NCBI RefSeq assembly: GCF_022230885.1
Contig: NZ_JAKGCT010000004.1
Span: forward strand, 124,001-188,000
Direction of reading: 5' to 3'
Source: Paenalcaligenes niemegkensis
Lineage (GTDB): Bacteria > Pseudomonadota > Gammaproteobacteria > Burkholderiales > Burkholderiaceae_B
DNA length: 64,000 bases
Both the position numbers and the translations under genes were made by a program. The notes beneath the pieces were generated by a model. The model did not search any database. It was not told the DNA's origin and saw only the letters and a program-made list of their open reading frames with translations. Shown piece by piece: positions 1-64,000 of the stretch (positions are counted from its first letter, which is position 1; every line of letters starts with the position of its first letter).

Positions 1-154
1 AATCCCAACCTGGGAACAGAACTGCGCGTTCTGCGGCAGTGCCGATTCATATCTGGACGAACTTATCGTGGACGACGAAGGTACCCGTGAATTTATTTGT
101 TCCGATACGGATTACTGCTCCCAGCGCTGCGCCTCACAGGAGTTAAAACGATGA
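1..154 (+). CDS. phnJ: C-P lyase core protein PhnJ, C-terminal end (partial)
   Basis: This is the last 50 or so codons of PhnJ, the radical-SAM subunit of carbon-phosphorus lyase, which cleaves the C-P bond of the ribose methylphosphonate intermediate. The visible residues include a CAFCGSADSYLDE segment and a DTDYCSQRC ending, which match the cysteine-rich C-terminus of the family. The gene enters from the left edge in frame 2 and stops at TGA 152-154. Its stop overlaps the phnK start as ATGA, so the two are translationally coupled. The rest lies outside the window. Confidence 0.85.
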   Translation, partial: IPTWEQNCAFCGSADSYLDELIVDDEGTREFICSDTDYCSQRCASQELKR

Positions 155-921
155 GCCCATTGTTATCATCGCGAGGCTTGACGATGCTTTACGGCCCCGA
201 GAAGGGTTGCCAGGACGTCTCCTTCGATCTTTATCCTGGTGAAGTGCTGGGTATCGTGGGGGAGTCCGGCTCAGGGAAGTCCACGCTGCTCAGCGTTTTG
301 GCGGGTCGTATGCCTCCGGATTCCGGCTCGGTGCTCTACCGTGGCAAAGAAGATAATGCCATCGATCTTTACCAGGCCAGCGAAGCCCAGCGGCGTACAT
401 TGCTGCGTACCGAATGGGGTTTCGTTGAGCAGAATCCGCGGGATGGTCTGCGCATGGGTGTGTCGGCCGGCGCGAATATCGGCGAACGGCTTATGGCTCA
501 GGGCATGCGTCATTATGGGCAACTGCGCCAGGCTGGGCTGGAGTGGCTTGAACAAGTGGAAATTGATCCGCAGCGTATTGATGATTTGCCTCGCACCTTT
601 TCGGGCGGCATGCAGCAGCGATTGCAAATAGCGCGCAATCTGGTGTCACAGCCACGGCTTATATTCATGGACGAGCCCACGGGCGGGCTGGATGTGTCGG
701 TACAGGCTAACTTGCTTGATCTGTTACGTGGTCTGGTTCGCGAACTGCAGCTTGCTGTGGTCATTGTGACGCACGACTTAGCGGTCGCCCGATTGCTGGC
801 TGACCGGCTCTTGGTCATGCGCAACTCCCGGGTCGTGGAATGCGGACTGACAGATCAAATCCTTGATGATCCACAGCATGCCTATAGCCAATTGCTGGTT
901 TCCTCCGTCCTACAGCCTTGA
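151..921 (+). CDS. phnK: Phosphonate C-P lyase ABC-type protein PhnK
   Basis: PhnK is an ABC-family ATPase that associates with the PhnGHIJ core complex of C-P lyase in the cytoplasm; it is not thought to drive import. The 256-residue product has Walker A GESGSGKST at about residues 38-46, the signature FSGGMQQR near 150 and Walker B FMDEPT near 170. An upstream ATG at 97 is in frame, but the start at 151 is chosen because it gives the family length and overlaps the phnJ stop (ATGA). PhnL follows 9 bases later. The order J-K-L-M-N-P is the usual phn order. Confidence 0.92.
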   Translation: MSPLLSSRGLTMLYGPEKGCQDVSFDLYPGEVLGIVGESGSGKSTLLSVLAGRMPPDSGSVLYRGKEDNAIDLYQASEAQRRTLLRTEWGFVEQNPRDGLRMGVSAGANIGERLMAQGMRHYGQLRQAGLEWLEQVEIDPQRIDDLPRTFSGGMQQRLQIARNLVSQPRLIFMDEPTGGLDVSVQANLLDLLRGLVRELQLAVVIVTHDLAVARLLADRLLVMRNSRVVECGLTDQILDDPQHAYSQLLVSSVLQP

Positions 922-930
922 GGTGACACG

Positions 931-1635
931 ATGAATTCAATTATGGAAGTCCGGGATCTAGCCAAAACCTTCACCATGCATCAGCAGCAAGGGGCGGTAC
1001 TTAATGTACTGCGGGATTTAAGCTTTGACATTGTGCCTGGCGAGTGTCTGGTATTGCATGGATGCTCGGGAGCAGGGAAATCTACCTTATTGCGTACGCT
1101 CTATGGCAATTATCTGCCGGCCTCGGGCAGTATACGAATCCGTCACGATGGCCAGATCATTGAGATGGCAGGGGCGGAGCCGCGGCAAGTTCTGGATATA
1201 CGTCGGCGCACCATGGGTTACGTAAGTCAGTTTTTGCGGGTGATTCCGCGCGTCAGTTGCCTGAACGTGGTCATGGAGCCGGCATTGCAGCGTGGTGTGG
1301 CTCGTGAGTACGCACACGAGCGCGCCCAAGAACTATTGCAGCGCCTGGGGATTCCGGAACGCTTGTGGCTTTTGGCGCCTGGTACGTTTTCAGGTGGTGA
1401 GCAACAGCGGGTAAACATTGCACGCAGTTTTATGGTCTCTTGGCCGCTGCTGTTGCTTGATGAACCTACAGCCTCGCTGGATGATGCGAATAGTGCGGTG
1501 GTGCTGGAGCTGGTTGCAGAAGCAAAAGCAGAAGGGACAGCCTTGCTGGCAATCTCTCATGATCAAACAACTCGAGATGCGATGGCTGATCGCTATCTGG
1601 ATATGACACCTAAGGAGCTGGCAAATGCCTGCTGA
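931..1635 (+). CDS. phnL: Phosphonate C-P lyase ABC-type protein PhnL
   Basis: PhnL is the second ABC ATPase of the phosphonate operon. It is needed with PhnG, H and I to form the alpha-D-ribose 1-phosphonate triphosphate intermediate. The 234-residue protein has Walker A GCSGAGKST at about 44-52, signature FSGGEQQR near 153 and Walker B LLLDEPTASLDD near 170. Its ATG is preceded by GAGGTGA. The last 11 bases overlap phnM, so the operon is tightly packed. Confidence 0.92.
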   Translation: MNSIMEVRDLAKTFTMHQQQGAVLNVLRDLSFDIVPGECLVLHGCSGAGKSTLLRTLYGNYLPASGSIRIRHDGQIIEMAGAEPRQVLDIRRRTMGYVSQFLRVIPRVSCLNVVMEPALQRGVAREYAHERAQELLQRLGIPERLWLLAPGTFSGGEQQRVNIARSFMVSWPLLLLDEPTASLDDANSAVVLELVAEAKAEGTALLAISHDQTTRDAMADRYLDMTPKELANAC

Positions 1636-2769
1636 ACAAATATTCACGAATGCCCGGGTTGTGACCGGTACAGAGGTTTTTTCGGGCACTGTGGCGGTGC
1701 GCGATGGATACATACACGATGTAAGTCAGGGCAAGAGTCAGCTTGCACAGGCTCAGGATCTGGACGGCGATTATCTGTTGCCGGGGCTGGTCGAGCTGCA
1801 TACTGATAATCTGGAAAAGTATATGAATCCCAGACCGGGGGTGGACTGGCCGTCTGAGTCTGCGGTACTGGCACACGATGCGCAAGTCGTCTCGGCGGGG
1901 ATCACGACAGTGTTCGACGCCTTGTCCATCGGTGACGTCAACCCTAAAGGCGAGCGGCTGCGGCAGTTGCCTGTGATGCTGGAAGCCATAACGCAAGCGG
2001 AGTCGCAGGGGCACACACGAGCAGAGCACCGTCTGCACCTGCGCTGCGAGTTAAGTCATGAAAAGACCTTGGATTTGTTCAGGGAGCTTGTTGAAAGTCC
2101 GCTGGTGCAGCTAGTTTCGGTCATGGATCATTCACCAGGACAGCGGCAGTTTGTGCGCATCGAAAAGTACCGTGAATACTTCCAGGGCAAGTATCACTTA
2201 AGTGATGCTGAAATGAATGAGTTCATCGTTAAGCAGTTAGAAAACGCAGAGCTGTATAGCGATAACTACCGCCGCTCTATCGTCGATGAATGTCATCAGC
2301 GTTCGTTGTCGGTGGCAAGCCATGACGATGCCACAATCGAACATGCGCAAGAGTCTGCAGATTACGGTATGAGCATTGCCGAGTTCCCCACGACGATCGA
2401 AGCAGGCACCTTAAGCCACGAGCTTGGATTGAAAGTGCTGATGGGGGCTCCCAATATTGTTCGCGGGGGTCCCATTCTGGCAATGTTGCCGCAGCCGATC
2501 TTGCCAGCCTGGGCGTGCTTGATATTTTATCCAGCGATTATTATCCGGCCAGCCTTTTGCAGGCAGCCCGCATATTGGTAGACCAGGACGAGGGCTACGA
2601 CCTGCCCAAGGCCGTGGCTACCGTCAGCCTGGCCCCGGCTCAGGCCGCCGGGCTGCATGACCGTGGAGAGATTCGCGAAGGGTTGCGCGCTGATCTCGTG
2701 CGTGTGCGATCCTATAAAAAGCAATTTGTGGTTAATCAGGTTTGGCGTACCGGGCAGCGAGTCTTTTAA
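1625..2769 (+). CDS. phnM: Alpha-D-ribose 1-methylphosphonate 5-triphosphate diphosphatase PhnM (frameshifted)
   Basis: PhnM is an amidohydrolase-fold enzyme that removes pyrophosphate from the ribose phosphonate triphosphate before C-P cleavage. The N-terminal part carries the LPGLVELHTDNLEKY metal-site segment. The frame breaks in a run of five G at 2465-2469; adding one G restores RGGSHSGNVAAADLASLG, the conserved glycine-rich segment, and joins the two reading frames into about 381 residues, the family length (E. coli 378). The break is probably a sequencing miscall. The stop overlaps the phnN start (TAATG). Confidence 0.88.
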
Positions 2770-3362
2770 TGGCCGGCCGTCTAATTTATCTGATGGGGCC
2801 TTCCGGGGGCGGCAAAGACACAATCTTGCAAGGCGTCGCTACCCTGTTAGGAAAAACAGCCCACCTTGCGCCGCGTATAGTGACACGTCCGGTGCCCGAT
2901 TCAGAGGCGAATGCCGTCTCTGTCTCGGCTGCCGAATTCGGGCAGATGGAGTCTTCAGGCGCGTTGGCGATGGCCTGGCTTGCCAATGGTCATGCCTACG
3001 GTATCAGCGTCAACATCGACGATATACTGAACAGCGGGCGGGATGTGCTGGTGAACGGATCCAGACAATATCTGCCGCAAGCATGCAAGCTATATCCGCT
3101 GTTGGTACCGGTATTGCTTGATGTGCCAGTGCAATTGCTGCAGGAGCGCCTGCAGCAAAGGGGGCGTGAGAGCCTGCAGCAGATCCAGCAGCGGCTTGAG
3201 CGCAATGCGCGCTTTACCACCATGGATGAGCTAAGCATGCAAGGTACTATTATCCGTATCGACAATTCGGGCACGATTGAAAATGCGGTACATGCGCTGC
3301 ACGCAAGCCTGATCGGGCACACTGGTACCCAATACCGACACGGGCTTTCATCATGCGTTTGA
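2769..3362 (+). CDS. phnN: Ribose 1,5-bisphosphate phosphokinase PhnN
   Basis: PhnN phosphorylates ribose 1,5-bisphosphate to PRPP, the last step that returns the sugar from phosphonate breakdown to nucleotide metabolism. The 197-residue protein opens with the guanylate-kinase-like P-loop GPSGGGKDT at about 11-19. The start at 2769 is taken because it overlaps the phnM stop by one base; an in-frame ATG at 2742 would lie inside phnM. The last 10 bases overlap phnP. Confidence 0.9.
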   Translation: MAGRLIYLMGPSGGGKDTILQGVATLLGKTAHLAPRIVTRPVPDSEANAVSVSAAEFGQMESSGALAMAWLANGHAYGISVNIDDILNSGRDVLVNGSRQYLPQACKLYPLLVPVLLDVPVQLLQERLQQRGRESLQQIQQRLERNARFTTMDELSMQGTIIRIDNSGTIENAVHALHASLIGHTGTQYRHGLSSCV

Positions 3363-4108
3363 CCTTGCTGGGCACAGGCAACGCAGCACAGGTTCCAGTG
3401 TACAACTGTGATTGCCTCGCCTGTATTCGGGCGCAAACAGACCTTCGCTATCAGCGTGGTCCATGTTCTGCATTACTTGAGTTTGATGATTCCCGCTGGC
3501 TGATTGATTCCGGTCTTACCGACCTTAGCCAGCGGTTTTCGCCCGGAAGCCTAAAGGGCATCCTGCAAACGCATTACCACGCTGACCACGCACAAGGTTT
3601 GCTGCACCTGCGGTGGGGGCAAGGGATTCGTATCCCTGTGCTCGGTCCACCTGATCCGGACGGGTTCGCAGATTTATACAAGCACCCCGGTATTCTGGAT
3701 TTCTCAAGAACACTTAAGGTTTTTGAGATCATTAATCTTGACGGACTGCAGCTGACCCCTGTGCCGCTAATTCATTCGAAGCTGACTTATGGCTATGTGT
3801 TCGCTAAAGAAGGAAAACGCTTTGCCTATCTGACGGATACGGTAGGCCTGCCAACGGACACCGAGGATTACCTGAAGGCCGAAACTATAGACGTACTGGT
3901 ACTGGACTGTTCGTTTCCCCCAAATGAGAAAATCTCTCGCAACCATAATGACTTCACCATGGCCATGAAGGTAGTGGAGACTTTGAACCCACGTCTGGCC
4001 GTTCTGACACACATAGGCCACGAGCTGGATGTCTGGTTGATGACCGAAGGTGTAAAGCTGCCTGCAGATGTGGTTATTGGCAGGGAAGGGATGTGCTTTT
4101 CCAGTTGA
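3353..4108 (+). CDS. phnP: Phosphoribosyl 1,2-cyclic phosphodiesterase PhnP
   Basis: PhnP opens the 5-phosphoribosyl 1,2-cyclic phosphate left after C-P cleavage, giving ribose 1,5-bisphosphate for PhnN. It is a metallo-beta-lactamase-fold enzyme. The 251-residue product shows the H74-x-H76-x-D78-H79 metal motif (HYHADH) and an N-terminal cysteine cluster CDCLAC at 19-24 that fits the extra structural zinc of PhnP. Further metal ligands are expected in THIGHELD near the C-terminus. It is the last phn gene here; an iron-regulated sigma gene follows after about 100 bases. Confidence 0.92.
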   Translation: MRLTLLGTGNAAQVPVYNCDCLACIRAQTDLRYQRGPCSALLEFDDSRWLIDSGLTDLSQRFSPGSLKGILQTHYHADHAQGLLHLRWGQGIRIPVLGPPDPDGFADLYKHPGILDFSRTLKVFEIINLDGLQLTPVPLIHSKLTYGYVFAKEGKRFAYLTDTVGLPTDTEDYLKAETIDVLVLDCSFPPNEKISRNHNDFTMAMKVVETLNPRLAVLTHIGHELDVWLMTEGVKLPADVVIGREGMCFSS

Positions 4109-4148
4109 TTTTTTGTAGAGCGTTGTAAACAGGCTATGCTCAACATTG

Positions 4149-4168
4149 GAATGAGAATCATTGTTATT
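4149..4168. promoter_or_regulatory. Fur box upstream of fecI
   Basis: The site reads GAATGAGAATCATTGTTATT and has a dyad AATGA-GAA-TCATT. It fits the NAT-repeat pattern of Fur operators and lies 39 bases before the sigma gene. A second site with 17 of 20 bases identical lies at 5891-5910 before the receptor gene. Iron-replete Fur would repress both transcripts. Binding is inferred from sequence only. Confidence 0.75.
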
Positions 4169-4206
4169 ATGCTGGTTTATTTCATCGGGCTCAGCCTCCA
4201 CTCATC

Positions 4207-4713
4207 ATGTCACGTCCACCTGTTCCCAAGAATGGCTGGCTCGCTCATTACAGCGAGCTAGTCGCGGCGTGGACGCGATGGGGAGCTAATCGCGAAGATG
4301 CCGAGGACGCTACGCACGATGCAATTGTCCGCGTCCTGGAAAAAGAGGTGGGCTCCCTGGTTAATTCGCGAGCTTATCTGCATCGCAGCGTACATAACCG
4401 ACTGATCGACGGGCATCGGCAATCCAGGGTCCTTGACGTGGTTTCTTTTGACGAGCTGGATGAGGCCGAGCATCCGGTGCTGACCGATCCCGATGCCCAG
4501 GCTCGAACCGAGGAACTGTTGGCCTCCTTGAAGATTGCTTTGACCGACTTGCCGCTTAAGTGCCGTCAGGTATTCTTGTGGCATCGGCTGGAAGGCTACT
4601 CTCAAAAAGAAATCGCTGAGAAGCTGGGTATTTCCGTTAATATGGTCGAAAAATATATGATTCGCGCGATCAGGCACCTTCGGAAACAGTTACAAAATCA
4701 TGCGCCACATTGA
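4207..4713 (+). CDS. fecI: FecI-type ECF RNA polymerase sigma factor
   Basis: This is a 168-residue extracytoplasmic-function sigma factor of the iron-starvation group. Region 2 covers about residues 12-80 (DAEDATHDAIVRV, then the SRAYLHRSVHNRLID promoter-melting helix). Region 4 covers about 110-160, with LPLKCRQVFLWHRLEGYSQ and the helix-turn-helix IAEKLGISVNMVEKYM. It is followed by a FecR-type anti-sigma regulator and a TonB receptor with a signalling domain, so it probably activates the receptor when the siderophore binds. A Fur box precedes it. No clear Shine-Dalgarno is seen before ATG 4207. Confidence 0.9.
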   Translation: MSRPPVPKNGWLAHYSELVAAWTRWGANREDAEDATHDAIVRVLEKEVGSLVNSRAYLHRSVHNRLIDGHRQSRVLDVVSFDELDEAEHPVLTDPDAQARTEELLASLKIALTDLPLKCRQVFLWHRLEGYSQKEIAEKLGISVNMVEKYMIRAIRHLRKQLQNHAPH

Positions 4714-4714
4714 G

Positions 4715-4757
4715 TCAGGGTTTTTACCTTCTCATACGTCTTACTTAATGAAGGGGT
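4715..4757 (+). promoter_or_regulatory. Probable FecI-type sigma promoter upstream of fecR
   Basis: TCAGGGTTTT, 12 bases of unconserved spacer, CGTCTTAC, three variable bases, then ATGAAGGGGT. The same conserved elements with the same spacing occur at 5933-5975 before the TonB receptor. CGTCTTAC resembles the CGTC-type -10 element of iron-starvation ECF promoters, and the upstream block would be the -35 region. The block straddles the fecI-fecR gap. Assignment to the adjacent sigma factor is inferred from repetition and position. Confidence 0.65.
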
Positions 4758-4771
4758 AGAAAATCATAACG

Positions 4772-5791
4772 ATGGCAACCCATCGGACTCCTGCTCGCTA
4801 TGAACACTCAAAAGCCGAACCTACCAAACGATCCCCTGCCGCCGCAGCCTACTGGTTTGCGCGCGTCCATTCCGGTAACTTCACCGTGGCAGAACGTGAG
4901 CGCTTCCAGCAATGGCGCCGCGCCAATCCTAACAACGAGCAAGAATACCGGGCATTGGATGAGATCTGGCAAGCGACCAGCATGTTGCCCAAAGACGAGC
5001 TGCGTGAACTGCTGGAGGCACCGAACTCACCGGCAGAGCAAGGCTGGATGACCCGACGGCGCTTGATGATCGGCGCTGCTTCAGTCTCTACTGCGGCGAT
5101 CATAGGAGCCGTGTTTCTTCGTGGACACGATCTATATCCTGCTTCCCATGTATTGCGTTATGTCACTGCCCACGGTGAGCAGCGCAAGGAAGTGCTGCCA
5201 GATGGGTCTGTAGTAGAAATGAACGTTTCCAGCGAACTGATTGTGAGCTACTACGCTAGCCGCCGTGTTGTCGAACTTATCAGGGGTGAAGCTTCCTTTG
5301 AGGTCGTTGCCAATTCCGAGCAGGTATTCACCGTGGTGGCGGATAACGTGGATGTCAGGGTCACGGGCACGGTGTTTAACGTAAGGCGTAATCAAGACCA
5401 TGTATCGGTTGCTGTTCAAAGCGGCTCCGTTGAGGTGTCTTCCGGCCGGTGGTGGAATCGTGAAACAGCCGTGCTGACTGCAGGCATGACGACTCATGCA
5501 TGGCCGGACACCCCTTTGTCTGTGGACGCAGTCAATGTCGCGGCGCTAACGGCATGGCGTCAAGGCAAGGTGGTATTCAGGGACGAACTCCTTGAAGACG
5601 TAGTGCAGGAAATGAATCGCTACCTGCGTGAGCCCATCTATCTGACGGACAGCCGGCTTAAACACCTGCGCATGGCAGGCGTGTTTAGCATTCAGGATGC
5701 CGAGGGCTTTTTACAGGCGTTGCAGACCCATCTTCCCGTTGTTGTTGTACACCGTCCGGATGGCGGCGTGAACCTGGCTCTGTTGCGCTAA
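4772..5791 (+). CDS. fecR: FecR-type anti-sigma regulator
   Basis: FecR proteins span the inner membrane, hold the FecI-like sigma factor inactive, and release it when the receptor's signalling domain touches their periplasmic part. The 339-residue product has the cytoplasmic anti-sigma domain (AAAYWFARVHSGNFT to NNEQEYRALDEIW, about 22-67), one membrane segment at about 97-116 and a periplasmic FecR domain with DGSVVEMN and GEASFEV motifs. ATG 4772 has no close Shine-Dalgarno; GAAGGGG at 4750-4756 is 15 bases upstream, and TAG at 4757 blocks extension. It lies 58 bases after fecI, behind the promoter-like block. Confidence 0.9.
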   Translation: MATHRTPARYEHSKAEPTKRSPAAAAYWFARVHSGNFTVAERERFQQWRRANPNNEQEYRALDEIWQATSMLPKDELRELLEAPNSPAEQGWMTRRRLMIGAASVSTAAIIGAVFLRGHDLYPASHVLRYVTAHGEQRKEVLPDGSVVEMNVSSELIVSYYASRRVVELIRGEASFEVVANSEQVFTVVADNVDVRVTGTVFNVRRNQDHVSVAVQSGSVEVSSGRWWNRETAVLTAGMTTHAWPDTPLSVDAVNVAALTAWRQGKVVFRDELLEDVVQEMNRYLREPIYLTDSRLKHLRMAGVFSIQDAEGFLQALQTHLPVVVVHRPDGGVNLALLR

Positions 5792-5890
5792 ACGTCAGTA
5801 CAGCTTTCTGATGTAGTCTTTTTATCACCTGGGTACGCTTATTGCACGCTCCCCGGTGCGGAGGCGGCTTTTGATTAGACGAACAATCCA

Positions 5891-5910
5891 GAATAAGAAT
5901 CGTTGTTGTT
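5891..5910. promoter_or_regulatory. Fur box upstream of the TonB receptor
   Basis: The site reads GAATAAGAATCGTTGTTGTT, matching the fecI Fur box at 17 of 20 positions. It ends 22 bases before the receptor's promoter-like block at 5933. Dual control, by Fur repression and by the FecI sigma, is therefore likely for the receptor gene. Confidence 0.65.
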
Positions 5911-5932
5911 ACAATTTAGATTCGGTTTTTGT

Positions 5933-5975
5933 TCAGGGTTTTCCGGAGCTCGTCCGTCTTACCTCATGAAGGGGT
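5933..5975 (+). promoter_or_regulatory. Probable FecI-type sigma promoter of the receptor gene
   Basis: This is the second copy of the block TCAGGGTTTT-N12-CGTCTTAC-N3-ATGAAGGGGT, identical in every conserved element and in spacing to the copy before fecR. The 12-base spacer is unrelated between copies, which argues for function over recent duplication. Transcription would start close to the ATGAAGGGG element. Confidence 0.7.
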
Positions 5976-6070
5976 GTTTTTTGTGCTGTGTGCCACCCCT
6001 TTGGGATCCTTTGGCCAAAGGGGTGGAGCATTGCGCTCGTAAGAAATACGTAACAGGAAACTTCTCGTGA
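5966..6070 (+). other. Possible 34-codon leader ORF overlapping the receptor start
   Basis: An ATG lies at the expected 5' end of the receptor transcript (5966). It opens a 34-codon frame starting MKGCFLCCVPPLWDPL and ending at TGA 6068-6070, which overlaps the receptor's GTG start (GTGA). No Shine-Dalgarno precedes it, so translation would have to be leaderless or nearly so. In the fecR copy of the block the same ATG runs only ATG-AAG-GGG-TAG. It may be a translational-coupling device or chance. Confidence 0.25.
5969..6026 (+). promoter_or_regulatory. Leader RNA with two mutually exclusive stems
   Basis: CCACCCCTTTGG (5993-6004) and CCAAAGGGGTGG (6015-6026) form a perfect 12-bp stem with a 10-base loop. 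The same CACCCCTT (5994-6001) can instead pair over 8 bp with AAGGGGTG at 5969-5976, at the transcript's 5' end. No U-run follows, so this is not a simple terminator. It lies between the inferred transcription start and the receptor start codon, where it could control expression or RNA stability. Confidence 0.5.
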
Positions 6071-8505
6071 TTGACAGGACCCCTCCTACTGCCCGCAAGA
6101 CGGGCGTTAAAAATAATTCGGCTGCGGCCTTCTCCACAACGTTGAGTCGTCTGGCCGTTGCTGGCTCCCTGGCTTTGATCAGTGTATCGCCGTCGGTATA
6201 CGCTCAGCAGAGTGCTGTGCAGATCAACATTCAACAGCAGTCTCTAAGCGAGGCACTGTTGCAACTGGGGCAGCAGACGCCTTTGCAATTTATCTACACT
6301 TCAGATTTGGTACAGGGGTATTCCGTGAGGCCGATCAGCGGCCAGATGGCCCCCGAGGAAGCTCTGCGTCGTTTGCTTGCGGGGACGGAGATCGAATACT
6401 CGCGTGAGGGAAATACAGTCAATCTGCGGCGTTCTGTGAACACGGCACAGTTAGCGCCCGTGACTGTAACCGGCACCATTGCCGAAGGTGAACTTCCCGT
6501 GCCGTACGCTGGTGGCCAGGTGGCGAGCGGCGGCGGGCTGGGGGTGCTAGGCTCTCAAGATGTGATGGATACCCCGTTCAGTACCACCAACTACACGTCG
6601 CAAATGCTTGAGGACCAGCAGGCCCGTACCCTGGCCGACGTAGTCGTCAACGAATCGTCGGTACGCATGATGACCTCTACAGGCAGTTTTAGTGAAGACT
6701 TCCAGATTCGCGGTTTCAATGTCACCAGTGGTGATGTTGGTCTGAACGGCCTGTATGGCCTGACCTCGTCTCACCGCATGCCAGCTGCGCTCATGGAGCG
6801 TGTCGAAGTCCTTAAAGGGCCTGGCACGCTGATGTATGGCATCAGCCCTAACGGCAGCATCGGGGGCAACATTAATATTGTGACCAAGCGGGCCGGCGAT
6901 GAGCCTTTGACCCGTCTGACCACGACCTACGAAAGCAAAGCGGTGCTGGGCGCTCATCTGGACATGGGACGCCGCTTCGGTACAGACAACCAATGGGGCA
7001 TCCGTTTCAACGGCGTATATCGCAATGGTAAAACCAGCCTGGACAATGGCCGACAGAAACTTGGCCTGGGCGCGCTGGCGCTGGATTATCGCTCGCCCAC
7101 GCTGCGATGGTCACTGGATACCTATGCGCAGCGCGAGAACGTCGACAGCTTCCGCTCACAGAACGGATTCCGTCCAGGTGTCTCGAATATTCCTGCGCCT
7201 CCATCCGGGCACCGCGCTATATACTCCGGCGCTGACCTGACCTCACGCGACGCGACGGTGGCCTCACGCCTGGAATACGATGTTTCCGACCGTCTCATGG
7301 TTTATGGTGCGGCGGGCTATCGTTACGGTGCCAGTGAGCAGGATTTTCCCTCGGCTCGGACCACCAATGCCGTCGATGCGCAGGGCAACTTCCGGGCTCT
7401 CAATGCTTGGTATGACGCCTATTCGCGTAACAAGACCGGCGAAATCGGTGCGCGCATGAACTTCGACACGCTCGGAGTCAAGCACGTGGTGAGCCTGTCG
7501 GGCTCGATACTGAAGTCGGAGGCAGGTAGTTTTTTCTTGTCGGCGCCAGTGAGCCAGACCATTGATTCCAACATTTATAATCCGGTACCGTTGATTCCGA
7601 TGACGGGTGAGCGTCACTCGCCGACTAAAGCCTCAGAGACCACACTTTCCAGCTTCTCGCTGACCGACACGCTCTCATTTGCTGACGGCAGGATCCTGAT
7701 TACCGGCGGCCTGCGCCAGCAGCGCGTGAAGTCGGAGAACTTCAACGCAGCAGGCGGGGTCACTTCCTCCTACGACGAAGACGCTATCTCGCCATTGGCT
7801 GGGATCGTTGTGCGGCCATTTGAGAACGTCTCGGTTTATGGTAACTTTACGTCGGGCCTGACTCGTGGCGGTACGGCTCCTGTCGATGCCGCCAACGCCG
7901 GAGAGGTGTTCGCACCCTACAAGTCCAAGCAGTACGAGGCTGGTGTGAAAGTGGACTGGGACCGTGTCATCACCACGGTTTCCGTATTTCAGATAGACCG
8001 GCCCAACTCGATGACTGATCCGGTTAGCAACATTTATAGTTTCGATGGAGAACAGCGCAACCGCGGACTTGAACTGTCCGCCGTTGGAGAAGTTATGTCC
8101 GGACTGCGTCTTATGGCCAGCGCCACCTTCTATGACGCAAAGCTGCAGCAAACTGCTGGTAGCGTGAACCAGGGAAACAAAGCCCATGGCGTGCCCAAGC
8201 GCACCTTTAATCTGGGTGCCGACTGGGACGTACCCTGGGTACAAGGTCTGAGCGTGAACGCGCGTGCCATTCACACCGCTGCAACGCCTTACGATGCCGA
8301 GAACACCTTGACGTTGCCATCGTGGACCCGTTACGACATGGGCGCGCGCTACCGCACGAAAGTCCATGGCCATCCGGTTACTTTACGGGCCACGGTAGAA
8401 AATGTGACCAACGAGAACTACTGGCTGTCTAGCAGTACGCTGCTGACGGTGGGTACTGTCGCGGCACCACGAACTGTTCTGTTGTCGGCAGAGATTGAGT
8501 TTTAG
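6067..8505 (+). CDS. TonB-dependent siderophore receptor with N-terminal signalling domain
   Basis: This 812-residue outer-membrane receptor has a signal peptide cut near residue 46 (VYA before QQSA). A secretin/TonB short N-terminal (STN) signalling domain follows at about 55-105 (LSEALLQLGQQTPLQFIY, then an EEALRRLLAGTEIEY segment). The plug domain comes next (VERVEVLKGPGTLMYG, about 245-260), then a 22-strand-type barrel ending in the aromatic terminal residue (EIEF). STN domains mark receptors that signal to a FecR/FecI pair, which fits the two genes upstream. Similarity is to ferric hydroxamate and pyoverdine-type receptors; the ligand cannot be named. GTG start behind AGGAAA. Confidence 0.92.
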   Translation: MIDRTPPTARKTGVKNNSAAAFSTTLSRLAVAGSLALISVSPSVYAQQSAVQINIQQQSLSEALLQLGQQTPLQFIYTSDLVQGYSVRPISGQMAPEEALRRLLAGTEIEYSREGNTVNLRRSVNTAQLAPVTVTGTIAEGELPVPYAGGQVASGGGLGVLGSQDVMDTPFSTTNYTSQMLEDQQARTLADVVVNESSVRMMTSTGSFSEDFQIRGFNVTSGDVGLNGLYGLTSSHRMPAALMERVEVLKGPGTLMYGISPNGSIGGNINIVTKRAGDEPLTRLTTTYESKAVLGAHLDMGRRFGTDNQWGIRFNGVYRNGKTSLDNGRQKLGLGALALDYRSPTLRWSLDTYAQRENVDSFRSQNGFRPGVSNIPAPPSGHRAIYSGADLTSRDATVASRLEYDVSDRLMVYGAAGYRYGASEQDFPSARTTNAVDAQGNFRALNAWYDAYSRNKTGEIGARMNFDTLGVKHVVSLSGSILKSEAGSFFLSAPVSQTIDSNIYNPVPLIPMTGERHSPTKASETTLSSFSLTDTLSFADGRILITGGLRQQRVKSENFNAAGGVTSSYDEDAISPLAGIVVRPFENVSVYGNFTSGLTRGGTAPVDAANAGEVFAPYKSKQYEAGVKVDWDRVITTVSVFQIDRPNSMTDPVSNIYSFDGEQRNRGLELSAVGEVMSGLRLMASATFYDAKLQQTAGSVNQGNKAHGVPKRTFNLGADWDVPWVQGLSVNARAIHTAATPYDAENTLTLPSWTRYDMGARYRTKVHGHPVTLRATVENVTNENYWLSSSTLLTVGTVAAPRTVLLSAEIEF

Positions 8506-8709
8506 AACCAATGGTTATAAAAAGAGCCATTCGTTTATGGTTTCAGGATATCCAGATCTCTCGCTTATAAGAGGGGACGCGTAAGCTACTCTATATCAGG
8601 GGCACACCGCTAGTCTGATGGCAGCAGGCGGTGTGACAAATTAAAGCGCCGCGTACAGCAATGGCCACGCTGGTAGGAGTACGACTATTTGCCAGCTACA
8701 ATAGTTCGC

Positions 8710-9129
8710 ATGAACGAAGCTTTCACATCAAAGTTGGCCGTGAACGAGGACGAGGTGGTTTTCACGGCCATTCGCTCGCAGGGCGCTGGAGGGCAAAATG
8801 TAAATAAGGTATCCAGTGCTGTACATTTACGCTTTGACATTGCGGCGTCTTCCTTGCCAGAGCCGGTAAAGGCGCGATTGCTTGCGCTGCGAGATCATCG
8901 CATCACCGGCGCGGGTGAAATCGTGATTAAGGCCCAAAACAGCCGCCGGCAAGAGCAAAACAAAATAGACGCGCTGGCGCGTCTTCAAAGTCTGATTGAC
9001 AGTGTCGCCAGCGTTCCAAAAGCACGCCGGCCGACTCGTCCTACGCTGGGTTCAAAGCGGCGCAGGCTGGAACAAAAAACAGCACGCGCACAGATCAAGC
9101 AATTTCGATCGCGCATCAAGCACCCCTGA
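8710..9129 (+). CDS. arfB: Alternative ribosome-rescue factor / peptidyl-tRNA hydrolase ArfB
   Basis: ArfB (YaeJ) enters stalled ribosomes and hydrolyses peptidyl-tRNA independently of tmRNA. The roughly 139-residue protein has the catalytic GGQ motif (RSQGAGGQNVNK, about 23-34). Its basic C-terminal tail (KARRPTRPTLGSKRRRLEQK) is the part that sits in the empty mRNA channel. ATG 8710 gives an N-terminus like E. coli ArfB. A TTG at 8689, preceded by AGGAG, is an alternative start adding seven residues. Confidence 0.9.
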   Translation: MNEAFTSKLAVNEDEVVFTAIRSQGAGGQNVNKVSSAVHLRFDIAASSLPEPVKARLLALRDHRITGAGEIVIKAQNSRRQEQNKIDALARLQSLIDSVASVPKARRPTRPTLGSKRRRLEQKTARAQIKQFRSRIKHP

Positions 9130-9221
9130 CTTCTAAACACAATCGGGTCTAATAGGGGGTGTCCTGGCACCGGGATGTGCTGGATTGTTTATGTAAACGT
9201 ACATCAAAAGGAGAATGCAGT

Positions 9222-10061
9222 ATGAGCAAGGACAGCTACATACCGCCCCAGGTCTGGGCCTGGGATAAAGATAATGGTGGCAAGTTTGCCAACATCAATC
9301 GGCCGATCGCTGGTGCGACCCATGACCGGGAATTGCCCCGGGGCAAGCACCCGCTGCAGTTGTACTCCCTGGCTACGCCTAATGGCGTCAAGGTCACCAT
9401 TTTGCTCGAGGAGCTGCTGGCACTGGGAATCGCTGAGGCCGAATACGATGCCTGGTTGATCAGCATCAACGAGGGTGAGCAATTTGGCAGCGGTTTTGTC
9501 GAACTCAACCCTAACTCCAAGATTCCGGCCCTGTTGGATACCAGCGTCATTCCTCCGTTACGGTTGTTTGAATCGGGCTCCATTCTGCTGTACCTGGCTG
9601 AAAAGTTTGGCGCTTTTATCCCTAAAGATGTTCGTGGCAGAACAGAATGTCTAAATTGGCTATTCTGGCAGGTCGGTAGTGCACCTTTGCTAGGTGGCGG
9701 TTTCGGTCACTTTTATGCCTACGCCCCCGAGAAATTTGAATACCCGATCAACCGCTACACCATGGAAACCAAACGTCAGTTGGATGTGCTCAATCGACAG
9801 TTGGCAGGACACCGCTATGTGGCGGGAGACGAGTACAGCATCGCCGACATGGCCATCTGGCCCTGGTACGGCGGAGTCGCGACGAATCAGGTGTACGAGG
9901 CGGCGGAGTTTCTTGAGGCTCACACCTACACGCACGTATTACGCTGGGCTGAAGAGATAGGACAACGTCCTGCAGTACAGCGTGGCCGTAAGGTAAATCG
10001 CAGTTGGGGCGAGCAGGACGAGCAGGTGCCGGAACGGCACTCAGCCAGTGATCTTGACTGA
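9222..10061 (+). CDS. yghU: YghU-like glutathione S-transferase / disulfide-bond oxidoreductase
   Basis: This is a 279-residue GST-superfamily protein of the Nu class, whose E. coli member YghU binds two glutathiones and reduces disulfides. The N-terminal thioredoxin-like domain (about 45-135) includes SLATPNGVKVTILLEEL, the conserved NPNSKIPALLD and ESGSILLYLAEKFG. The helical domain contains YSIADMAIWPWYGG. ATG 9222 follows AAGGAG at good spacing. It stands alone on this strand, tail to tail with a TetR-type gene. Confidence 0.88.
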   Translation: MSKDSYIPPQVWAWDKDNGGKFANINRPIAGATHDRELPRGKHPLQLYSLATPNGVKVTILLEELLALGIAEAEYDAWLISINEGEQFGSGFVELNPNSKIPALLDTSVIPPLRLFESGSILLYLAEKFGAFIPKDVRGRTECLNWLFWQVGSAPLLGGGFGHFYAYAPEKFEYPINRYTMETKRQLDVLNRQLAGHRYVAGDEYSIADMAIWPWYGGVATNQVYEAAEFLEAHTYTHVLRWAEEIGQRPAVQRGRKVNRSWGEQDEQVPERHSASDLD

Positions 10062-10063
10062 TA

Positions 10064-10688
10064 TCAAAGAGTCGCTTCGGCACTTCCCGTCACGGGATCG
10101 ATCAGTAAGGTCATGATCTCTGTAATGGCTTGATTGAGTGAGGGCAAAGGTGTGCCATCACGTGCCTGAATCGTAATGCCGAACATAAAGCTATCGAACA
10201 GGCCTGCTAATGCCGCAATATCCCTGGTAGCAGGAAGCTCTCCGCACTTACGTGCCCTGTCTAGGCAGGCGCGAATCCCTGAGCGGGCGCGCTCACGCTC
10301 TTTGGCCAGCAAGGCCTGGATATGCGCACTTTCTGGTGAGCAGGCGCTGGCGCCCAGTACCAGAAGACAACCTTGCGGATATGCGCTATTTGTTTGCATC
10401 TTGGCCGTCTGTCGAAGAGCCAGCTCAAGGGCTCGCCTGGGGGAGAGCGAAGTATCCCACAGGGGGCGATAGCCTGACCGTGACAGGCGACATAGCGCTC
10501 CACTACTTCTCTGAACAGCGCTTCCTTTGAAGCGAAAGCGGCATAAAAACTGGCAGCTGAAATGCCGCCTATGCTCTCACGCAGTTGCGCGAGGCTTGTT
10601 GATTCGTAGCCATGCTCCCAAAAAGAAGCATGGCTTTGTTTACGGCTTCGTCTCGGTCGAAGTTGCGCGGCCTGCCCATCTGTGCCAT
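10064..10688 (-). CDS. TetR-family regulator, NemR-like (two frameshifts)
   Basis: Correcting two runs gives a 208-residue TetR protein. One is the A5 run at 10620-10624 and the other the G5 run at 10462-10466 (one base missing in each). The repaired product starts MAQMGRPRNFDRDEAV, has the helix-turn-helix region ESTSLAQLRESIGGISAASFYAAFASKEALF, and ends in a ligand-binding domain. It is transcribed away from an old-yellow-enzyme gene, the arrangement of nemR and nemA, where the repressor senses electrophiles. The start is set by GGGGAA upstream of ATG 10688. The repair is inferred. Confidence 0.75.
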
Positions 10689-10967
10689 ACCAATTTCCCC
10701 AACATAAAAATATACCAGTCAGTCTATATGCTATTAAACGTGAGTATTCTGTCTGCGGTTTACATGGAATTTTGACGCTAATATGCTCTGATTAGCCTGA
10801 CTTACTTATATACTATTCAATCCATATGTATTTGACAACATCAGATAACTTGATTAGTCTTTGTTTTGGATCAATCGATCCATAAGTTGTGATGACGGCG
10901 TCATCCATTGCAGAGGACAGCCGCATTTAAATGCTTATCTTCTAAATTTTTGATGGATTTCGTACCA
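10689..10967. promoter_or_regulatory. Divergent intergenic region with palindromes
   Basis: The 280-base space between the TetR-type gene and the old-yellow-enzyme gene is AT-rich. It holds two perfect hyphenated palindromes: TGGATC-AATC-GATCCA (10867-10882) and GATGACG-G-CGTCATC (10891-10905). A weaker site, TATACCAGTCAGTCTATA, lies at 10711-10728 close to the regulator's start and loosely resembles NemR-type boxes. One or more may be operators. Confidence 0.45.
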
Positions 10968-12079
10968 ATGAAAGATCTTTTCACAGACTACAATTTGTCA
11001 GGGCTGCAACTAAGCAATCGTATCGTCATGGCCCCCATGACCCGGTCTCGCGCCGTAGACACCATTCCTAACGATGAAACGGCGCTGTATTATGGGCAGC
11101 GCGCGAGTGCCGGGCTAATTGTTAGCGAAGGCTCCCAGGTGTCTTCCCAGGGGGTTGGCTATTTGTTCACTCCCGGTATTCATACGGATGAACAGGCCGC
11201 AGGCTGGAGAAAGGTAACGCAGGCCGTGCACGAAGAAGACGGAAAAATTTTCAGCCAGCTTTGGCACGTCGGCCGTCTCTCTCATACCTCCCTGCATGAA
11301 AATGGAGCATCGCCTGTGGGGCCTACGTCCAAAACAGCCGAGAATACGACCTCATTCGCTTACGACGAAAAGGGTAAGCCTGGGCCTGTGCAAACCAGCG
11401 AACCACGCCCACTGTTGACCGACGAGATCAAGAGCATTGTTCAGGATTTTGCCAAGGCTGCGGCAAAAGCTATCGACGCTGGTTTTGACGGGGTCGAAAT
11501 CCACGGGGCCAATGGTTACCTGATTGAGCAATTCATCAATGCAGGCGTCAATACTCGGGATGATCAATACGGAGGGACGATCGAAGGCCGTCTACGTCTG
11601 GCGCTAGAGGTAGTGGACGCCGTGATTGCCCAGGTAGGCCGTGAGCGGGTCGGGATTCGGATTTCACCGTTCAATCGTATTTTCGACATGCCTGCCTTTG
11701 ATGGCGAGCAAGAGACCTGGATCAAGCTTGCGCGTGAACTCTCTACCCGGAATCTGGCGTACGTCCATATTAGTAACCGTGATGCGCTGATTGCAAACGA
11801 GGACGGAAAGGCATTTCTGAAGCAATTCAGGGAAAGCTATGCCGGAACCTTGATTTTGGCTGGTTTGTACACGAAAGAAGAGGGGAGCGGGATATCCGCG
11901 AAGGCCTGACTGACCTGGTCGCATTTGGCCGTCCCTTTATTTCCAACCCTGATCTGGTCGAGCGCATGAAAAACGGTTGGCCTTTGACTAAGCCTGATCA
12001 GAATACCTTTTATGGGGGAGATCAGATGGGATATACCGACTATCCGGTGTATGAGGCTTCAGTAGCCCGGCTGCCATAA
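10968..12079 (+). CDS. nemA: Old yellow enzyme / N-ethylmaleimide reductase-like alkene reductase (frameshifted)
   Basis: This FMN enzyme of the old yellow family uses NADPH to reduce activated alkenes, nitro compounds or maleimides. Motifs include the N-terminal LSNRIVMAPMTRSRA, SQLWHVGR, the substrate-binding HGANGYLIEQF and the RISPFNR segment. The frame breaks in the G4 run at 11882-11885; one extra G continues the protein as ERDIREGLTDLVAFGRPFI to a stop at 12079, about 370 residues, the length of NemA. ATG 10968 is chosen over upstream ATGs by homology of MKDLFTDYNL. Divergent to a TetR gene. Confidence 0.85.
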
Positions 12080-12116
12080 TGCGCACCGCACTGAGTTTTT
12101 AAGGTGTTTAGAATTT

Positions 12117-12626
12117 ATGATTGTTATCAGACCCATGGTCGCCGCTGATATTGAGGCTATATTGGCCATTCAGGCCGATGCTTACTTCGGGGAGGAGCAG
12201 GAAGAGGAAACGGTGATTTCTGTCCGTTTGGATACGGCGCCAGACACCGCCTGGGTGGCGCAAGCAGGGCAAGGCTTGCAGGCTTACCTGGTCACTTATC
12301 CTTCACGGCTGGGCGCGCTTACCGCATTAGGGGAAAATTTTCAGTGCGCTGCTGATCCAGACTGTCTGTATTTGCATGACTTGGCGGTGCTTAGCGCGGC
12401 TAAAGGTACAGGAATGGGGCTGGCCCTGATTAATAAAGCAATTCGTTATGCCGAAGATCAGGGCTACCCATTTTCCGCACTGATTTCAGTACAAAATTCG
12501 GTTGGTTTTTGGCAGCGGCAAGGCTATAGCGTGGTAGAGAAACTATCGCCGCAACAGCAGGCCAGACTGGCAACCTATACCGGCCCGGCTTATTACATGA
12601 GCAAGAGGCTGAACGGGGCCGGCTAA
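12117..12626 (+). CDS. GNAT-family N-acetyltransferase
   Basis: This 169-residue GNAT protein has the beginning IRPMVAADIEAILAIQADAY, the acetyl-CoA-binding segment LAVLSAAKGTGMGLALI (about 90-106) and the C-terminal VGFWQRQGYSVVEKL. The substrate is unknown. It lies 37 bases after the alkene reductase on the same strand and could be co-transcribed. It converges on the SDR gene. Confidence 0.8.
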   Translation: MIVIRPMVAADIEAILAIQADAYFGEEQEEETVISVRLDTAPDTAWVAQAGQGLQAYLVTYPSRLGALTALGENFQCAADPDCLYLHDLAVLSAAKGTGMGLALINKAIRYAEDQGYPFSALISVQNSVGFWQRQGYSVVEKLSPQQQARLATYTGPAYYMSKRLNGAG

Positions 12627-12647
12627 AAGGCGGTTTTTTTCCAGAGA

Positions 12648-13490
12648 TTACTCATTAAGTTGAGCCATGCCTATCAGCAGAAAATGCCACTTTTTTTGAG
12701 CCTCAAGCTGGTTTTGTCGGTTTGCCAGTGCCTGACTAATCGATGTATAGGCTGTGCTGCCCAAGGCTAGACGCAAGGGCGGGTTCACGGCATCTGCTGC
12801 TGCAATCATGGCATCGACTGTTCTGCCTGCATCGCCCCTAATGGCAAAGGCACCCGACGCTATCGCTCGTCGTAGTTCGCCAGCCGAGGTGTCTTCATAG
12901 CAGCTCATAGGCTGTGCGCGATCCAGTCCTTCGACGAAATTGGTACCGGTTGGCCCGGGTTCGACAATCAGAAAGTCTATGCCGAACGGCGCAACCTCTT
13001 GGGCGACCGACTCGATAAAGCCTTCAATCCCCCATTTGGTGGCATGGTAGAGGCTGAAGTTCGGATAGGCGATTTGTCCGCCTTCTGACGAAAGCTGAAC
13101 GATACGACCGCCATTTTGGGCACGCAAGTGAGGCAAGAACGCACGAATGAGCTGAATGGAACCCATCAGGTTCGTGGCAATCTGCCGCTCGATCTGGGCG
13201 TCGCTTGCTTCTTCGGCCGCTCCAAAGAGTGCGTATCCCGCGTTGCTGACTACGACGTCGATGGGGCCTGCACGCTGGAAAGCCTCCGCCACCACAGATC
13301 TGATGGCCTGGGGCTCAGTGACATCAAGAGTGAAGATATGCAGCTGATCGCCGTATTGTTTTGCCAGACTCGTCAGAGCCTCAGGCTGGCGCAGCGTTGC
13401 AACCACGAGATCACCGCGTGCCAGTAAGCGTTCAGTGAGAAGGCGGCCCAGGCCGCTTGAGGTCCCGGTAATAAACCATGTCTTAGTCAT
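12648..13490 (-). CDS. Short-chain dehydrogenase/reductase (SDR) family oxidoreductase
   Basis: This 280-residue classical SDR has the NAD(P)-binding TGTSSGLGR motif (about 8-16), the NAG motif (VSNAGYALFG) and the catalytic YxxxK (YHATKWG, near 153-159) with an upstream serine (QLSSEGG). It is divergent from a LysR regulator at 13586, the common arrangement of a LysR gene with its target. The substrate cannot be predicted. Confidence 0.88.
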   Translation of the reverse strand: MTKTWFITGTSSGLGRLLTERLLARGDLVVATLRQPEALTSLAKQYGDQLHIFTLDVTEPQAIRSVVAEAFQRAGPIDVVVSNAGYALFGAAEEASDAQIERQIATNLMGSIQLIRAFLPHLRAQNGGRIVQLSSEGGQIAYPNFSLYHATKWGIEGFIESVAQEVAPFGIDFLIVEPGPTGTNFVEGLDRAQPMSCYEDTSAGELRRAIASGAFAIRGDAGRTVDAMIAAADAVNPPLRLALGSTAYTSISQALANRQNQLEAQKKWHFLLIGMAQLNE

Positions 13491-13585
13491 AGTGTGAATC
13501 CCAAAAGAGAAGATGAACGACTAATAGGATGTTATGGGATTATCATTGTTATTAGAATGACCAATAAATAGCATGAGTAGGTGAA

Positions 13586-14491
13586 ATGAAATCATCAATA
13601 GGCTCTCCATCACTGAAGGACCTGAATGCCTTTATGGCCGTGGCGGAGCACCGCAGTTTTCGCCGCGCCGCTGAGTTGTTGGGCGTAACGCGTTCGTCGC
13701 TCAGCCATACTGTACGAGGTCTTGAAGATAGACTAGGAGCCCGTCTATTGCACCGGACCACACGCAGCGTAGCGCTGACCGAAGTGGGGGAACAATTTCT
13801 TGCTCGCCTTGACCCCTTACTGAGCGATTTGGGCCAACTTCTTGAGGACGTCGCGGGAGCGCAAGGGCGGCCGACAGGGACGTTGAAGATCAATGGTAGC
13901 GATGCCGCTATCAGATTGCTGCTTGAGACGTTGGTGCCGACGTTTCTGACACGCTATCCTGGCGTAGAACTTGATCTCGTAGCGCAAGGGCAGCTAGTGG
14001 ACATCGTTGAGCAGGGCTTTGATGCGGGTGTGAGGCTGGGGGAAGCGGTGCCCAAGGACATGGTGGCAATTCGCCTCGGTCCTGATATGCGTTTCCTGGC
14101 AGTCGTGTCCCCGGGCTACCTGGCTGCTCACCCGACGCCCAAAACGCCCGACGAGCTTGTCGCGCACCAGTGCATCCGACAACGTCTTCCCAGCGGTAAA
14201 CGTTATCGATGGGAATTCCGTAAACGGGAGCAGGAGCTGGCGCTTGATGTGCCGGGAGGATTGACGCTGGACAACAGCCAGCTGATGGTTGAGGCGGCGG
14301 CGGGCGGTCTGGGCATCGCCTACGTGCCGGAAACTTATGCCCGTCCGCTCATTGCCGAGGGGCGTTTGCTTGTTGTGCTGGAAGATTGGTGCCCATACAT
14401 TCCGGGGCTGTCTCTTTACTTTCCTAACAATCGACATATGCCAGTGAACCTAAGGGCATTTATCGATATGGCCAGGGAAGAGCTTGAATGA
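13586..14491 (+). CDS. LysR-family transcriptional regulator
   Basis: This 301-residue LysR-type regulator has an N-terminal winged helix-turn-helix (LNAFMAVAEHRSFRRAAELL, then VTRSSLSHTVRGLEDRLG, about 11-50) and a substrate-binding domain that includes GFDAGVRLGEAVPKDMVA. It reads divergently from the SDR gene with 95 bases between, and probably controls it. GTAGGTGAA precedes the ATG. Confidence 0.9.
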   Translation: MKSSIGSPSLKDLNAFMAVAEHRSFRRAAELLGVTRSSLSHTVRGLEDRLGARLLHRTTRSVALTEVGEQFLARLDPLLSDLGQLLEDVAGAQGRPTGTLKINGSDAAIRLLLETLVPTFLTRYPGVELDLVAQGQLVDIVEQGFDAGVRLGEAVPKDMVAIRLGPDMRFLAVVSPGYLAAHPTPKTPDELVAHQCIRQRLPSGKRYRWEFRKREQELALDVPGGLTLDNSQLMVEAAAGGLGIAYVPETYARPLIAEGRLLVVLEDWCPYIPGLSLYFPNNRHMPVNLRAFIDMAREELE

Positions 14492-14583
14492 AATATCCCA
14501 CTAATCCCCGCTGTTCGATGAGCAATTTCTTGAGGGTCTTAGAATGCCGGGTGTCTTTGTTTAGTCATGCGGCTGGTATGAGT

Positions 14584-15516
14584 CTATCTCCAGCGCTCAC
14601 TGCGCCACGCCTGCTGTGCTGCCGCATTTAGAAACGTCCAGGCAATGAAGCGACTTTTCTTTTGGCCCTGCGTCATTTCCACAGTGCGTACGTCAAAGGC
14701 GTTAACCTTTCTTAAGGCATGCAACAAGCCAGGCAAATTAGACTCTTTGGACACCAGCGTGCTGAACCAAAGCACTTGACTGCGTATGGACGTACTCTCT
14801 TCTATCATACGGCGTATAAAAAGCGCTTCACCACCCTCGCACCAGAGTTCAGTACTCTGTCCTCCAAAATTCAGCGCGGAAGTTGTTTGTTTTGGTACAG
14901 CCTTGCCCAGGCCACGCCATTTGCGCCGAGTGCCGCTTAATGCATCTTCCCGTGAGGTATGGAAGGGAGGGTTGCACAGCGTAAGGTCAAAATAGTCGTT
15001 TGCACCCAGTAAGTCCTGAAAAATATGCTTGTGTGATTTTTGTTGACGTAATTTGATTGCCGTGGAGAATCCGGGATTAGCTTGAATAATAGTTCGTGCA
15101 GACGTCAGAGCAACGGCGTCGATGTCCGACCCCAGAAATGCCCATCCATATTCCGCATGGCCAATCAAGGGATAGATGGCATTTGCACCCACACCAATAT
15201 CGAGGACACGTACCGTGGCGCCAGAGGGAATGATTCCCGCATTGTTGGTGGCTAGCAAATCAGCCAGATGGTGTACATAATCAGCACGTCCCGGGATGGG
15301 CGGACACAGATAATTAACAGGAATATCCCAATGCTTGATGTTGTAATAGGTCTTTAGCAAGGCGCGATTCAGGAGCTTGACCGCCCCGGGGTCGGCGAAA
15401 TCAATGCTTTGATTGCCGTATGGATTCAAGAAGACGAAAGCAGCCAGTTCGGGCGTATCTTTGATGAGACGAGCAAAGTCGTAACGGCCTTGATGGCGGT
15501 TACGCGGATGGAGCAA
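14584..15516 (-). CDS. rlmF: 23S rRNA (adenine-1618-N6)-methyltransferase RlmF
   Basis: RlmF methylates A1618 of 23S rRNA using S-adenosylmethionine. The roughly 310-residue product begins [13 protein letters not shown], contains the SAM motif DIGVGAN (about 106-112) and the catalytic N6-adenine motif NPPFH (about 182-186). Its [19 protein letters not shown] segment is characteristic of the family. No ATG is present before the homology starts; TTG 15516 is the best visible start, and an in-frame stop lies upstream. Confidence 0.9.
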
Positions 15517-15696
15517 AACCGTCGTCTTGGCAGATGCTGGTGATTTGGAAATGGTATTACCTGTTTTTGAGGATAGCGTTGACTTCCAAAGTGAGTCTTT
15601 GCTCTAGCTTGCCGATGTTCTGATCTTACTTATCGGCCTTCGGAGTTCGTTCAGATAAGTATAGCAACGAACCCAATTTCGGCGTGAGGCTTTCAA

Positions 15697-15900
15697 CTAG
15701 TAAAGGTCCAGGCCGGTCAGCCCCAGCCCGGCTAAGGCCAGACGACGCAGCGCCTCGCCATCGCTGGTCTGTGCGATCCCGGGCATCCTGCCGCATAGCG
15801 CCGCGCTTCGACTCCGGTGGCCCTCTTCATCCGGGCCACGAAGGTAACCGTACGGTGGCTCAGGCACCATAGCCGCTGTAATCGCCACTCTGGAGACCGT
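15697..15900 (-). pseudogene. Relic of a LysR-type regulator C-terminus
   Basis: A short minus-strand frame ends with TSDGEALRRLALAGLGLTGL, which resembles the effector-domain segment of LysR regulators (usually xDGEALRxLALAGLGIARL). The surrounding sequence has no intact gene and no HTH portion. It occupies the middle of a 620-base stretch (15517-16139) in which I see no other gene. The call rests on about 25 residues. Confidence 0.3.
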
Positions 15901-16139
15901 TCCACGCAAAGCTGATGCGACAAGTGGCTGTGTTTTTGACCTCTGACTGATTTAGTCGGCAGCGTGCGATTATTGAGGTTTTTTATCATTTTACCCCGCA
16001 TCTATGTGTCTTTCTGGTCGCGCGGGCTGCCTATACTAGTGGATATCAAAAGGAGGCATTGTGCGCGGCAGACTATGGCGTACCTACCCTGCGGGGGCTT
16101 AGTGCTTATTTCCAATAACGCATCGCTTGAAGGATTTAC

Positions 16140-17372
16140 ATGTTTGTTCAAAACGCATCGGCTGAGTTTAATTCGTATCCTGATGACCTTCGCAATATCA
16201 TAAATATTGCCCTTGCCAAAGAAAATCGAGAGTGGCTGGCCTCGTGGGAGCGACTGCGCTCTACGCCTACGCCTTTGTGGGATTTGCCTGGCTTGGCAGC
16301 ACAACTGGGAGTGAGCCGCATCCAACTAAAAGATGAATCATTACGCTCTGACCTCGGGAGCTTTAAGGTGCTTGGTGCGCCCATTGCGCTTCTCAGATTG
16401 ATCTTGCGGACCAAACCCGAGGCGCATTATGTGCCCGCAAAGCTGTTTGCCGGAGGGCATGCGAACGAGCTGGCAGACCTTGTGGTGATAACAGCCACTG
16501 ATGGTAACCATGGTACTTCGCTTGCGGCAGCAGCCCTGGCCATCGGCTGTGAGTGTGTGATTGTCCTTCACGAGTTGGTCAGTCAAGAGCGCGAAGACGT
16601 TATTGCCTCGCTCGGAGCGCGGATTATTCGGGTTAAAGGCAATTACGATGATTCGGTGAAAGAAGCCGTGCGCTTGGCGGCTGAAAACGGCTGGCATGTG
16701 ATTGCTGATACATCCTCAAATGGTGACGAGACTATCCCACGCGACGTGATGCAAGGGTATTCGGTTATTGCTGATGAGATGCTAGGGCAAACGGAAGCGC
16801 ATGATGATACACCTCCGTTTACACATGTTTTTCTGCAAGGCGGCGTCGGCGGGTTTGCGGCCGGTATTTCGAGTTACATGCACGAGCGTTACGGTGCCAA
16901 TAGACCAAAGATGATCGTAGTTGAACCTCGATCCGCTGATTGTTTGTTTCAATCAGCCAAACATCAAACGCTGATGCCCGCAACCGGCTCGACTCATACC
17001 GTGATGGCAGGCCTTGCGTGCGGCGAGGCTTCACCCATTGCGTGGCGCTTTCTGCGTCATGAAATAGATGCATTTATCATCGTAGAAGAAGAGGCGGTAC
17101 AAGGGGCTATGCAGCTGTTAGCAAAAGGCGCCGATAATGATATTCCTGTCGTTGCAGGTGAGTCGGGTGTGGCAGGCCTGGTTGGTTTACGGACCATCGC
17201 TAATGATGCCGGTCTAAGGGCTCAAATTAAATTGAATAATGAGGCCCGCGTTCTTCTGATTAATACCGAAGGTGCGACCGCACCCGACATTTACGCCGAG
17301 ATGGTAGGGGCTAAAAGTGAAGAGATAAGACAAAGACAAAACGATTGGCAACGCAAGTATTCGCTTGCCTAG
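16140..17372 (+). CDS. dpaL: Diaminopropionate ammonia-lyase
   Basis: DpaL (YgeX) is a PLP enzyme of the threonine-synthase fold that converts 2,3-diaminopropionate to pyruvate and two ammonia. The 410-residue protein has the PLP lysine at K76 in DLGSFKVLGAP, the ATDGNHGTSLA segment, the glycine-rich phosphate loop LQGGVGGFAAG and a C-terminal GESGVAGLVGL. The length fits the family (about 400). ATG 16140 follows GAAGGA. An Lrp-type regulator converges from the other side and is a plausible regulator. Confidence 0.88.
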   Translation: MFVQNASAEFNSYPDDLRNIINIALAKENREWLASWERLRSTPTPLWDLPGLAAQLGVSRIQLKDESLRSDLGSFKVLGAPIALLRLILRTKPEAHYVPAKLFAGGHANELADLVVITATDGNHGTSLAAAALAIGCECVIVLHELVSQEREDVIASLGARIIRVKGNYDDSVKEAVRLAAENGWHVIADTSSNGDETIPRDVMQGYSVIADEMLGQTEAHDDTPPFTHVFLQGGVGGFAAGISSYMHERYGANRPKMIVVEPRSADCLFQSAKHQTLMPATGSTHTVMAGLACGEASPIAWRFLRHEIDAFIIVEEEAVQGAMQLLAKGADNDIPVVAGESGVAGLVGLRTIANDAGLRAQIKLNNEARVLLINTEGATAPDIYAEMVGAKSEEIRQRQNDWQRKYSLA

Positions 17373-17410
17373 GGACGGTACTGTGGGCCCGCCTTATAAG
17401 CGGCCGTGAG

Positions 17411-17881
17411 TTAGCTGACGTCTATGGGAATGGCCGTTTCGAACTTGATTTGGTTGATCATGACAGAAGTGTTGAACTTCTTGATGTGTGGGTTTTTGAA
17501 GAAGTACTTATTGCAAAACCGTTCATAATGACTCATGTCGGTTAATGAGAGCACCAATATATAGTCGTGATCTCCCGTTACGTAATAACACTGCGTCACC
17601 TCCTCAGCGTCATGCATGTCCTTTTTAAATTTGTTAGAGATGTGAGACTGCTCGCTTTCTAATGTGACCGCTACGATAATCGTAACGCGTAGGCCCAGCT
17701 TGGCCGGATCGGCGATAGCGACGTCCTTCGTGATCACTTTGTGATCCCGTAGCCGCTTGAGGCGGCGCAAGCATGAGGCCGGAGAAAGGTGCACGATCTC
17801 TGACAAGTGTGTTGCCGTCAAATTATTGTTTTTTTGAACAGCGGATAATAACTTAAGGTCAAAACTATCTAGTTCAAGCAT
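17411..17881 (-). CDS. Lrp/AsnC-family transcriptional regulator
   Basis: This 156-residue protein has an N-terminal helix-turn-helix (LDSFDLKLLSAVQKNNNL, then LSEIVHLSPASCLRRLKRL, about 4-40) and a C-terminal RAM ligand-binding domain (VTQCYYVTGDHDYILVLSL). Such proteins sense amino acids. It ends 38 bases from the dpaL end in convergent orientation, so it may regulate amino-acid catabolism here. The start ATG reads MLELDSFDLK. Confidence 0.88.
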   Translation of the reverse strand: MLELDSFDLKLLSAVQKNNNLTATHLSEIVHLSPASCLRRLKRLRDHKVITKDVAIADPAKLGLRVTIIVAVTLESEQSHISNKFKKDMHDAEEVTQCYYVTGDHDYILVLSLTDMSHYERFCNKYFFKNPHIKKFNTSVMINQIKFETAIPIDVS

Positions 17882-18292
17882 GACATAGTAGACGGATGGT
17901 GGGCGTATCCAGCGGCATCTTAGGCCCTGATGTTCACACAGCGCTTCTTCTAGCCGGCGCTAGTCTGGCCCGGTGCTTCATAAGTTTGAGTGGTGCGCCT
18001 ATTCCGCCAGAAAAGCGGATTGCCATATGAGATGCCCCGATTCTGTACGATATGTGACCATTGCGCGATAGCCGTGAGTATACAGTAAGCAATGGGATGA
18101 ACGAAAAACTCGACTCCTACAGGCAATACCAGACCCAACTTACTGAGCAGCCCGCAAGCGCGGCAATGTGTTGTTGGAAGGGTGGAGCGGCCTTGTTTTT
18201 CTCCTGGAGTTTCATATTGAGCGCAAGAAACGGGGTGCTTTAGTACTCTTGCCAAGTCAGTATGATGCGAACTGACACAACAAGAGGCAAGA
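17882..18292. other. Intergenic stretch, no recognised gene
   Basis: Between the lrp-type gene and the MFS gene lie about 410 bases. A minus-strand frame of 125 codons (17950-18327) overlaps the MFS start and has no recognisable motif; its C-terminal part reads GNPLFWRNRRTTQTYEA. I do not call it a gene. The stretch may be decayed sequence, as in the neighbouring relic-bearing gaps. Confidence 0.3.
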
Positions 18293-19527
18293 ATGAGAAC
18301 CACAGGAGGTTTCAGTCCGCCGTTCAAGCGATTGGTTTGGTCGAATTTTCTGGCTCAGGCTGCCGAGCAGATCGGTCTTGCAACAGCACCCCTGTTAGCG
18401 GTCTTTCTGTTTAACGCCAGCACCAGCGAGACGGCGACGCTACAGATGGTACAAACGCTGCCGTTTTTGTTGTTGGCCGTCCCGGCGGGCCTGTTGGCAG
18501 ATCGTTCATCCCGTAAAACCGTTCTTGCCTGTGCAGAAGCTCTGCGCGCATTTTCGTTTGCTTTGATTCTGCTGTTGCTGGCTTTGGAAAACTTAACGCT
18601 TTCAACTTTGGCGCTGCTTGGCTTTATAGGTGCCATGGGCACGGTGGCTTATAACGTAACCACGCCAGGACTGGTACCGATTTTAGTGGAAAGGCCTCTG
18701 CTTTCTATGGCAAATAGCCGCCTGGAGCTTGCTCGTAGTATTGCTTTCACCTCGGGCCCCAGTGTAGCGGGACTCGTATTCAGTTCTGTTGGCGTGTCCT
18801 TATCTTATTGCATTGCCCTGATATTTTCCTTTTCCGCCGTTAACCTCTTACGCACTTTGCCCTCCAATTCCGTCACACCAAGACAGGGCAAGTTATGGGC
18901 GCAACTGACCGAAGGGGTCTCTTTTACCTTGGCAAGTCCGCTGCTGCGGCCTGTGCTGGTCACCGCTGTTATCTTCAATACGTCGTGGTTCATCCTACAA
19001 GCGGCGTTTGTTCCCTATGCGGTCCATCACCTGGGGTTATCCGCATTTGAGGTTGGAGTCACGATGGCCTGTTATGGCTTGGGTATGATTGGTGGTGCGG
19101 TTTTAGCGCCATGGATCAGTAAAAACATCTCGTTTGGTTCGATGATCCTTTCTGGCCCTATAGGTGCATTGTTAGGTGCGATAGTAATAGCATGCACGAT
19201 TTGGTATCCGAGCTTCGCTCTTGCGTGCCTTGGTTTTTTCTTTTTGGAGCAGGGCCGATTCTTTGGACGGTGTCGACAACAACGCTTCGCCAAGCCGTCA
19301 CCCCAACTGATCTAATAAGCCGCGTTTCCGCCGTCATCATGACAATGACTTATGGAGCAAGGCCGCTTGGAGCGTTAATAGCGGCTGCTATAGCAAGTGT
19401 TTATCCTCCCGAATACTGCATTCTCGTCGCAGCAATGGGTTTTATTGCACAGTTGGTAATCATAATGAGTTCAAAAGTTCCAAAATTGACCAACGTACCC
19501 GAGACAACTCCCATCTTGTTGACCTAA
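18293..19527 (+). CDS. MFS transporter, EntS-like (frameshifted)
   Basis: This is a 12-helix major facilitator of the MFS_3/EntS type, which export siderophores or drugs. The N-half contains LAVPAGLLADRSSRKT, a form of the MFS motif A loop between helices 2 and 3. The frame breaks in the T5 run at 19241-19245; one added T joins the C-terminal part (GAGPILWTVSTTTLRQAV to the stop at 19527), giving about 411 residues. ATG 18293 follows GAGGCAAGA. The substrate is unknown. Confidence 0.8.
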
Positions 19528-19619
19528 TTCAATAACTGCACTCTCAAGTCCCATCGGGAGCCATCATGTCATCATAGACTCACCCCTCATCCCAGCCCAG
19601 TGTGGACCCAAGCAGTTCG

Positions 19620-19966
19620 CCTCGGATCAGGGAGCCGCCAGTTCGCGCAATTCGGGCATTTCGGGAAATGGTCGGCCAGTGTTGGGCGTTGATTCGAGTA
19701 ACAGAAGCTGTTGCTCGATGGTCTGACCGGCTCGTCTGGCTGCTTCCTCATCGCTGCCCAGCCAGTCGGCGCAGTGTAGCGCTATGGGTGATATGGCGAT
19801 GCATGGGAGGATAGACTTGCGCGATTACGGTATCAATATCCGTTTCCGAGAATTTCAGGCCTTTCATGACGGCTAATGCGGGCAGTTTCCGGCATACTGA
19901 ATCGACCCAGTCGATCTCCTGTGCCGTCCCCAGCAATCTAGCCATCAGGGGCTCAATGGCGGACAT
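19620..19966 (-). pseudogene. Relic of a RelE/ParE-type toxin module
   Basis: On the minus strand a frame (no single start) reads ALHCADWLGSDEEAARRAGQ, then TIEQQLLLLESTPNTGRPF and PEMPELRELAAP before a stop. This resembles the middle of plasmid-type ParE toxins, but the usual C-terminal third is absent. A second frame upstream, from ATG 19966 (MSAIEPLMARLLGTAQEIDW), is not recognised and could be remains of a partner. The fragments are out of frame with one another. Confidence 0.35.
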
Positions 19967-20035
19967 ATTGCTTATGGCTTACTGTAATCCAGCTACTGGC
20001 TATTAGACACTGTCTAATAAAAGGCGATAAGCAAA

Positions 20036-20069
20036 GAAAAAGCGCTTAAGTGATTAAACTTAAGCGCTT
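20036..20069 (-). terminator. Rho-independent terminator of the CAU tRNA
   Basis: AAGCGCTTAAG (20040-20050) and CTTAAGCGCTT (20059-20069) form a perfect 11-bp stem with an 8-base loop. Read on the minus strand it is followed by a T-rich run (TTTTTCTTT). It lies just downstream of the tRNA gene. Confidence 0.75.
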
Positions 20070-20084
20070 GATTTCTTTATCATT

Positions 20085-20161
20085 TGGTGGCGCATCCCTG
20101 ATTCGAACAGGGGACCTGCGGATTATGATTCCGTCGCTCTAACCTGCTGAGCTAATGCGCC
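20085..20161 (-). tRNA. tRNA-Met (anticodon CAT)
   Basis: The minus strand gives a 77-base cloverleaf starting GGCGCATTAGCTCAGC and ending in an encoded CCA. The acceptor stem GGCGCAT pairs with ATGCGCC, and the T arm is CCCTGTTCGAATCAGGG. The anticodon loop ATCATAA gives CAT. This is elongator Met or Ile2 (lysidine-modified); Met is preferred but the two cannot be separated with certainty here. Confidence 0.9.
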
Positions 20162-20503
20162 AAGAACGTTACTATAGCACGATTAAATTTAGAAAAGCAA
20201 GGTTTTGGCGCCCATTTATTACATTACTTTCTACTGTCATTTAGCAGGCTTTTAAAACCATTTTAAATACAAGGGCTTAGCTTAAAAGCCTCAAAAACAA
20301 CAAATACGCCTGAGCAACTCAGCCTCAATACTATCTGCTTGGCTCAAGCTTTTTTCTGCTTATTAGGCTCTTTATCCGTCTTTCTGGCTTGGAAGCTGTA
20401 GGCAGCTACGCTTATGCCCGTACAATAGGGTTTTGGCGCATCGCACTCTGCTGACGCGCCATTGTTATCGTTATTTTTGATTCTTTACGTCAGCTTTCTA
20501 TTT
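20162..20503. other. Intergenic region upstream of dbpA
   Basis: About 340 AT-rich bases between the divergent tRNA and dbpA. I see no gene and no strong hairpin. It presumably carries the promoters of both; none is clear enough to place. Confidence 0.4.
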
Positions 20504-21888
20504 ATGTCATCTCAATCTTTTAGTAGTTTATCGCTTTCGCACACGTTGCAAAGCAATTTGGCCCAGTTGGGTTTTAGCGAGATGACGCCGATTCAGGCCG
20601 AAAGCTTGCCGTTTATTCTCGAAGGTCGTGACCTTATTGCTCAAGCTAAAACCGGTAGCGGCAAGACCGCTGCTTTTGGTCTGGGTATCTTGCACAAGCT
20701 AAAGCCTGCGCGGTTTTCCATTCAAGCCCTGGTGCTGTGTCCTACGCGTGAGCTGGCAGGGCAGGTGGCCGAAGAGCTGCGCCGTCTGGCACGCTCTGAA
20801 AGCAATATCAAAATCCTGACTATCACCGGCGGGGTTCCTATGCAGCGCCAGATCGATTCCCTCGCTCATGGTGTGCATATTGTGGTGGGTACGCCAGGCC
20901 GTGTGCTGGATCATATTGCGCGGGGCACCATTGATCTGTCTCCAGTCGAAACGCTGGTGCTGGATGAAGCCGATCGCATGATTGATATGGGCTTTTATAA
21001 CGATATGGTTGAAGTGGTGGCCGCATGCCCCCCGCGTCGTCAAACGCTGCTGTTCTCTGCAACGTATCCCGAGACCATACGTAAAGACTCCGGCCGGTTT
21101 CTGCGCGATGCGATTGAAGTCAAGGTGGAGTCCTTTGTTCGTGGTTCACAAATCGAACAGTTGTTTTTTGAGGTGGAGCCCGATGCACGTTATGAGGCAA
21201 CGGCGCGTTTGCTGGGCTATTATCAGCCTGAGTCTGCTCTGGCCTTTTGTAATACCAAGGCGCAGTGCGATGGTTTGGCTAATTACCTGGTGTCGCTGGG
21301 CTTTAGTGCACTGACGCTGCATGGTGATTTAGAACAGCGCGATCGCGATGAAGTGCTGATTCAGTTTGCCAACGGCAGTTGCACGGTGCTGGTCGCCACT
21401 GATGTGGCTGCGCGTGGTCTGGATATTTCGTCGCTCGCGGCCGTGATCAATGTCGAGCTTCCGCGTGACCCCGAAGTATATATTCACCGTATTGGACGTA
21501 CAGGACGAAGTCAGGAAAAAGGTCTGGCCTTAAGTTTAAGTACGCATTTCGATACGCAAATTGCTGGGCTTATCGAAGCCTACCAACAAAAGGGTTTGCA
21601 ATGGGCCAAGCTGCGCTCCTTAAGTGTTAAAAACACACGCCCGGCTCCTGCGCCAATGGTTACCGCCGTTATTCTTGGAGGGAAAAAGATAAATTGCGCC
21701 CTGGCGATATTCTGGGCGCCTTTACCGGTGACGGGGGCTTGACGCGTGAGCAAGTCGGTAAAATTAATGTGGGTGTGGTCGTAAGTCATGTGGCGCTGGA
21801 AAGGCACGTTGCGTACGAGGCTTTGCAGCGGGTGGCAGATCACGGCATCAAAACCAAGCGTTTTAGAATGCATATTATTAGCCGTTAA
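20504..21888 (+). CDS. dbpA: ATP-dependent RNA helicase DbpA (frameshifted)
   Basis: DbpA is a DEAD-box helicase that acts on hairpin 92 of 23S rRNA in large-subunit assembly. The N-terminal domain has the Q motif (LGFSEMTPIQAESLP), motif I AKTGSGKT (about 48-55) and DEAD (VLDEADRMIDMG, near 153). The second domain has RGLDISSLAAVIN and HRIGRTGR. The frame breaks in the A5 run at 21683-21687; one added A joins the RNA-binding DbpA C-terminal domain (KLRPGDILGAFTGDGG to RFRMHIISR), giving 461 residues against 457 in E. coli. Confidence 0.92.
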
Positions 21889-21938
21889 GCTATGGGTACC
21901 ACTGCTTCAAGAATGTTGCAGCCTACTGAGGAATAAAG

Positions 21939-22094
21939 ATGAAAACAGTTAAACAAGTCGTATTGGCCATTGTCGCTGGCCTGACATTAAGCGCCTGCGC
22001 GCAGACGCCATCGTCTACAGCAGGCAGCCATTCGGGTGTACAGGTGTATGGCGAGATGGATGTGGGTGTAGGTACCCAGGAAATCCGAAACTAA
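21939..22094 (+). CDS. Small putative lipoprotein (51 aa)
   Basis: A short gene starts MKTVKQVVLAIVAGLTLSAC, a typical lipoprotein signal with lipobox LSAC (cysteine at residue 20). About 30 mature residues follow, ending EMDVGVGTQEIRN. The family is not recognised. It is preceded by GAGGAATAA and followed by a clear terminator at 22171, which supports a real transcript. It sits 50 bases after dbpA. Confidence 0.65.
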   Translation: MKTVKQVVLAIVAGLTLSACAQTPSSTAGSHSGVQVYGEMDVGVGTQEIRN

Positions 22095-22170
22095 ACCACG
22101 GGTTTTTGTTTAATTATTTTTTTTGCGTATGCCAATGGATTATTGATCTTCGGGCTGTAGCAATAAGAAA

Positions 22171-22205
22171 TGCCCCAAAGAGTAAATCGCCTTTGGGGCA
22201 TTTTT
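22171..22205 (+). terminator. Rho-independent terminator after the small lipoprotein gene
   Basis: TGCCCCAAAG (22171-22180) and CTTTGGGGCA (22191-22200) form a perfect 10-bp stem with a 10-base loop, followed by TTTTT. It ends the dbpA/lipoprotein transcript and separates it from the minus-strand gene at 22265. Confidence 0.85.
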
Positions 22206-22264
22206 GTACCGTCTGCGTTGTTGCTGTTTTGGGCGCCAGCTAATACTTATTTGGCATCCGTCAC

Positions 22265-24019
22265 TTAGAGAGTGGCATCGGGGGCCCGGGGCTTTACTGT
22301 AGGAACCACGATGGGTGCGGTCGTAGGCTGTTCATCATCTGAGGGCGGCGCGGGCATTTTAGCTTCTGGTGGAAGCTCCCGGTTACCCAGGCCGGACAGG
22401 GCTGCGCTTAAGCTGTACAAGGGTTGAAATGACTCGGCCTGAGCCATGGGCCAGCCTGTTCTAAAGATGGTTTGACGATAGCGCTCTTGTAATAGCTCGC
22501 CTTTTTCCAGGTCAGGAAACAAGGCCGATAATACCCGAACTTCGCCGTTTGTAATGCGCTGTGCGATATGGTGCGGACGCAACTGATCCGGGTGTTGCAA
22601 GCCAGCCGCTTTCAGCAGGTCGGCCAACGCTTTCAAGGTGTTGTTGTGAAAGCTGGCTACCCGTAACGACTTGTCGGAGACCACCAGGGCCTCTTGGCGC
22701 CGCGGGTCTTGGGTAGTTACGCCCACTGGGCATTTCCCGGTATGACAGGTCAGGGCCTGGATGCAGCCTACCGCAAACATAAACCCGCGGGCGCTGTTGC
22801 ACCAGTCGGCACCCAAAGCCATGATGCGGGCCATATCGAAGGCGCTGATGATTTTTCCCGAGGCGCCGATGCGTATTTGTTCACGTAACCCGATACCCAC
22901 CAAGGTGTTATGCACCAACCGTAGCGATTCGCGAAGGGGTGTGCCCACATGGTCGATAAACTCTACGGGGGCGGCGCCGGTCCCGCCTTCGGAGCCATCT
23001 ACGACGATAAAGTCAGGGGTAATACCAGTTTTAAGCATGGCCTTGGCAATGGAAAACCATTCCCAAGGGTGGCCAATCGTTAATTTGAAGCCTACGGGCT
23101 TGCCACCGGACAGCTCGCGTAAGCGTGCGACGAACTCGAGTAGTTCAATAGGCGTTGAAAAGGCATTGTGCTGGGCAGGTGAGTTGCAGTCTTGCCAGAC
23201 AGGGACGTCGCGGGCAGCGGCAATTTCAGGAGTGACTTTAGCGCCGGGTAAAATACCACCCTGTCCAGGCTTGGCACCTTGAGAGAGTTTGATTTCGATC
23301 ATCTTGATATTGTCTTGGCTGGCGCGCTCGGCAAACTTCTCGGGTGAAAAGTTACCGTGTTCGTCTCTACAGCCAAAATAGCCGGAGCCGATGTTCCAGA
23401 TGAGGTCTCCGCCGTACATGGTGTGATAGCGGCTGACGCCACCTTCGCCAGTATCATGCGCAAAGTTGCCAAGCACAGCGCCTTTGTTAAGTGCCATGAC
23501 CGCATTGGCTGAAAGTGCGCCGAAGCTCATGGCCGATATATTAAATACCGATAACGAGTAGGGCTTGGTACAGGCCGGCCCGCCGACGAGTGTACGAAAG
23601 TTGCTGTCTTTAATACTGCTCGGTGCCATGGAATGGTTCATCCATTCGTAGCCACTACCGTAAATGTCTTGCTGTGTACCAAAAGGGCGTTTGTCGTCTT
23701 GCTGCTTGGCACGTTGATACACCAGTGAGCGGTCAGCACGGGAAAAGGGCAGCTGTTGCGAGTCACTTTCAATGAAATACTGACGAATTTCAGGTCGTAT
23801 GAATTCGAATAGAAAACGTAAGTTTCCGATAACCGGGTAGTTGCGTCGAATCGCATGACGGGTTTGATTGAGGTCTACGATGCCCAACACGCAAAGGGCA
23901 ACAAACGGTATGGCGAGCAGCAACCACCATGGTGTCTGAAAAATTGAAAGTAATATAAATATCAGCGTGCCTAATAGCACTGCGTATAAGGCTGTATAAC
24001 GCGTCATTAGACGATACAT
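22265..24019 (-). CDS. Membrane-anchored FMN-binding glutamate-synthase-family protein
   Basis: This 584-residue protein matches the glutamate-synthase central (FMN/Fe-S) domain but lacks the amidotransferase part. Two hydrophobic segments lie at about 8-50. The domain carries SAMSFGALSANAVMALNKGA, IEIKLSQGAKPGQGGILPG, VDGSEGGTGAAPVEF and the cysteine-bearing ALTCHTGKCPVGVTTQDP. The family is common in proteobacteria and its substrate is unclear. ATG 24019 is chosen because GGAG lies 7 bases before it. Confidence 0.85.
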   Translation of the reverse strand: MYRLMTRYTALYAVLLGTLIFILLSIFQTPWWLLLAIPFVALCVLGIVDLNQTRHAIRRNYPVIGNLRFLFEFIRPEIRQYFIESDSQQLPFSRADRSLVYQRAKQQDDKRPFGTQQDIYGSGYEWMNHSMAPSSIKDSNFRTLVGGPACTKPYSLSVFNISAMSFGALSANAVMALNKGAVLGNFAHDTGEGGVSRYHTMYGGDLIWNIGSGYFGCRDEHGNFSPEKFAERASQDNIKMIEIKLSQGAKPGQGGILPGAKVTPEIAAARDVPVWQDCNSPAQHNAFSTPIELLEFVARLRELSGGKPVGFKLTIGHPWEWFSIAKAMLKTGITPDFIVVDGSEGGTGAAPVEFIDHVGTPLRESLRLVHNTLVGIGLREQIRIGASGKIISAFDMARIMALGADWCNSARGFMFAVGCIQALTCHTGKCPVGVTTQDPRRQEALVVSDKSLRVASFHNNTLKALADLLKAAGLQHPDQLRPHHIAQRITNGEVRVLSALFPDLEKGELLQERYRQTIFRTGWPMAQAESFQPLYSLSAALSGLGNRELPPEAKMPAPPSDDEQPTTAPIVVPTVKPRAPDATL

Positions 24020-24188
24020 GCAAAAGCTCCGAACTGCTTTAAGGACTAAAACCAAAACCTAATTTTAAACCTTAACAGAAGCAAGTCCATAACTGTAGAC
24101 AGAATAAATCAATAGATAGTAATAGCGCTTTTTGTTTTTCGAGCTAACATATATTTTTTAGACGATTATGAATGTATAGGGAACAAAG

Positions 24189-24623
24189 ATGCAGGTTGTA
24201 ACCACCTTGAAAACGGGCTCATGGAACGAGTTGGGTACCGATGCCATGCAGGTACGGAATCCTGTGTTCGTGATCGAGCAAAATGTGCCCGTAGAGCAAG
24301 AAATCGACAATGATGATGCCGTCAGCCTGCATGCTGTAATTTATAATGAGCATGGGGAACCCGTGGCTACAGGACGTTTGCTGCCGGATGGGCATATAGG
24401 CCGTATGGCGGTATTAGAGAATTACAGACGTTTGGGCTTAGGAGCTCGGCTATTACTGGGCTTGACCGACGAGGCCAGACGGCGTGGGCTGATGGAAGTC
24501 ATCGTGTCCGCACAGGTGTACGCTTGTGCTTTTTACGAAAAGGCCGGTTTTACGGTTGTAGGCGAGCCTTATATTGAAGTCGGGATTAAGCATGTGCGTA
24601 TGCGACGCGCGTTAACCATGTAA
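24189..24623 (+). CDS. GNAT-family N-acetyltransferase (ElaA-like)
   Basis: This 144-residue protein resembles ElaA-type acetyltransferases: an N-terminal VRNPVFVIEQNVPVEQEID, the acetyl-CoA loop RRLGLGARLLLGL (about 80-92), and ACAFYEKAGFTVVGEPYIE. The substrate is unknown. It reads away from the flavoprotein gene and precedes a methyltransferase on the same strand by 20 bases. Confidence 0.85.
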   Translation: MQVVTTLKTGSWNELGTDAMQVRNPVFVIEQNVPVEQEIDNDDAVSLHAVIYNEHGEPVATGRLLPDGHIGRMAVLENYRRLGLGARLLLGLTDEARRRGLMEVIVSAQVYACAFYEKAGFTVVGEPYIEVGIKHVRMRRALTM

Positions 24624-24643
24624 TGTTAGGAATGGTAATTTAA

Positions 24644-25443
24644 ATGTTTTTAAGTGACATTGATTTTTCTGAACTGTATATTCAGCATAAAAAAGTTCGG
24701 GCCGTGGAAGAACACCACTAGAAAAATGGGAAGCCCGCGCTGAAAAAATAAAAATAGGCCCTGTCGAAAATACCTATACCACTACTTTTAGCAATACCGT
24801 ACAGCTTTCCAAAAACGATACCGTTCTGGACGTGGGCTGTGGCAGTGGCGCTTTAGCCGTGCTACTGGCAAAACGAGCCAAGCATGTGCATGCATTGGAT
24901 TACAGTCCTGCCATGCTGAAAAGAGTGCAAGAGAACGCTGCTTTTCATCAGGTCAATAATATTTCAACAATATGCAAGGATTGGTACGAAAGCTGGGATG
25001 CTGTGCCGCAGTGTGATGTGGTTATTGCGTCGCGGTCTACCTTGGTGGACGATATGCAGGCCGCATTGTTACGTTTAAATCAGCATGCGCGTAAACGCGT
25101 CTATATCAGCTATCCGGCCAATCCCTATTTCGTTGATGCTCAGGTGGCCCGGATATTAGGCCGCGAAAAACAGGCTCTTCCTGATTATTTTTATATTCCG
25201 GCGATTTTGCATGCGATGGGGATCTACCCCAATCTGTCTTTTATCGAGTATCCAGGCCCATTGGCCGATACAGCAAATTTCGACGAGTTTCTGGCGCAGC
25301 TGGAAGAGGGTGAAAATCTAGGTGAATCGCAGCGATCCCGGTTGCAAGCCTGGTATGACGCTGACGTGGATAGAGCCGCAACGGGTGGCGAGCCTATACG
25401 GTGGGCACTAATCGATTGGGCGCCGCCGCACACACAGGAATAA
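24644..25443 (+). CDS. Class I SAM-dependent methyltransferase (frameshifted)
   Basis: From ATG 24644 the frame starts MFLSDIDFSELYIQHKK and hits a TAG near 24718. Adding one A in the A6 run 24689-24694 gives HKKSSGRGRTPLEKWEARA and continues into VLDVGCGSGALAVLLAKRA, the SAM motif I. The protein then runs to TAA 25443, about 266 residues. The acceptor is unknown. The stretch from 24832 alone would give a product lacking its N-terminus, so the repaired frame is preferred. Confidence 0.75.
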
Positions 25444-25458
25444 TGAGGGTAAATGCAT

Positions 25459-25947
25459 TTAAACCGTGTAGTGATTATATATTTGGGTAGCTCCAGCACG
25501 TTTTAAGTCGCTGCCCAGTATCGAGCTTTGGTGCGGGGTGGTACAGATCTTTATCAAGGCGGGCGACGAAGAAAGACGGTGAGGAGCAGGGCGAAAACGC
25601 TCTGATGGCGAAATCATACTGCCAAATGCCAGCCCTACATAGGAGCCTACGCCAAACATTGCAAATACCCATAGCAGATGCAGGTAGCCAATACTGAAGT
25701 AAAAAGCAGCAACTCCACCTAAAGCAAGGCCGCCGACTGCAGCCCCAATAAGCGGTTGCGGACGTTTGTAGGGCGCAACAAGGGTCAGACTGTCACTGTC
25801 TGTTTGGTGCACATAAATGTCGCACCCCGTCTCATTGTCGGTAGAGGCAATACTAATAAGATGTGCAGGATAGCCGCGCTGAATTAGAGTCTCGGCGGCT
25901 ACTTCGGCCGCTTCGCGAGTCTCAAACTTCCCAGTGACAGTCGTCAT
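25459..25947 (-). CDS. Membrane protein with YflT/stress-type N-terminal domain
   Basis: This 162-residue protein starts MTTVTGKFETREAAEVAAET, a ferredoxin-like fold seen in general-stress protein 17M/YflT-type proteins. Two adjacent hydrophobic segments follow at about 68-115 (GGLALGGVAAFYFSIGY and VFAMFGVGSYVGLAFG). A soluble tail ends AGATQIYNHYTV. The start at 25947 is preferred over 25989 because the domain begins there and AAGGA lies upstream. Function is not known. Confidence 0.65.
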   Translation of the reverse strand: MTTVTGKFETREAAEVAAETLIQRGYPAHLISIASTDNETGCDIYVHQTDSDSLTLVAPYKRPQPLIGAAVGGLALGGVAAFYFSIGYLHLLWVFAMFGVGSYVGLAFGSMISPSERFRPAPHRLSSSPALIKICTTPHQSSILGSDLKRAGATQIYNHYTV

Positions 25948-26111
25948 CCTAAAATTCCTTTTACAAGCAAGTTCATGATGTCGATACATGGAATTAGCAG
26001 CGACCTTAACAATATAGTGCGCTTTGTTCTACAAACTTGTTAAATATTGTTTGTATTATTCTCGGGGTTTTGCCTTGACAGAACCCTCGAGTTTAGGTAC
26101 TTGGCATGGGC

Positions 26112-27671
26112 TTAAAGTAACCAGTCTATGGGGAGCTTGGAGAGAATGCCGATGCCGAATCTGGACATCATGCTGGTGCCTGGCTCCTGGGTGTGGATGA
26201 TACTTGCTCCGTCATCCAGTTCGACCCAGATCAGCTTGCCTTCAGGGCTTAGCTTGACCTGATAGCTGGATCGGGGGATTTGCTTATCGAAGAGTGATGA
26301 GATTTCATTTGCTAGCTTGGGGCTGTGGATGACAAAGCCCAGTTCGGTATTTAAATGTGCCGAGCGTGGATCAAAATTAAACGAACCCACAAACAAACGG
26401 TCATGATCAATAGAGAAAGTTTTAGCGTGGAGGCTGGAGCCAGAACTGCCAAAACGGCCAATACCTGATTTTTTTAAGTCGCCGGAGGAGAGCTTCTTAA
26501 GCTCATACAGTTCTATGCCGTTAGCCAGCAAGATTTTACGCCATTTGGCATAGCCTGCATGAACCACGGCGACGTCGGTAGCATCGTAGGAATTGGTCAG
26601 TATCCGTATGTTCAGGCCATCGGTTTTCATAAGTTCGATAAAACTGTCGACCCCGGCTTTGGTGGGAACAAAATAAGAAGAAATCAGGTCGACCTGGGAG
26701 CGCGGTGTGCCGATGGCCCGGCTGAGCTGATAGGTGAACATGTCTCTTTCATGTGCCTTATCCAGCGCCTTGGCGGGATCATCGCTGATGATTTCGGTAG
26801 GCACCCACTCGACGCCCAGCTCGCCGCCTAGCAGGTCGCGAATAATGGCAGTGCGGCTAATAGCCTCTATGTAATCTTTGCGGCGATCGGGCAGTTTAAG
26901 ATTGAGACGCGTCAAGTCGACTTTGGAAAGGTCATAGGCCTTCATGTCTTGCACAATGCTGCTAACCGGATAGGACGATTCACTAGACCAGTAGCGGTCA
27001 AAGTCTTCAGACACGTCGTTCACGACTTTGCCTATAGCGAGCACATCAAGGTCTGTAAAATGTATCTCGGAGACGGCGCCGAAGTATTCATCGCCGATAT
27101 TGCGTCCACCTACAATCGTGGCGGAGTTATCGGCCGTGAACGATTTATTATGCATGCGGCGATTAAGGCGCTTGAACTCGAACAGGTAGCCCAGGAATTT
27201 GGGGCTGCGCAGCATAAAGGGGTTAAAGAGCCTGACTTGAATATTGGGATGGTTGTCCAGGGTGACCAGAGCCGTGTCCAGATCGGTAATGCCATTATCA
27301 TCCAATAATAATCGTATACGTACGCCCCGGTCAGCGGCATCTTTCAGGGTTTGCAGCATAAGGCCGCCGGTAGTGTCGTTTCGCCAGATGTAGTATTGAA
27401 TATCCAGGGTCTTTTGGGCGGCTTTGGCCAAGAGCACGCGTACGGCGAAGGCCTCATGAGCATCCGGTAACGAGCGAATGCCACTTAAGCCGGGGTGCGC
27501 CTTTGCCAGGGGTGAAAGGGCTTTACCCAGTTGGGTGTCTAGCGCTTCGCTGGTCGAAATGGCCGTGCTTTCAATCCGATGTCCTGCCGGAGGCAAACTA
27601 CAGCCCAGCAGTGACGCCAAACTGAGCACGACAAGATATCGCCAAAGACGGTGTGACAAAATACGTAACAT
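26112..27671 (-). CDS. clsC: Phospholipase D-family lipoprotein, ClsC-like cardiolipin synthase
   Basis: This 519-residue protein has two HKD motifs: MHNKSFTADNS (about 173-183) and LHAKTFSIDHDRLFVGSFN (about 412-430). These make the phosphatidyl-transferase active site of the PLD superfamily. The N-terminal LASLLGC is a lipobox (cysteine near 24), so it is likely membrane-tethered. YmdC/ClsC of E. coli makes cardiolipin from phosphatidylglycerol and phosphatidylethanolamine. AGGTAGCG precedes the ATG. No YmdB partner is seen next to it. Confidence 0.85.
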   Translation of the reverse strand: MLRILSHRLWRYLVVLSLASLLGCSLPPAGHRIESTAISTSEALDTQLGKALSPLAKAHPGLSGIRSLPDAHEAFAVRVLLAKAAQKTLDIQYYIWRNDTTGGLMLQTLKDAADRGVRIRLLLDDNGITDLDTALVTLDNHPNIQVRLFNPFMLRSPKFLGYLFEFKRLNRRMHNKSFTADNSATIVGGRNIGDEYFGAVSEIHFTDLDVLAIGKVVNDVSEDFDRYWSSESSYPVSSIVQDMKAYDLSKVDLTRLNLKLPDRRKDYIEAISRTAIIRDLLGGELGVEWVPTEIISDDPAKALDKAHERDMFTYQLSRAIGTPRSQVDLISSYFVPTKAGVDSFIELMKTDGLNIRILTNSYDATDVAVVHAGYAKWRKILLANGIELYELKKLSSGDLKKSGIGRFGSSGSSLHAKTFSIDHDRLFVGSFNFDPRSAHLNTELGFVIHSPKLANEISSLFDKQIPRSSYQVKLSPEGKLIWVELDDGASIIHTQEPGTSMMSRFGIGILSKLPIDWLL

Positions 27672-27797
27672 TAGCGCTACCTTTTAGAATTATCAGTTTT
27701 TGTGCCACCTAAGCATAAGAAAAGTTTGCAGATTAGGCTACTTGATGTTGTTGTATTCAAGTTTGAGCTTGTAATGAGTAAAAATTCAGGACGCACG

Positions 27798-30700
27798 TTA
27801 ATGAAAGTCTCGACTTTTTTTGTTGAGTGTGGGTAGAAGATGACTAAGGTCCACAATTCGTTTTGTTAGCAGGCTTTGTGTTTGTTGATGGGACTGCCAT
27901 ACACCAAAGGCCCCAAGCAATGTGGCATGCCGTAATATTTGGCGTTGCCGTTCGGCAGTGTCTGCATGCAAGATGAGATTTATTTGTCCGAACTCGTCTT
28001 CCAGTGTGATGAACACAACCCCTTTGGCCGTACCAGGGCGCTGTCGCACCGTGACCATTCCGCAGGTGCGAATCAGCCGTCTGTCGGGCTGATCAAGCAA
28101 TTGTTTAGAGCTTAAGTAGCGTCTGGCCTGTAAAGAGCTGCGAAGCAAGGCCAGGGGATGTGAGTTCAGGCTTATACCAGTGTGCTGATAATCGGACAGT
28201 AAATTACTGAGTTCATTGGGCTCGCTTAGTACGGGCCTATCTGTAGGGGCGTCAATAATAGGGCTTTCTTTTAATAGCCCTTTGTCAGGTAGACTGGCAC
28301 TGGCTTCCCAGGCAGCCTGGTGGCGATGGCCGGCCAGGCTTTGTAAGGCGCCTGCATAAGCTAAAACGTCTATTTCATGTTTGTTAAGCTGTGCGCGCTG
28401 TGCGGCATCACGCACTGAACTAAATATTTGAACGGCCCGCGCTTCTTCCAGGCGCCAGCCACAGTCTTGGTTTAAGCCTTTAATTAAATTGAAACCCAGG
28501 CGTACTGCGGGCCGTTGGGCAGGGCCCATTTCGAGTTTGGCCTCCCAGTCGCTGTGCAAGAGGTCAATGGGCAGCACCTGGACCCGATGCCGCTGGGCAT
28601 CTTGGATTAAGGTTGAAGGCGAATAAAAACCCATGGGCTGACTGTTGAGCAAGGCTGTTAAAAAAGCTTCAGGTTCATGGCGTTTTAGCCAGCTGCTGTG
28701 ATAGGCCAATAGAGCAAAGCTTGCTGCATGGCTTTCAGGGAAACCATACTCACCAAAACCTTCGATTTGTTTGAAGATTTGTATGGCGAAGCCTTCTTCA
28801 TAGCCATTAGTCTTCATACCCTCGATGATTTTGTGATAATACTTGCTGATGCCACCTTTGCGTTTCCAGGTAGCCATGGCGCGGCGCAGACCATTGGCAT
28901 CGTCTGCACTGAAGCCTGCAGCAATCATGGCGATTTGCATGACCTGTTCCTGAAAAATAGGCACCCCTAAAGTGCGTTCCAGCGCGGCTTTAAGCTCTTC
29001 TTTAGGGTAAGAGACTTCTTCGTTTTTTCTCTGCGCTTTAAGTAAGGATGAACCATGCCGCCTTGAATGGGGCCGGGACGAACAATGGCAACCTGAACTA
29101 CCAGATCGTAAAAGGTTTTAGGTTTTAACCTGGGAAGCATGGACATTTGCGCACGAGATTCAATTTGAAAGGTGCCGATGGTGTCCGCTGCCTGGATCAT
29201 GCGGTAGGTAGGGAGGTCTTCCTGTTCGATATCCTGTTGTGTAAAGGGGCCTTCCGGCGTTCGGAAACATAATCAAGGGCGCGGCGTATTACAGACAGCA
29301 TTCCCAGGGCCAGGATATCAACCTTTAAAAAGTTAAGCGCATCCAGGTCGTCTTTGTCCCACTGCACAATACGCCGATTAGGCATAGCGGCATTTTCTAT
29401 GGGAACTAATCGCTTTAGACTTTCCCTGCCAATGACAAACCCTCCTGGGTGTTGAGAAAGGTGGCGAGGAAAGTTGATAAGGCTTTCGCTTAGTATCAAC
29501 CACTGTTTGCTTTTTGCTGATGTCATGTCTACGCCGTATTCAGCCATGCGTTGAGCCACTTTTTCCCGGCCATCCCAGTAGCTATGGCCTTTGGCTACGC
29601 GATCAATGATTAAAGGATCTATGCCTAAAGCCTTGCCTACATCGCGCAAGGCACTTTTGGATCGGTAGGAAATCACCACTGCCGTAAGCGCCGCACGGTC
29701 TTTACCGTATTTATTATAAATATATTGAATGACTTCTTCGCGCCGTTGGTGCTCAAAATCTACATCGATGTCTGGCGGTTCGTTTCGTTCTTTACTGATA
29801 AAGCGTTCGAACAGGGTGGAGCTTTGGTCGGGGTCAACCTCGGTGATTGCCAGACAATAGCACACAGCGCTATTTGCCGCTGAACCCCGGCCCTGGCACA
29901 GTATTTGATGCTGACGCGCGAACTGCACAATGTCGTAAACCGTCAGGAAATAGGCTTCGAATTTTAGCTCTTGAATTAAGTCGAGTTCTTTCTCAAGCAG
30001 TTTTTGGACGTGCAGGGGTATGCCGTGGGGATAACGCCATCTGGCTCCTATGTAGGTTTGTTCACGCAAGTAATCGTGAGGATTGCGGTTTTCAGGGCAA
30101 ATTTCATAGGGATACTGATATTGAATTTGCGTTAAAGAGAAGTTGCAGCGCTGTGCAATAACCACGCTTTCCTGTAAATGTTCAGGCGCATAAATATTGG
30201 CCAGGCGTACCCGTGTACGCAGATGCAGTTCGGCATTGGCATAGCGCCGGGTCGCAGACAAAGCAATGGTCGTGGTGTGCGCAATGGCTGTTAAGGTGTC
30301 GAGCAGGGGCTTACGTGAACGTACGTGCATGTGTACGTTGCCCGTAGCCACTATAGGCATTTGATATTGGCAGGCCACAGTGGCTAGTTGCTGCTTGTGT
30401 TGAGCGTCGCGGCTGCGTAGCTGCAGATTAAGGCCTAGCCAGCAGCGGCCTTCGAAATGAGCCTTAAGCCATAAGGCTTGTGCTTGTAATTCTGCCTGTT
30501 TGGCGCAGTATTCTGGTAGCAGGATGGCCAGGCAACCAGGCATGGCCGTTAACAAGGGGTTTTCAGGTGCACTGATATCAGTGGTGTGCAGCAGATAATC
30601 GCCTTTTTTAACCCGCTGTCTTCCCAGGCTGATCAGTTCGCATAAATTATTATAGCCTTCGAGGTTTTGAGCTAATAAAACCAGCCTGAGGGGGACAGGC

Positions 30701-30942
30701 AGACTGGAGTCTTGCAAGCGAAACGAGGCACCAATAATTAACTGTAATCCGATCTCGCTGGCTTCTACATGCGCACGCACCACGCCTGCCACTGAGCATT
30801 CGTCTGTAATTGCAAGTGCTGTATATCCTAGTTGATGTGCCCGCTGAACCAGTTCGTGGGGATGTGAAGCTGCTTTTAAAAAGCTGAAATTACTTAGGCA
30901 ATGAAGTTCTGCGTAGTTAGGCAGTGCTGAAGTCAAAGGCAT
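27798..30942 (-). CDS. dnaE2: Error-prone DNA polymerase DnaE2 (two frameshifts)
   Basis: DnaE2 is the translesion polymerase of the ImuA-ImuB-DnaE2 mutasome. The N-terminal PHP domain begins [18 protein letters not shown]. The palm carries the catalytic aspartates in [16 protein letters not shown], and the C-terminal OB domain includes [19 protein letters not shown]. The frame breaks at the G4 run 29246-29249 and the T6 run 29033-29038 (plus-strand coordinates). One added base each gives about 1048 residues, the family length. ATG 30942 ([14 protein letters not shown]) is chosen over an upstream in-frame codon. imuB ends 11 bases upstream. Confidence 0.9.
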
Positions 30943-30953
30943 ATTGTCACCCC

Positions 30954-32399
30954 TTAGGCGAAAAGCCCGTGCAAATACCATTCGCCCTTGTCTTTAAGGT
31001 CTTGGTATATCCAGTATCTGGAGCCGTCCTTGGCTTCGGCAATAAAATAGTCTCGTGCGATAGGGGAATCCCACCAGCCGTCTTCCAGGCGTTCAGGGCC
31101 GGAAATCATGTATAAGGGTGAGGTGTAAAAAGGGCGATGTTGCCTGACGGTTAAAGGCAGAGGCTTGGGCAATAGCCAAAAAGGCCGGGGACCTGTGGGC
31201 AAGAGCGCTGCGGCGTTTTCTTGCTTGGGGTGGCTAAGCCACCGATTGGCGTGCTCGGGCCTGTAGTCAGCAAGGGGAGCGGCTTCAAAGATGGCGTTTT
31301 CACCCAGACGGGCCTTTAGCAGGTCAAGTAAAGGAGGAAGTTCAGCCATCGCCCCGACAGGGTCAGGAAATAAGCTCTGGCTTTGAGTCTCGCGCGCCTG
31401 GAAATAATTAACCTGCAAAGAGATAGCAATGACAGGCGCGGGCAGGGTGTAGTGGTTCAGATGTTCTTGCAATAGTCGGGCCAGTACGACTGGGCACCAG
31501 CTTGGCGAACCCAGCTTCAGTTCCAGCAGACTTGGGCTAAGCAAATGAGGGGCACGTTCATGTTCAAGATAAAGAGATAATTGATTAATCGATAGCTGAT
31601 GTGCTTGCAGCCAGCCACAAAGCTGTTCGATTAAACGCTGAGCGCGGTATTGTATGGCCGAGGCATGTTCGACACTGTCGTAAAGCTCGATTCTGGTGTT
31701 GAAGGTATCGGCTGCTTCTAAAAAGGCCAGGTGTTCGGGTTCTTTACCCAGGGCCTGATCCAGTTCGCTTAGCAGCAAGGGCGAGGTTCGGCGCAACAGG
31801 GCAGCCCGAGGCAGTGCGGCAAGGGCGCCCAGATTGGTGCAGCCAATAGCGCTTAGCCATGGTAAATGAGCCTGTGCCCGCTGCAGGTGTTCGCAAGAAA
31901 TTGGTGCTAACAAACGGCCCAGGCGTTTAAAGCTCAGGGTACGGTGCTGGCGCCCAGGGCTATGCAGCAGTAAAAGTGAGCCGGTGGCGGTAGGGGCCAT
32001 TGAGTGTCTGGACTTATAGCCACTGCGTTTCAATAGACTGCGTATGGCTTTGTATAAACGTAATGGCCCGCCAAATAGTCGAAGGCTGGCGCTGACATGC
32101 AAGGTGATGGTGTCTGGCCCTGTCAGGCTGACTTCAGGGGTGTATTGCATAAGGCTGATACCCACTTGTTCAAGCAGACGGGGCGCGGCCATGGGATCCA
32201 GGGGAATGATTTTGCAATCGGCGCATAGGGTAGGGACGCCGCCGACGCGCATGCCGGTACGCACTCCGGCAGCACTGGCAAGTGGCGAACAGCTAAGCAC
32301 CACATCACGGTCAATGATGGCGATGGCCTGTGTAGGCCAATTCGGATTGTGGGCGTCCAGCTGCAGGTGTGGAAGTTTTATGCTGATCCAGCAAAGCAT
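30954..32399 (-). CDS. imuB: ImuB, Y-family-polymerase-like mutasome subunit
   Basis: ImuB is a catalytically dead Y-family polymerase homologue that bridges DnaE2 to the beta clamp in SOS mutagenesis. The 481-residue protein begins MLCWISIKLPHLQLDA, without the catalytic acidic residues of active Y polymerases. It has the helix-hairpin-helix-like LSAIGCTNLGALAALPRAAL and ends in a basic aromatic tail typical of the family (SRYWIYQDLKDKGEWYLHG). Its first 89 bases overlap imuA. Confidence 0.9.
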   Translation of the reverse strand: MLCWISIKLPHLQLDAHNPNWPTQAIAIIDRDVVLSCSPLASAAGVRTGMRVGGVPTLCADCKIIPLDPMAAPRLLEQVGISLMQYTPEVSLTGPDTITLHVSASLRLFGGPLRLYKAIRSLLKRSGYKSRHSMAPTATGSLLLLHSPGRQHRTLSFKRLGRLLAPISCEHLQRAQAHLPWLSAIGCTNLGALAALPRAALLRRTSPLLLSELDQALGKEPEHLAFLEAADTFNTRIELYDSVEHASAIQYRAQRLIEQLCGWLQAHQLSINQLSLYLEHERAPHLLSPSLLELKLGSPSWCPVVLARLLQEHLNHYTLPAPVIAISLQVNYFQARETQSQSLFPDPVGAMAELPPLLDLLKARLGENAIFEAAPLADYRPEHANRWLSHPKQENAAALLPTGPRPFWLLPKPLPLTVRQHRPFYTSPLYMISGPERLEDGWWDSPIARDYFIAEAKDGSRYWIYQDLKDKGEWYLHGLFA

Positions 32400-33027
32400 G
32401 TTCGTGACGGGTGTTGAGGTACAGGGGAATAAATACAGGGGAGTCTAAAGGCTTGCCCAGGCGTTTAATTATTTGAAGGCTCAGACCTTTAGCCTGAGGC
32501 TTTAGCTGCAGCCTTAGCGGAGCGGGCGAATGCTGTATTGCACTTTGTAAAGGACGCATAATGACAAATAGAGCATCATGGTGTTGGGCGGCTAAATGTA
32601 AGCGTCGCAACGCAGCAGAATGTATGTGTTCTTGCCACAGCAATACGGCACCAAAGCAACCTTGCTTTAACGCCTTTTCGCAAGCCCATAGGGCATCGGC
32701 CAGATAGCAGGTCTTGATGCTGTATAGCTGCGCGGGATTAGCCCCCCATTGTTGCCATGCGATGATATTAGGTATCAGCGGCGGGTTAATCAGGGCGATA
32801 GGTAGCTTCTGCTTCTGAAGCAGTGCGGGTTTTAGCAGTTGCAGTTCACCGATTCCGGGTTGTTGAAGTGCGAAATCGATAAGAGAGCCCAAGGGCCATC
32901 CTTGGCCGGGCAGCTGGGCGGACAACAATGGAAAACCGGTCTCCAGCCCTAAGCCGGAGGTGCTTAACACTTGCGAAGCCCTCCAGAGAGAAGGGTGTAT
33001 ATGTTCCGGGGAAAGCGGAGTTGTCAT
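32311..33027 (-). CDS. imuA: ImuA, SulA/RecA-like mutasome subunit
   Basis: ImuA is the first gene of the imuA-imuB-dnaE2 operon. It is a RecA-fold/SulA-related protein needed for DNA-damage-induced mutagenesis. The 238-residue product begins MTTPLSPEHIHPSLWRAS and contains LPGQGWPLGSLIDF and a hydrophobic ALINPPLIPNIIAWQQWG segment. The start at 33027 is preferred over 33102 because the upstream extension overlaps the LexA box at 33056. The 89-base overlap with imuB is longer than usual and could hide a small error. Confidence 0.85.
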   Translation of the reverse strand: MTTPLSPEHIHPSLWRASQVLSTSGLGLETGFPLLSAQLPGQGWPLGSLIDFALQQPGIGELQLLKPALLQKQKLPIALINPPLIPNIIAWQQWGANPAQLYSIKTCYLADALWACEKALKQGCFGAVLLWQEHIHSAALRRLHLAAQHHDALFVIMRPLQSAIQHSPAPLRLQLKPQAKGLSLQIIKRLGKPLDSPVFIPLYLNTRHEHALLDQHKTSTPAAGRPQSELAYTGHRHH

Positions 33028-33055
33028 GGTGTGCGTATTTTTCAAGATTTGATTG

Positions 33056-33071
33056 CTGTATAAATATACAG
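33056..33071. promoter_or_regulatory. LexA (SOS) box upstream of imuA
   Basis: CTGTATAAATATACAG is a near-perfect match to the gammaproteobacterial and betaproteobacterial LexA operator CTG-N10-CAG, with an alternating TA core. It lies 29 bases before the imuA start. This predicts DNA-damage induction of imuA-imuB-dnaE2. Confidence 0.85.
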
Positions 33072-33229
33072 TAGTTTTAGCCTTAGTTGAGCACTTCAGC
33101 AAGGGTTTAAATAGTGAGTGGCCCTGAAACTTGTAAGCAATGGCAGTTTTTATTTAACGTAAAGCCATAAAAACAAAGTCTTAGCGGCATAATTGATAGC
33201 ACTTTCTTATTATTGATTCAGGATACGGT

Positions 33230-35655
33230 ATGGCTGCCTTGCAACGATTTTTGCTTCGAACAGGCTTGGGCTTGAGCCTTCTGATTGTAATGACGCTTGC
33301 GTCTGGTAGCTGGGCAGCCGAAGCTATTTCTTTCGAGGCTCAACTGCAGCAAGCCAGGCAAACCCTAGATCAAATTCAAGGCAAACTCGAAAAAAAGACT
33401 CCTCCCTTGATGATGCCAGTCTGGTAGAAATGCGTAACGTCCTGCAAAGTGCGCAAACGCAAGCGACTGAGATCGTAAGCAAGCTTGAGCCCGAACTAAA
33501 CAGTGTGCAGGCGCGTGTCAAAGAATTGGGACCGGTTGCCATTGATACCACTGAAACGCCTGAACTTAGCCAGCAGCGTACACAGCTTAACCAGGAACAG
33601 ACCGAGCTCGATTCTCAAATTAAGTCTGCCCGTTTAATCCATGTGGAAGCCCGTCAAGGCATAGAGGAAATTGCTCAACAACGTCGGCTACGCTTTAAAA
33701 CCGAGCTTGGGCAACGCTCTCAACCTGTGCTGACCCCTCGTTTTTGGGCTAACTTAAAGCGTGACTTTCCTAACGACTGGAAGCGCTTCCAATCGCTTAG
33801 CAATGATTTTGAAAAGGCTGTGCAGGCCGTTCCCCTGCGTACGTGGCTGGTAAGTTCCGCCTTGGCTGCGGTTCTGATCGTGATCTCGATCCTGTTGCGC
33901 AGAAGCATGCTTGAGTTCACGATTCGGCACACTAAACCCACACGTTTGCGGCGTTCTTTGGCTACCTTTTTTCAGGTTATTGTGTTTACGCTTGTGCCAG
34001 GGCTTATTGTTTCTGTCTTTGCGCACGGGCTAGAGTGGGATCAAACGCTGGATACGTCGTTAACTACCCTGGTTCAGGCCTGTACATCAGCGGCTTATAT
34101 GGCTGGCTTTGTGACGGGTCTGGGCAAGGCCTTGCTATCGGCAAACCGTCCCACCTGGCGTCTTCCTCCCTTGTCAAACGGGATCGCCCGACGGCTAAGC
34201 TGGATTGCGCCAGTATTGGCTTTTCTGATTGTCATTACGTGGGTATCGCAGCCCTTGTTGAATTTAACCAATGCCAGCTTAAGCACCACGGTATTGATGG
34301 GGAATTTAACCACCATCACATTTAGCATTGTGATTGCCATATCAGCTATTCATCTGTCGGTGGCATTAAAGCGCAGTTTGGCTGAGCACGATCCTAATCT
34401 TCCGTTTTTACCCAAGTGGTTAAAAACCTTGCCCAGTCTTCTGGGGATAGTAATAGGGCTTAACCTGCTTGCACTGCTTTTTGGCTTTAATGCTTTTAGT
34501 GCCTTGGTTGTGCTTGAGTTAGTGTGGGTCGCCCTTATTTTCTGCAGCGCCTATCTTATGATGTTACTGGTGGGTGACAGTAGCCAGGCCATGCTGCAGC
34601 AGCTCAAGCTCTGGTGTACGAATGATGACATTAGCCAGATGCAATTGCGTACGCGTAGCCAGGTGGTTATTGTGCTGTCGGCCGTGCTTAAGGTGGCTTT
34701 GGTGTTCAGTGCCATCAGCCTGGCTTTTTCCCCCTTTGGCGAAGACCCTTCCGACTGGGTCAAGCGGCGGCTTGGCTTTCTTTACGAGGGTTTTAATTTA
34801 GGTGAGGCTGTACTCAAGCCTACCTCTCTGCTAATGGCTTTGGCCATCTTGCTAGGGGGCGTATATATTATTCGAATGCTGCGCAACTGGATGCAAGAGC
34901 AGTTTTTGCCGGCCACTCGTTTAGATCCCGGAATGCGCGTTTCAGCCTCGAATCTTTTTAGTTATGTGGGCTATTTTGTAGTGGGGGCAATGACGATTTC
35001 CTCGCTGGGAATAGGCCTGGAACGCATGGCCTGGATTCTGAGTGCTTTGTCTGTGGGTATTGGTTTTGGTTTGCAGGCAGTGGTGCAGAACTTTGTTTCA
35101 GGTTTGATTTTACTGGCCGAGCGCCCCATTAAAGTAGGAGACTGGGTCAGTTTGAATGGTGTCGAAGGTAATGTACGGCGCATTAACGCTCGTGCTACTG
35201 AAATCGAAATGTTCGACCGCTCTACCTTAATTGTTCCCAACTCTGAGTTCATTACAAAAACGGTACGTAATGTGACTTTGACCAATCCGTTAGGTGTGGT
35301 GAAATTAAGTTTATTGATGCCGATGAAAACCGATGCGGATCAGGTCGCTGAAGTTTTGCGCCAGGCAATGGCCTCGCAGGCCGATATTCTTGAGGACCCG
35401 GCGCCTTCGGTTAGCCTGGATGGTTTCGACGCCAATGGACTCGCATTTTCTGCAAACTGTTTTGTCAGTAGCCCTCGTCATTCGTCACGTGTACGCAGCG
35501 CTTTGTTTTTTGAAATAGTGCGACGTTTGAGGCAGGCCGACCTTAGTTTGCATCCCACGCAAAATGTAACCGTAAAGCCTGATGCTCAATCGGTTGCTTC
35601 AGTGTCTGGAAAACAGGGCACAGACGAAATTACTGAAGCGTTAAACCGTAAATAA
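33230..35655 (+). CDS. MscS-family mechanosensitive channel with DUF3772-type N-terminal region (frameshifted)
   Basis: This large inner-membrane channel has a signal peptide (LASGSWAAEA), then a periplasmic coiled-coil region (about 30-170), about ten membrane segments, and the MscS pore and beta domains. GFGLQAVVQNFVSGLILLAE is the pore helix, followed by ERPIKVGDWVSLNGVEGNV. The frame breaks in the A7 run 33390-33396; one added A gives LEKKDSSLDDASLVEMRN and a product of about 808 residues. The role is probably osmotic protection. It ends 15 bases inside the convergent HIT gene. Confidence 0.85.
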
Positions 35656-36048
35656 CAAGGCTGAAAATGCGGCTTTCTGCGCGTGGGCCTGTTCGGCAGA
35701 ATAGGGTTTCGCAGGCACTTTTCCCCATACCGGAGCCGGCCATGCCGCGTCGCTTTTGTGTCGGGCAATAATGTGCATATGCAATTGAGGAACCATATTT
35801 CCCAAGGTGGCAATATTCATCTTGTCGGCTTTGCTGTAGACAGACAAGGCCTTCGCTACGGCGGTGGTTTCTGTCCATAATTGCTGTTGATCTTCAGCAT
35901 TAAGCTCAAAGATCTCACTGATATCGGGGCGCTTGGGTACCAAGATAAGCCAGGGATACTGCTGATCATTGATCAGCAGCACTTTGCAAAGAGATAGCTC
36001 GCCGATTTCAATGGTGTCAGCAGCAAGAGTAGGGTGTAGGCTAAACAT
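35641..36048 (-). CDS. HIT-family protein
   Basis: This 135-residue histidine-triad protein begins MFSLHPTLAADTIEIGELSL and has the HIT motif region NMVPQLHMHIIARHKSD (about 89-105). Such proteins act as nucleotide hydrolases or transferases. Its end overlaps the channel gene tail to tail. The stop of dtd lies just 2 bases upstream of its ATG, so they form an operon. Confidence 0.85.
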   Translation of the reverse strand: MFSLHPTLAADTIEIGELSLCKVLLINDQQYPWLILVPKRPDISEIFELNAEDQQQLWTETTAVAKALSVYSKADKMNIATLGNMVPQLHMHIIARHKSDAAWPAPVWGKVPAKPYSAEQAHAQKAAFSALLFTV

Positions 36049-36050
36049 AA

Positions 36051-36497
36051 TTACGGTATGCGTACGCTTAAAGGGATTGTAACGGGGCCATCGTTTATTA
36101 ATGCCACCTGCATATCCGCACCAAATAAACCGGCTTCTACCGGATTATGCAGCTGCTTTGCCTGCGCGACCAGGTAGTTAAATAAAAAACGGCCCAGGTC
36201 AGGCGGGGCCGCTTTGGTGAACCCGGGGCGGTTGCCCCGGCTGGTATCTGCGGCCAAGGTGAATTGGCTTACCAATAATAAACCGCCATTTAGCTGCTGC
36301 AGGCTATCATTCATTTTGCCCTCGGCATCATTAAAGATCCGCAGCTTCAGCAGCTTGGCGAGCAGAGCATCGGCTGTGGCAGGAGTGTCATCAGGTTCTG
36401 CACACACAAGCACTAATAAGCCTTGACCGATACTTGCGATGCGCTCACCCGAAACTTCAACATTGGCCGAGCGAACCCGTTGTACAACAGCTAGCAT
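36051..36497 (-). CDS. dtd: D-aminoacyl-tRNA deacylase Dtd
   Basis: Dtd removes D-amino acids (and glycine) mischarged on tRNAs. The 148-residue product has the family length and motifs: [15 protein letters not shown] at the start, [17 protein letters not shown] (about 77-93) and NDGPVTIPL near the end (the GPVT motif). It is followed directly by the HIT gene. A hypothetical gene precedes it by 11 bases, making a three-gene unit. Confidence 0.93.
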
Positions 36498-36508
36498 GGT
36501 TATCCTTT

Positions 36509-36877
36509 TTACTCAGGCGAATCATCGCACTTAAAATGCAGCTTGCAGTTTTCGGGTAGTTTTGGGGGAGGGCTGGTTCGTTGCAAACCTTGCTCCGCCT
36601 GCTGATCACCGGCCTTGGCGAAACGGATTAATCGCTGTCGGTTGATGATCAGTGCTACGCGCTCAAGCTGCAGCAATAGGTCGGTATTAATGTGGGAGCC
36701 GAGGCTGGTCCAATATCCCGAATGCAAATCGGCTCGCCGTAGCCAGCTTGGCTCGAAAGAACCGATGAACTGGTTGGTGTCAGTGCTTATCTTTAAGCGG
36801 CTGGAACCCGACACGCTACGGGCGGTAAATTGTTGATTATTGAGGCTGAAAGTGTAGCCACTGTTGCTGGAAGTCAT
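36509..36877 (-). CDS. Conserved-looking hypothetical protein (122 aa)
   Basis: The 122-residue product begins [20 protein letters not shown] and contains [14 protein letters not shown], which reads like a small beta-rich domain, then a helical region [15 protein letters not shown] and a basic end. I do not recognise the family. A strong GGAGCTAAT-ATG start and the tight spacing to dtd suggest that it is expressed with dtd and the HIT gene. Confidence 0.6.
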
Positions 36878-37224
36878 ATTAGCTCCGTTTTAGCTCTTGA
36901 GGCCGGTGGCCAAGGTGAGCAAGTTGGATTAAAACACCTCTGAGGCGCAGGCCGGGTTATTAAGCCCAACTAGGTTTTGCGACACAGAAACAATAAAGCC
37001 CGCTACAAAGCGGGCTTTATTAACTTACCCACTTGGTTGCCGACGGTTGGCCATATCATGAATCCACCTTGTGAGGGTACACAGGTTGGCATGGGCATTA
37101 CCCAACTCTTGATATTGAATAAATTCTACCATGCCTGGAATGAATGTCCAGAGCACTAGCGTAGCTATGTTGCAAGCTGTGCGCCTATGCGGGAAAGCAG
37201 AGCGTGTGAACGGCGCACTGCAAA
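36878..37224. other. Intergenic region with terminator
   Basis: This 347-base stretch holds the hairpin at 36992-37021 and otherwise no recognised gene. A plus-strand frame of 60 codons (36977-37159) contains the hairpin and is not credible as a gene. Confidence 0.5.
36992..37021 (-). terminator. Bidirectional-looking hairpin downstream of the DUF3141 gene
   Basis: AATAAAGCCCGC (36992-37003) and GCGGGCTTTATT (37010-37021) form a perfect 12-bp stem with loop TACAAA. It lies 200 bases past the stop of the DUF3141 gene (37225, minus) and could end that transcript. The stem itself is A/T-ended, which makes it a usable terminator on either strand. Confidence 0.65.
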
Positions 37225-39711
37225 TTAGGGCAGTGCACCGTTTAAGAACGGTTTAGGAACTTTTTTGGCCACAGAAGCTGACTTCCCGGCGGTTGCCCGT
37301 GTTTTGGCCGCACTTTTTTTCACTGCGGATTTTTTAGCCACGGTTTTTTTAGCTACTGCTTTTTTAATAGCTGTTTTTTTGGCCGCCGTAGTTTTAGTAA
37401 CCGTGCTTTTGCGGGCGGGCCTTTTGATAGCGGGTTTCTCTGTGCTGGTGGTGGCAGGAGCAGAGGTTTCAGAGGGCGTTTTAGCGATAGCAGCATGTTC
37501 ACGATCAGTGGCTGTGTGTGGCGTGGCGGAAACCGGGGAAGCCTCAGCTACAGAGTTTTGTTGAGCCGCCTGCTCAAAGATTTCCAGCACTTCATTAAGA
37601 CGTTCGAGTTCAGCAGGACTAATTTGCGTTCCCGCTGTGGCCACAGCAAAGACGCGTCTAGCCAATTGGCGAATTTCGTCAGAACTACCCTCTCTTAACA
37701 GATGTCCAATGCTGCTAACCGCTTTTGTAGTATCAGCAGTCAAGATTTTTGCCTGTTCCCGTACGGTCAGCCTAAAGGGCTTGGTGTCGTGAAAATCGCA
37801 CTCGGGACATTCATGCAATTGTTTGGCCTGCTCAAAATGACGTTCGTCGGCGCTGCCCCGTGACTGCAACATGTAAAAGATTGCACGTACACCGGCTTCA
37901 AGCAAGCCACCTTCAGTCATGGCATGATTGATTTGCTCCCGTTGATACTCGGTAGGCTGCTTAAAAGATTGGGGGATAGATTTGGCTTCGGATTCGTTGT
38001 GCAGGTCTTGAACCGGATAGCTATATAACAGCTTGAACCAGTTTTCATATTGCTGATCACGTTGATCTCTATACAGATTCAATGCGTCTTCTATAGCTGA
38101 AGATGTTTGTTTTTGCCACTGCCAGAAGGGGTTTTCTTCTGCTACAGGCTGGCGTGTCTCACGTACCTGATCGGCCATGCTTTTTATGACCGCAGCCATT
38201 GGGTTCGCACTAGACCACCATTCGTAAGAAGTTCGCAACGGGTGAGTGGCTTGTAAAAAACGGGCTGATTGAGGTGTGCTAAGGGCCTTCACCCAAGGCT
38301 GCATTACGCTTTTGTAGAAATCCAGGTTTTGTTCTGAAACGTTTGCTGCCCGTGCAAACCGTTTGTTGCTTTCAGGGTCGTCTTTGACGATGTCCTGGAT
38401 GGCGGAGATGGAACGCCCACGAATATTCAGGCGATAAGGATCGTGTATGGGATTTCGTTCGTCTTCTGCCACGTCGTCGACGCTGGCCTGGTAAATTCCG
38501 GCAGGCAAAAGATTAATCAGTTCAATATTATTGGCAAATTCGGCGTGTTCTTTGCTGCCCACCTTGGACGATACAAAAATACCCAGGTGACCAATACTTT
38601 CGTGGGTAGCATACACAATGGTCTGGTCGTTTTCCACGACTTCAGCATCAGAGCGGTAGAGGTCTGTGATCCAGCCCAAAGCCTGTGGCGGTGGAGTGAT
38701 GTTATCGCCGTAAGAGCTGAACACCACGATGGGTGACCGTATGTTTCGCAGGTCTATGGGTTGTCCGTCTGATGTTCGCAGCTGGACTGTGCTTAATTTA
38801 TTTCCAATAAATAAATTATCAACGATGTACTGCATCTCGACATCGTTTAAGTAGACATATCCACCCCAGTATTTTTCGAATTGCAGATAGCGGGGCGCTT
38901 CGGTGTCGATATTGGAGTATAAGTGGTGGTTTTTGCTCCACCATGTATTGGCGGGGCTCAGGCTTTCAAAGTTTTGAACCAGCCACGCGCCATCAAAATG
39001 CCCATTTCCCAGATCGCTGGTAAAGGCAGCGAGCCAACTACCGCCCACGAGCCCGCCGGTGTAGCGCATGGGGGCGTCACCGGCCCAGTAGGACATAGGA
39101 GCACCCGCTACAATGATGGGGCCAAATAACTCTGGCCATAGTGCAGCAGCCATTAAAATTTGCCAGCCGGCCTGACAATTGCCGATAACGGCTGGTTTGC
39201 CCACACTTTCAGGGTGCAGCTCGCCCACTTTGCGAACAAAGGCAGCCTCGGCCCGCATTACGTCTTCAACCGTTTGTCCGGGTTCAGGATCAGGCGTAAA
39301 TCCGACAAAGTAGCAGGGATGGCCGGCATTTAACGCCGCACCAATTTCGCTTTCGGGTTTGAAGCCGCCAATACCAGGGCCATGTCCTGCACGGGGATCC
39401 ACCACAATAAATGGACGCTTACGCGGATCAGGGGTTTGGTCGGGCCCTGGAGTAATACGTACCAGCCAGTAATTAACAGGATGCTCAAGCTCACGGCCGG
39501 AAAGAACGGGCTCGCAGGGGAAACTCAATACAGTAGGAACTTCCAGTGCCAGGTGTTCGCGATATTGATCACCGCGCTGACGCTGCACATCGGCATACAG
39601 AATAAGGCGTTGCCACGCATCTACGCCGTATTCCCATGCGGCGAGGCCGAACCCTAAGGGGTTGGTAGGCAAAGCATTAAGTGGGGAGTCGTGAGGAGGA
39701 GTTGCAGACAT
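37225..39711 (-). CDS. DUF3141 / PhaC-like alpha-beta hydrolase with histone-H1-like tail
   Basis: This 828-residue protein begins MSATPPHDSPLNALPTN. Its hydrolase domain resembles polyhydroxyalkanoate synthases: GNCQAGW holds the cysteine nucleophile (G-x-C-x-A), SYGDNITPPPQ the aspartate and THESIGHLGIF the histidine. DUF3141 proteins share this outline; their substrate is unknown. The last 75 residues are Lys/Ala/Thr repeats such as AAKKTAIKKAVAKKTVAKK, like the H1-type tails of PhaF and AlgP. ATG 39711 is chosen because the upstream 74 codons do not look like the family and cover AT-rich promoter-like sequence. Confidence 0.8.
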   Translation of the reverse strand: MSATPPHDSPLNALPTNPLGFGLAAWEYGVDAWQRLILYADVQRQRGDQYREHLALEVPTVLSFPCEPVLSGRELEHPVNYWLVRITPGPDQTPDPRKRPFIVVDPRAGHGPGIGGFKPESEIGAALNAGHPCYFVGFTPDPEPGQTVEDVMRAEAAFVRKVGELHPESVGKPAVIGNCQAGWQILMAAALWPELFGPIIVAGAPMSYWAGDAPMRYTGGLVGGSWLAAFTSDLGNGHFDGAWLVQNFESLSPANTWWSKNHHLYSNIDTEAPRYLQFEKYWGGYVYLNDVEMQYIVDNLFIGNKLSTVQLRTSDGQPIDLRNIRSPIVVFSSYGDNITPPPQALGWITDLYRSDAEVVENDQTIVYATHESIGHLGIFVSSKVGSKEHAEFANNIELINLLPAGIYQASVDDVAEDERNPIHDPYRLNIRGRSISAIQDIVKDDPESNKRFARAANVSEQNLDFYKSVMQPWVKALSTPQSARFLQATHPLRTSYEWWSSANPMAAVIKSMADQVRETRQPVAEENPFWQWQKQTSSAIEDALNLYRDQRDQQYENWFKLLYSYPVQDLHNESEAKSIPQSFKQPTEYQREQINHAMTEGGLLEAGVRAIFYMLQSRGSADERHFEQAKQLHECPECDFHDTKPFRLTVREQAKILTADTTKAVSSIGHLLREGSSDEIRQLARRVFAVATAGTQISPAELERLNEVLEIFEQAAQQNSVAEASPVSATPHTATDREHAAIAKTPSETSAPATTSTEKPAIKRPARKSTVTKTTAAKKTAIKKAVAKKTVAKKSAVKKSAAKTRATAGKSASVAKKVPKPFLNGALP

Positions 39712-39965
39712 GGTAAACCTTAATTTATGTTGACCTTGGCGAGCGCTTGCTGCTGACAGGAAATAGTAAACCGTATTTACCGCTATATTCAAATCAAAGC
39801 AGGGAATGCTTTGGTTTTCTTTATATATATTAATAATATAGCTGTGTTTTTTGACACTTTGATGAATGGCTTTTTCTATGCAAGCCGAGTGTCTGGGCGC
39901 CACCTTAACCTTGTCTGGTGCTCTTGACCGCAATGTGGCTTAGCAAAGCAGGCAACAAAACGTGA

Positions 39966-40472
39966 TTAGGCGTTCCATAAAGGCAGGCCTCCGGTTTTAT
40001 CCAGGTGCGTTAAATACAGGCGTAAATCAAATTCATACTGAAAATAATCAGGCTCTATGTGCTGGCATAGCTGGTAGAAACTTTTGTTGTGATCCCGCTC
40101 TTTAAGGTGGGCGAGCTCGTGCACCACGATCATTCGCAGGAATGCATCGGGTACCACGCGAAATACCGTAGCGATACGAATTTCGTGTTTTGCCTTCAGG
40201 TTTTTGCCCTGTTTGCGAGAAATCGTAGTGTGTGTTCCCAAGGCATGGGCGATGACTTGTATTTTGCTGTCAAATGCGACTTTGCTGATCAGGGGGCTGT
40301 TTCGCATAGAGCGTTGCTTGATGCTGTCTACATAATCATATAAGGCTTTGTCGGTACGTATGGTGTGGACATCAGGATAGCGGGAGAGCAATGAGTCTCC
40401 CAGTCTTCCTTGTTCTGTTAACAGGCGAACTTTTGATAGCAGCTCTGGAGGATAGCCATTCAGATATTTCAT
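39966..40472 (-). CDS. YgjP-like zinc metallopeptidase (DUF45)
   Basis: This 168-residue protein has the HELAHLKERDHNKSFY motif (about 118-133): HExxH plus a downstream histidine, as in the YgjP/WrbP-like and SprT-like metallopeptidases. Upstream KLKAKHEIRIATVFR-type residues (here KNLKAKHEIRIATVF) are typical of the group. Its role is not known; SprT-like relatives act in DNA-protein crosslink repair. It follows the DUF3141 gene's 5' end on the same strand. Confidence 0.8.
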   Translation of the reverse strand: MKYLNGYPPELLSKVRLLTEQGRLGDSLLSRYPDVHTIRTDKALYDYVDSIKQRSMRNSPLISKVAFDSKIQVIAHALGTHTTISRKQGKNLKAKHEIRIATVFRVVPDAFLRMIVVHELAHLKERDHNKSFYQLCQHIEPDYFQYEFDLRLYLTHLDKTGGLPLWNA

Positions 40473-40596
40473 GGTTAAGCCGGGTAAATACGTAGCTGGA
40501 TAAACAGTTCATATTGTAAAGCTTTACCGTTTCTCGGCGCGAATTCACCGTACACCATTGATTCACGTCGGCGGCGATAAGGGGCGCCTGAATGAA

Positions 40597-40634
40597 AAAA
40601 GCAGCAAGGGCCAGTTAAGGCCCCTGCTGCTTTT
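40597..40634 (-). terminator. Rho-independent terminator after the lactate permease gene
   Basis: AAAAGCAGCAAGGGCC (40597-40612) pairs with GGCCCCTGCTGCTTTT (40619-40634), with one non-canonical pair and a 6-base loop. On the minus strand the stem ends in a T run. It lies 40 bases past the lldP stop. Confidence 0.8.
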
Positions 40635-40674
40635 CTGGGTGCGTCGCTCTGGCGGTCACCCGTTTGTCTAAAGC

Positions 40675-42375
40675 TTAAACTATGGGAACGAGGGGGTCGG
40701 TAACGCCCAATACATTAATCGCGAATAAGGTTATCAAGCCTGCAGCAATCAAATAGTAAAGAGTAGGCCAGATGGTTTTGCGTAGCACAGCGCCTTCGCG
40801 TCCCAGGAAGCCCACCGTGGCCGATGCTGCCACAACGTTGTGAATGGCAATCATGTTACCGGCGCCTGCGCCCACGGCTTGCACTGCCACAATCAGTGCA
40901 CCTGAAATACCTAAGTTTGTGGCTACGCCGAACTGGAATTGGCTGAGCATCATATTACTGACTGTGTTGGAACCAGCAATAAAGGCACCTAAAGCACCCA
41001 CGGCGGGAGCAAATGCTGGATAGATTTGCCCCACGCTGTCTGCTACCCATTGCGCCATCAGAATAGGCATGCTGGGGATATCGGCTGCATTAACGCCTGA
41101 GTTAATCAGGATACGAACCATGGGTACCGTAAACAGCAGTACGAAACCGGCTCCTAACAGCACTCGTGTTGATTCGCTTGTAGCAGCGCGCAACTCATCC
41201 CAGCGCATTTTATGCAGAAAGAAAGTGGCGATCACAACAATAACCAAAATGCCGCCGGGCAGGAAAACTGGCAAGAAGTCGCCCCCGATTCCAGCCTCTC
41301 CTAAAATATCTGTGAAGACAATGGCTACAGACTTCATGGCATCGCCTACAGGCTTGAAGACACGGCTGATTACCAGCAGCAATGCCACTAGTACATAAGG
41401 CATCCACGCCAAAAAGCTGGACATGGGCCGTTGTGTCATGTCTTCAATGCGTAACTCGATACTACCCAGCCACTCGCTTGGCCAGTCCTTGGCATCAGCG
41501 AAGTCCCAGCTTTCTTTGGGAACCAGGAAGCCACGTTTAGCAGCAAATGTGACTACCGCCAAACCAATCAGACCACCCAGCATTGACGGGAACTCAGGAC
41601 CCAGGAATACGCCCGTTAAGGTGTAGGGGATGGTGAAGGCGAAAGCGGCGAAAATAGCAAAGGGAATAGCGGCGAAGCCATCACTCCATTTCTTGTTTTT
41701 GCCAAAGAAGCGAGTCAACATCAAAACCATTAACACCGGCATCAGGGTGCCGATAATGGCATGTGTAAACGCAACCTGCACCACAATCTGGTGGAAGTAT
41801 TCGGTCCAGCTTGAGCCAGCAGCTACAAGCTGCTGGTTAATGGTGGCGGTATCAAGGCCAGTATTCACACCCACAATCATGGGTGTACCCACCGCACCAA
41901 ACGATACCGGCGTACTTTGTACCATCATCCCCAGCATGACAGCAGCCATTGCGGGGAAGCCCAGGGCAACCAGCAAGGGGGCGGCGATGGCCGCAGGTGT
42001 TCCAAAACCCGAAGCGCCTTCAATAAAGCAGCCAAATAGCCAGGCCACAATAATGGCCTGTATGCGTCGATCCGGGCTGATGGACACGAATCCGGCACGT
42101 ATGGCGGTGATGCCGCCTGAATGCTTCAGCGTATTTAGCAGCAAGATCGCGCCAAAAATGATCCAGATCAGCCCAATGGTAATAATCAGGCCCTGAATGG
42201 TTGAAGCCAGTACCCGGTTAACACTCATGTCCCATGCAAACAGAGCAACAAGCGCCGATAGCAGATAAACAATTGGCATGGAACGCGCCGCTGTCCAGCG
42301 TAGTCCCACCAATAATATGCCCGCCAATAAGATGGGGAAAAAGCTAGAAATGCTAATAAACCAGTTGACATACAT
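40675..42375 (-). CDS. lldP: L-lactate permease
   Basis: LldP/LctP imports lactate (and often glycolate) with protons. The roughly 566-residue protein has about 12-14 membrane helices. Family stretches include [37 protein letters not shown] and [20 protein letters not shown]. The start at 42375 ([14 protein letters not shown]) resembles the family's N-terminus and follows AAGGA; an in-frame ATG at 42402 is the alternative. No lactate dehydrogenase gene is adjacent. Confidence 0.9.
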
Positions 42376-42589
42376 CTTTCCTTGGCCGTGAACGTACTGC
42401 ATTTATGTACGCGGAGATACTTATCGTAGGCAGGATCATGAATGAGTCTGCTGCGAAGTCAGTATTGGATTCTGTGAGGATTCATTGGTCTTACCTCTTG
42501 ACCTTGTGCAAAGTGTAGAGTTTAGGTGTCTTCAGAGATGAGCGTCAATTAGGGGTATACACCCATAAGAAGCCCGTATTAAGCGCGTC

Positions 42590-43507
42590 TTAGAGGTCTT
42601 CGCTTTGTAATAATTGTTTTAGAAAACGATCAACAATGCGGTTGTAGCGTCGAGCCTTGCGCGTGGCTATCGTTAGCGAGACATCGAAATAAATGGCATC
42701 GGGCCTGATAGCACGCATCAAATTTCTGCGCACCCAGTTTGCAGCGTAATGGTCAGGTAGAAAGCCCATATAACCCCCTGTCAGAATCAGGAATGCGATG
42801 CCTTCGCGATCCGTGGCGGTGGCCGTGCAACGCAAGCGGTCATGCATGGCCACCGCCTGAGGAGTCATCCGGTAGGCAGGCGCAATAGCAGGCTGCTGAT
42901 CCAGTAGGGCAATGTCGAGACTTTGACTTTGGGCAAACCAGGGGTGATCGTGGCTGCAGTACAGAAAGGAACGCTCGTCGTATAAAGGCACGTACTCCAG
43001 GTTCGATAAGGGGCTGACCAGCGGGAAGGCCCCCACATGCAGGCGTCCGTCCATTAAACCTAGTTCAATTTCGGTAGGGGTGCTCATGCTGATATTAATG
43101 AGAATTTCGTCGCTAATACCCTGAAGCGCACGCAGAGCATGAGTAATACGCATTTGGGGCTGAGTCACCAAATTATTCATCAAGCCAATGTTAAGTTCAC
43201 CGCGCAAAGTGTGATGCAGCTGATTGATTTCAGTTTTAAAGCCTTCTACTGCAGCGAGCAAAGCGTTGGCGGAACCCAGCACCTGCCTGCCTTCATCGGT
43301 CAGCGCGAAACCTGCACGTCCCCGTTGGCATAGCCGCATCCCCAGGCGTTTTTCCAGATCGCTCATGTGCAGGCTGATGGCTGACGATGAAATGCCTAAT
43401 AAGCGTTCGGCTGCGGAAAAACTTCCGGCTTCGACTACAGCCTTAAAGACACGCAGTAAACGCAATTCGAAATCACTGATTTGGGCGAGTGGATTATTAA
43501 GGCTCAT
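42590..43507 (-). CDS. LysR-family transcriptional regulator
   Basis: This 305-residue LysR regulator has the N-terminal HTH (FELRLLRVFKAVVEAGSFSA, then AERLLGISSSAISLHMSDLE, about 11-50) and a substrate-binding domain. It reads divergently from the beta-alanine transaminase gene at 43614 and is the likely activator of that catabolic unit. It also precedes lldP on the same strand. ATG 43507 (MSLNNPLAQISDFE) is preferred over 43555. Confidence 0.88.
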   Translation of the reverse strand: MSLNNPLAQISDFELRLLRVFKAVVEAGSFSAAERLLGISSSAISLHMSDLEKRLGMRLCQRGRAGFALTDEGRQVLGSANALLAAVEGFKTEINQLHHTLRGELNIGLMNNLVTQPQMRITHALRALQGISDEILINISMSTPTEIELGLMDGRLHVGAFPLVSPLSNLEYVPLYDERSFLYCSHDHPWFAQSQSLDIALLDQQPAIAPAYRMTPQAVAMHDRLRCTATATDREGIAFLILTGGYMGFLPDHYAANWVRRNLMRAIRPDAIYFDVSLTIATRKARRYNRIVDRFLKQLLQSEDL

Positions 43508-43613
43508 TGCTTTAGTAAAACCATAACTGAAGTTGAATAGATTTGAATTTACCAAACAAACTACAGATCACAAACTAGAGTTATGGCTAATACTTAAAGA
43601 TGGAGACAAAACA

Positions 43614-44959
43614 ATGAATTACCCGGCACATGATCAGGTGTTTTTGACGGCTTCATTAAACCTTAAAGCGCACTGGATGCCTTTCAGTGCTAACCGCAAC
43701 TTTCAGCATGACCCCCGCATGGTAGTGGCGGCCGAAGGTAATTATTTAATTGACGAAAAAGGCCGGCGGGTGTTTGATGCCCTGTCGGGTCTTTGGACAT
43801 GTGGAGCAGGGCATTGCCGCGAGGAAATCAAGTACGCCGTGGCAAAACAGCTTGGTACGCTTGACTACGCACCGGCTTTTCAGTTTGGTCATCCGCTTTC
43901 GTTTAAGTTCGCAGAGGAACTTACGGCTCTGGTGCCAGACCCTTTGAATCACGTCTTTTTCACGAATTCGGGCTCCGAAGCAACTGACACGGCCGTGAAA
44001 ATGGCCCGTGCTTATTGGCGCATTAGGGGCGCGCGCAAAAGACCAAATTAATCGGACGGGCGCGTGGTTATCATGGCGTCAATGTCGCGGGCACCAGTTT
44101 AGGTGGTATAGGCAGTAACCGAAAAATGTTCGGTCAGCTAATGGATGTGGAACATCTTCCTCATACCTTGCAGCCTGAACTGGCCTTTACTAAAGGGGCA
44201 GCCCAAACCGGAGGTATAGAGCTGGCAGACGAACTGCTGAAGCTGATTGAGCTGCATGATGCTTCAAATATTGCAGCAGTCATGATTGAGCCCATGTCTG
44301 GCTCGGCGGGTGTGATTGTACCGCCAGAGGGATACCTGAAACGCTTGCGTGAAATTTGCGATCAGCATGACATTCTATTGATTTTTGATGAGGTTATTAC
44401 CGGTTTTGGCCGTTTGGGGAAAAACTGCGCTGCTGAATACTTTGGTGTAACGCCTGATCTGATGACCATTGCCAAGCAAATTACCAACGGCGCGGTGCCC
44501 ATGGGAGGAGTTATTGTCTCGAAGGACATTTACGACACCTTTATGGGACAAGACTTACCCGAGCACGCTGTTGAGTTCGGCCATGGCTACACCTACTCGG
44601 CGCATCCTGTTGCCTGCGCGGCCGGCCGTGCTGCGCTTGAACTCTTGCAGCGGGAGCAACTGGTCCAACGCTCTGCTGAGCTGGCGCCGCACCTGGAAAA
44701 AGCCATTCATCAATTACGGGGAACTAAACACATCGTAGATATCCGTAATTTTGGCTTGGCGGGTGCGATTCAGTTGGCGCCCCGTGATGGCGATGCCACG
44801 ATACGTCCTTTTGAAGCAGGCCTGGCCTTATGGAAAGCGGGGTTCTATGTGCGTTTTGGCGGCGACACGCTGCAGTTCGGCCCCACTTTTACCACCAGTC
44901 CTGAGGACCTGGATCGCCTGTTCGACGCGGTAGGTGAGGCCATTAGTAACGTAGCCTGA
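43614..44959 (+). CDS. bauA: Beta-alanine:pyruvate transaminase (frameshifted)
   Basis: This class III PLP transaminase moves the amino group of beta-alanine (or other omega-amines) to pyruvate, giving malonate semialdehyde. Motifs: HWMPFSANRNFQ, FFTNSGSEATDTAVKMARAY, LLIFDEVITGFGRLG, and the PLP lysine in IAKQITNGAVPMGG. The frame breaks in the G4 run 44026-44029; adding one G gives RIRGRAQKTKLIGRARGYHG and a 448-residue product in which the PLP lysine is K288, the usual position in BauA-type enzymes. The product is used by MmsA next door. Confidence 0.92.
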
Positions 44960-44975
44960 TGGATTTAGCTGGTTT

Positions 44976-44999
44976 ATCGGGTGCTTTTAGGCACCCGAT
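44976..44999. terminator. Terminator between convergent bauA and mmsA
   Basis: ATCGGGTGC (44976-44984) and GCACCCGAT (44991-44999) form a perfect 9-bp stem with a 6-base loop. A T-rich stretch (TGTTTGGTTT) follows on the plus strand. It can serve both converging genes. Confidence 0.8.
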
Positions 45000-45007
45000 T
45001 GTTTGGT

Positions 45008-46525
45008 TTATTTTGCCGTGGGCATCATAAATTCGGCGCCTTTTGCCGTGCTTTCAGGCCAGCGCTGCATGACCGATTTTTGCCTGGTATAAAAACGCAC
45101 ACCTTCCTCGCCATAGGCGTTCATATCGCCAAATAATGATGATTTCCAGCCCCCGAAGCCTTGCCAGGCCATGGGTACCGGAATGGGCACGTTAATACCC
45201 ACCATTCCCACCTGAATTCGGCGGCTGAACTCGCGTGCGATATGACCATCTCGGGTATAGCAGGCCACGCCGTTGCCGAACTCGTGATCGTTGATAAGCT
45301 CAACCGCCTGGGCAAAGTTATCTACGCGTACACACGACAAGACGGGACCGAAAATTTCTTCCTTATAGATTTTCATGTCGGGCGTGACATGGTCAAACAG
45401 TGTTGCGCCGGTAAAAAATCCGTTTTCGTGGCCCGGGATGGAGCACCCGCGGCCATCGGTCAATAGCGTGGCTCCTTCGTCTACACCGGTTTGTATGTAG
45501 CTCTCGATACGATCACGGGCTTCGCGTGTGACGATAGGACCCATTTCGGCATCAGTCTCCATTCCGTTCTTTATCTTTAATGTTTTTATGCGGTCGATCA
45601 GCAGGGGAAGCACGCGCTCGGCGACATCGCCCACCATGACGGCCACGCTGATGGCCATGCAACGCTCGCCAGCCGAGCCGTAAGCCGCGCCTATCAATGC
45701 GTCTACGACTTGATCAATGTCGGCATCAGGCATCACCACCAGATGGTTTTTTGCCCCTCCCAGAGCTTGTACGCGTTTACCTTTTTTGGCACCAGTCTCA
45801 TAAATATAGCGCGCGATAGGCGTGGAACCCACAAAGCTCAGCGCTTTGACGTGAGGGTGCTCAAGCAGTGCATCCACAGCGGCCTTGCCACCCTGAATTA
45901 CATTGAACACTCCATCCGGTAATCCGGCCTGGCGCAGTAAGTCTGCCATCAAAAGACTGGGAGAGGGATCGCGCTCACTAGGTTTCAGGACAAAGGTATT
46001 ACCGGTTGCAAGCGCGACCGGTATCATCCAAAGCGGTACCATACACGGAAAGTTGAAGGGGGTAACGCCAGCTACCACACCTAAAGGCTGACGTAGTGTC
46101 CAGTTGTCCATGCCAGTAGAGACCTGATCACTAAAGTCAGTTTTTAATAATTGGGGAATGCCGCAGGCGAATTCGACGATCTCAATGCCCCGGGTGACTT
46201 CTCCCTGGGCATCGCTAAACACCTTGCCATGTTCGGCGGTAATCATGGCAGCTAATTCGTCACGATGCTGATTGAGCAGCGCCAGGAACTGGTTCAATAT
46301 TCGAGCCCGTCTAATGGGGGGCGTATCGGCCCAGGCAGGGAAAGCAGCCTGCGCAGCTGTGACTGCGGCCTGGACTTCATCGGATCCGCCCACCAGTATG
46401 GAACGGGCCACTTCTCCGGTAGCAGGGTTGAAAATCTCTTTTTTACGGGATGCATCCCCTGAATAAGGCTGATTATTAACCCAATGACTAATGTCCTGAG
46501 TTGATGTGTAAGGAGCGGGTTTCAT
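45008..46525 (-). CDS. mmsA: Methylmalonate/malonate-semialdehyde dehydrogenase (CoA-acylating)
   Basis: MmsA oxidises (methyl)malonate semialdehyde with NAD and CoA to propionyl- or acetyl-CoA. The 505-residue protein matches the family length. It has [20 protein letters not shown], the [12 protein letters not shown]-site segment, and the catalytic cysteine C289 in [10 protein letters not shown]. Next to bauA it would convert malonate semialdehyde from beta-alanine to acetyl-CoA. A LysR gene lies divergently 148 bases away. Confidence 0.93.
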
Positions 46526-46672
46526 GGTCGGCCTCGTGTAATGATGTGAGTAGATAAGATCCAGTGTAGAGACGAAACCATGATGCGCCTAGATCTAGAT
46601 TCGTATTTAAATGTTTAGTTAAATGAACAATGGGGGCATAATAAAGCTTGTATCCCTTAGAGGTCTATTCTT

Positions 46673-47625
46673 ATGTCTTTAGAGCGTATCGCCCCGGTAT
46701 TGGCCGACCTGCACCTGCTAACCGTGTTGGCGCAAACCGGTAGTTTTACTCAGGCTGCGTCCCGATTGGGAATTTCAAAGGCCTCGGTAAGCATGCGTAT
46801 TGCCAAGCTTGAGCGGGATGCGGGTGTGCCTCTGGTCAGGCGAACAACACGTTCTGTTAAATTAACTGAAGCTGGTCTGCAGCTATCAAGCGAGCTTGTG
46901 CATAGTTTTAATCAGATCAGCAAAAGTTTCACCATGATTCAAGACCTGGTGGGCGAGCCTCGCGGAAAACTGCGGGTAACGGCACCCGTGGCGTTAGGCC
47001 GACAAATGCTGGCCCCTTTAATCACCCGGTTTTTACAAGCTTATCCTGAAGTCACTATTGATTTAGAGCTTTCAGATGCATTGCTAAACCTGGAGCGTGA
47101 AGGTTTTGATCTGGCGATCCGGCATACACAGAGCCCCCTGAAACCTATGTAGCCTGGAAGCTTTGTGCCGCAGAATCATGGTTGCTGGCTACGCCAGGTT
47201 ATCTCGAGCAGCGCGGGACGCCGAGGCATCCCGCAGATCTGATTCAACACCAGTGTTTGCAATATTTGCGTGGCGAGCGTATTGGGACCTGGAGCTTTGA
47301 GCCCAGAAGGGCCCCAGGCGAGGCGGAGAATGCGCATGTGCAGGTGCTAATACGAGGCCCGCTTAGCGTGAACAATAGTGAAATACTTCGTTCAGCCGCT
47401 CTGGCGGGCCTGGGTATTGCTGTATTGCCGGATTTTTCGGCTAAAGAGGAAGTTGAACGAGGTACCTTGCTACCTATCCTGACTGACTGGCGTCCACTGG
47501 GCGGTTTTGGTGACGGCATTTTTGCTATGCGGCCGTGGTCGCCCAGTGTGCCTAAATCGGTACGAAGCCTGGTAAGTTTTTTACAAGCAGCGTTGGCGGC
47601 AACGCCTATGCCCCCTATGCCTTAG
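46673..47625 (+). CDS. LysR-family transcriptional regulator (frameshifted)
   Basis: The N-terminal HTH (HLLTVLAQTGSFTQAASRLG, then ISKASVSMRIAKLERDAGVP) is intact. The frame breaks in the C5 run 47134-47138; one added C restores SPPETYVAWKLCAAESWLL and joins the substrate-binding domain to the stop at 47625, about 317 residues. It is divergent from mmsA and probably regulates it. Its last 11 bases overlap the convergent EIIC gene. Confidence 0.82.
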
Positions 47626-48640
47626 AGCTTTCCATACGCAAATCGCCTTCGCGGATCCAGCGCTGTTGCTGCAGCAGCCAGGTGATGCCAATACAAAGCA
47701 GGGCAGGGGCCAGAAAATGAAGCAGACCAATGGATAGCCATACCGAACTGCTATGCCCCATTGCCTCTAAGGTGCCCACCTGGCCCACGAAGCCACTGGT
47801 ACCCATTCCCGAACCTGTGGGAATGTTCTTCATGCCAAAGACCAGCGTTGCAATGGGTCCCAGTATGGCAGCGGTCAAGGTGGGCGGGATCAAAATAAGC
47901 GGGTTTCGGACGATATTGGGCAGTTGCAGCATGCTCGTTCCCAAGCCTATGCCTAAAAGCCCTGAACTTCCGTTCTCGCGATAGCTCATGACAGCGAAGC
48001 CGATCATTTGGGCGCAGCATCCCACCGTTGCGGCTCCGCCCGCTAGCCCTCCGAGCTCCAGCGAAATCGCCAGCGCAGCACTGGAGGTGGGGCCGGTCAA
48101 GATCACGCCCATCAATACCGAAATGATGATGCTCATAAAGAATGGCTGCAGCGTCATTGCCCATTCTATGGTCTGACCCGTTGCGCGCATCATGTCGCCT
48201 AGCCAAGGGGCGACCCAATGGGCGACCAGCGCCCCTGTGATCAGCGCTGTTGCCGGGGTGGCGATAATATCAATGGGAGTGCTTTTATGTACGAGTTTGC
48301 TGAGTTCGGTACTGATAGCAACCGCTACAAAACAGCCGACCGGACCTCCACCCACCTGTACCGCCAGCGAGCCCACAATGGCGCTGGTAAATATCACCAT
48401 GGCGGGGGCCTGCAAGCCATAGGCAATGCCTACGCCGATGGCTGCTCCCATTCCTGACTGTGCCATTGCTCCAATATCTATAAGCCAGGCTTGTCCGGTC
48501 CAGGTTCCTACCGTCTTTAAAATCAAGCCTATAACCAATGAGCTGAATAATCCCAGCGTCATGTAATTAAGCGCTTCTATGCCATAGCGACGTAGTGAGA
48601 ACTCCACATTACGCTCGCGTAAGAACGTAGAAACCGACAT
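47615..48640 (-). CDS. PTS EIIC-like membrane protein (EIIC_2 family)
   Basis: This 341-residue protein has eight to ten hydrophobic segments with glycine-rich turns (VGGGPVGCFVAVAISTELSK, LELGGLAGGAATVGCCAQM). It resembles the EIIC_2 group of PTS-related permeases. No EIIA, EIIB, HPr or enzyme I gene is in the window, so it stands alone. Such orphan EIIC proteins may transport without phosphorylation; the substrate is unknown. AGGTGAG precedes ATG 48640. Confidence 0.75.
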   Translation of the reverse strand: MSVSTFLRERNVEFSLRRYGIEALNYMTLGLFSSLVIGLILKTVGTWTGQAWLIDIGAMAQSGMGAAIGVGIAYGLQAPAMVIFTSAIVGSLAVQVGGGPVGCFVAVAISTELSKLVHKSTPIDIIATPATALITGALVAHWVAPWLGDMMRATGQTIEWAMTLQPFFMSIIISVLMGVILTGPTSSAALAISLELGGLAGGAATVGCCAQMIGFAVMSYRENGSSGLLGIGLGTSMLQLPNIVRNPLILIPPTLTAAILGPIATLVFGMKNIPTGSGMGTSGFVGQVGTLEAMGHSSSVWLSIGLLHFLAPALLCIGITWLLQQQRWIREGDLRMESSKA

Positions 48641-48791
48641 AAACTCACCTTGAGCATAATTAGAGAAGCCTCTAGTTTATAGGAAGATTTGCATGCGGGT
48701 GAAAAATATTGTGCTGTGGAAGGATTTGTTTGAAAGCTGGGGGTAGTCACCTTCTCCTGCTCCGTGCTTGCTTAGCGTTGAGCGTGCTGCG

Positions 48792-49256
48792 TCACAACAT
48801 CAGCTTAAGCCCTTCATGAGAGGCTATGAACCCAAGGCTTTCGTAAAAACGTACGGCATCAGTGCGTTGCTTATCGCTGTTAAGCTGGACCAGGCTGCAG
48901 CCGGCATCCCGGGCCAGGCCAACTGCATACTCAAAGAACTGATGCCCAATGCGTTTTCCTCGGTGCTGGCTGCTGACTCTTACCCCTTCGATTTGAGCCC
49001 TGAGCATTCCTCCGCGCGACAGGCCAGGAATCAGGGTTAATTGCAGAACACCGACGACCTCATCGCCCAGCGTAGCCACCATCACCGTGTTTCCTGCCTG
49101 TGCGTTGATGGCCTCCAGGGCCGCAGCATAATCTGGCAAATACTGCATGCCATCGCGTGTGACGCCAAGCATGTCTTCAGACAGCAATGTTGCAATGGCG
49201 GGAAGGTCATCATGCTCGGCTTCACGAAAAAATAAATCTACAGTGCTGTTTTTCAT
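48792..49256 (-). CDS. GNAT-family N-acetyltransferase
   Basis: The 154-residue protein has FREAEHDDLPAIATLLSED, the acetyl-CoA loop SSQHRGKRIGHQFFEYAV (about 97-114) and TDAVRFYESLGFIASHEGLK, all typical of GNAT. The substrate is unknown. It is a single gene between the EIIC gene and a degraded region. Confidence 0.88.
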   Translation of the reverse strand: MKNSTVDLFFREAEHDDLPAIATLLSEDMLGVTRDGMQYLPDYAAALEAINAQAGNTVMVATLGDEVVGVLQLTLIPGLSRGGMLRAQIEGVRVSSQHRGKRIGHQFFEYAVGLARDAGCSLVQLNSDKQRTDAVRFYESLGFIASHEGLKLML

Positions 49257-49476
49257 CGGGCGTACTCCGTAATAGAAGAGTGGGCATTCTGGATGTTTTA
49301 TCGAGAGTGCCGGGGTGAAAGCGTAAAACCATGACGCAATTTCTCTATCTTATTCGGATGTTGCGAGAAAGTTTAGGGGCGCTGGATGATCAGGACGTTA
49401 GGTGTACGACAACCATAGAATGCGTTCGAAATCCCGCAACAATGAATAGTCCCGGGTAAGTTATATTTGCCCTTGT

Positions 49477-49998
49477 TCATCGGGAGTGGGCTGGAAATAA
49501 GGGCAGCAGATGCTCGCCCAGCTCGTCGATTACCTCCGCCGCGGGACGCCGTTGTGGTTTGAAGTGCAATGCGACGTGGGACACACCTTGTTCTTGCTGG
49601 CGTAGCCAGAGCTCACGCAGCGCATTGCGCCCGGCGCGAAGCACGCGGCCGGGCTGGACGGGAGCGTTGGGATCACGATCCAGATCGAATAGGGTTCCGT
49701 AGCCATAGGGTTTGAAAATACCGGGAGTGCTGGCGGCACGCCATTGCCTGATGATTTCAGGTATACGCAAAGGATTGGAAATATAGGAGATAATGCCGTC
49801 GCTATTCTGGGCAGTCCAGTCGGTTGTCTGTCCCGCATGCCCAATGATGATAGTGGGAAGCCGTGCCGCTACGGGTTTGGGGTGGCCAATCCCAGCAGGA
49901 AGCGGCCACCCAACAACTGGTCCACGATTGTCGCTTGCTTGGCTACAATCAGCGGATCGCGTAGCGGCAACACAATTCCAGCAGTGCCGATGGCGATG
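49477..49998 (-). pseudogene. Remnant of an LLM-class flavin oxidoreductase
   Basis: The minus strand reads IGTAGIVLPLRDPLIVAKQA then QLLGGRFLLGLA, typical of the middle of luciferase-like monooxygenases. It then jumps, with a frame change, to PKPVAARLPTIIIGHAGQTT and a C-terminal part to the stop at 49477. About 90-100 residues of the usual interior are missing at the jump. The N-terminal 50-60 residues are also absent, because LysR sequence on the other strand begins where the gene should start. Confidence 0.65.
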
Positions 49999-49999
49999 C

Positions 50000-50646
50000 G
50001 CCGAGTGACTCAGGCCAATATCAGTCCGCAAGGAAGGTTGCGTATCGGCTTGCCGCAACTGGGAAAGTATCTGTTGCCACAGTTGGTTGAGTTTCAGCAG
50101 GAGTTTCCGAGCATCGAGCTTGAGCTGAGCTTCAGTGACCGTCTGGTCAATGTGATTGACGAAGGGTTTGATGCAGTGATCCGAATTGGCGAGATTGGCG
50201 ATTCACGGTTGACGATGCGCCGCCTTACCGGATATCGGCACCGTTTAGTGGCTGCGCCAGCTTATTTGGCGCAGCATGGAACCCCTACGCGCCCGGCCGA
50301 TCTTGCATCCCACGCCTGTTTGCGCTACCGCTACCCGACTAGCGGAAGGCTGGAGCCCTGGCCATTACTTGTAAAAGGGCGTCCTGTCTCTGTAGATCTT
50401 CCGCAATCCGCTATTGCCGATGTGACTCAAGCGTTGCAGGCGATGGCCGAAGCGGGACTGGGAATTGCGTTTTTGCCAGATTTTACGGTGGCTGACGCTA
50501 TTTCAACTGGCCAATTGATCGTGGTGCTTGAAAAGCATATCGACGATCATCAAGATGTCTCTATCTTGTGGCCATCCGGGCGCCAGTCGCTGCCCAAAAT
50601 CAAGGTGTTTGTGGACTTCATGGTTAGCAGGCTTGGGGGTGCCTGA
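50000..50646 (+). pseudogene. 5'-truncated LysR-family regulator
   Basis: Only the effector-binding domain remains: RVTQANISPQGRLRIGLPQL, then FDAVIRIGEIGDSRLTMRRL to the stop at 50646 (about 213 residues). The HTH and linker are missing. The open frame extends upstream to 49744, but that sequence is antisense to the LLM remnant and carries no LysR residues. The C-terminal part itself is intact, which suggests a recent loss of the 5' half. Confidence 0.7.
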
Positions 50647-50717
50647 TGCGAAATCAGCATGATTGCTAGATTTTAGGCAAAAAAATAGACGTCTGTTGAC
50701 GTCTGTTTTTTTATCAG

Positions 50718-50802
50718 TGGTGCCCAGGAGAGGACTCGAACCTCCACACCTTGCGGCACATGGACCTGAACCATGCGCGTCTACCAATTCCGCCACCTGG
50801 GC
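50718..50802 (-). tRNA. tRNA-Leu (anticodon CAG)
   Basis: The minus strand folds as an 85-base class II tRNA beginning GCCCAGGTGGCGGAATTGGT and ending in encoded CCA. Anticodon loop TTCAGGT gives CAG. A variable arm (TGCCGCAAGGTGT region) and the T arm GGAGGTTCGAGTCCTCT are present. Divergent to rnr. Confidence 0.95.
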
Positions 50803-50917
50803 ATATCGTTGTATGCTATGACTTTATAAACTTATAGAGTCGTATTTAAACGAAAAGTTCGCACTGTTTCGAGAAAGATGAGATTATAAGCATAACTTTT
50901 TTAAATTGGAAGCTCTT

Positions 50918-53371
50918 TTGGTTAAAAAATCTCAACAACCAACTTATAACAAGTCGGCCGGCGACGGTTCGTACGAGTTGCCTCCTGATTTTGACCCTCA
51001 AATTCCTAGCCGTGAAGCCATTCTGCAGTTGTTACGAGATAACAGCGACTCACTGACAGTCGATGGCCTGGCAGCCTTAACAGGGATCAGTTTCCCTCTG
51101 CCTGTGGGTGCTGAACGTCGCTTGGCAGCGATGCAGCGCGATGGGCAAATCGTTATAGACGCTGAAGGCCTGATCACTGCGAGCAATCAAACAGAGTTTA
51201 TTGCCGGACGCGTGCAGGGCCATCGTGACGGTTTTGGCTTTTTAATACGCGATGACCGCGGTCAGGATTTATTTCTGGCGCCACGAGAAATGTTGCGTGT
51301 TTTGCACGGTGACCGCGTGCTGGTGCGGCCCGATGGCGAATACCGTGGTAAGCCCGAAGCCGTTATTGTTGAAGTGCTAGAGCGGCACACAGATAAGCTG
51401 GTGGGGCGCTTTGTATCCGAGCACGGCATTTATACCGTTATTCCAGAAGACCAGCGTATCAAGCACGACATTCGCATCGCGCCTGCCGATATCGGCAAGG
51501 CCAAGCCCGGACAAGTCGTCATGATCGAGATTACGCGCCAGCCTGCGCGACACACACAGCCTATGGGCAAGATCATCGATGTGCTGGGTGAAATCGATGA
51601 CCCGGGCATGGAGATCGAAATTGCAGTGCGTAAATTCGATGTGCCATTTGAGTTCAGCGATGCCGCCTTGCGTCAGTCAGAACGTGTTCCTGAGCACGTG
51701 CGGCAATCTGAATTTAAAGGTCGCCTCGACCTGCGCGACTTGCCCTTCATTACGATTGATGGTGAAGACGCCCGCGATTTTGATGATGCAGTCTATTGCG
51801 AAGAAATCAACGTGGGCCGCGGTTTGCGGCATCGGCCAGGCTGGCGTCTGTTAGTCGCTATTGCCGACGTCAGCCACTATGTGCGTCCGGGCGATGGTAT
51901 AGATCATGATGCCCTTGAGCGCGGCACCAGTGTGTATTTTCCGCGTCGCGTTATTCCGATGCTGCCCGAAGCCTTGTCCAACGGCATTTGCTCTCTGAAT
52001 CCCGCGCAAGACAGGCTGGTCCTGGTCTGCGACATGGTGATTCCCGCCGATGGAGCTACTGAAGGCACAGTCACCGCCTACCAGTTTTATGAAGCGGTTA
52101 TTCATTCGCATGCACGCACGACCTATACCGAGGTATGGGAAGCCTTGCAGCAGCCTACGGGACCTGCAGCTCAGGGGTGTCCGAGGTTCTGGAGCAGCTT
52201 CAGTCCTCTTATGGTCTATACCGTGCGCTGGCGCAACAGCGCAAGAACCGTGGGGCCATTGATTTTGATACCGTCGAAACAAGAATTGTGTGTAATCCGC
52301 TGGGGCGAATTGAGCGTATTGAACCTTTGGTTCGTAATGATGCCCATAAGCTGATTGAAGAGTTTATGCTGGCTGCCAACACCTGCGCGGCAGATTTTAT
52401 GTCACGCAATCGCCGCAATGGATTGTATCGTGTGCACGAAGGCCCTACTCCCGAGAAACTTCTTAAGTTTCGCGAATACTTGCGAACTTTGGGTTTAACG
52501 CTCGAAGGCGGAGACGAACCGTCTACGGCCGATTATGCTGCCGTAATACAGCAAGCCAAGGGCCGTAGCGATTTTGAAATCATACAGACCATGTGCCTGC
52601 GTTCGATGCAACAGGCCATTTATAGTCCTGAAAAGGCAGGTCACTTCGGACTGTCTTACAAGCTATATACACACTTTACCTCGCCCATTCGACGTTACCC
52701 TGATCTGCTGACGCATCGGGTAATCAAGAGCATCTTGCACGGCAAACGCTATCGCCCTGATATCGAAGAAGAGCCCGGTGATGAGCAGCTCAGCGTCGCC
52801 AAGCGCGAATACATTCTATGGGAACGCCTTGGAACAATGCTTTCAGAGCGTGAGCGCCGTGCTGATGATGCGTCTTACGATGTTCAGGCGTGGCTGAAGT
52901 GCTTCTTTGTTAAAGAACACGTCGGCGAGGTCTTTAGCGGCAAAATTACCGGTGTGGCTAATTTCGGTATTTTTATCACTTTGGATACGTTGTTCGTAGA
53001 AGGCATGGTTCATATTTCTGAACTGGGTTCCGACTACTTCGTCTATAACGAATCCACCCATGATTTACGGGGTGAGCGCACCGGTCTGCGGTATAAGTTA
53101 ACGGATGCGGTGCAGGTTCAGGTGGCACGAGTCGATCTTGAAGCAAGACGTATTGATTTCCGTTTGGTGCAAGGGACCAGCTTTAAGGCGTTAACCGGGC
53201 CGGGCAATGCCGACCGTACAGGCCGTCCTCAAAAAAGCGGCGTCTACCAAACCTAAAGAATTGCAAGGAACCACCTCAAGTCAACGTCGGGCTGCAGCTA
53301 AAAAGGCCGCCCGCGATCAGGCAACAAAAGCCCGATCCGAGGCTCGCAAAGCAAAGCGTCAAAAGCGCTAG
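50918..53371 (+). CDS. rnr: Ribonuclease R (two frameshifts)
   Basis: RNase R is a processive 3'-5' exoribonuclease able to degrade structured RNA. It has cold-shock domains (GRVQGHRDGFGFLIRDD), the RNB catalytic domain (ITIDGEDARDFDDAVYCEE, holding the active aspartates), an S1 domain (GVANFGIFITLDTLFVEGMV) and a Lys-rich tail. The frame breaks at the G4 run 52174-52177 (one base missing) and the A6 run 53231-53236 (one extra). The repaired tail reads AASTKPKELQGTTSSQRRAA, then AKRQKR, and stops at 53371, 817 residues. TTG 50918 is taken because GGAAG lies 5 bases before it. Confidence 0.9.
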
Positions 53372-53396
53372 TTGAGCGTACAATATGGGATGTACC

Positions 53397-53414
53397 GGGC
53401 GCTTTTAAGCGCCC
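53397..53414. terminator. GC hairpin between rnr and rlmB
   Basis: GGGCGC and GCGCCC flank TTTTAA; a T5 run follows at a distance (ATCCACTTTTT). It may be a weak terminator or an mRNA-processing site between two genes that often share an operon. Confidence 0.4.
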
Positions 53415-53462
53415 ATCCACTTTTTGGCTGTCAAGAAATGCCTGGGTAGGCGAAGGAAAATT

Positions 53463-54209
53463 ATGGCGCTGCAAATGTTAGCGGGCTTTCATGCGGTGCG
53501 TGCACGTATTCGTCATGCAGCCAGCTCAATTAAAGAGCTCTACATAGAAGAAGCGCGGCGCGACAAACGCATGCAAAGCTTCATCGAGCAAGCCGAGAGC
53601 CAGGGCTTGAAAATCGTCTTTGTCGATAAGAAGCGCTTGGACACCATTGCTCGCGGCGTACGCCACCAGGGAGTGGTGGCAATGGCTACAGAAGCCGAAC
53701 TCGCCATGGACGTGGACGAGTTGCTTGACCTATTGGAAGACAAGGGCGAAAAGCCGCTATTGCTGTTGTTAGACAGCGTGACAGATCCCCATAATCTAGG
53801 TGCCTGCCTACGTTCAGCTGACGCTGCCGGCTGCCATGCGGTTATCGCACCCCGAGACCGGGCGGTAGGCTTAAATGCAACGGTGCGCAGGGTGGCGTGT
53901 GGCGCTGCCGAGACCACACCTTACTTAACGGTCACCAATCTGGCCCGTACCATGCGTAGCCTTAAAGAGCGTGATGTCTGGGTAGTGGGTACGGATGACC
54001 AGGCAGAAAACAGCATCCATGACATTGACGTCACGCGTGGTATCGCCTGGGTTATGGGTGCGGAAGGTGAAGGCATGCGCCGCCTGACACGTGAGACCTG
54101 TGACGAGCTGGTATCCATCCCCATGATCGGGTCGGTTGAAAGCTTGAACGTCAGCGTGGCCAGCGCAGTCTGCCTGTATGAAAGTGTGCGTCAACGCCGT
54201 TCTGTCTAG
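53463..54209 (+). CDS. rlmB: 23S rRNA (guanosine-2251-2'-O)-methyltransferase RlmB
   Basis: RlmB is a SpoU/TrmH-family enzyme that methylates G2251 in the peptidyl-transferase loop. The 248-residue product has the knotted-fold motifs [20 protein letters not shown] (about 106-125), [20 protein letters not shown] and [21 protein letters not shown] 53463 is set by GAAGGAAAA. It follows rnr, as in many proteobacteria. Confidence 0.93.
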
Positions 54210-54350
54210 GTGCTGAGCTGCACTGCCAGATCATCTGTTTTTCTTTATAGCAATAATGTATAAAGAAGATACTCATGATTGATATCGCTTGCGGCGATAA
54301 TAGCTAGCCCTGCACAGACTGCTGTTCGAGCATTCATGTTGATTTAGTCG

Positions 54351-54371
54351 CGGCGCGTAGGCGCCGTTTTT
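54351..54371 (+). terminator. Rho-independent terminator after rlmB
   Basis: CGGCGC (54351-54356), loop GTAG, GCGCCG (54361-54366), then TTTTT. It lies 140 bases past rlmB and just before the cystathionine-synthase-like gene. Confidence 0.75.
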
Positions 54372-54417
54372 GCGTGTGGTCTTTGTACCCGCGTGAGTCC
54401 GTACTTTGAGTCTAATT

Positions 54418-55650
54418 ATGTCAAAAAACGGTTTTACTACCGAAATACTTCATTCTGATCGCCGCACCGGATGTGAATTTGGCGCAGTCCATCAGCCGCT
54501 GCACCCTTCTGCGGAGTATGCCTTCGCCGATGCTCGTGAGTTAGCTGCAGTATTTCAGGGTAAGCCGGGCTTTAGCTATTCGCGTCAGGGCACGCCCACT
54601 ACCGCTGCGCTCGAGAAAAAGCTGACGCATATGGAGCAGGGGATTGGCAGCGTGAGTTTTGCGACGGGCATGGCCGCCTTGAGCGCTACATTCTTCACTT
54701 TGTTGAAGGCGGGTGATCACCTGATTTGCAGCAAGTATATATTTGGCAATACCAATAGTCTGCTAGGCACTTTGCAGGGGCTGGGTGTTGAAATTACTTT
54801 GGTAGATGCAACCGATGTCGAAGCGGTAAAACAAGCCAAGCGTTCCAATACCATAATGGTATTCACAGAAACCATCGCCAATCCAGGTACGCAAATTGCC
54901 GATTTAGAAGCTATAGGCGAGTGGTGCAAGACTGAAGGTTTGCTGTATGTAGTCGACAACACTCTGTCAACTCCATGGCTGTCGCCAGCCAGGCTGTTTG
55001 GTGCTGGCCTGGCCGTTAACTCCTTGTCCAAGCATATCGCCGGCCATGGCAACGCCCTGGGCGGCATGGTAACCGATACAGGCCTGTTTGACTGGTCACG
55101 TTATCCAAACATTTCATCTGCTTATCAGCAGGGCAATGCGAAAGGGTGGGGGCTGACACAAATCAAAAAGAAAGGTCTGCGAGACATGGGGGGAACCTTG
55201 TCGTCGGATGCTGCCCATCGGGTAGCCACGGGCATGGAAACCTTGCCTTTGCGTATGGCCAAGGCCTGCGATAACGCCTGCCAGTTGGCGCACTACCTGG
55301 CAGGGCATCCATCTGTTACCACGGTGCTTTACCCAGGTCTGAGCAGTCATCCTCAGCACCGGCGTGCCACGAGTCTGTTTAACGGGCGTTATGGCACATT
55401 AATGGGTGTAGAGTTAGCCGCCGATATTGATGTGTTCGACTTTCTAAACAAACTGAAGGTCGTTGTGCTGTCTACCCATCTGGGTGATACCCGAAGCCTG
55501 ACGTTACCTGTAGCTCATACGATTTACTATGAGATGGGTGCGGAGCAGCGAGCACTGATGGGAATCGGTGATAATTTGCTAAGAATATCAATTGGAATCG
55601 AGGATTATGCCGATTTAGAAGGTGATTTTGCCCAGGCTTTGGAAGCGTAA
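54418..55650 (+). CDS. Cystathionine gamma-synthase-family PLP enzyme
   Basis: This 410-residue protein of the Cys/Met metabolism family has the PLP-site segment GFSYSRQGTPTTAALEKKL, the FATGMAALSATFF loop, VVDNTLSTPW with the PLP-binding aspartate, and the PLP lysine in NSLSKHIAGHGN. It resembles cystathionine gamma-synthase-like proteins and O-acetylhomoserine sulfhydrylases; the exact sulfur substrate is not resolved. ATG 54418 is preferred over TTG 54406. It stands alone between a terminator and the hup region. Confidence 0.85.
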   Translation: MSKNGFTTEILHSDRRTGCEFGAVHQPLHPSAEYAFADARELAAVFQGKPGFSYSRQGTPTTAALEKKLTHMEQGIGSVSFATGMAALSATFFTLLKAGDHLICSKYIFGNTNSLLGTLQGLGVEITLVDATDVEAVKQAKRSNTIMVFTETIANPGTQIADLEAIGEWCKTEGLLYVVDNTLSTPWLSPARLFGAGLAVNSLSKHIAGHGNALGGMVTDTGLFDWSRYPNISSAYQQGNAKGWGLTQIKKKGLRDMGGTLSSDAAHRVATGMETLPLRMAKACDNACQLAHYLAGHPSVTTVLYPGLSSHPQHRRATSLFNGRYGTLMGVELAADIDVFDFLNKLKVVVLSTHLGDTRSLTLPVAHTIYYEMGAEQRALMGIGDNLLRISIGIEDYADLEGDFAQALEA

Positions 55651-55775
55651 TTTACGTCGTTTGGCCTTTTAGCACATTTCGTCTTCTCCGTTAAGAGCAT
55701 AAATGCAAATTAGGGCCATGCTGTTTAAAAATGTTAAAACATCAGCAAATATGCGGGTTACAGCGTATTATTTGC

Positions 55776-55805
55776 TTGACACAAGGCCTAATCATAGGCT
55801 TAATA
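55776..55805 (+). promoter_or_regulatory. Possible sigma-70 promoter of hup
   Basis: TTGACA (55776-55781) and TTAATA (55800-55805) are separated by 18 bases. The gene starts 155 bases downstream, leaving a long leader. Other AT-rich boxes nearer the gene are possible. Confidence 0.4.
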
Positions 55806-55960
55806 CGGCTTAGCTTGCTACGAGCCATAAAGCAATGTGTGCTCGGGCAGTATCCGCTGCGAGCGGATAACGTGTACTTAGCATCATTGCTAAATTTTTA
55901 TGGAAAGCGGGTTTGAATTCTTCGAATCCGGCTACTACAAACATCAGGGGTATTCCTTAA

Positions 55961-56233
55961 ATGAACAAAACCGAGCTTATCGACTTCATTTCTAACAAGG
56001 CGGACCTGTCTAAGGCGGATGCTGGTCGTGCGCTAGATGCGTTCATCGACGCCGTAACCACCACGCTAAAAGAAAAAGACACGGTAACGTTGGTCGGTTT
56101 CGGCACTTTCGCTGTGTCAGAGCGTGCAGCCCGTACAGGCCGCAACCCACGCACCGGTGAAACAATCGAAATTCAGGAAGCCATCGTTCCTAAGTTCCGT
56201 CCAGGAAAAGCACTAAAAGACGCTGTTAACTAA
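55961..56233 (+). CDS. hupB: HU-family DNA-binding protein
   Basis: This 90-residue nucleoid protein begins [20 protein letters not shown] and has the HU/IHF signature [20 protein letters not shown]. It bends and compacts DNA as a dimer. AGGGG lies upstream of the ATG. Two tRNA-Val genes follow on the same strand. Confidence 0.95.
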
Positions 56234-56314
56234 GCTCTTTTAAAATTGCTTGCATTTACTCTGAACTGATCATATAATTCTTTTTCTGGTTTCAGAGCAC
56301 AACGAATGATAAAT

Positions 56315-56390
56315 GGGTGCTTAGCTCAGCTGGTAGAGCGGCGCCCTTACAAGGCGTAGGTCACAGGTTCGACCCCTGTAGCACCCACCA
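56315..56390 (+). tRNA. tRNA-Val (anticodon TAC), copy 1
   Basis: A 76-base tRNA beginning GGGTGCTTAGCTCAGC with encoded CCA. The anticodon stem-loop GCGCC-CTTACAA-GGCGT gives TAC. It is identical to the copy at 56473-56548, 82 bases downstream. Confidence 0.95.
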
Positions 56391-56472
56391 TTAATCAAGT
56401 TGTAAGATTAAGGGCTTAGTCTCATCGCTAGGCTCTTTTTTAATTTGCTCGCCATTTTCTTGAAGATCAAAT

Positions 56473-56548
56473 GGGTGCTTAGCTCAGCTGGTAGAGCGGC
56501 GCCCTTACAAGGCGTAGGTCACAGGTTCGACCCCTGTAGCACCCACCA
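56473..56548 (+). tRNA. tRNA-Val (anticodon TAC), copy 2
   Basis: Identical in sequence to copy 1, including the flanking AAATG on the 5' side and CACCAT on the 3' side. The pair is a tandem duplication. The ku-ligD module begins 166 bases downstream. Confidence 0.95.
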
Positions 56549-56714
56549 TTTGATTTACAAAAATAGAGTCCGGCTTTTTGGCCTGGCTCTTTTTTTGTCC
56601 ATTTTCCTCCGGCTCAGCGGCCAGCATACAGATCTTAAAAGGTCGCGGTAGAACGACTTCATAGCGTCGGGCATAGTTCTTGCTTTGCTTATCAAACAGG
56701 CTACGGAGGACAGC

Positions 56715-57711
56715 ATGGCAGCTACTGCAAGCAAACGCGCCCTATGGAAGGGTGCCATTTCGTTTGGATTGGTTCATATTCCTATTGCGCTGCATTCGGC
56801 AACGACCAGCCAAGGCGTGGATTTTGATTGGCTGGATAAGCGCACTATGGACCCGGTGGGCTACAAGCGTATCAATAAGGTTACGGGTAAGGAAATCAGC
56901 CGGGACAATATCACCAAGGGCGTGGAGTATAGCGAGGGTGAGTATGTGATACTTTCTGCCGAGGAAATTGCGGCTGCTTATCCCACGACGACGCAGACCG
57001 TCGAAATTGAATCGTTTGTTTCCATTGATGATGTGCCTTTCGTTTACCTGGAACGGCCATACTACACATCTCCAATCGGCAAAGGTGATAAGGTCTACGC
57101 GCTATTGCGTGAAGTGCTGCGAAAGACGGGCAAGGTCGGCCTGGCCAAGGTGGTAATCCAGACCAAACAGCATCTGGCCATACTCATGGCCTGCGGCCCT
57201 GCACTCATATTGAACCTGTTGCGATGGGAGGACGAGGTCCGTTCGTGGGATGAGCTGAATTTGCCGCCCATAGGCGTTAAAGCAGCCGGATTGACGGATA
57301 AAGAGATGCAGATGGGTGAGCAGCTGGTCGAAGATATGAGCGGACCATGGAGGCCTGAGGTGTTCACCGACTCCTTCAAAGAGCAAATCCTGGCTTTGGT
57401 AAAGGAAAAAGTGGAGGCGGGCGAGACAGAAACTGTTGGCGAGCCAGAGTCACATGAGACTGAGGCTGGCGGTGCGAAAATTTTGGATCTGACCGAGATG
57501 CTGCAACGCAGTTTAGGCAAACGGACTGAATCCCCGCTCAGAAGCGTGCCGGGAAGACTGGCAAGGCGACCGCGAAAGCGGTCAGTAATAAAAGCAGCAA
57601 CACAGCTAAAAAAGCCGCAGCCAGGAAAGGGGCGAAGAAAGCGTCCAAGGTAGCGGCAAAAAGAAAGCTGGAGCGGCCAAGTCTTCGTCGCGTGGCCGCA
57701 AGGCAGCATGA
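56715..57711 (+). CDS. ku: Non-homologous end-joining protein Ku (two frameshifts)
   Basis: Ku binds DNA ends and recruits LigD. The core (about 1-260) has the GAISFGLVHIPIALHSA start and KKTGKEI-type zinc-less fold residues such as YVILSAEEI and FVYLERPYYTSPIGKGDKVY. The frame breaks at the C4 run 57532-57535 and near GG 57649-57650. Repair extends the Lys/Ala tail (QKRAGKTGKATAKAV to GRKAA, stop 57711) to about 332 residues. GGAGGA precedes ATG 56715. ligD starts 7 bases downstream. Confidence 0.88.
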
Positions 57712-57718
57712 GACGCCT

Positions 57719-60301
57719 ATGGCCCGCGATCCTCTCGTACCATACAAATCCAAACGAAATTTTTCCCTAACTCCAGAGCCCGAGCAGGGTGGCACGGCTA
57801 ACGATGGCGCACCTGTCTTTGTCATACAGAAGCACTGGGCGCGCAGCTTGCATTACGATTTCCGCCTGGAACTGGATGGCGTCATGAAAAGCTGGGCCAT
57901 ACCGAAGGGGCCGAGCCTGGATCCGGCCGACAAGCGCATGGCGGTTCATGTCGAGGACCATCCGCTTTCCTACAATCAATTTGAAGGCCAGATTCCGAAA
58001 GGCGAATATGGAGCGGGCAAAGTCATTATCTGGGATCGGGGCACGTGGACGCCGGAGCCTGACCCGCGCAAAGCATACCGTGCCGGAAAATTGAAGTTTG
58101 TCTTGAATGGCAGCAAACTTCAAGGGGGCTGGGCTCTTGTTCGAATGCGCGGTGATACCCGCAAGCAGGATGCCTGGCTGCTTATCAAGGAAAAAGATGA
58201 GTTTGCCAGACCGGCGTTGTCATTCAGTGTTGTGGACGAGTTACCCGATAGCGTGGGGCCTGAGCAAAACGAGAGAAGTCAGCCCAAGCGCAAGAGTTCG
58301 GTAAAAACGGTACCTAAAGGGGCTGTCCGTGACATGGCGTTCATGAAAGCTCCCAAAGCGACACTTCCCGAGTCCTTCAAGCCGCAGCTTGCCACCTTGG
58401 CCGATGCGCCGCCTCCTGACCCGCAGTCTTGGCTTTACGAGCTTAAATTTGACGGTTACCGCTTGCTCGCTCGAATCGATAAAGGAAAAGTCCGGCTTAT
58501 GACGCGCAATGCTCATGACTGGACCGATCGCTTACCGCATTTGGCTAAGGCGCTTCTGTCGCTGAAACTACCCTCTGGATGGTATGACGGAGAAATCGTC
58601 CTGATTAATGACCGGGGGCTACCGGATTTTCAGGCGTTACAGAACGCCTTTGACAGTGCAAAAACCAGCAGTATCCGCTATTTCCTATTCGATCTGCCTT
58701 ACTTCCAGGGGGCCGACCTTCGGGGTCTGCCTCTGACACGGCGTCGCGAAGCTCTTGAGCATGCCTTGCAGGGCGCCATCGTCGGCGAGGGGAGCGTAGT
58801 GCAGTTGAGCGCCATTTTCGATGCCTCTTTGCGCGACATTCAGGAGAGTGCGTGCCGACTGGGTTTGGAAGGAGTTATTGCCAAGCACCAGGACTCACCT
58901 TATGTGTCCAGGCGCTCGAAGTCATGGCTCAAGCTCAAGTGTGGCCATCGGCAAGAGTTTGTCATCGGCGGCTATACGCAACCGCGGGGCACCCGTATCG
59001 GCATCGGTGCTTTGTTGCTGGGTGTACATGATGAGCACGGCATACTGCGCTATGCCGGAAAAGTGGGTACCGGATTTAGCAGCCGCAGTCTGCGGGATAT
59101 CCATCAGCGACTGGATGCACTGCAATCGAATAAGAGACCTTTTGGCGAAGACGTCCCCGGCGAGCAGCTTGCGCACTGGGTAGAGCCCACGTTGTTGGCC
59201 GAAGTTTCGTTTGCGCAATGGACTAGCGGTGGTCGAATACGCCATGCGGTATTTCACGGCTTGCGTAGTGATAAAGCCGCGAAGGCCATTATCCGGGAGG
59301 AAAACATGACAGCGACAACGTTGGCACCCAAAGCGAATACGCCTGCAGGAAAACAGAAGAAAGAGAGTCCTCAATCCGTCGCAAAAACCAAGGCAAGTGC
59401 CGCCGCGACATCTCGCCTGGGGCAATTAAGGGTGACGCATCCAGAGCGTGTTGTGGATTTCACGACAAAAACCAGGAAAATCGATGTTGTTCGCTATTAC
59501 GGACTGATTGCGCCATTGATGATGCCGCATTTGAAGGGACGACCGGTTTCGCTCGTACGGGCTCCGGACGGTGTAAAGGGCCAGATATTTTTTCAAAAGC
59601 ATCTTGAGACGAACAAGATGGCAGGCATGCGCTCCTTGCCGGCCAGGCTAGATCCGGGGCACGATCCCCTTGTCGAAGTAAGCGCAGAAAAGGGCCTGAG
59701 TTCGGCGGCGCAGATGAACGTTATGGAATTTCATACATGGAACGCTGTCAACACGCTGATAGGCAAACCAGACAGAATGACGTTTGACTTGGATCCTGGT
59801 AAAGGTGTCGACTGGGCATTGATGCAGCAAGCTGCTTTGCTTTTACAGGTATTCTTGAGTGAGCTAGGTCTGACGGCCTTTGTGAAAACCAGCGGCGGCA
59901 AGGGCCTGCATGTGGTTGTTCCTCTGCAGCGGCGGCATGACTGGGAGACGGTCAAAGGGGTGTCCCAGGCTGTTGTGCAGCATTTGGCCAAGACCTTTCC
60001 TAAGCGGTTTGCGGCCAAAAGCGGGCCCCGGAATCGAGTAGGCAAGATATTTATCGATTATCTGCGCAATGGATGGGGCGCCACCACCGTGTCGGCCTGG
60101 TCGTTGCGTGCACGCCCCGGAATGGGCGTATCCGTACCCATTGAATGGGATGAGGTTGAGCAGATCACCAGCGCTACTCAATGGCATATCGGCAACATCC
60201 ATGAACGGCTTGACGTTGGCAATGCGCCCTGGGCTGAGTACGCGAGTTCGGCTGCCACTCTGACGCAAGCGATGAGAACTTTGAAGTACAGCCGTGCCTA
60301 G
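57719..60301 (+). CDS. ligD: ATP-dependent DNA ligase LigD
   Basis: LigD is the NHEJ ligase with three enzymes in one chain. The order here is 3'-phosphoesterase (about 1-190; HYDFRLELDGVMKSWAIPKG), ligase (about 215-530; nucleotidyl lysine K243 in ELKFDGYRLLAR), and primase-like polymerase (about 570-850; LDPGKGVDWALMQQAA and KTSGGKGLHVVVPLQ). This order matches Pseudomonas-type LigD. The 860-residue frame is intact. ATG 57719 replaces an in-frame codon at 57692 inside ku. Confidence 0.93.
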   Translation: MARDPLVPYKSKRNFSLTPEPEQGGTANDGAPVFVIQKHWARSLHYDFRLELDGVMKSWAIPKGPSLDPADKRMAVHVEDHPLSYNQFEGQIPKGEYGAGKVIIWDRGTWTPEPDPRKAYRAGKLKFVLNGSKLQGGWALVRMRGDTRKQDAWLLIKEKDEFARPALSFSVVDELPDSVGPEQNERSQPKRKSSVKTVPKGAVRDMAFMKAPKATLPESFKPQLATLADAPPPDPQSWLYELKFDGYRLLARIDKGKVRLMTRNAHDWTDRLPHLAKALLSLKLPSGWYDGEIVLINDRGLPDFQALQNAFDSAKTSSIRYFLFDLPYFQGADLRGLPLTRRREALEHALQGAIVGEGSVVQLSAIFDASLRDIQESACRLGLEGVIAKHQDSPYVSRRSKSWLKLKCGHRQEFVIGGYTQPRGTRIGIGALLLGVHDEHGILRYAGKVGTGFSSRSLRDIHQRLDALQSNKRPFGEDVPGEQLAHWVEPTLLAEVSFAQWTSGGRIRHAVFHGLRSDKAAKAIIREENMTATTLAPKANTPAGKQKKESPQSVAKTKASAAATSRLGQLRVTHPERVVDFTTKTRKIDVVRYYGLIAPLMMPHLKGRPVSLVRAPDGVKGQIFFQKHLETNKMAGMRSLPARLDPGHDPLVEVSAEKGLSSAAQMNVMEFHTWNAVNTLIGKPDRMTFDLDPGKGVDWALMQQAALLLQVFLSELGLTAFVKTSGGKGLHVVVPLQRRHDWETVKGVSQAVVQHLAKTFPKRFAAKSGPRNRVGKIFIDYLRNGWGATTVSAWSLRARPGMGVSVPIEWDEVEQITSATQWHIGNIHERLDVGNAPWAEYASSAATLTQAMRTLKYSRA

Positions 60302-60355
60302 AGGCCTGCCTGTGAGGGCAGGCTCGTTGGGGCGGGCTTCGACGTTCTTGTCAAC

Positions 60356-61669
60356 TTAGCGGTTAACCACGTGCTTGGGTAGCAAAAGGATGAGCAGGCC
60401 TGCCGCAACCAGACAAACAGCGAACATAATTAAACCTGTCTCTGACGACTGGGTCAGGTCTTTTAAAATGCCCATCAGATAAGTAGCTCCGATTCCGCCT
60501 AGCGTAGAAAGAGAAGCGATAAGGGCTATGCCTGCTGCGGCGGCTCGGCCAGCCAGGAAGGTGCTCGGAATACACCAGAAAACCGGGAAGGTAGCCATCA
60601 AACCTATATTAGCAAGAGAGAACAACACGACGGTAATAACAGGGTCCAGGCTAAAGAAAGTGCTGGCCCAGATACTGCCGGCCGCGAGAAAAGCCGGGAG
60701 GGCAATGTGCCATCGGCGCTCTCGATGTTTGTCTGAACTCATACCGTTAAGCACTAATGCGGCGACGGCCAATATACTTGATACACCTGTAAGCAAGCCT
60801 ATGTGTGTATTGCTGCTGACACCGGAGTCTCTAATCAGGGTAGGCAACCAGAAATTCAGACCGTAGACAGCCATCATCAGGAAAATATCGACCACGCCTA
60901 ATAACCATACTCTTGCGCTCGCAAAGGCTTCGCGCACTGACGTGTGGGATTGTGAGCTCTGATCTTTTTGTAGCGTATCGAGCAACACTTTCTTTTCGCC
61001 GGAATCTAGCCATTTGGCATCTTGCACCCCATTAGGCAGATACATCAAGATAAGCAGGCCAAGCAACACTGAGGGTATGGCTTCAAGTAAAAACATCCAC
61101 TGCCAGCCAGACATGCTTTGCACGCCATCGAAGGCACTCAGGATCCATCCGGAGAGCGGGCCTCCGATCATACTCGACAAAGGAATGCCCAGAAGGAACA
61201 GCGCCATGATCTTGCCACGTCTGAAGGTAGGAAACCAGAAGGTGATGTAGAGCATCACGCCTGGATAGAAGCCCGCTTCAGCGACACCGAGCAAGAAGCG
61301 CAATACGTAAAACTGGGTGGGGGTCGTAACAAGCATCATGCATGCTGAAATCAAGCCCCAGGTGATCATAATGCGTGCTATCCATACCTTTGCACCCATT
61401 CGTTGCAAAACCAGATTGCTGGGTACCTCGAAAAGCATATAGCCAATAAAAAAGAGGCCCGCTCCCAGGCCATAGACTGTCTCACTAAAGCCCAGATCGC
61501 TTTGCATTTGTAGCTTTGCAAAGCCGATATTGATTTTATCGAGGTAAGCGGCGATGTAACAGACACAGAGCAGAGGGATGATTCGCCAGGCCACTTTGCT
61601 ATATAACGCTTCCGTCGAGGTGTCCGTGTCGAGACTGACAGGCAGGCTCGCTGGGTAGGGCTGTGACAT
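60356..61669 (-). CDS. MFS transporter, anion:cation symporter (ACS) type
   Basis: This 437-residue permease has about 12 helices. It begins with the ACS-family N-terminal pattern: YIAAYLDKINIGFAKLQMQ, LGFSETVYGLGAGLFFIGY and FEVPSNLVLQRMGAKVWIAR. Members carry organic anions such as phthalate, tartrate or glucarate. A porin gene reads divergently 545 bases away, with a TetR regulator beyond it, so the three may form an uptake set. GAAGGAGAA precedes the ATG. Confidence 0.88.
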   Translation of the reverse strand: MSQPYPASLPVSLDTDTSTEALYSKVAWRIIPLLCVCYIAAYLDKINIGFAKLQMQSDLGFSETVYGLGAGLFFIGYMLFEVPSNLVLQRMGAKVWIARIMITWGLISACMMLVTTPTQFYVLRFLLGVAEAGFYPGVMLYITFWFPTFRRGKIMALFLLGIPLSSMIGGPLSGWILSAFDGVQSMSGWQWMFLLEAIPSVLLGLLILMYLPNGVQDAKWLDSGEKKVLLDTLQKDQSSQSHTSVREAFASARVWLLGVVDIFLMMAVYGLNFWLPTLIRDSGVSSNTHIGLLTGVSSILAVAALVLNGMSSDKHRERRWHIALPAFLAAGSIWASTFFSLDPVITVVLFSLANIGLMATFPVFWCIPSTFLAGRAAAAGIALIASLSTLGGIGATYLMGILKDLTQSSETGLIMFAVCLVAAGLLILLLPKHVVNR

Positions 61670-62213
61670 TCTTATTCTCCTTGTTGGCTCGTTTAGATTG
61701 CGAGTCCGAACGGGTGGTGTGGTTTTGCTTGAGAGTGCGGGGAAAATGACCTAGCGATGGCCGGCTGGCTTCCGCATGACGCTGTCGGGACAAGGGCGCA
61801 TTGCACTGATTTTTTGTTGTGACTCCACTTTTGTCTCCAGGAAATGATTGGACTTTTAAGCCTATACATAGTGTAGGCACTGTTAGTTTGCGTTTTTTTT
61901 AAGGGGGAGTTTATCGATTATTAATAAGAGTTATTGGATGAATGACAAAGAATAGCGTTTTTCAAGGTATGTAAAGAATAAATTGATTGAGTAAACGCTA
62001 AAATTAGGGTTTTACCTTACCTTGTGAAGTTGTTAATAAGCATTGTGTACGCTATATTTTCTCAGTCTTGGATAATAGGCGAGGAACTCCTTCGCCATTT
62101 TCTTTGACAACTACGCTATTGAACTCGCTGTTTTCCCATGAATGAGGATGGGCGTTGGGAGAAGAGCTTCAGTAAAAATTACGCCTGATAATAGGGCAGC
62201 ACAAGGAAAAATA
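61670..62213. promoter_or_regulatory. Divergent MFS/porin intergenic region
   Basis: This 544-base AT-rich region has no gene that I recognise. It holds a near-perfect palindrome, CCTATAC-ATA-GTGTAGG (61861-61877; one mismatch), a possible regulator site between the two divergent genes. Confidence 0.45.
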
Positions 62214-63292
62214 ATGAGAAGAAAGGAAGCAGGAGGAGCAGTGTGTACCGTTATGAGATTGGCTTTGGCGGGGGCGACAGCAATCGCATCAATGGGGGCC
62301 TGGGCTGATGATTCGGTGAACATTTACGGAACCGCAGATATCTGGGCAGGTAGCAGTAAGGAATTGGGCAAGGGGAGCAGTCAGCGGCAACTGCAGTCCG
62401 GAGGGATGCAGACTTCGTACTTTGGCTTAAGCGGCAGTGAAAATCTGGGAGACGGGTTAAAGGCAGTCTTTGCCATTGAGGCTTTTATACGTATGAACGA
62501 CGGGCAGTTAGGTCGTTACGACGGGGATGACTTTTTTCCCGAAGCGCTTATGCCGGGCTGGAAGGAGACTGGGGACGAATAACGCTGGGACGAACGACCA
62601 CGCCTTACTTTATATCGACAATTTTATTTAACCCTTTAGCCGGGTCGTTTGCCTTTTCACCTGCTATTTATTACACCTATATGGGAAACGGTATCGTCGA
62701 GGCACCCCTGAAGGGCGATTCCAGTTGGAGCAAATCAGTGCTCTATAACTCTCCTGCTATTGGCGGTATGACGCTAAGCCTGCAATACGCAAGAGGGTCA
62801 GCAGAGGAAGCAGTAGATTTGGAAAAAGAAAACGGAGCGCAGAAGCTGGGAGGAAACGTAGTCTACGAGCAGGGCCCTTTCAGTGCAACGGTAGCAATGC
62901 AGCAGCTTAATTTTTCAAGAAACGCGGGCGATTTGGGTTCAGACTTTAGGAATCAACGGGCTCTTTTAGCTGGCTTGGCTTATGATTTTTCATCATTTAA
63001 GCTGTATGGCCAATATCAGTCAATACAGAATAAGTACCAAAGTGCCAAGTCTAGAATAAACAGCGCTCAAGTCGGCGTCAGAGTACCGACCAGTACGGCC
63101 GGGGCGGTTCTGGCGTCGTATGCTCATGCAAAAACCTCGGGTTTCGTAAGCGATAGTCGCAACACGTGGGCGGTTGCGTACGAGCATTCCCTTTCAAAGC
63201 GCACACAATTGTACGGAAGCTATTTCCGTGATTCGGTGCGAAGTGCAGGGCAAGGTAGCAATGTTGGTGTAGGTATTAAACACACATTTTAA
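62214..63292 (+). CDS. Outer-membrane porin (Gram-negative, OmpC-type; frameshifted)
   Basis: This betaproteobacterial general porin has a signal peptide (LALAGATAIASMGAWA before DDSVNIYG), the first strand SVNIYGTADIWAGS, the GSENLGDGLKAVFAIEA turn and a terminal phenylalanine strand (VGVGIKHTF). The frame breaks in the T6 run 62532-62537; one added T gives FFSRSAYAGLEGDWGRITLG and a 359-residue trimeric-porin-length product. ATG 62214 follows AAGGAAAA. Divergent to the ACS transporter. Confidence 0.88.
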
Positions 63293-63324
63293 TAGCGGGG
63301 AAATGGCGTCGATAATGCCATTTC

Positions 63325-63998
63325 CTAAGCCTTGACGCTAGCGAGCACTGTTTGAACGATAGAGTTTCCCCATTGCTTGCGCTGAGCGGCGGACATCAGA
63401 TCTCGCGATAAGAATGCCGATAGCGTGTACTGATTCGACAAATAGAAATAACCCAGACCCATAATGCTCATATACAAGTCGACGGTATCTACATCGGCTC
63501 TGAAGGCCTTTGTTTCTATGCCTTTGCGCACTACGCCCTGAAGCACAGACAGTGCAGGAGAGAGAAATTCGCCCAAAGAGGAACCTATGTTTTTTAGGTG
63601 TTTGCCTTTAAGCAGGTTTTCAGTATTGAGCAAAATAATGAATTCAGGGTTCTTTTGATAGTAGTCCCACATGAATCTCACGATGTCGCTGAGCGCTTGC
63701 TCGGGCGAGTCTGTGTCTAGCGTCAGCGCATGCTCGGCTTGGATCAGTTTGTGATAGACGTTCTTCAATACCGCGGCGAAAAGTTTGTCTTTGTTGCCAA
63801 AGTGGTAGTAGATCAGGCTTTCGTAGCACTTAGCCTGTTTGGCAATATTTTTACTGTTGCTCCAGCATAACCGTTACGGGCAAAAACGAACTCGGCAGCT
63901 TCCAGAATAGTATCGCTGGTAGTGTTGCTGACGCGAGAGCGTCGTGCTGGTTTAGTGGCGCCTAGCGGTTCTTCGTTCTTCGTGTTGGGCAAAGACAT
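63325..63998 (-). CDS. TetR-family transcriptional regulator (frameshifted)
   Basis: The N-terminal HTH (SDTILEAAEFVFARNGYAGA) is joined to the rest by adding one A to the A5 run (plus-strand T5, 63848-63852). The repaired protein reads TVKNIAKQAKCYESLIYYHF, then GNKDKLFAAVLKNVYHKL, and is about 224 residues long. The C-terminal domain resembles ligand-binding TetR domains. It converges on the porin gene and is a candidate regulator of the porin/ACS pair. The start ATG is 3 bases from the right edge. Confidence 0.8.
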
Positions 63999-64000
63999 GT

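Follow-up and report, generated by a model that had tools for sequence, protein, structure and literature searches.

Probable paired FecI-type promoters at a fecI-fecR-receptor locus of Paenalcaligenes niemegkensis and a predicted leader RNA on the receptor message

FecI-type systems are a textbook example of how signals at the outer membrane reach transcription. According to a published review (PMC9249621), the sigma factors of iron uptake activate neither their own gene nor that of their anti-sigma factor. HasI and hasS of Serratia form the contrast, as HasI drives hasS, and the -35 regions of hasS and hasR have TTTACGGGTTT in common. The same review reports that mutations downstream of the Escherichia coli fecA start strongly reduce transcription.

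The locus analysed here lies in a 64,000-nucleotide stretch of the genome of Paenalcaligenes niemegkensis (hereafter the window, whose numbering is used throughout; Table 1) and is described from its sequence. With FecI-FecR-FecA of E. coli it shares the gene order of sigma factor, anti-sigma factor and STN receptor, as well as a FecI-type promoter before the receptor gene (predicted in the window), and the weight of downstream sequence in fecA transcription (PMC9249621) is a further likeness. E. coli differs in that its fecI and fecR overlap by 4 bases with no promoter between them, in that fecIR is given as not autoregulated in the same review, and in that -35 and -10 elements of the window's type were not seen by eye upstream of fecA. 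The heme system HasI-HasS-HasR of Serratia marcescens resembles the locus in having one -35 element before both the anti-sigma and the receptor gene, in a sigma factor that drives both of these genes (predicted here), and, as we count it, in the Fur regulation of hasI itself (PMC9249621). Unlike that system, the window has a FemA-like receptor of siderophore type rather than HasR and different -35 letters, and it adds a conserved block after the -10 element and a predicted leader RNA on the receptor message.

Table 1 Features of the locus, in window coordinates
Feature	Position	Strand	Basis or remark
Fur-box-like sequence AATGAGAATCATTGTTATT before fecI	4150..4168	+	sequence
fecI-type ECF sigma factor gene, 168 aa	4207..4713	+	Pfam, TIGR02937
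-35 element, predicted fecR (IR) promoter	4715..4724	+	exact match; same place in 13/93 loci
-10 element CGTCTTAC, IR promoter	4737..4744	+	
ATGAAGGGGT block, where the fecR transcript is predicted to begin	4748..4757	+	two-copy identity 68% over 13 loci
fecR-type anti-sigma gene, open frame	4772..5791	+	Pfam
Fur-box-like sequence before receptor promoter	5892..5910	+	sequence
-35 element, predicted receptor (PR) promoter	5932..5942	+	
-10 element CGTCTTAC, PR promoter	5955..5962	+	
ATGAAGGGGT block; 5969-5976 = predicted P1 5' strand	5966..5975	+	
Predicted P1 3' strand CACCCCUU	5994..6001	+	rival 12-bp hairpin favoured in this species
Predicted P2, AU-CCUUU-GGCCA-AAGGG-GU, almost invariant	6006..6024	+	contains palindrome CCTTTGGCCAAAGG 6008-6021
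Predicted P3 hairpin GAGC-AUUGC-GCUC	6026..6038	+	
TonB-dependent siderophore receptor gene with STN domain, GTG start	6067..8505	+	Pfam, TIGR01783, 8s34

The fecI product has both ECF sigma regions 2 and 4 (Pfam Sigma70_r4_2, PF08281, 6.7e-15; Sigma70_r2, PF04542, 2.2e-5; Sigma70_ECF, 2.4e-5) and scores 82.6 bits against TIGR02937 (cut-off 42.9), and the fecR product matches FecR (PF04773, 2e-18) and DUF4880 (PF16220, 1.2e-11). The thresholds of the NCBIfam equivalogs were reached by neither product (FecI, NF041727: 59.8 of 260; FecR: 109.3 of 385). The receptor carries PF00593, PF07715 and PF07660, the last being the N-terminal STN signalling domain, and scores 326.6 bits against TIGR01783 (TonB-siderophor; cut-off 223.5). 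It is not of the HasR type (HasR E 1.4e-5, best stretch query 46-203); its nearest solved structure is FemA of Pseudomonas aeruginosa (8s34, E 4.9e-163), a likeness drawn for the receptor. FemA belongs to the FemI-FemR-FemA system. Judged by gene content, fecI, fecR and the receptor gene appear to form a FecI-type cell-surface signalling system.

FecR of most close relatives starts with M-x..PNLP.DP..AAAYWFARV or a similar sequence; the window's N-terminal codons that correspond to it (from about 4801) are out of frame with the rest of fecR, and the start of the gene (4772-4860) looks either frame-shifted relative to those relatives or re-started at 4772. Other window genes also look broken: error-prone DNA polymerase and RNase R each extend over two ORFs, PhnM gives a partial model match, and an aminotransferase is without its first third (27798-30981, 50906-53256, 1625-2581 and 44126-44959), which points to assembly indel errors or decaying genes. 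In a locus of the same genus (L224, genome G182), fecI has an in-frame TGA, although the locus retains its two promoter copies and its leader.

The original prediction held that one promoter-like block is repeated with identical element spacing before fecR and before the receptor gene. This was borne out, as TCAGGGTTTT-N12-CGTCTTAC-N3-ATGAAGGGGT occurs at 4715-4757 and again at 5933-5975, and the 42-base pattern fits 4715-4756 and 5933-5974 with 0 mismatches, followed by T in both. No third copy was found in the window at up to 3 mismatches, and none in 100 dinucleotide shuffles of it. A search of the whole genome (3.67 Mb, 7 contigs), proposed along with the prediction, was positive: GGGTTTT-N10..14-CGTCTTAC was found at only these two places (reversed control: 0), and matches were obtained in the family as well. 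The spacers had been described as different, which holds for most of their length; 4 of the 12 positions are identical, and three of these make up a CTC shared in register. One copy stands between fecI and fecR, a single base separating the fecI stop from TCAGGG, and the other lies 5' of the receptor gene. We liken AATGAGAATCATTGTTATT and the second sequence so labelled in Table 1 to the Fur consensus. A GTTACAAATTA-like sequence also occurs at 5908-5918 and in relatives, about 13-25 bases 5' of the receptor -35 element; a simple GTTACAAATTA pattern lies within 60 bases of 9 of 15 promoters with the palindrome leader described below and of 14 of 75 without it.

For comparison across loci, we drew on the 80 highest-ranking of 318 FecI relatives, all in named genomes, and on 20 further stretches from genomes of the same GTDB family. 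Eight named loci (L095-L102) were swapped for the same loci from the genome set, which gave 93 loci (the window, 20 family stretches and 72 named loci), or 92 distinct ones because L105 and L234 are one locus. An order-level FecI protein search at E 1e-30 matched 2 of 399 genomes, the own one included, and was too sparse, so the family was used instead; a class-level pattern matched 2 of 369 genomes, of which one was the window's own and the other had no block. The core TTCAGGGTTTT-N11..13-CGTC, scored out of 15, was searched in the fecI-fecR gap (IR copies) and in the stretch before the receptor (PR copies). The receptor-promoter script missed L225, L231 and L232, whose receptors are far away; these were positioned by hand, and L225 was included by hand in the IR/PR comparison and all three in the purine-run count below. 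A scan of viral contigs with the core pattern gave 92 stretches.

A PR core (at least 11 of 15) was present in 90 of the 93 loci, including the three placed by hand, and among the 87 copies found by script the spacer was 11 bases in 64, 12 in 22 and 13 in 1, a spacer of 12 occurring in most loci of the window's clade. An IR copy (at least 12 of 15) was found in 13 of the 93 loci from 9 genera, compared with 4 of 3720 shuffles: three loci in the window's genus, two each in g33 and g3, and one each in g32, g6, g4, Nitrosomonas, Herbaspirillum and Nitrosospira. Its 11-base core begins 1 base past the fecI stop in 12 of these loci and 2 bases past it in the other. The gap from the fecI stop to FecR residue 24 is widened in all 13 (106-139 bases) and is below 100 bases in 73 of the 80 loci without an IR copy; the remaining seven have gaps of 100-368 bases and still no IR copy. 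The fecI-fecR distances of L230-L232 are unreliable because the FecR match starts at residue 95, a start seen in L101 and L102, which are the same loci as two of these three. Within the window's clade many loci show the IR arrangement, and among the 16 loci with a FecI identity of 57% or more, 9 have an IR copy. The aligned receptor segments of the 13 loci, the window's own excluded, are about 24-88% identical, values which are quoted from the first aligned segment and vary with the segment. Close (88%) and remote (24-30%) receptors thus stand behind conserved promoter elements, which ties the motif to the sigma factor.

Within the 13 loci, the IR and PR copies are 81% identical in the -35 element, 36% in the spacer and 88% over CGTC and TTA; the block is 68% identical and the next 15 bases 23%. 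Directly before CGTC, 10 of the 13 IR copies have A, compared with 0 of the 13 PR copies (Fisher p 1e-4), a difference which orthologous descent can explain as well as tuned promoter strength. These comparisons bear on the view that the copy between fecI and fecR is a functionless leftover of a duplicated receptor promoter, fecR being expressed from the fecI message only, as in E. coli. The identity of the elements, the absence of the copy from 80 of the 93 FecI loci and the 4-base overlap of the E. coli genes are consistent with such a leftover; yet the position of the copy is constant across the 13 loci, from 9 genera, although most of its spacer has changed, and it has the class-specific base before CGTC, so that we regard this explanation as very improbable.

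The two blocks are instead best read as sigma-dependent promoters, a claim of the original prediction that gains support from the 13 IR copies fixed in place and from PR copies kept across differing receptors. Before the anti-sigma gene there is a predicted sigma-type promoter sharing the elements of the receptor promoter, and transcription of fecR by the sigma factor whose product it would restrain is, as had been proposed, a sound and well supported prediction, with HasI and hasS as precedent. The promoter pair itself, as far as sequence can tell, is well supported but ordinary and belongs to a familiar type; its anti-sigma loop has a single documented precedent.

The conserved sequence after the -10 element, which standard ECF promoter models were said not to explain, is real, as the fall in identity just downstream of the block indicates; a role in the promoter only had to be revised, because in the receptor leader the block also appears to form a strand of P1. 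When the family was searched with the block left unspecified, 12 matches were obtained in 11 of 268 genomes (reversed pattern: 0), and 9 of the 12 have a ATGAAGGG-like block by eye; the pattern ends in 'not A', so some copies were dropped, including the window's own fecR copy. Many Pseudomonas relatives (L120-L174) share a long conserved stretch after the -10 element and before the receptor, e.g., CAACTGCAACTGGTTTGCATTA, which is unlike the GAAGGG block. A hairpin is also seen between the fecR promoter and the fecR start (4771-4792 in the window, and the IR leaders L220, L222, L224 and L225 of its closest relatives), its variants CGAUGG/CCAUCG, CUGAUGG/CCAUCGG and CCGGCGC/GCGCUGG being apparently compensating changes. 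A mini-ORF in the fecR copy (ATG AAG GGG stop, or alike) was considered and rejected; it occurs in the window and four relatives and is absent from the other copies.

In aligned receptor leaders, a second conserved element, the palindrome CCTTTGGCCAAAGG, follows about 40 bases past the block. A search of 268 family genomes located it 45 times, in 30 of them (reversed control: 9), ten genomes having two to four copies. Among 44 distinct places examined (the remaining one, in the receptor leader of G204, had come up in the leader alignment), 37 precede a receptor-like ORF, whose start is a GTG 42-50 bases on in 36 cases and an ATG in one; the other seven places comprise four in one genus and three elsewhere. 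In those four genomes of one genus (L256-L259) the palindrome lies inside or beside a reading frame unrelated to receptors. The GTG starts (leaders L240-L285), assigned by spacing and frame, are unusual as a conserved choice. Some copies stand behind promoters with other -35 and -10 elements, such as TTTACGGGGTT and CTCTTT (by eye). The leader is narrow in range, since its exact form, palindrome plus spaced GTG, was found only in the window's own genome among 250 genomes of the order; the Herbaspirillum locus L104 has the exact palindrome and matches the covariance model R1 introduced below with 37.5 bits.

Block and palindrome tend to occur together. Of 15 promoters followed by the palindrome (13 or more of its 14 bases), 12 have a purine run at the block, compared with 7 of 75 promoters without the palindrome, a count that leaves out L159 (no receptor-promoter score), L238 and L239 (score 10). 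The three palindrome promoters without the run read GACGGGG and represent two distinct loci, and L228, L229, L233 and L119 have no clear block in the receptor copy. The fecR copies have the block and no leader: a local hairpin involving the G run is predicted only in the fecR leaders of L233 and L235, and in the others, the window's included, the run is predicted to pair distantly or not at all. RNA pairing can therefore not be the whole reason for the block.

This last observation fits a reading in which the block is a DNA promoter element that aids polymerase opening or escape with this sigma factor, P1 having evolved around it. The same altered block stands in both copies of L228, and PMC9249621 reports that mutations past the E. 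coli fecA start lower transcription, both of which agree with that reading. However, the block accompanies the palindrome leader even behind quite different -35 and -10 elements (by eye), it is uncommon without the leader, and its partner strand covaries. We consider an exclusively DNA-level role possible, at somewhat less than an even chance. Because the fecR copies keep the block without a leader, we consider both roles plausible: the block may act as promoter-proximal DNA in both copies and as a P1 strand in the receptor message.

The predicted order of the receptor leader is P1, the almost invariant CCUUUGGCCAAAGGG hairpin (P2), P3 and the GUG start; L250, L252 and L275 have no P3. Covariation was assessed on 25 leaders of less than 80% identity. 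Against dinucleotide shuffles, the P1 region had a mean z of -1.99 (combined -9.9) and the P3 region one of -0.93 (combined -4.6). The own strands of a leader also pair better than swapped ones, as 0 of 3000 permutations were as good for P1 and 0 of 5000 for P3. A first P2 register (CCUUU/AAAGG, loop GGCC) was replaced by a slipped one that uses the third G (stem CCUUU/AAGGG, loop GGCCA). In this register, from which 3 of the 25 leaders were omitted as they have no such G, the outer pair is formed in 19 of 22 leaders compared with a shuffled mean of 10.1 (0 of 10000 as good), by A-U, U-A, G-C, C-G and G-U pairs; a second outer pair gave no covariation beyond chance (13 of 22 versus 12.2). The inner P2 stem has a mean pairing probability of about 0.5-0.6 within the hairpin (37 leaders), with competing folds in several leaders. 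In a structure-fitted alignment, 97.3% of cells pair and 9 of 15 pairs have changed on both sides, figures that are partly circular. RNAalifold on a sequence-only alignment of the 37 leaders returned the invariant P2 alone with no covariation, since P1 does not align by sequence, for which reason the swap tests were used instead.

A rival account takes the palindrome, which sits some 50 bases inside the receptor leader, as the DNA operator of a dimeric regulator, and a perfect, almost invariant 14-bp palindrome before many receptors is what such an operator would look like. Yet covariation of the flanking pair follows the slipped RNA register and does not extend the dyad, the variant CCTTTGGCCAAGGG alters one arm so that the dyad is broken and a G-U pair is kept, and P1 and P3 on either side covary. 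An operator is therefore improbable in our view, and a leader acting as RNA remains the preferred interpretation.

The leader of the window itself is predicted to fold otherwise. A 12-bp hairpin (5993-6004/6015-6026) dominates and excludes P1 and P2, with a minimum free energy of -42.6 kcal/mol versus -24.4 kcal/mol when P1 and P2 are forced, and P1 and P2 have probabilities near 0. This 12-bp alternative is absent from the predicted folds of G177 and G182 of the same genus (L262, L263). The modelled fold may be a quirk of the species or a switch, or P1 may be dispensable.

A covariance model, R1, was built from a seed of 25 leaders on the first P2 register rather than the slipped one; 12 of the 37 leaders were left out as near-duplicates, for having no clear P3, or for low P1 under a 5-pair rule. 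Among 171 family genomes, 17 contained R1 matches, 27 in total, and within the 3-kb locus a receptor-like match lies downstream of all 27 and FecR-like and FecI-like matches lie upstream of 24 and 23, respectively. The exact palindrome is present in 21 of the 27, a count not independent of the seed. Six matches were new, all of them between FecI/FecR-like and receptor-like matches, and their commonest variant, in 4 of 6, is CCTTTGGCCAAGGG. In a set of 60 sources, 14 had an R1 match with E no higher than 0.01, one locus being counted twice; no match was obtained for L103, L119, L226-L229, L233, L235 or the Pseudomonas loci supplied. Covarying P1 and P3 around P2, before receptor genes, were thus found for the bacterial family, the features by which we would propose a new RNA family.

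Like the cis-acting leader RNAs of Rfam 15, the receptor leader is a predicted structured 5' leader preceding genes that it may control. It differs in exceeding no curated gathering threshold: no Rfam 15 family reached its gathering score in 8 leader loci, and in the window (4100-6150, E up to 5) there were three chance-level matches far below gathering scores. Titles and abstracts on leader RNAs of TonB receptors and on sigma-driven anti-sigma genes, from a literature collection with few subscription journals, yielded nothing on this leader. The leader RNA, being absent from Rfam, would be the new part of the finding, and a hairpin role of the block is likely on the sequence evidence.

Taken together, we think it quite probable that twin FecI-type promoters switch on fecR and the receptor gene, with the block starting the transcripts and serving as a P1 strand in the receptor leader. 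The sigma factor would read both copies and turn on both genes, and the extra FecR made during signalling could allow a fast switch-off when the signal ends, as has been argued for HasI-HasS. The conserved block is likely the start of both transcripts. In the receptor message it would supply the 5' strand of P1, with which a leader begins that presumably acts as RNA. We favour this leader as a post-transcriptional module whose almost invariant CCUUUGGCCAAAGGG hairpin would tune how the message is translated or how stable it is. The block may also act as DNA in the first steps of transcription. We lean, with modest confidence, towards the broader proposal that FecI-controlled receptor messages of the family start with a new leader RNA, made up of a P1 formed from the first transcribed bases of the promoter, the CCUUUGGCCAAAGGG hairpin, P3 and the GUG start. 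It would be a common post-transcriptional handle on diverse receptors under several FecI-type sigma factors, promoter and RNA overlapping.

If this is true, a conserved leader on diverse receptors would add a second, RNA-level layer to FecI-type signalling and imply a candidate common partner. The leader offers an explanation for conserved sequence downstream of such promoters and makes that explanation testable. The presence or absence of the IR promoter from lineage to lineage provides natural pairs of loci in which the effect of anti-sigma feedback on the response may be tested.
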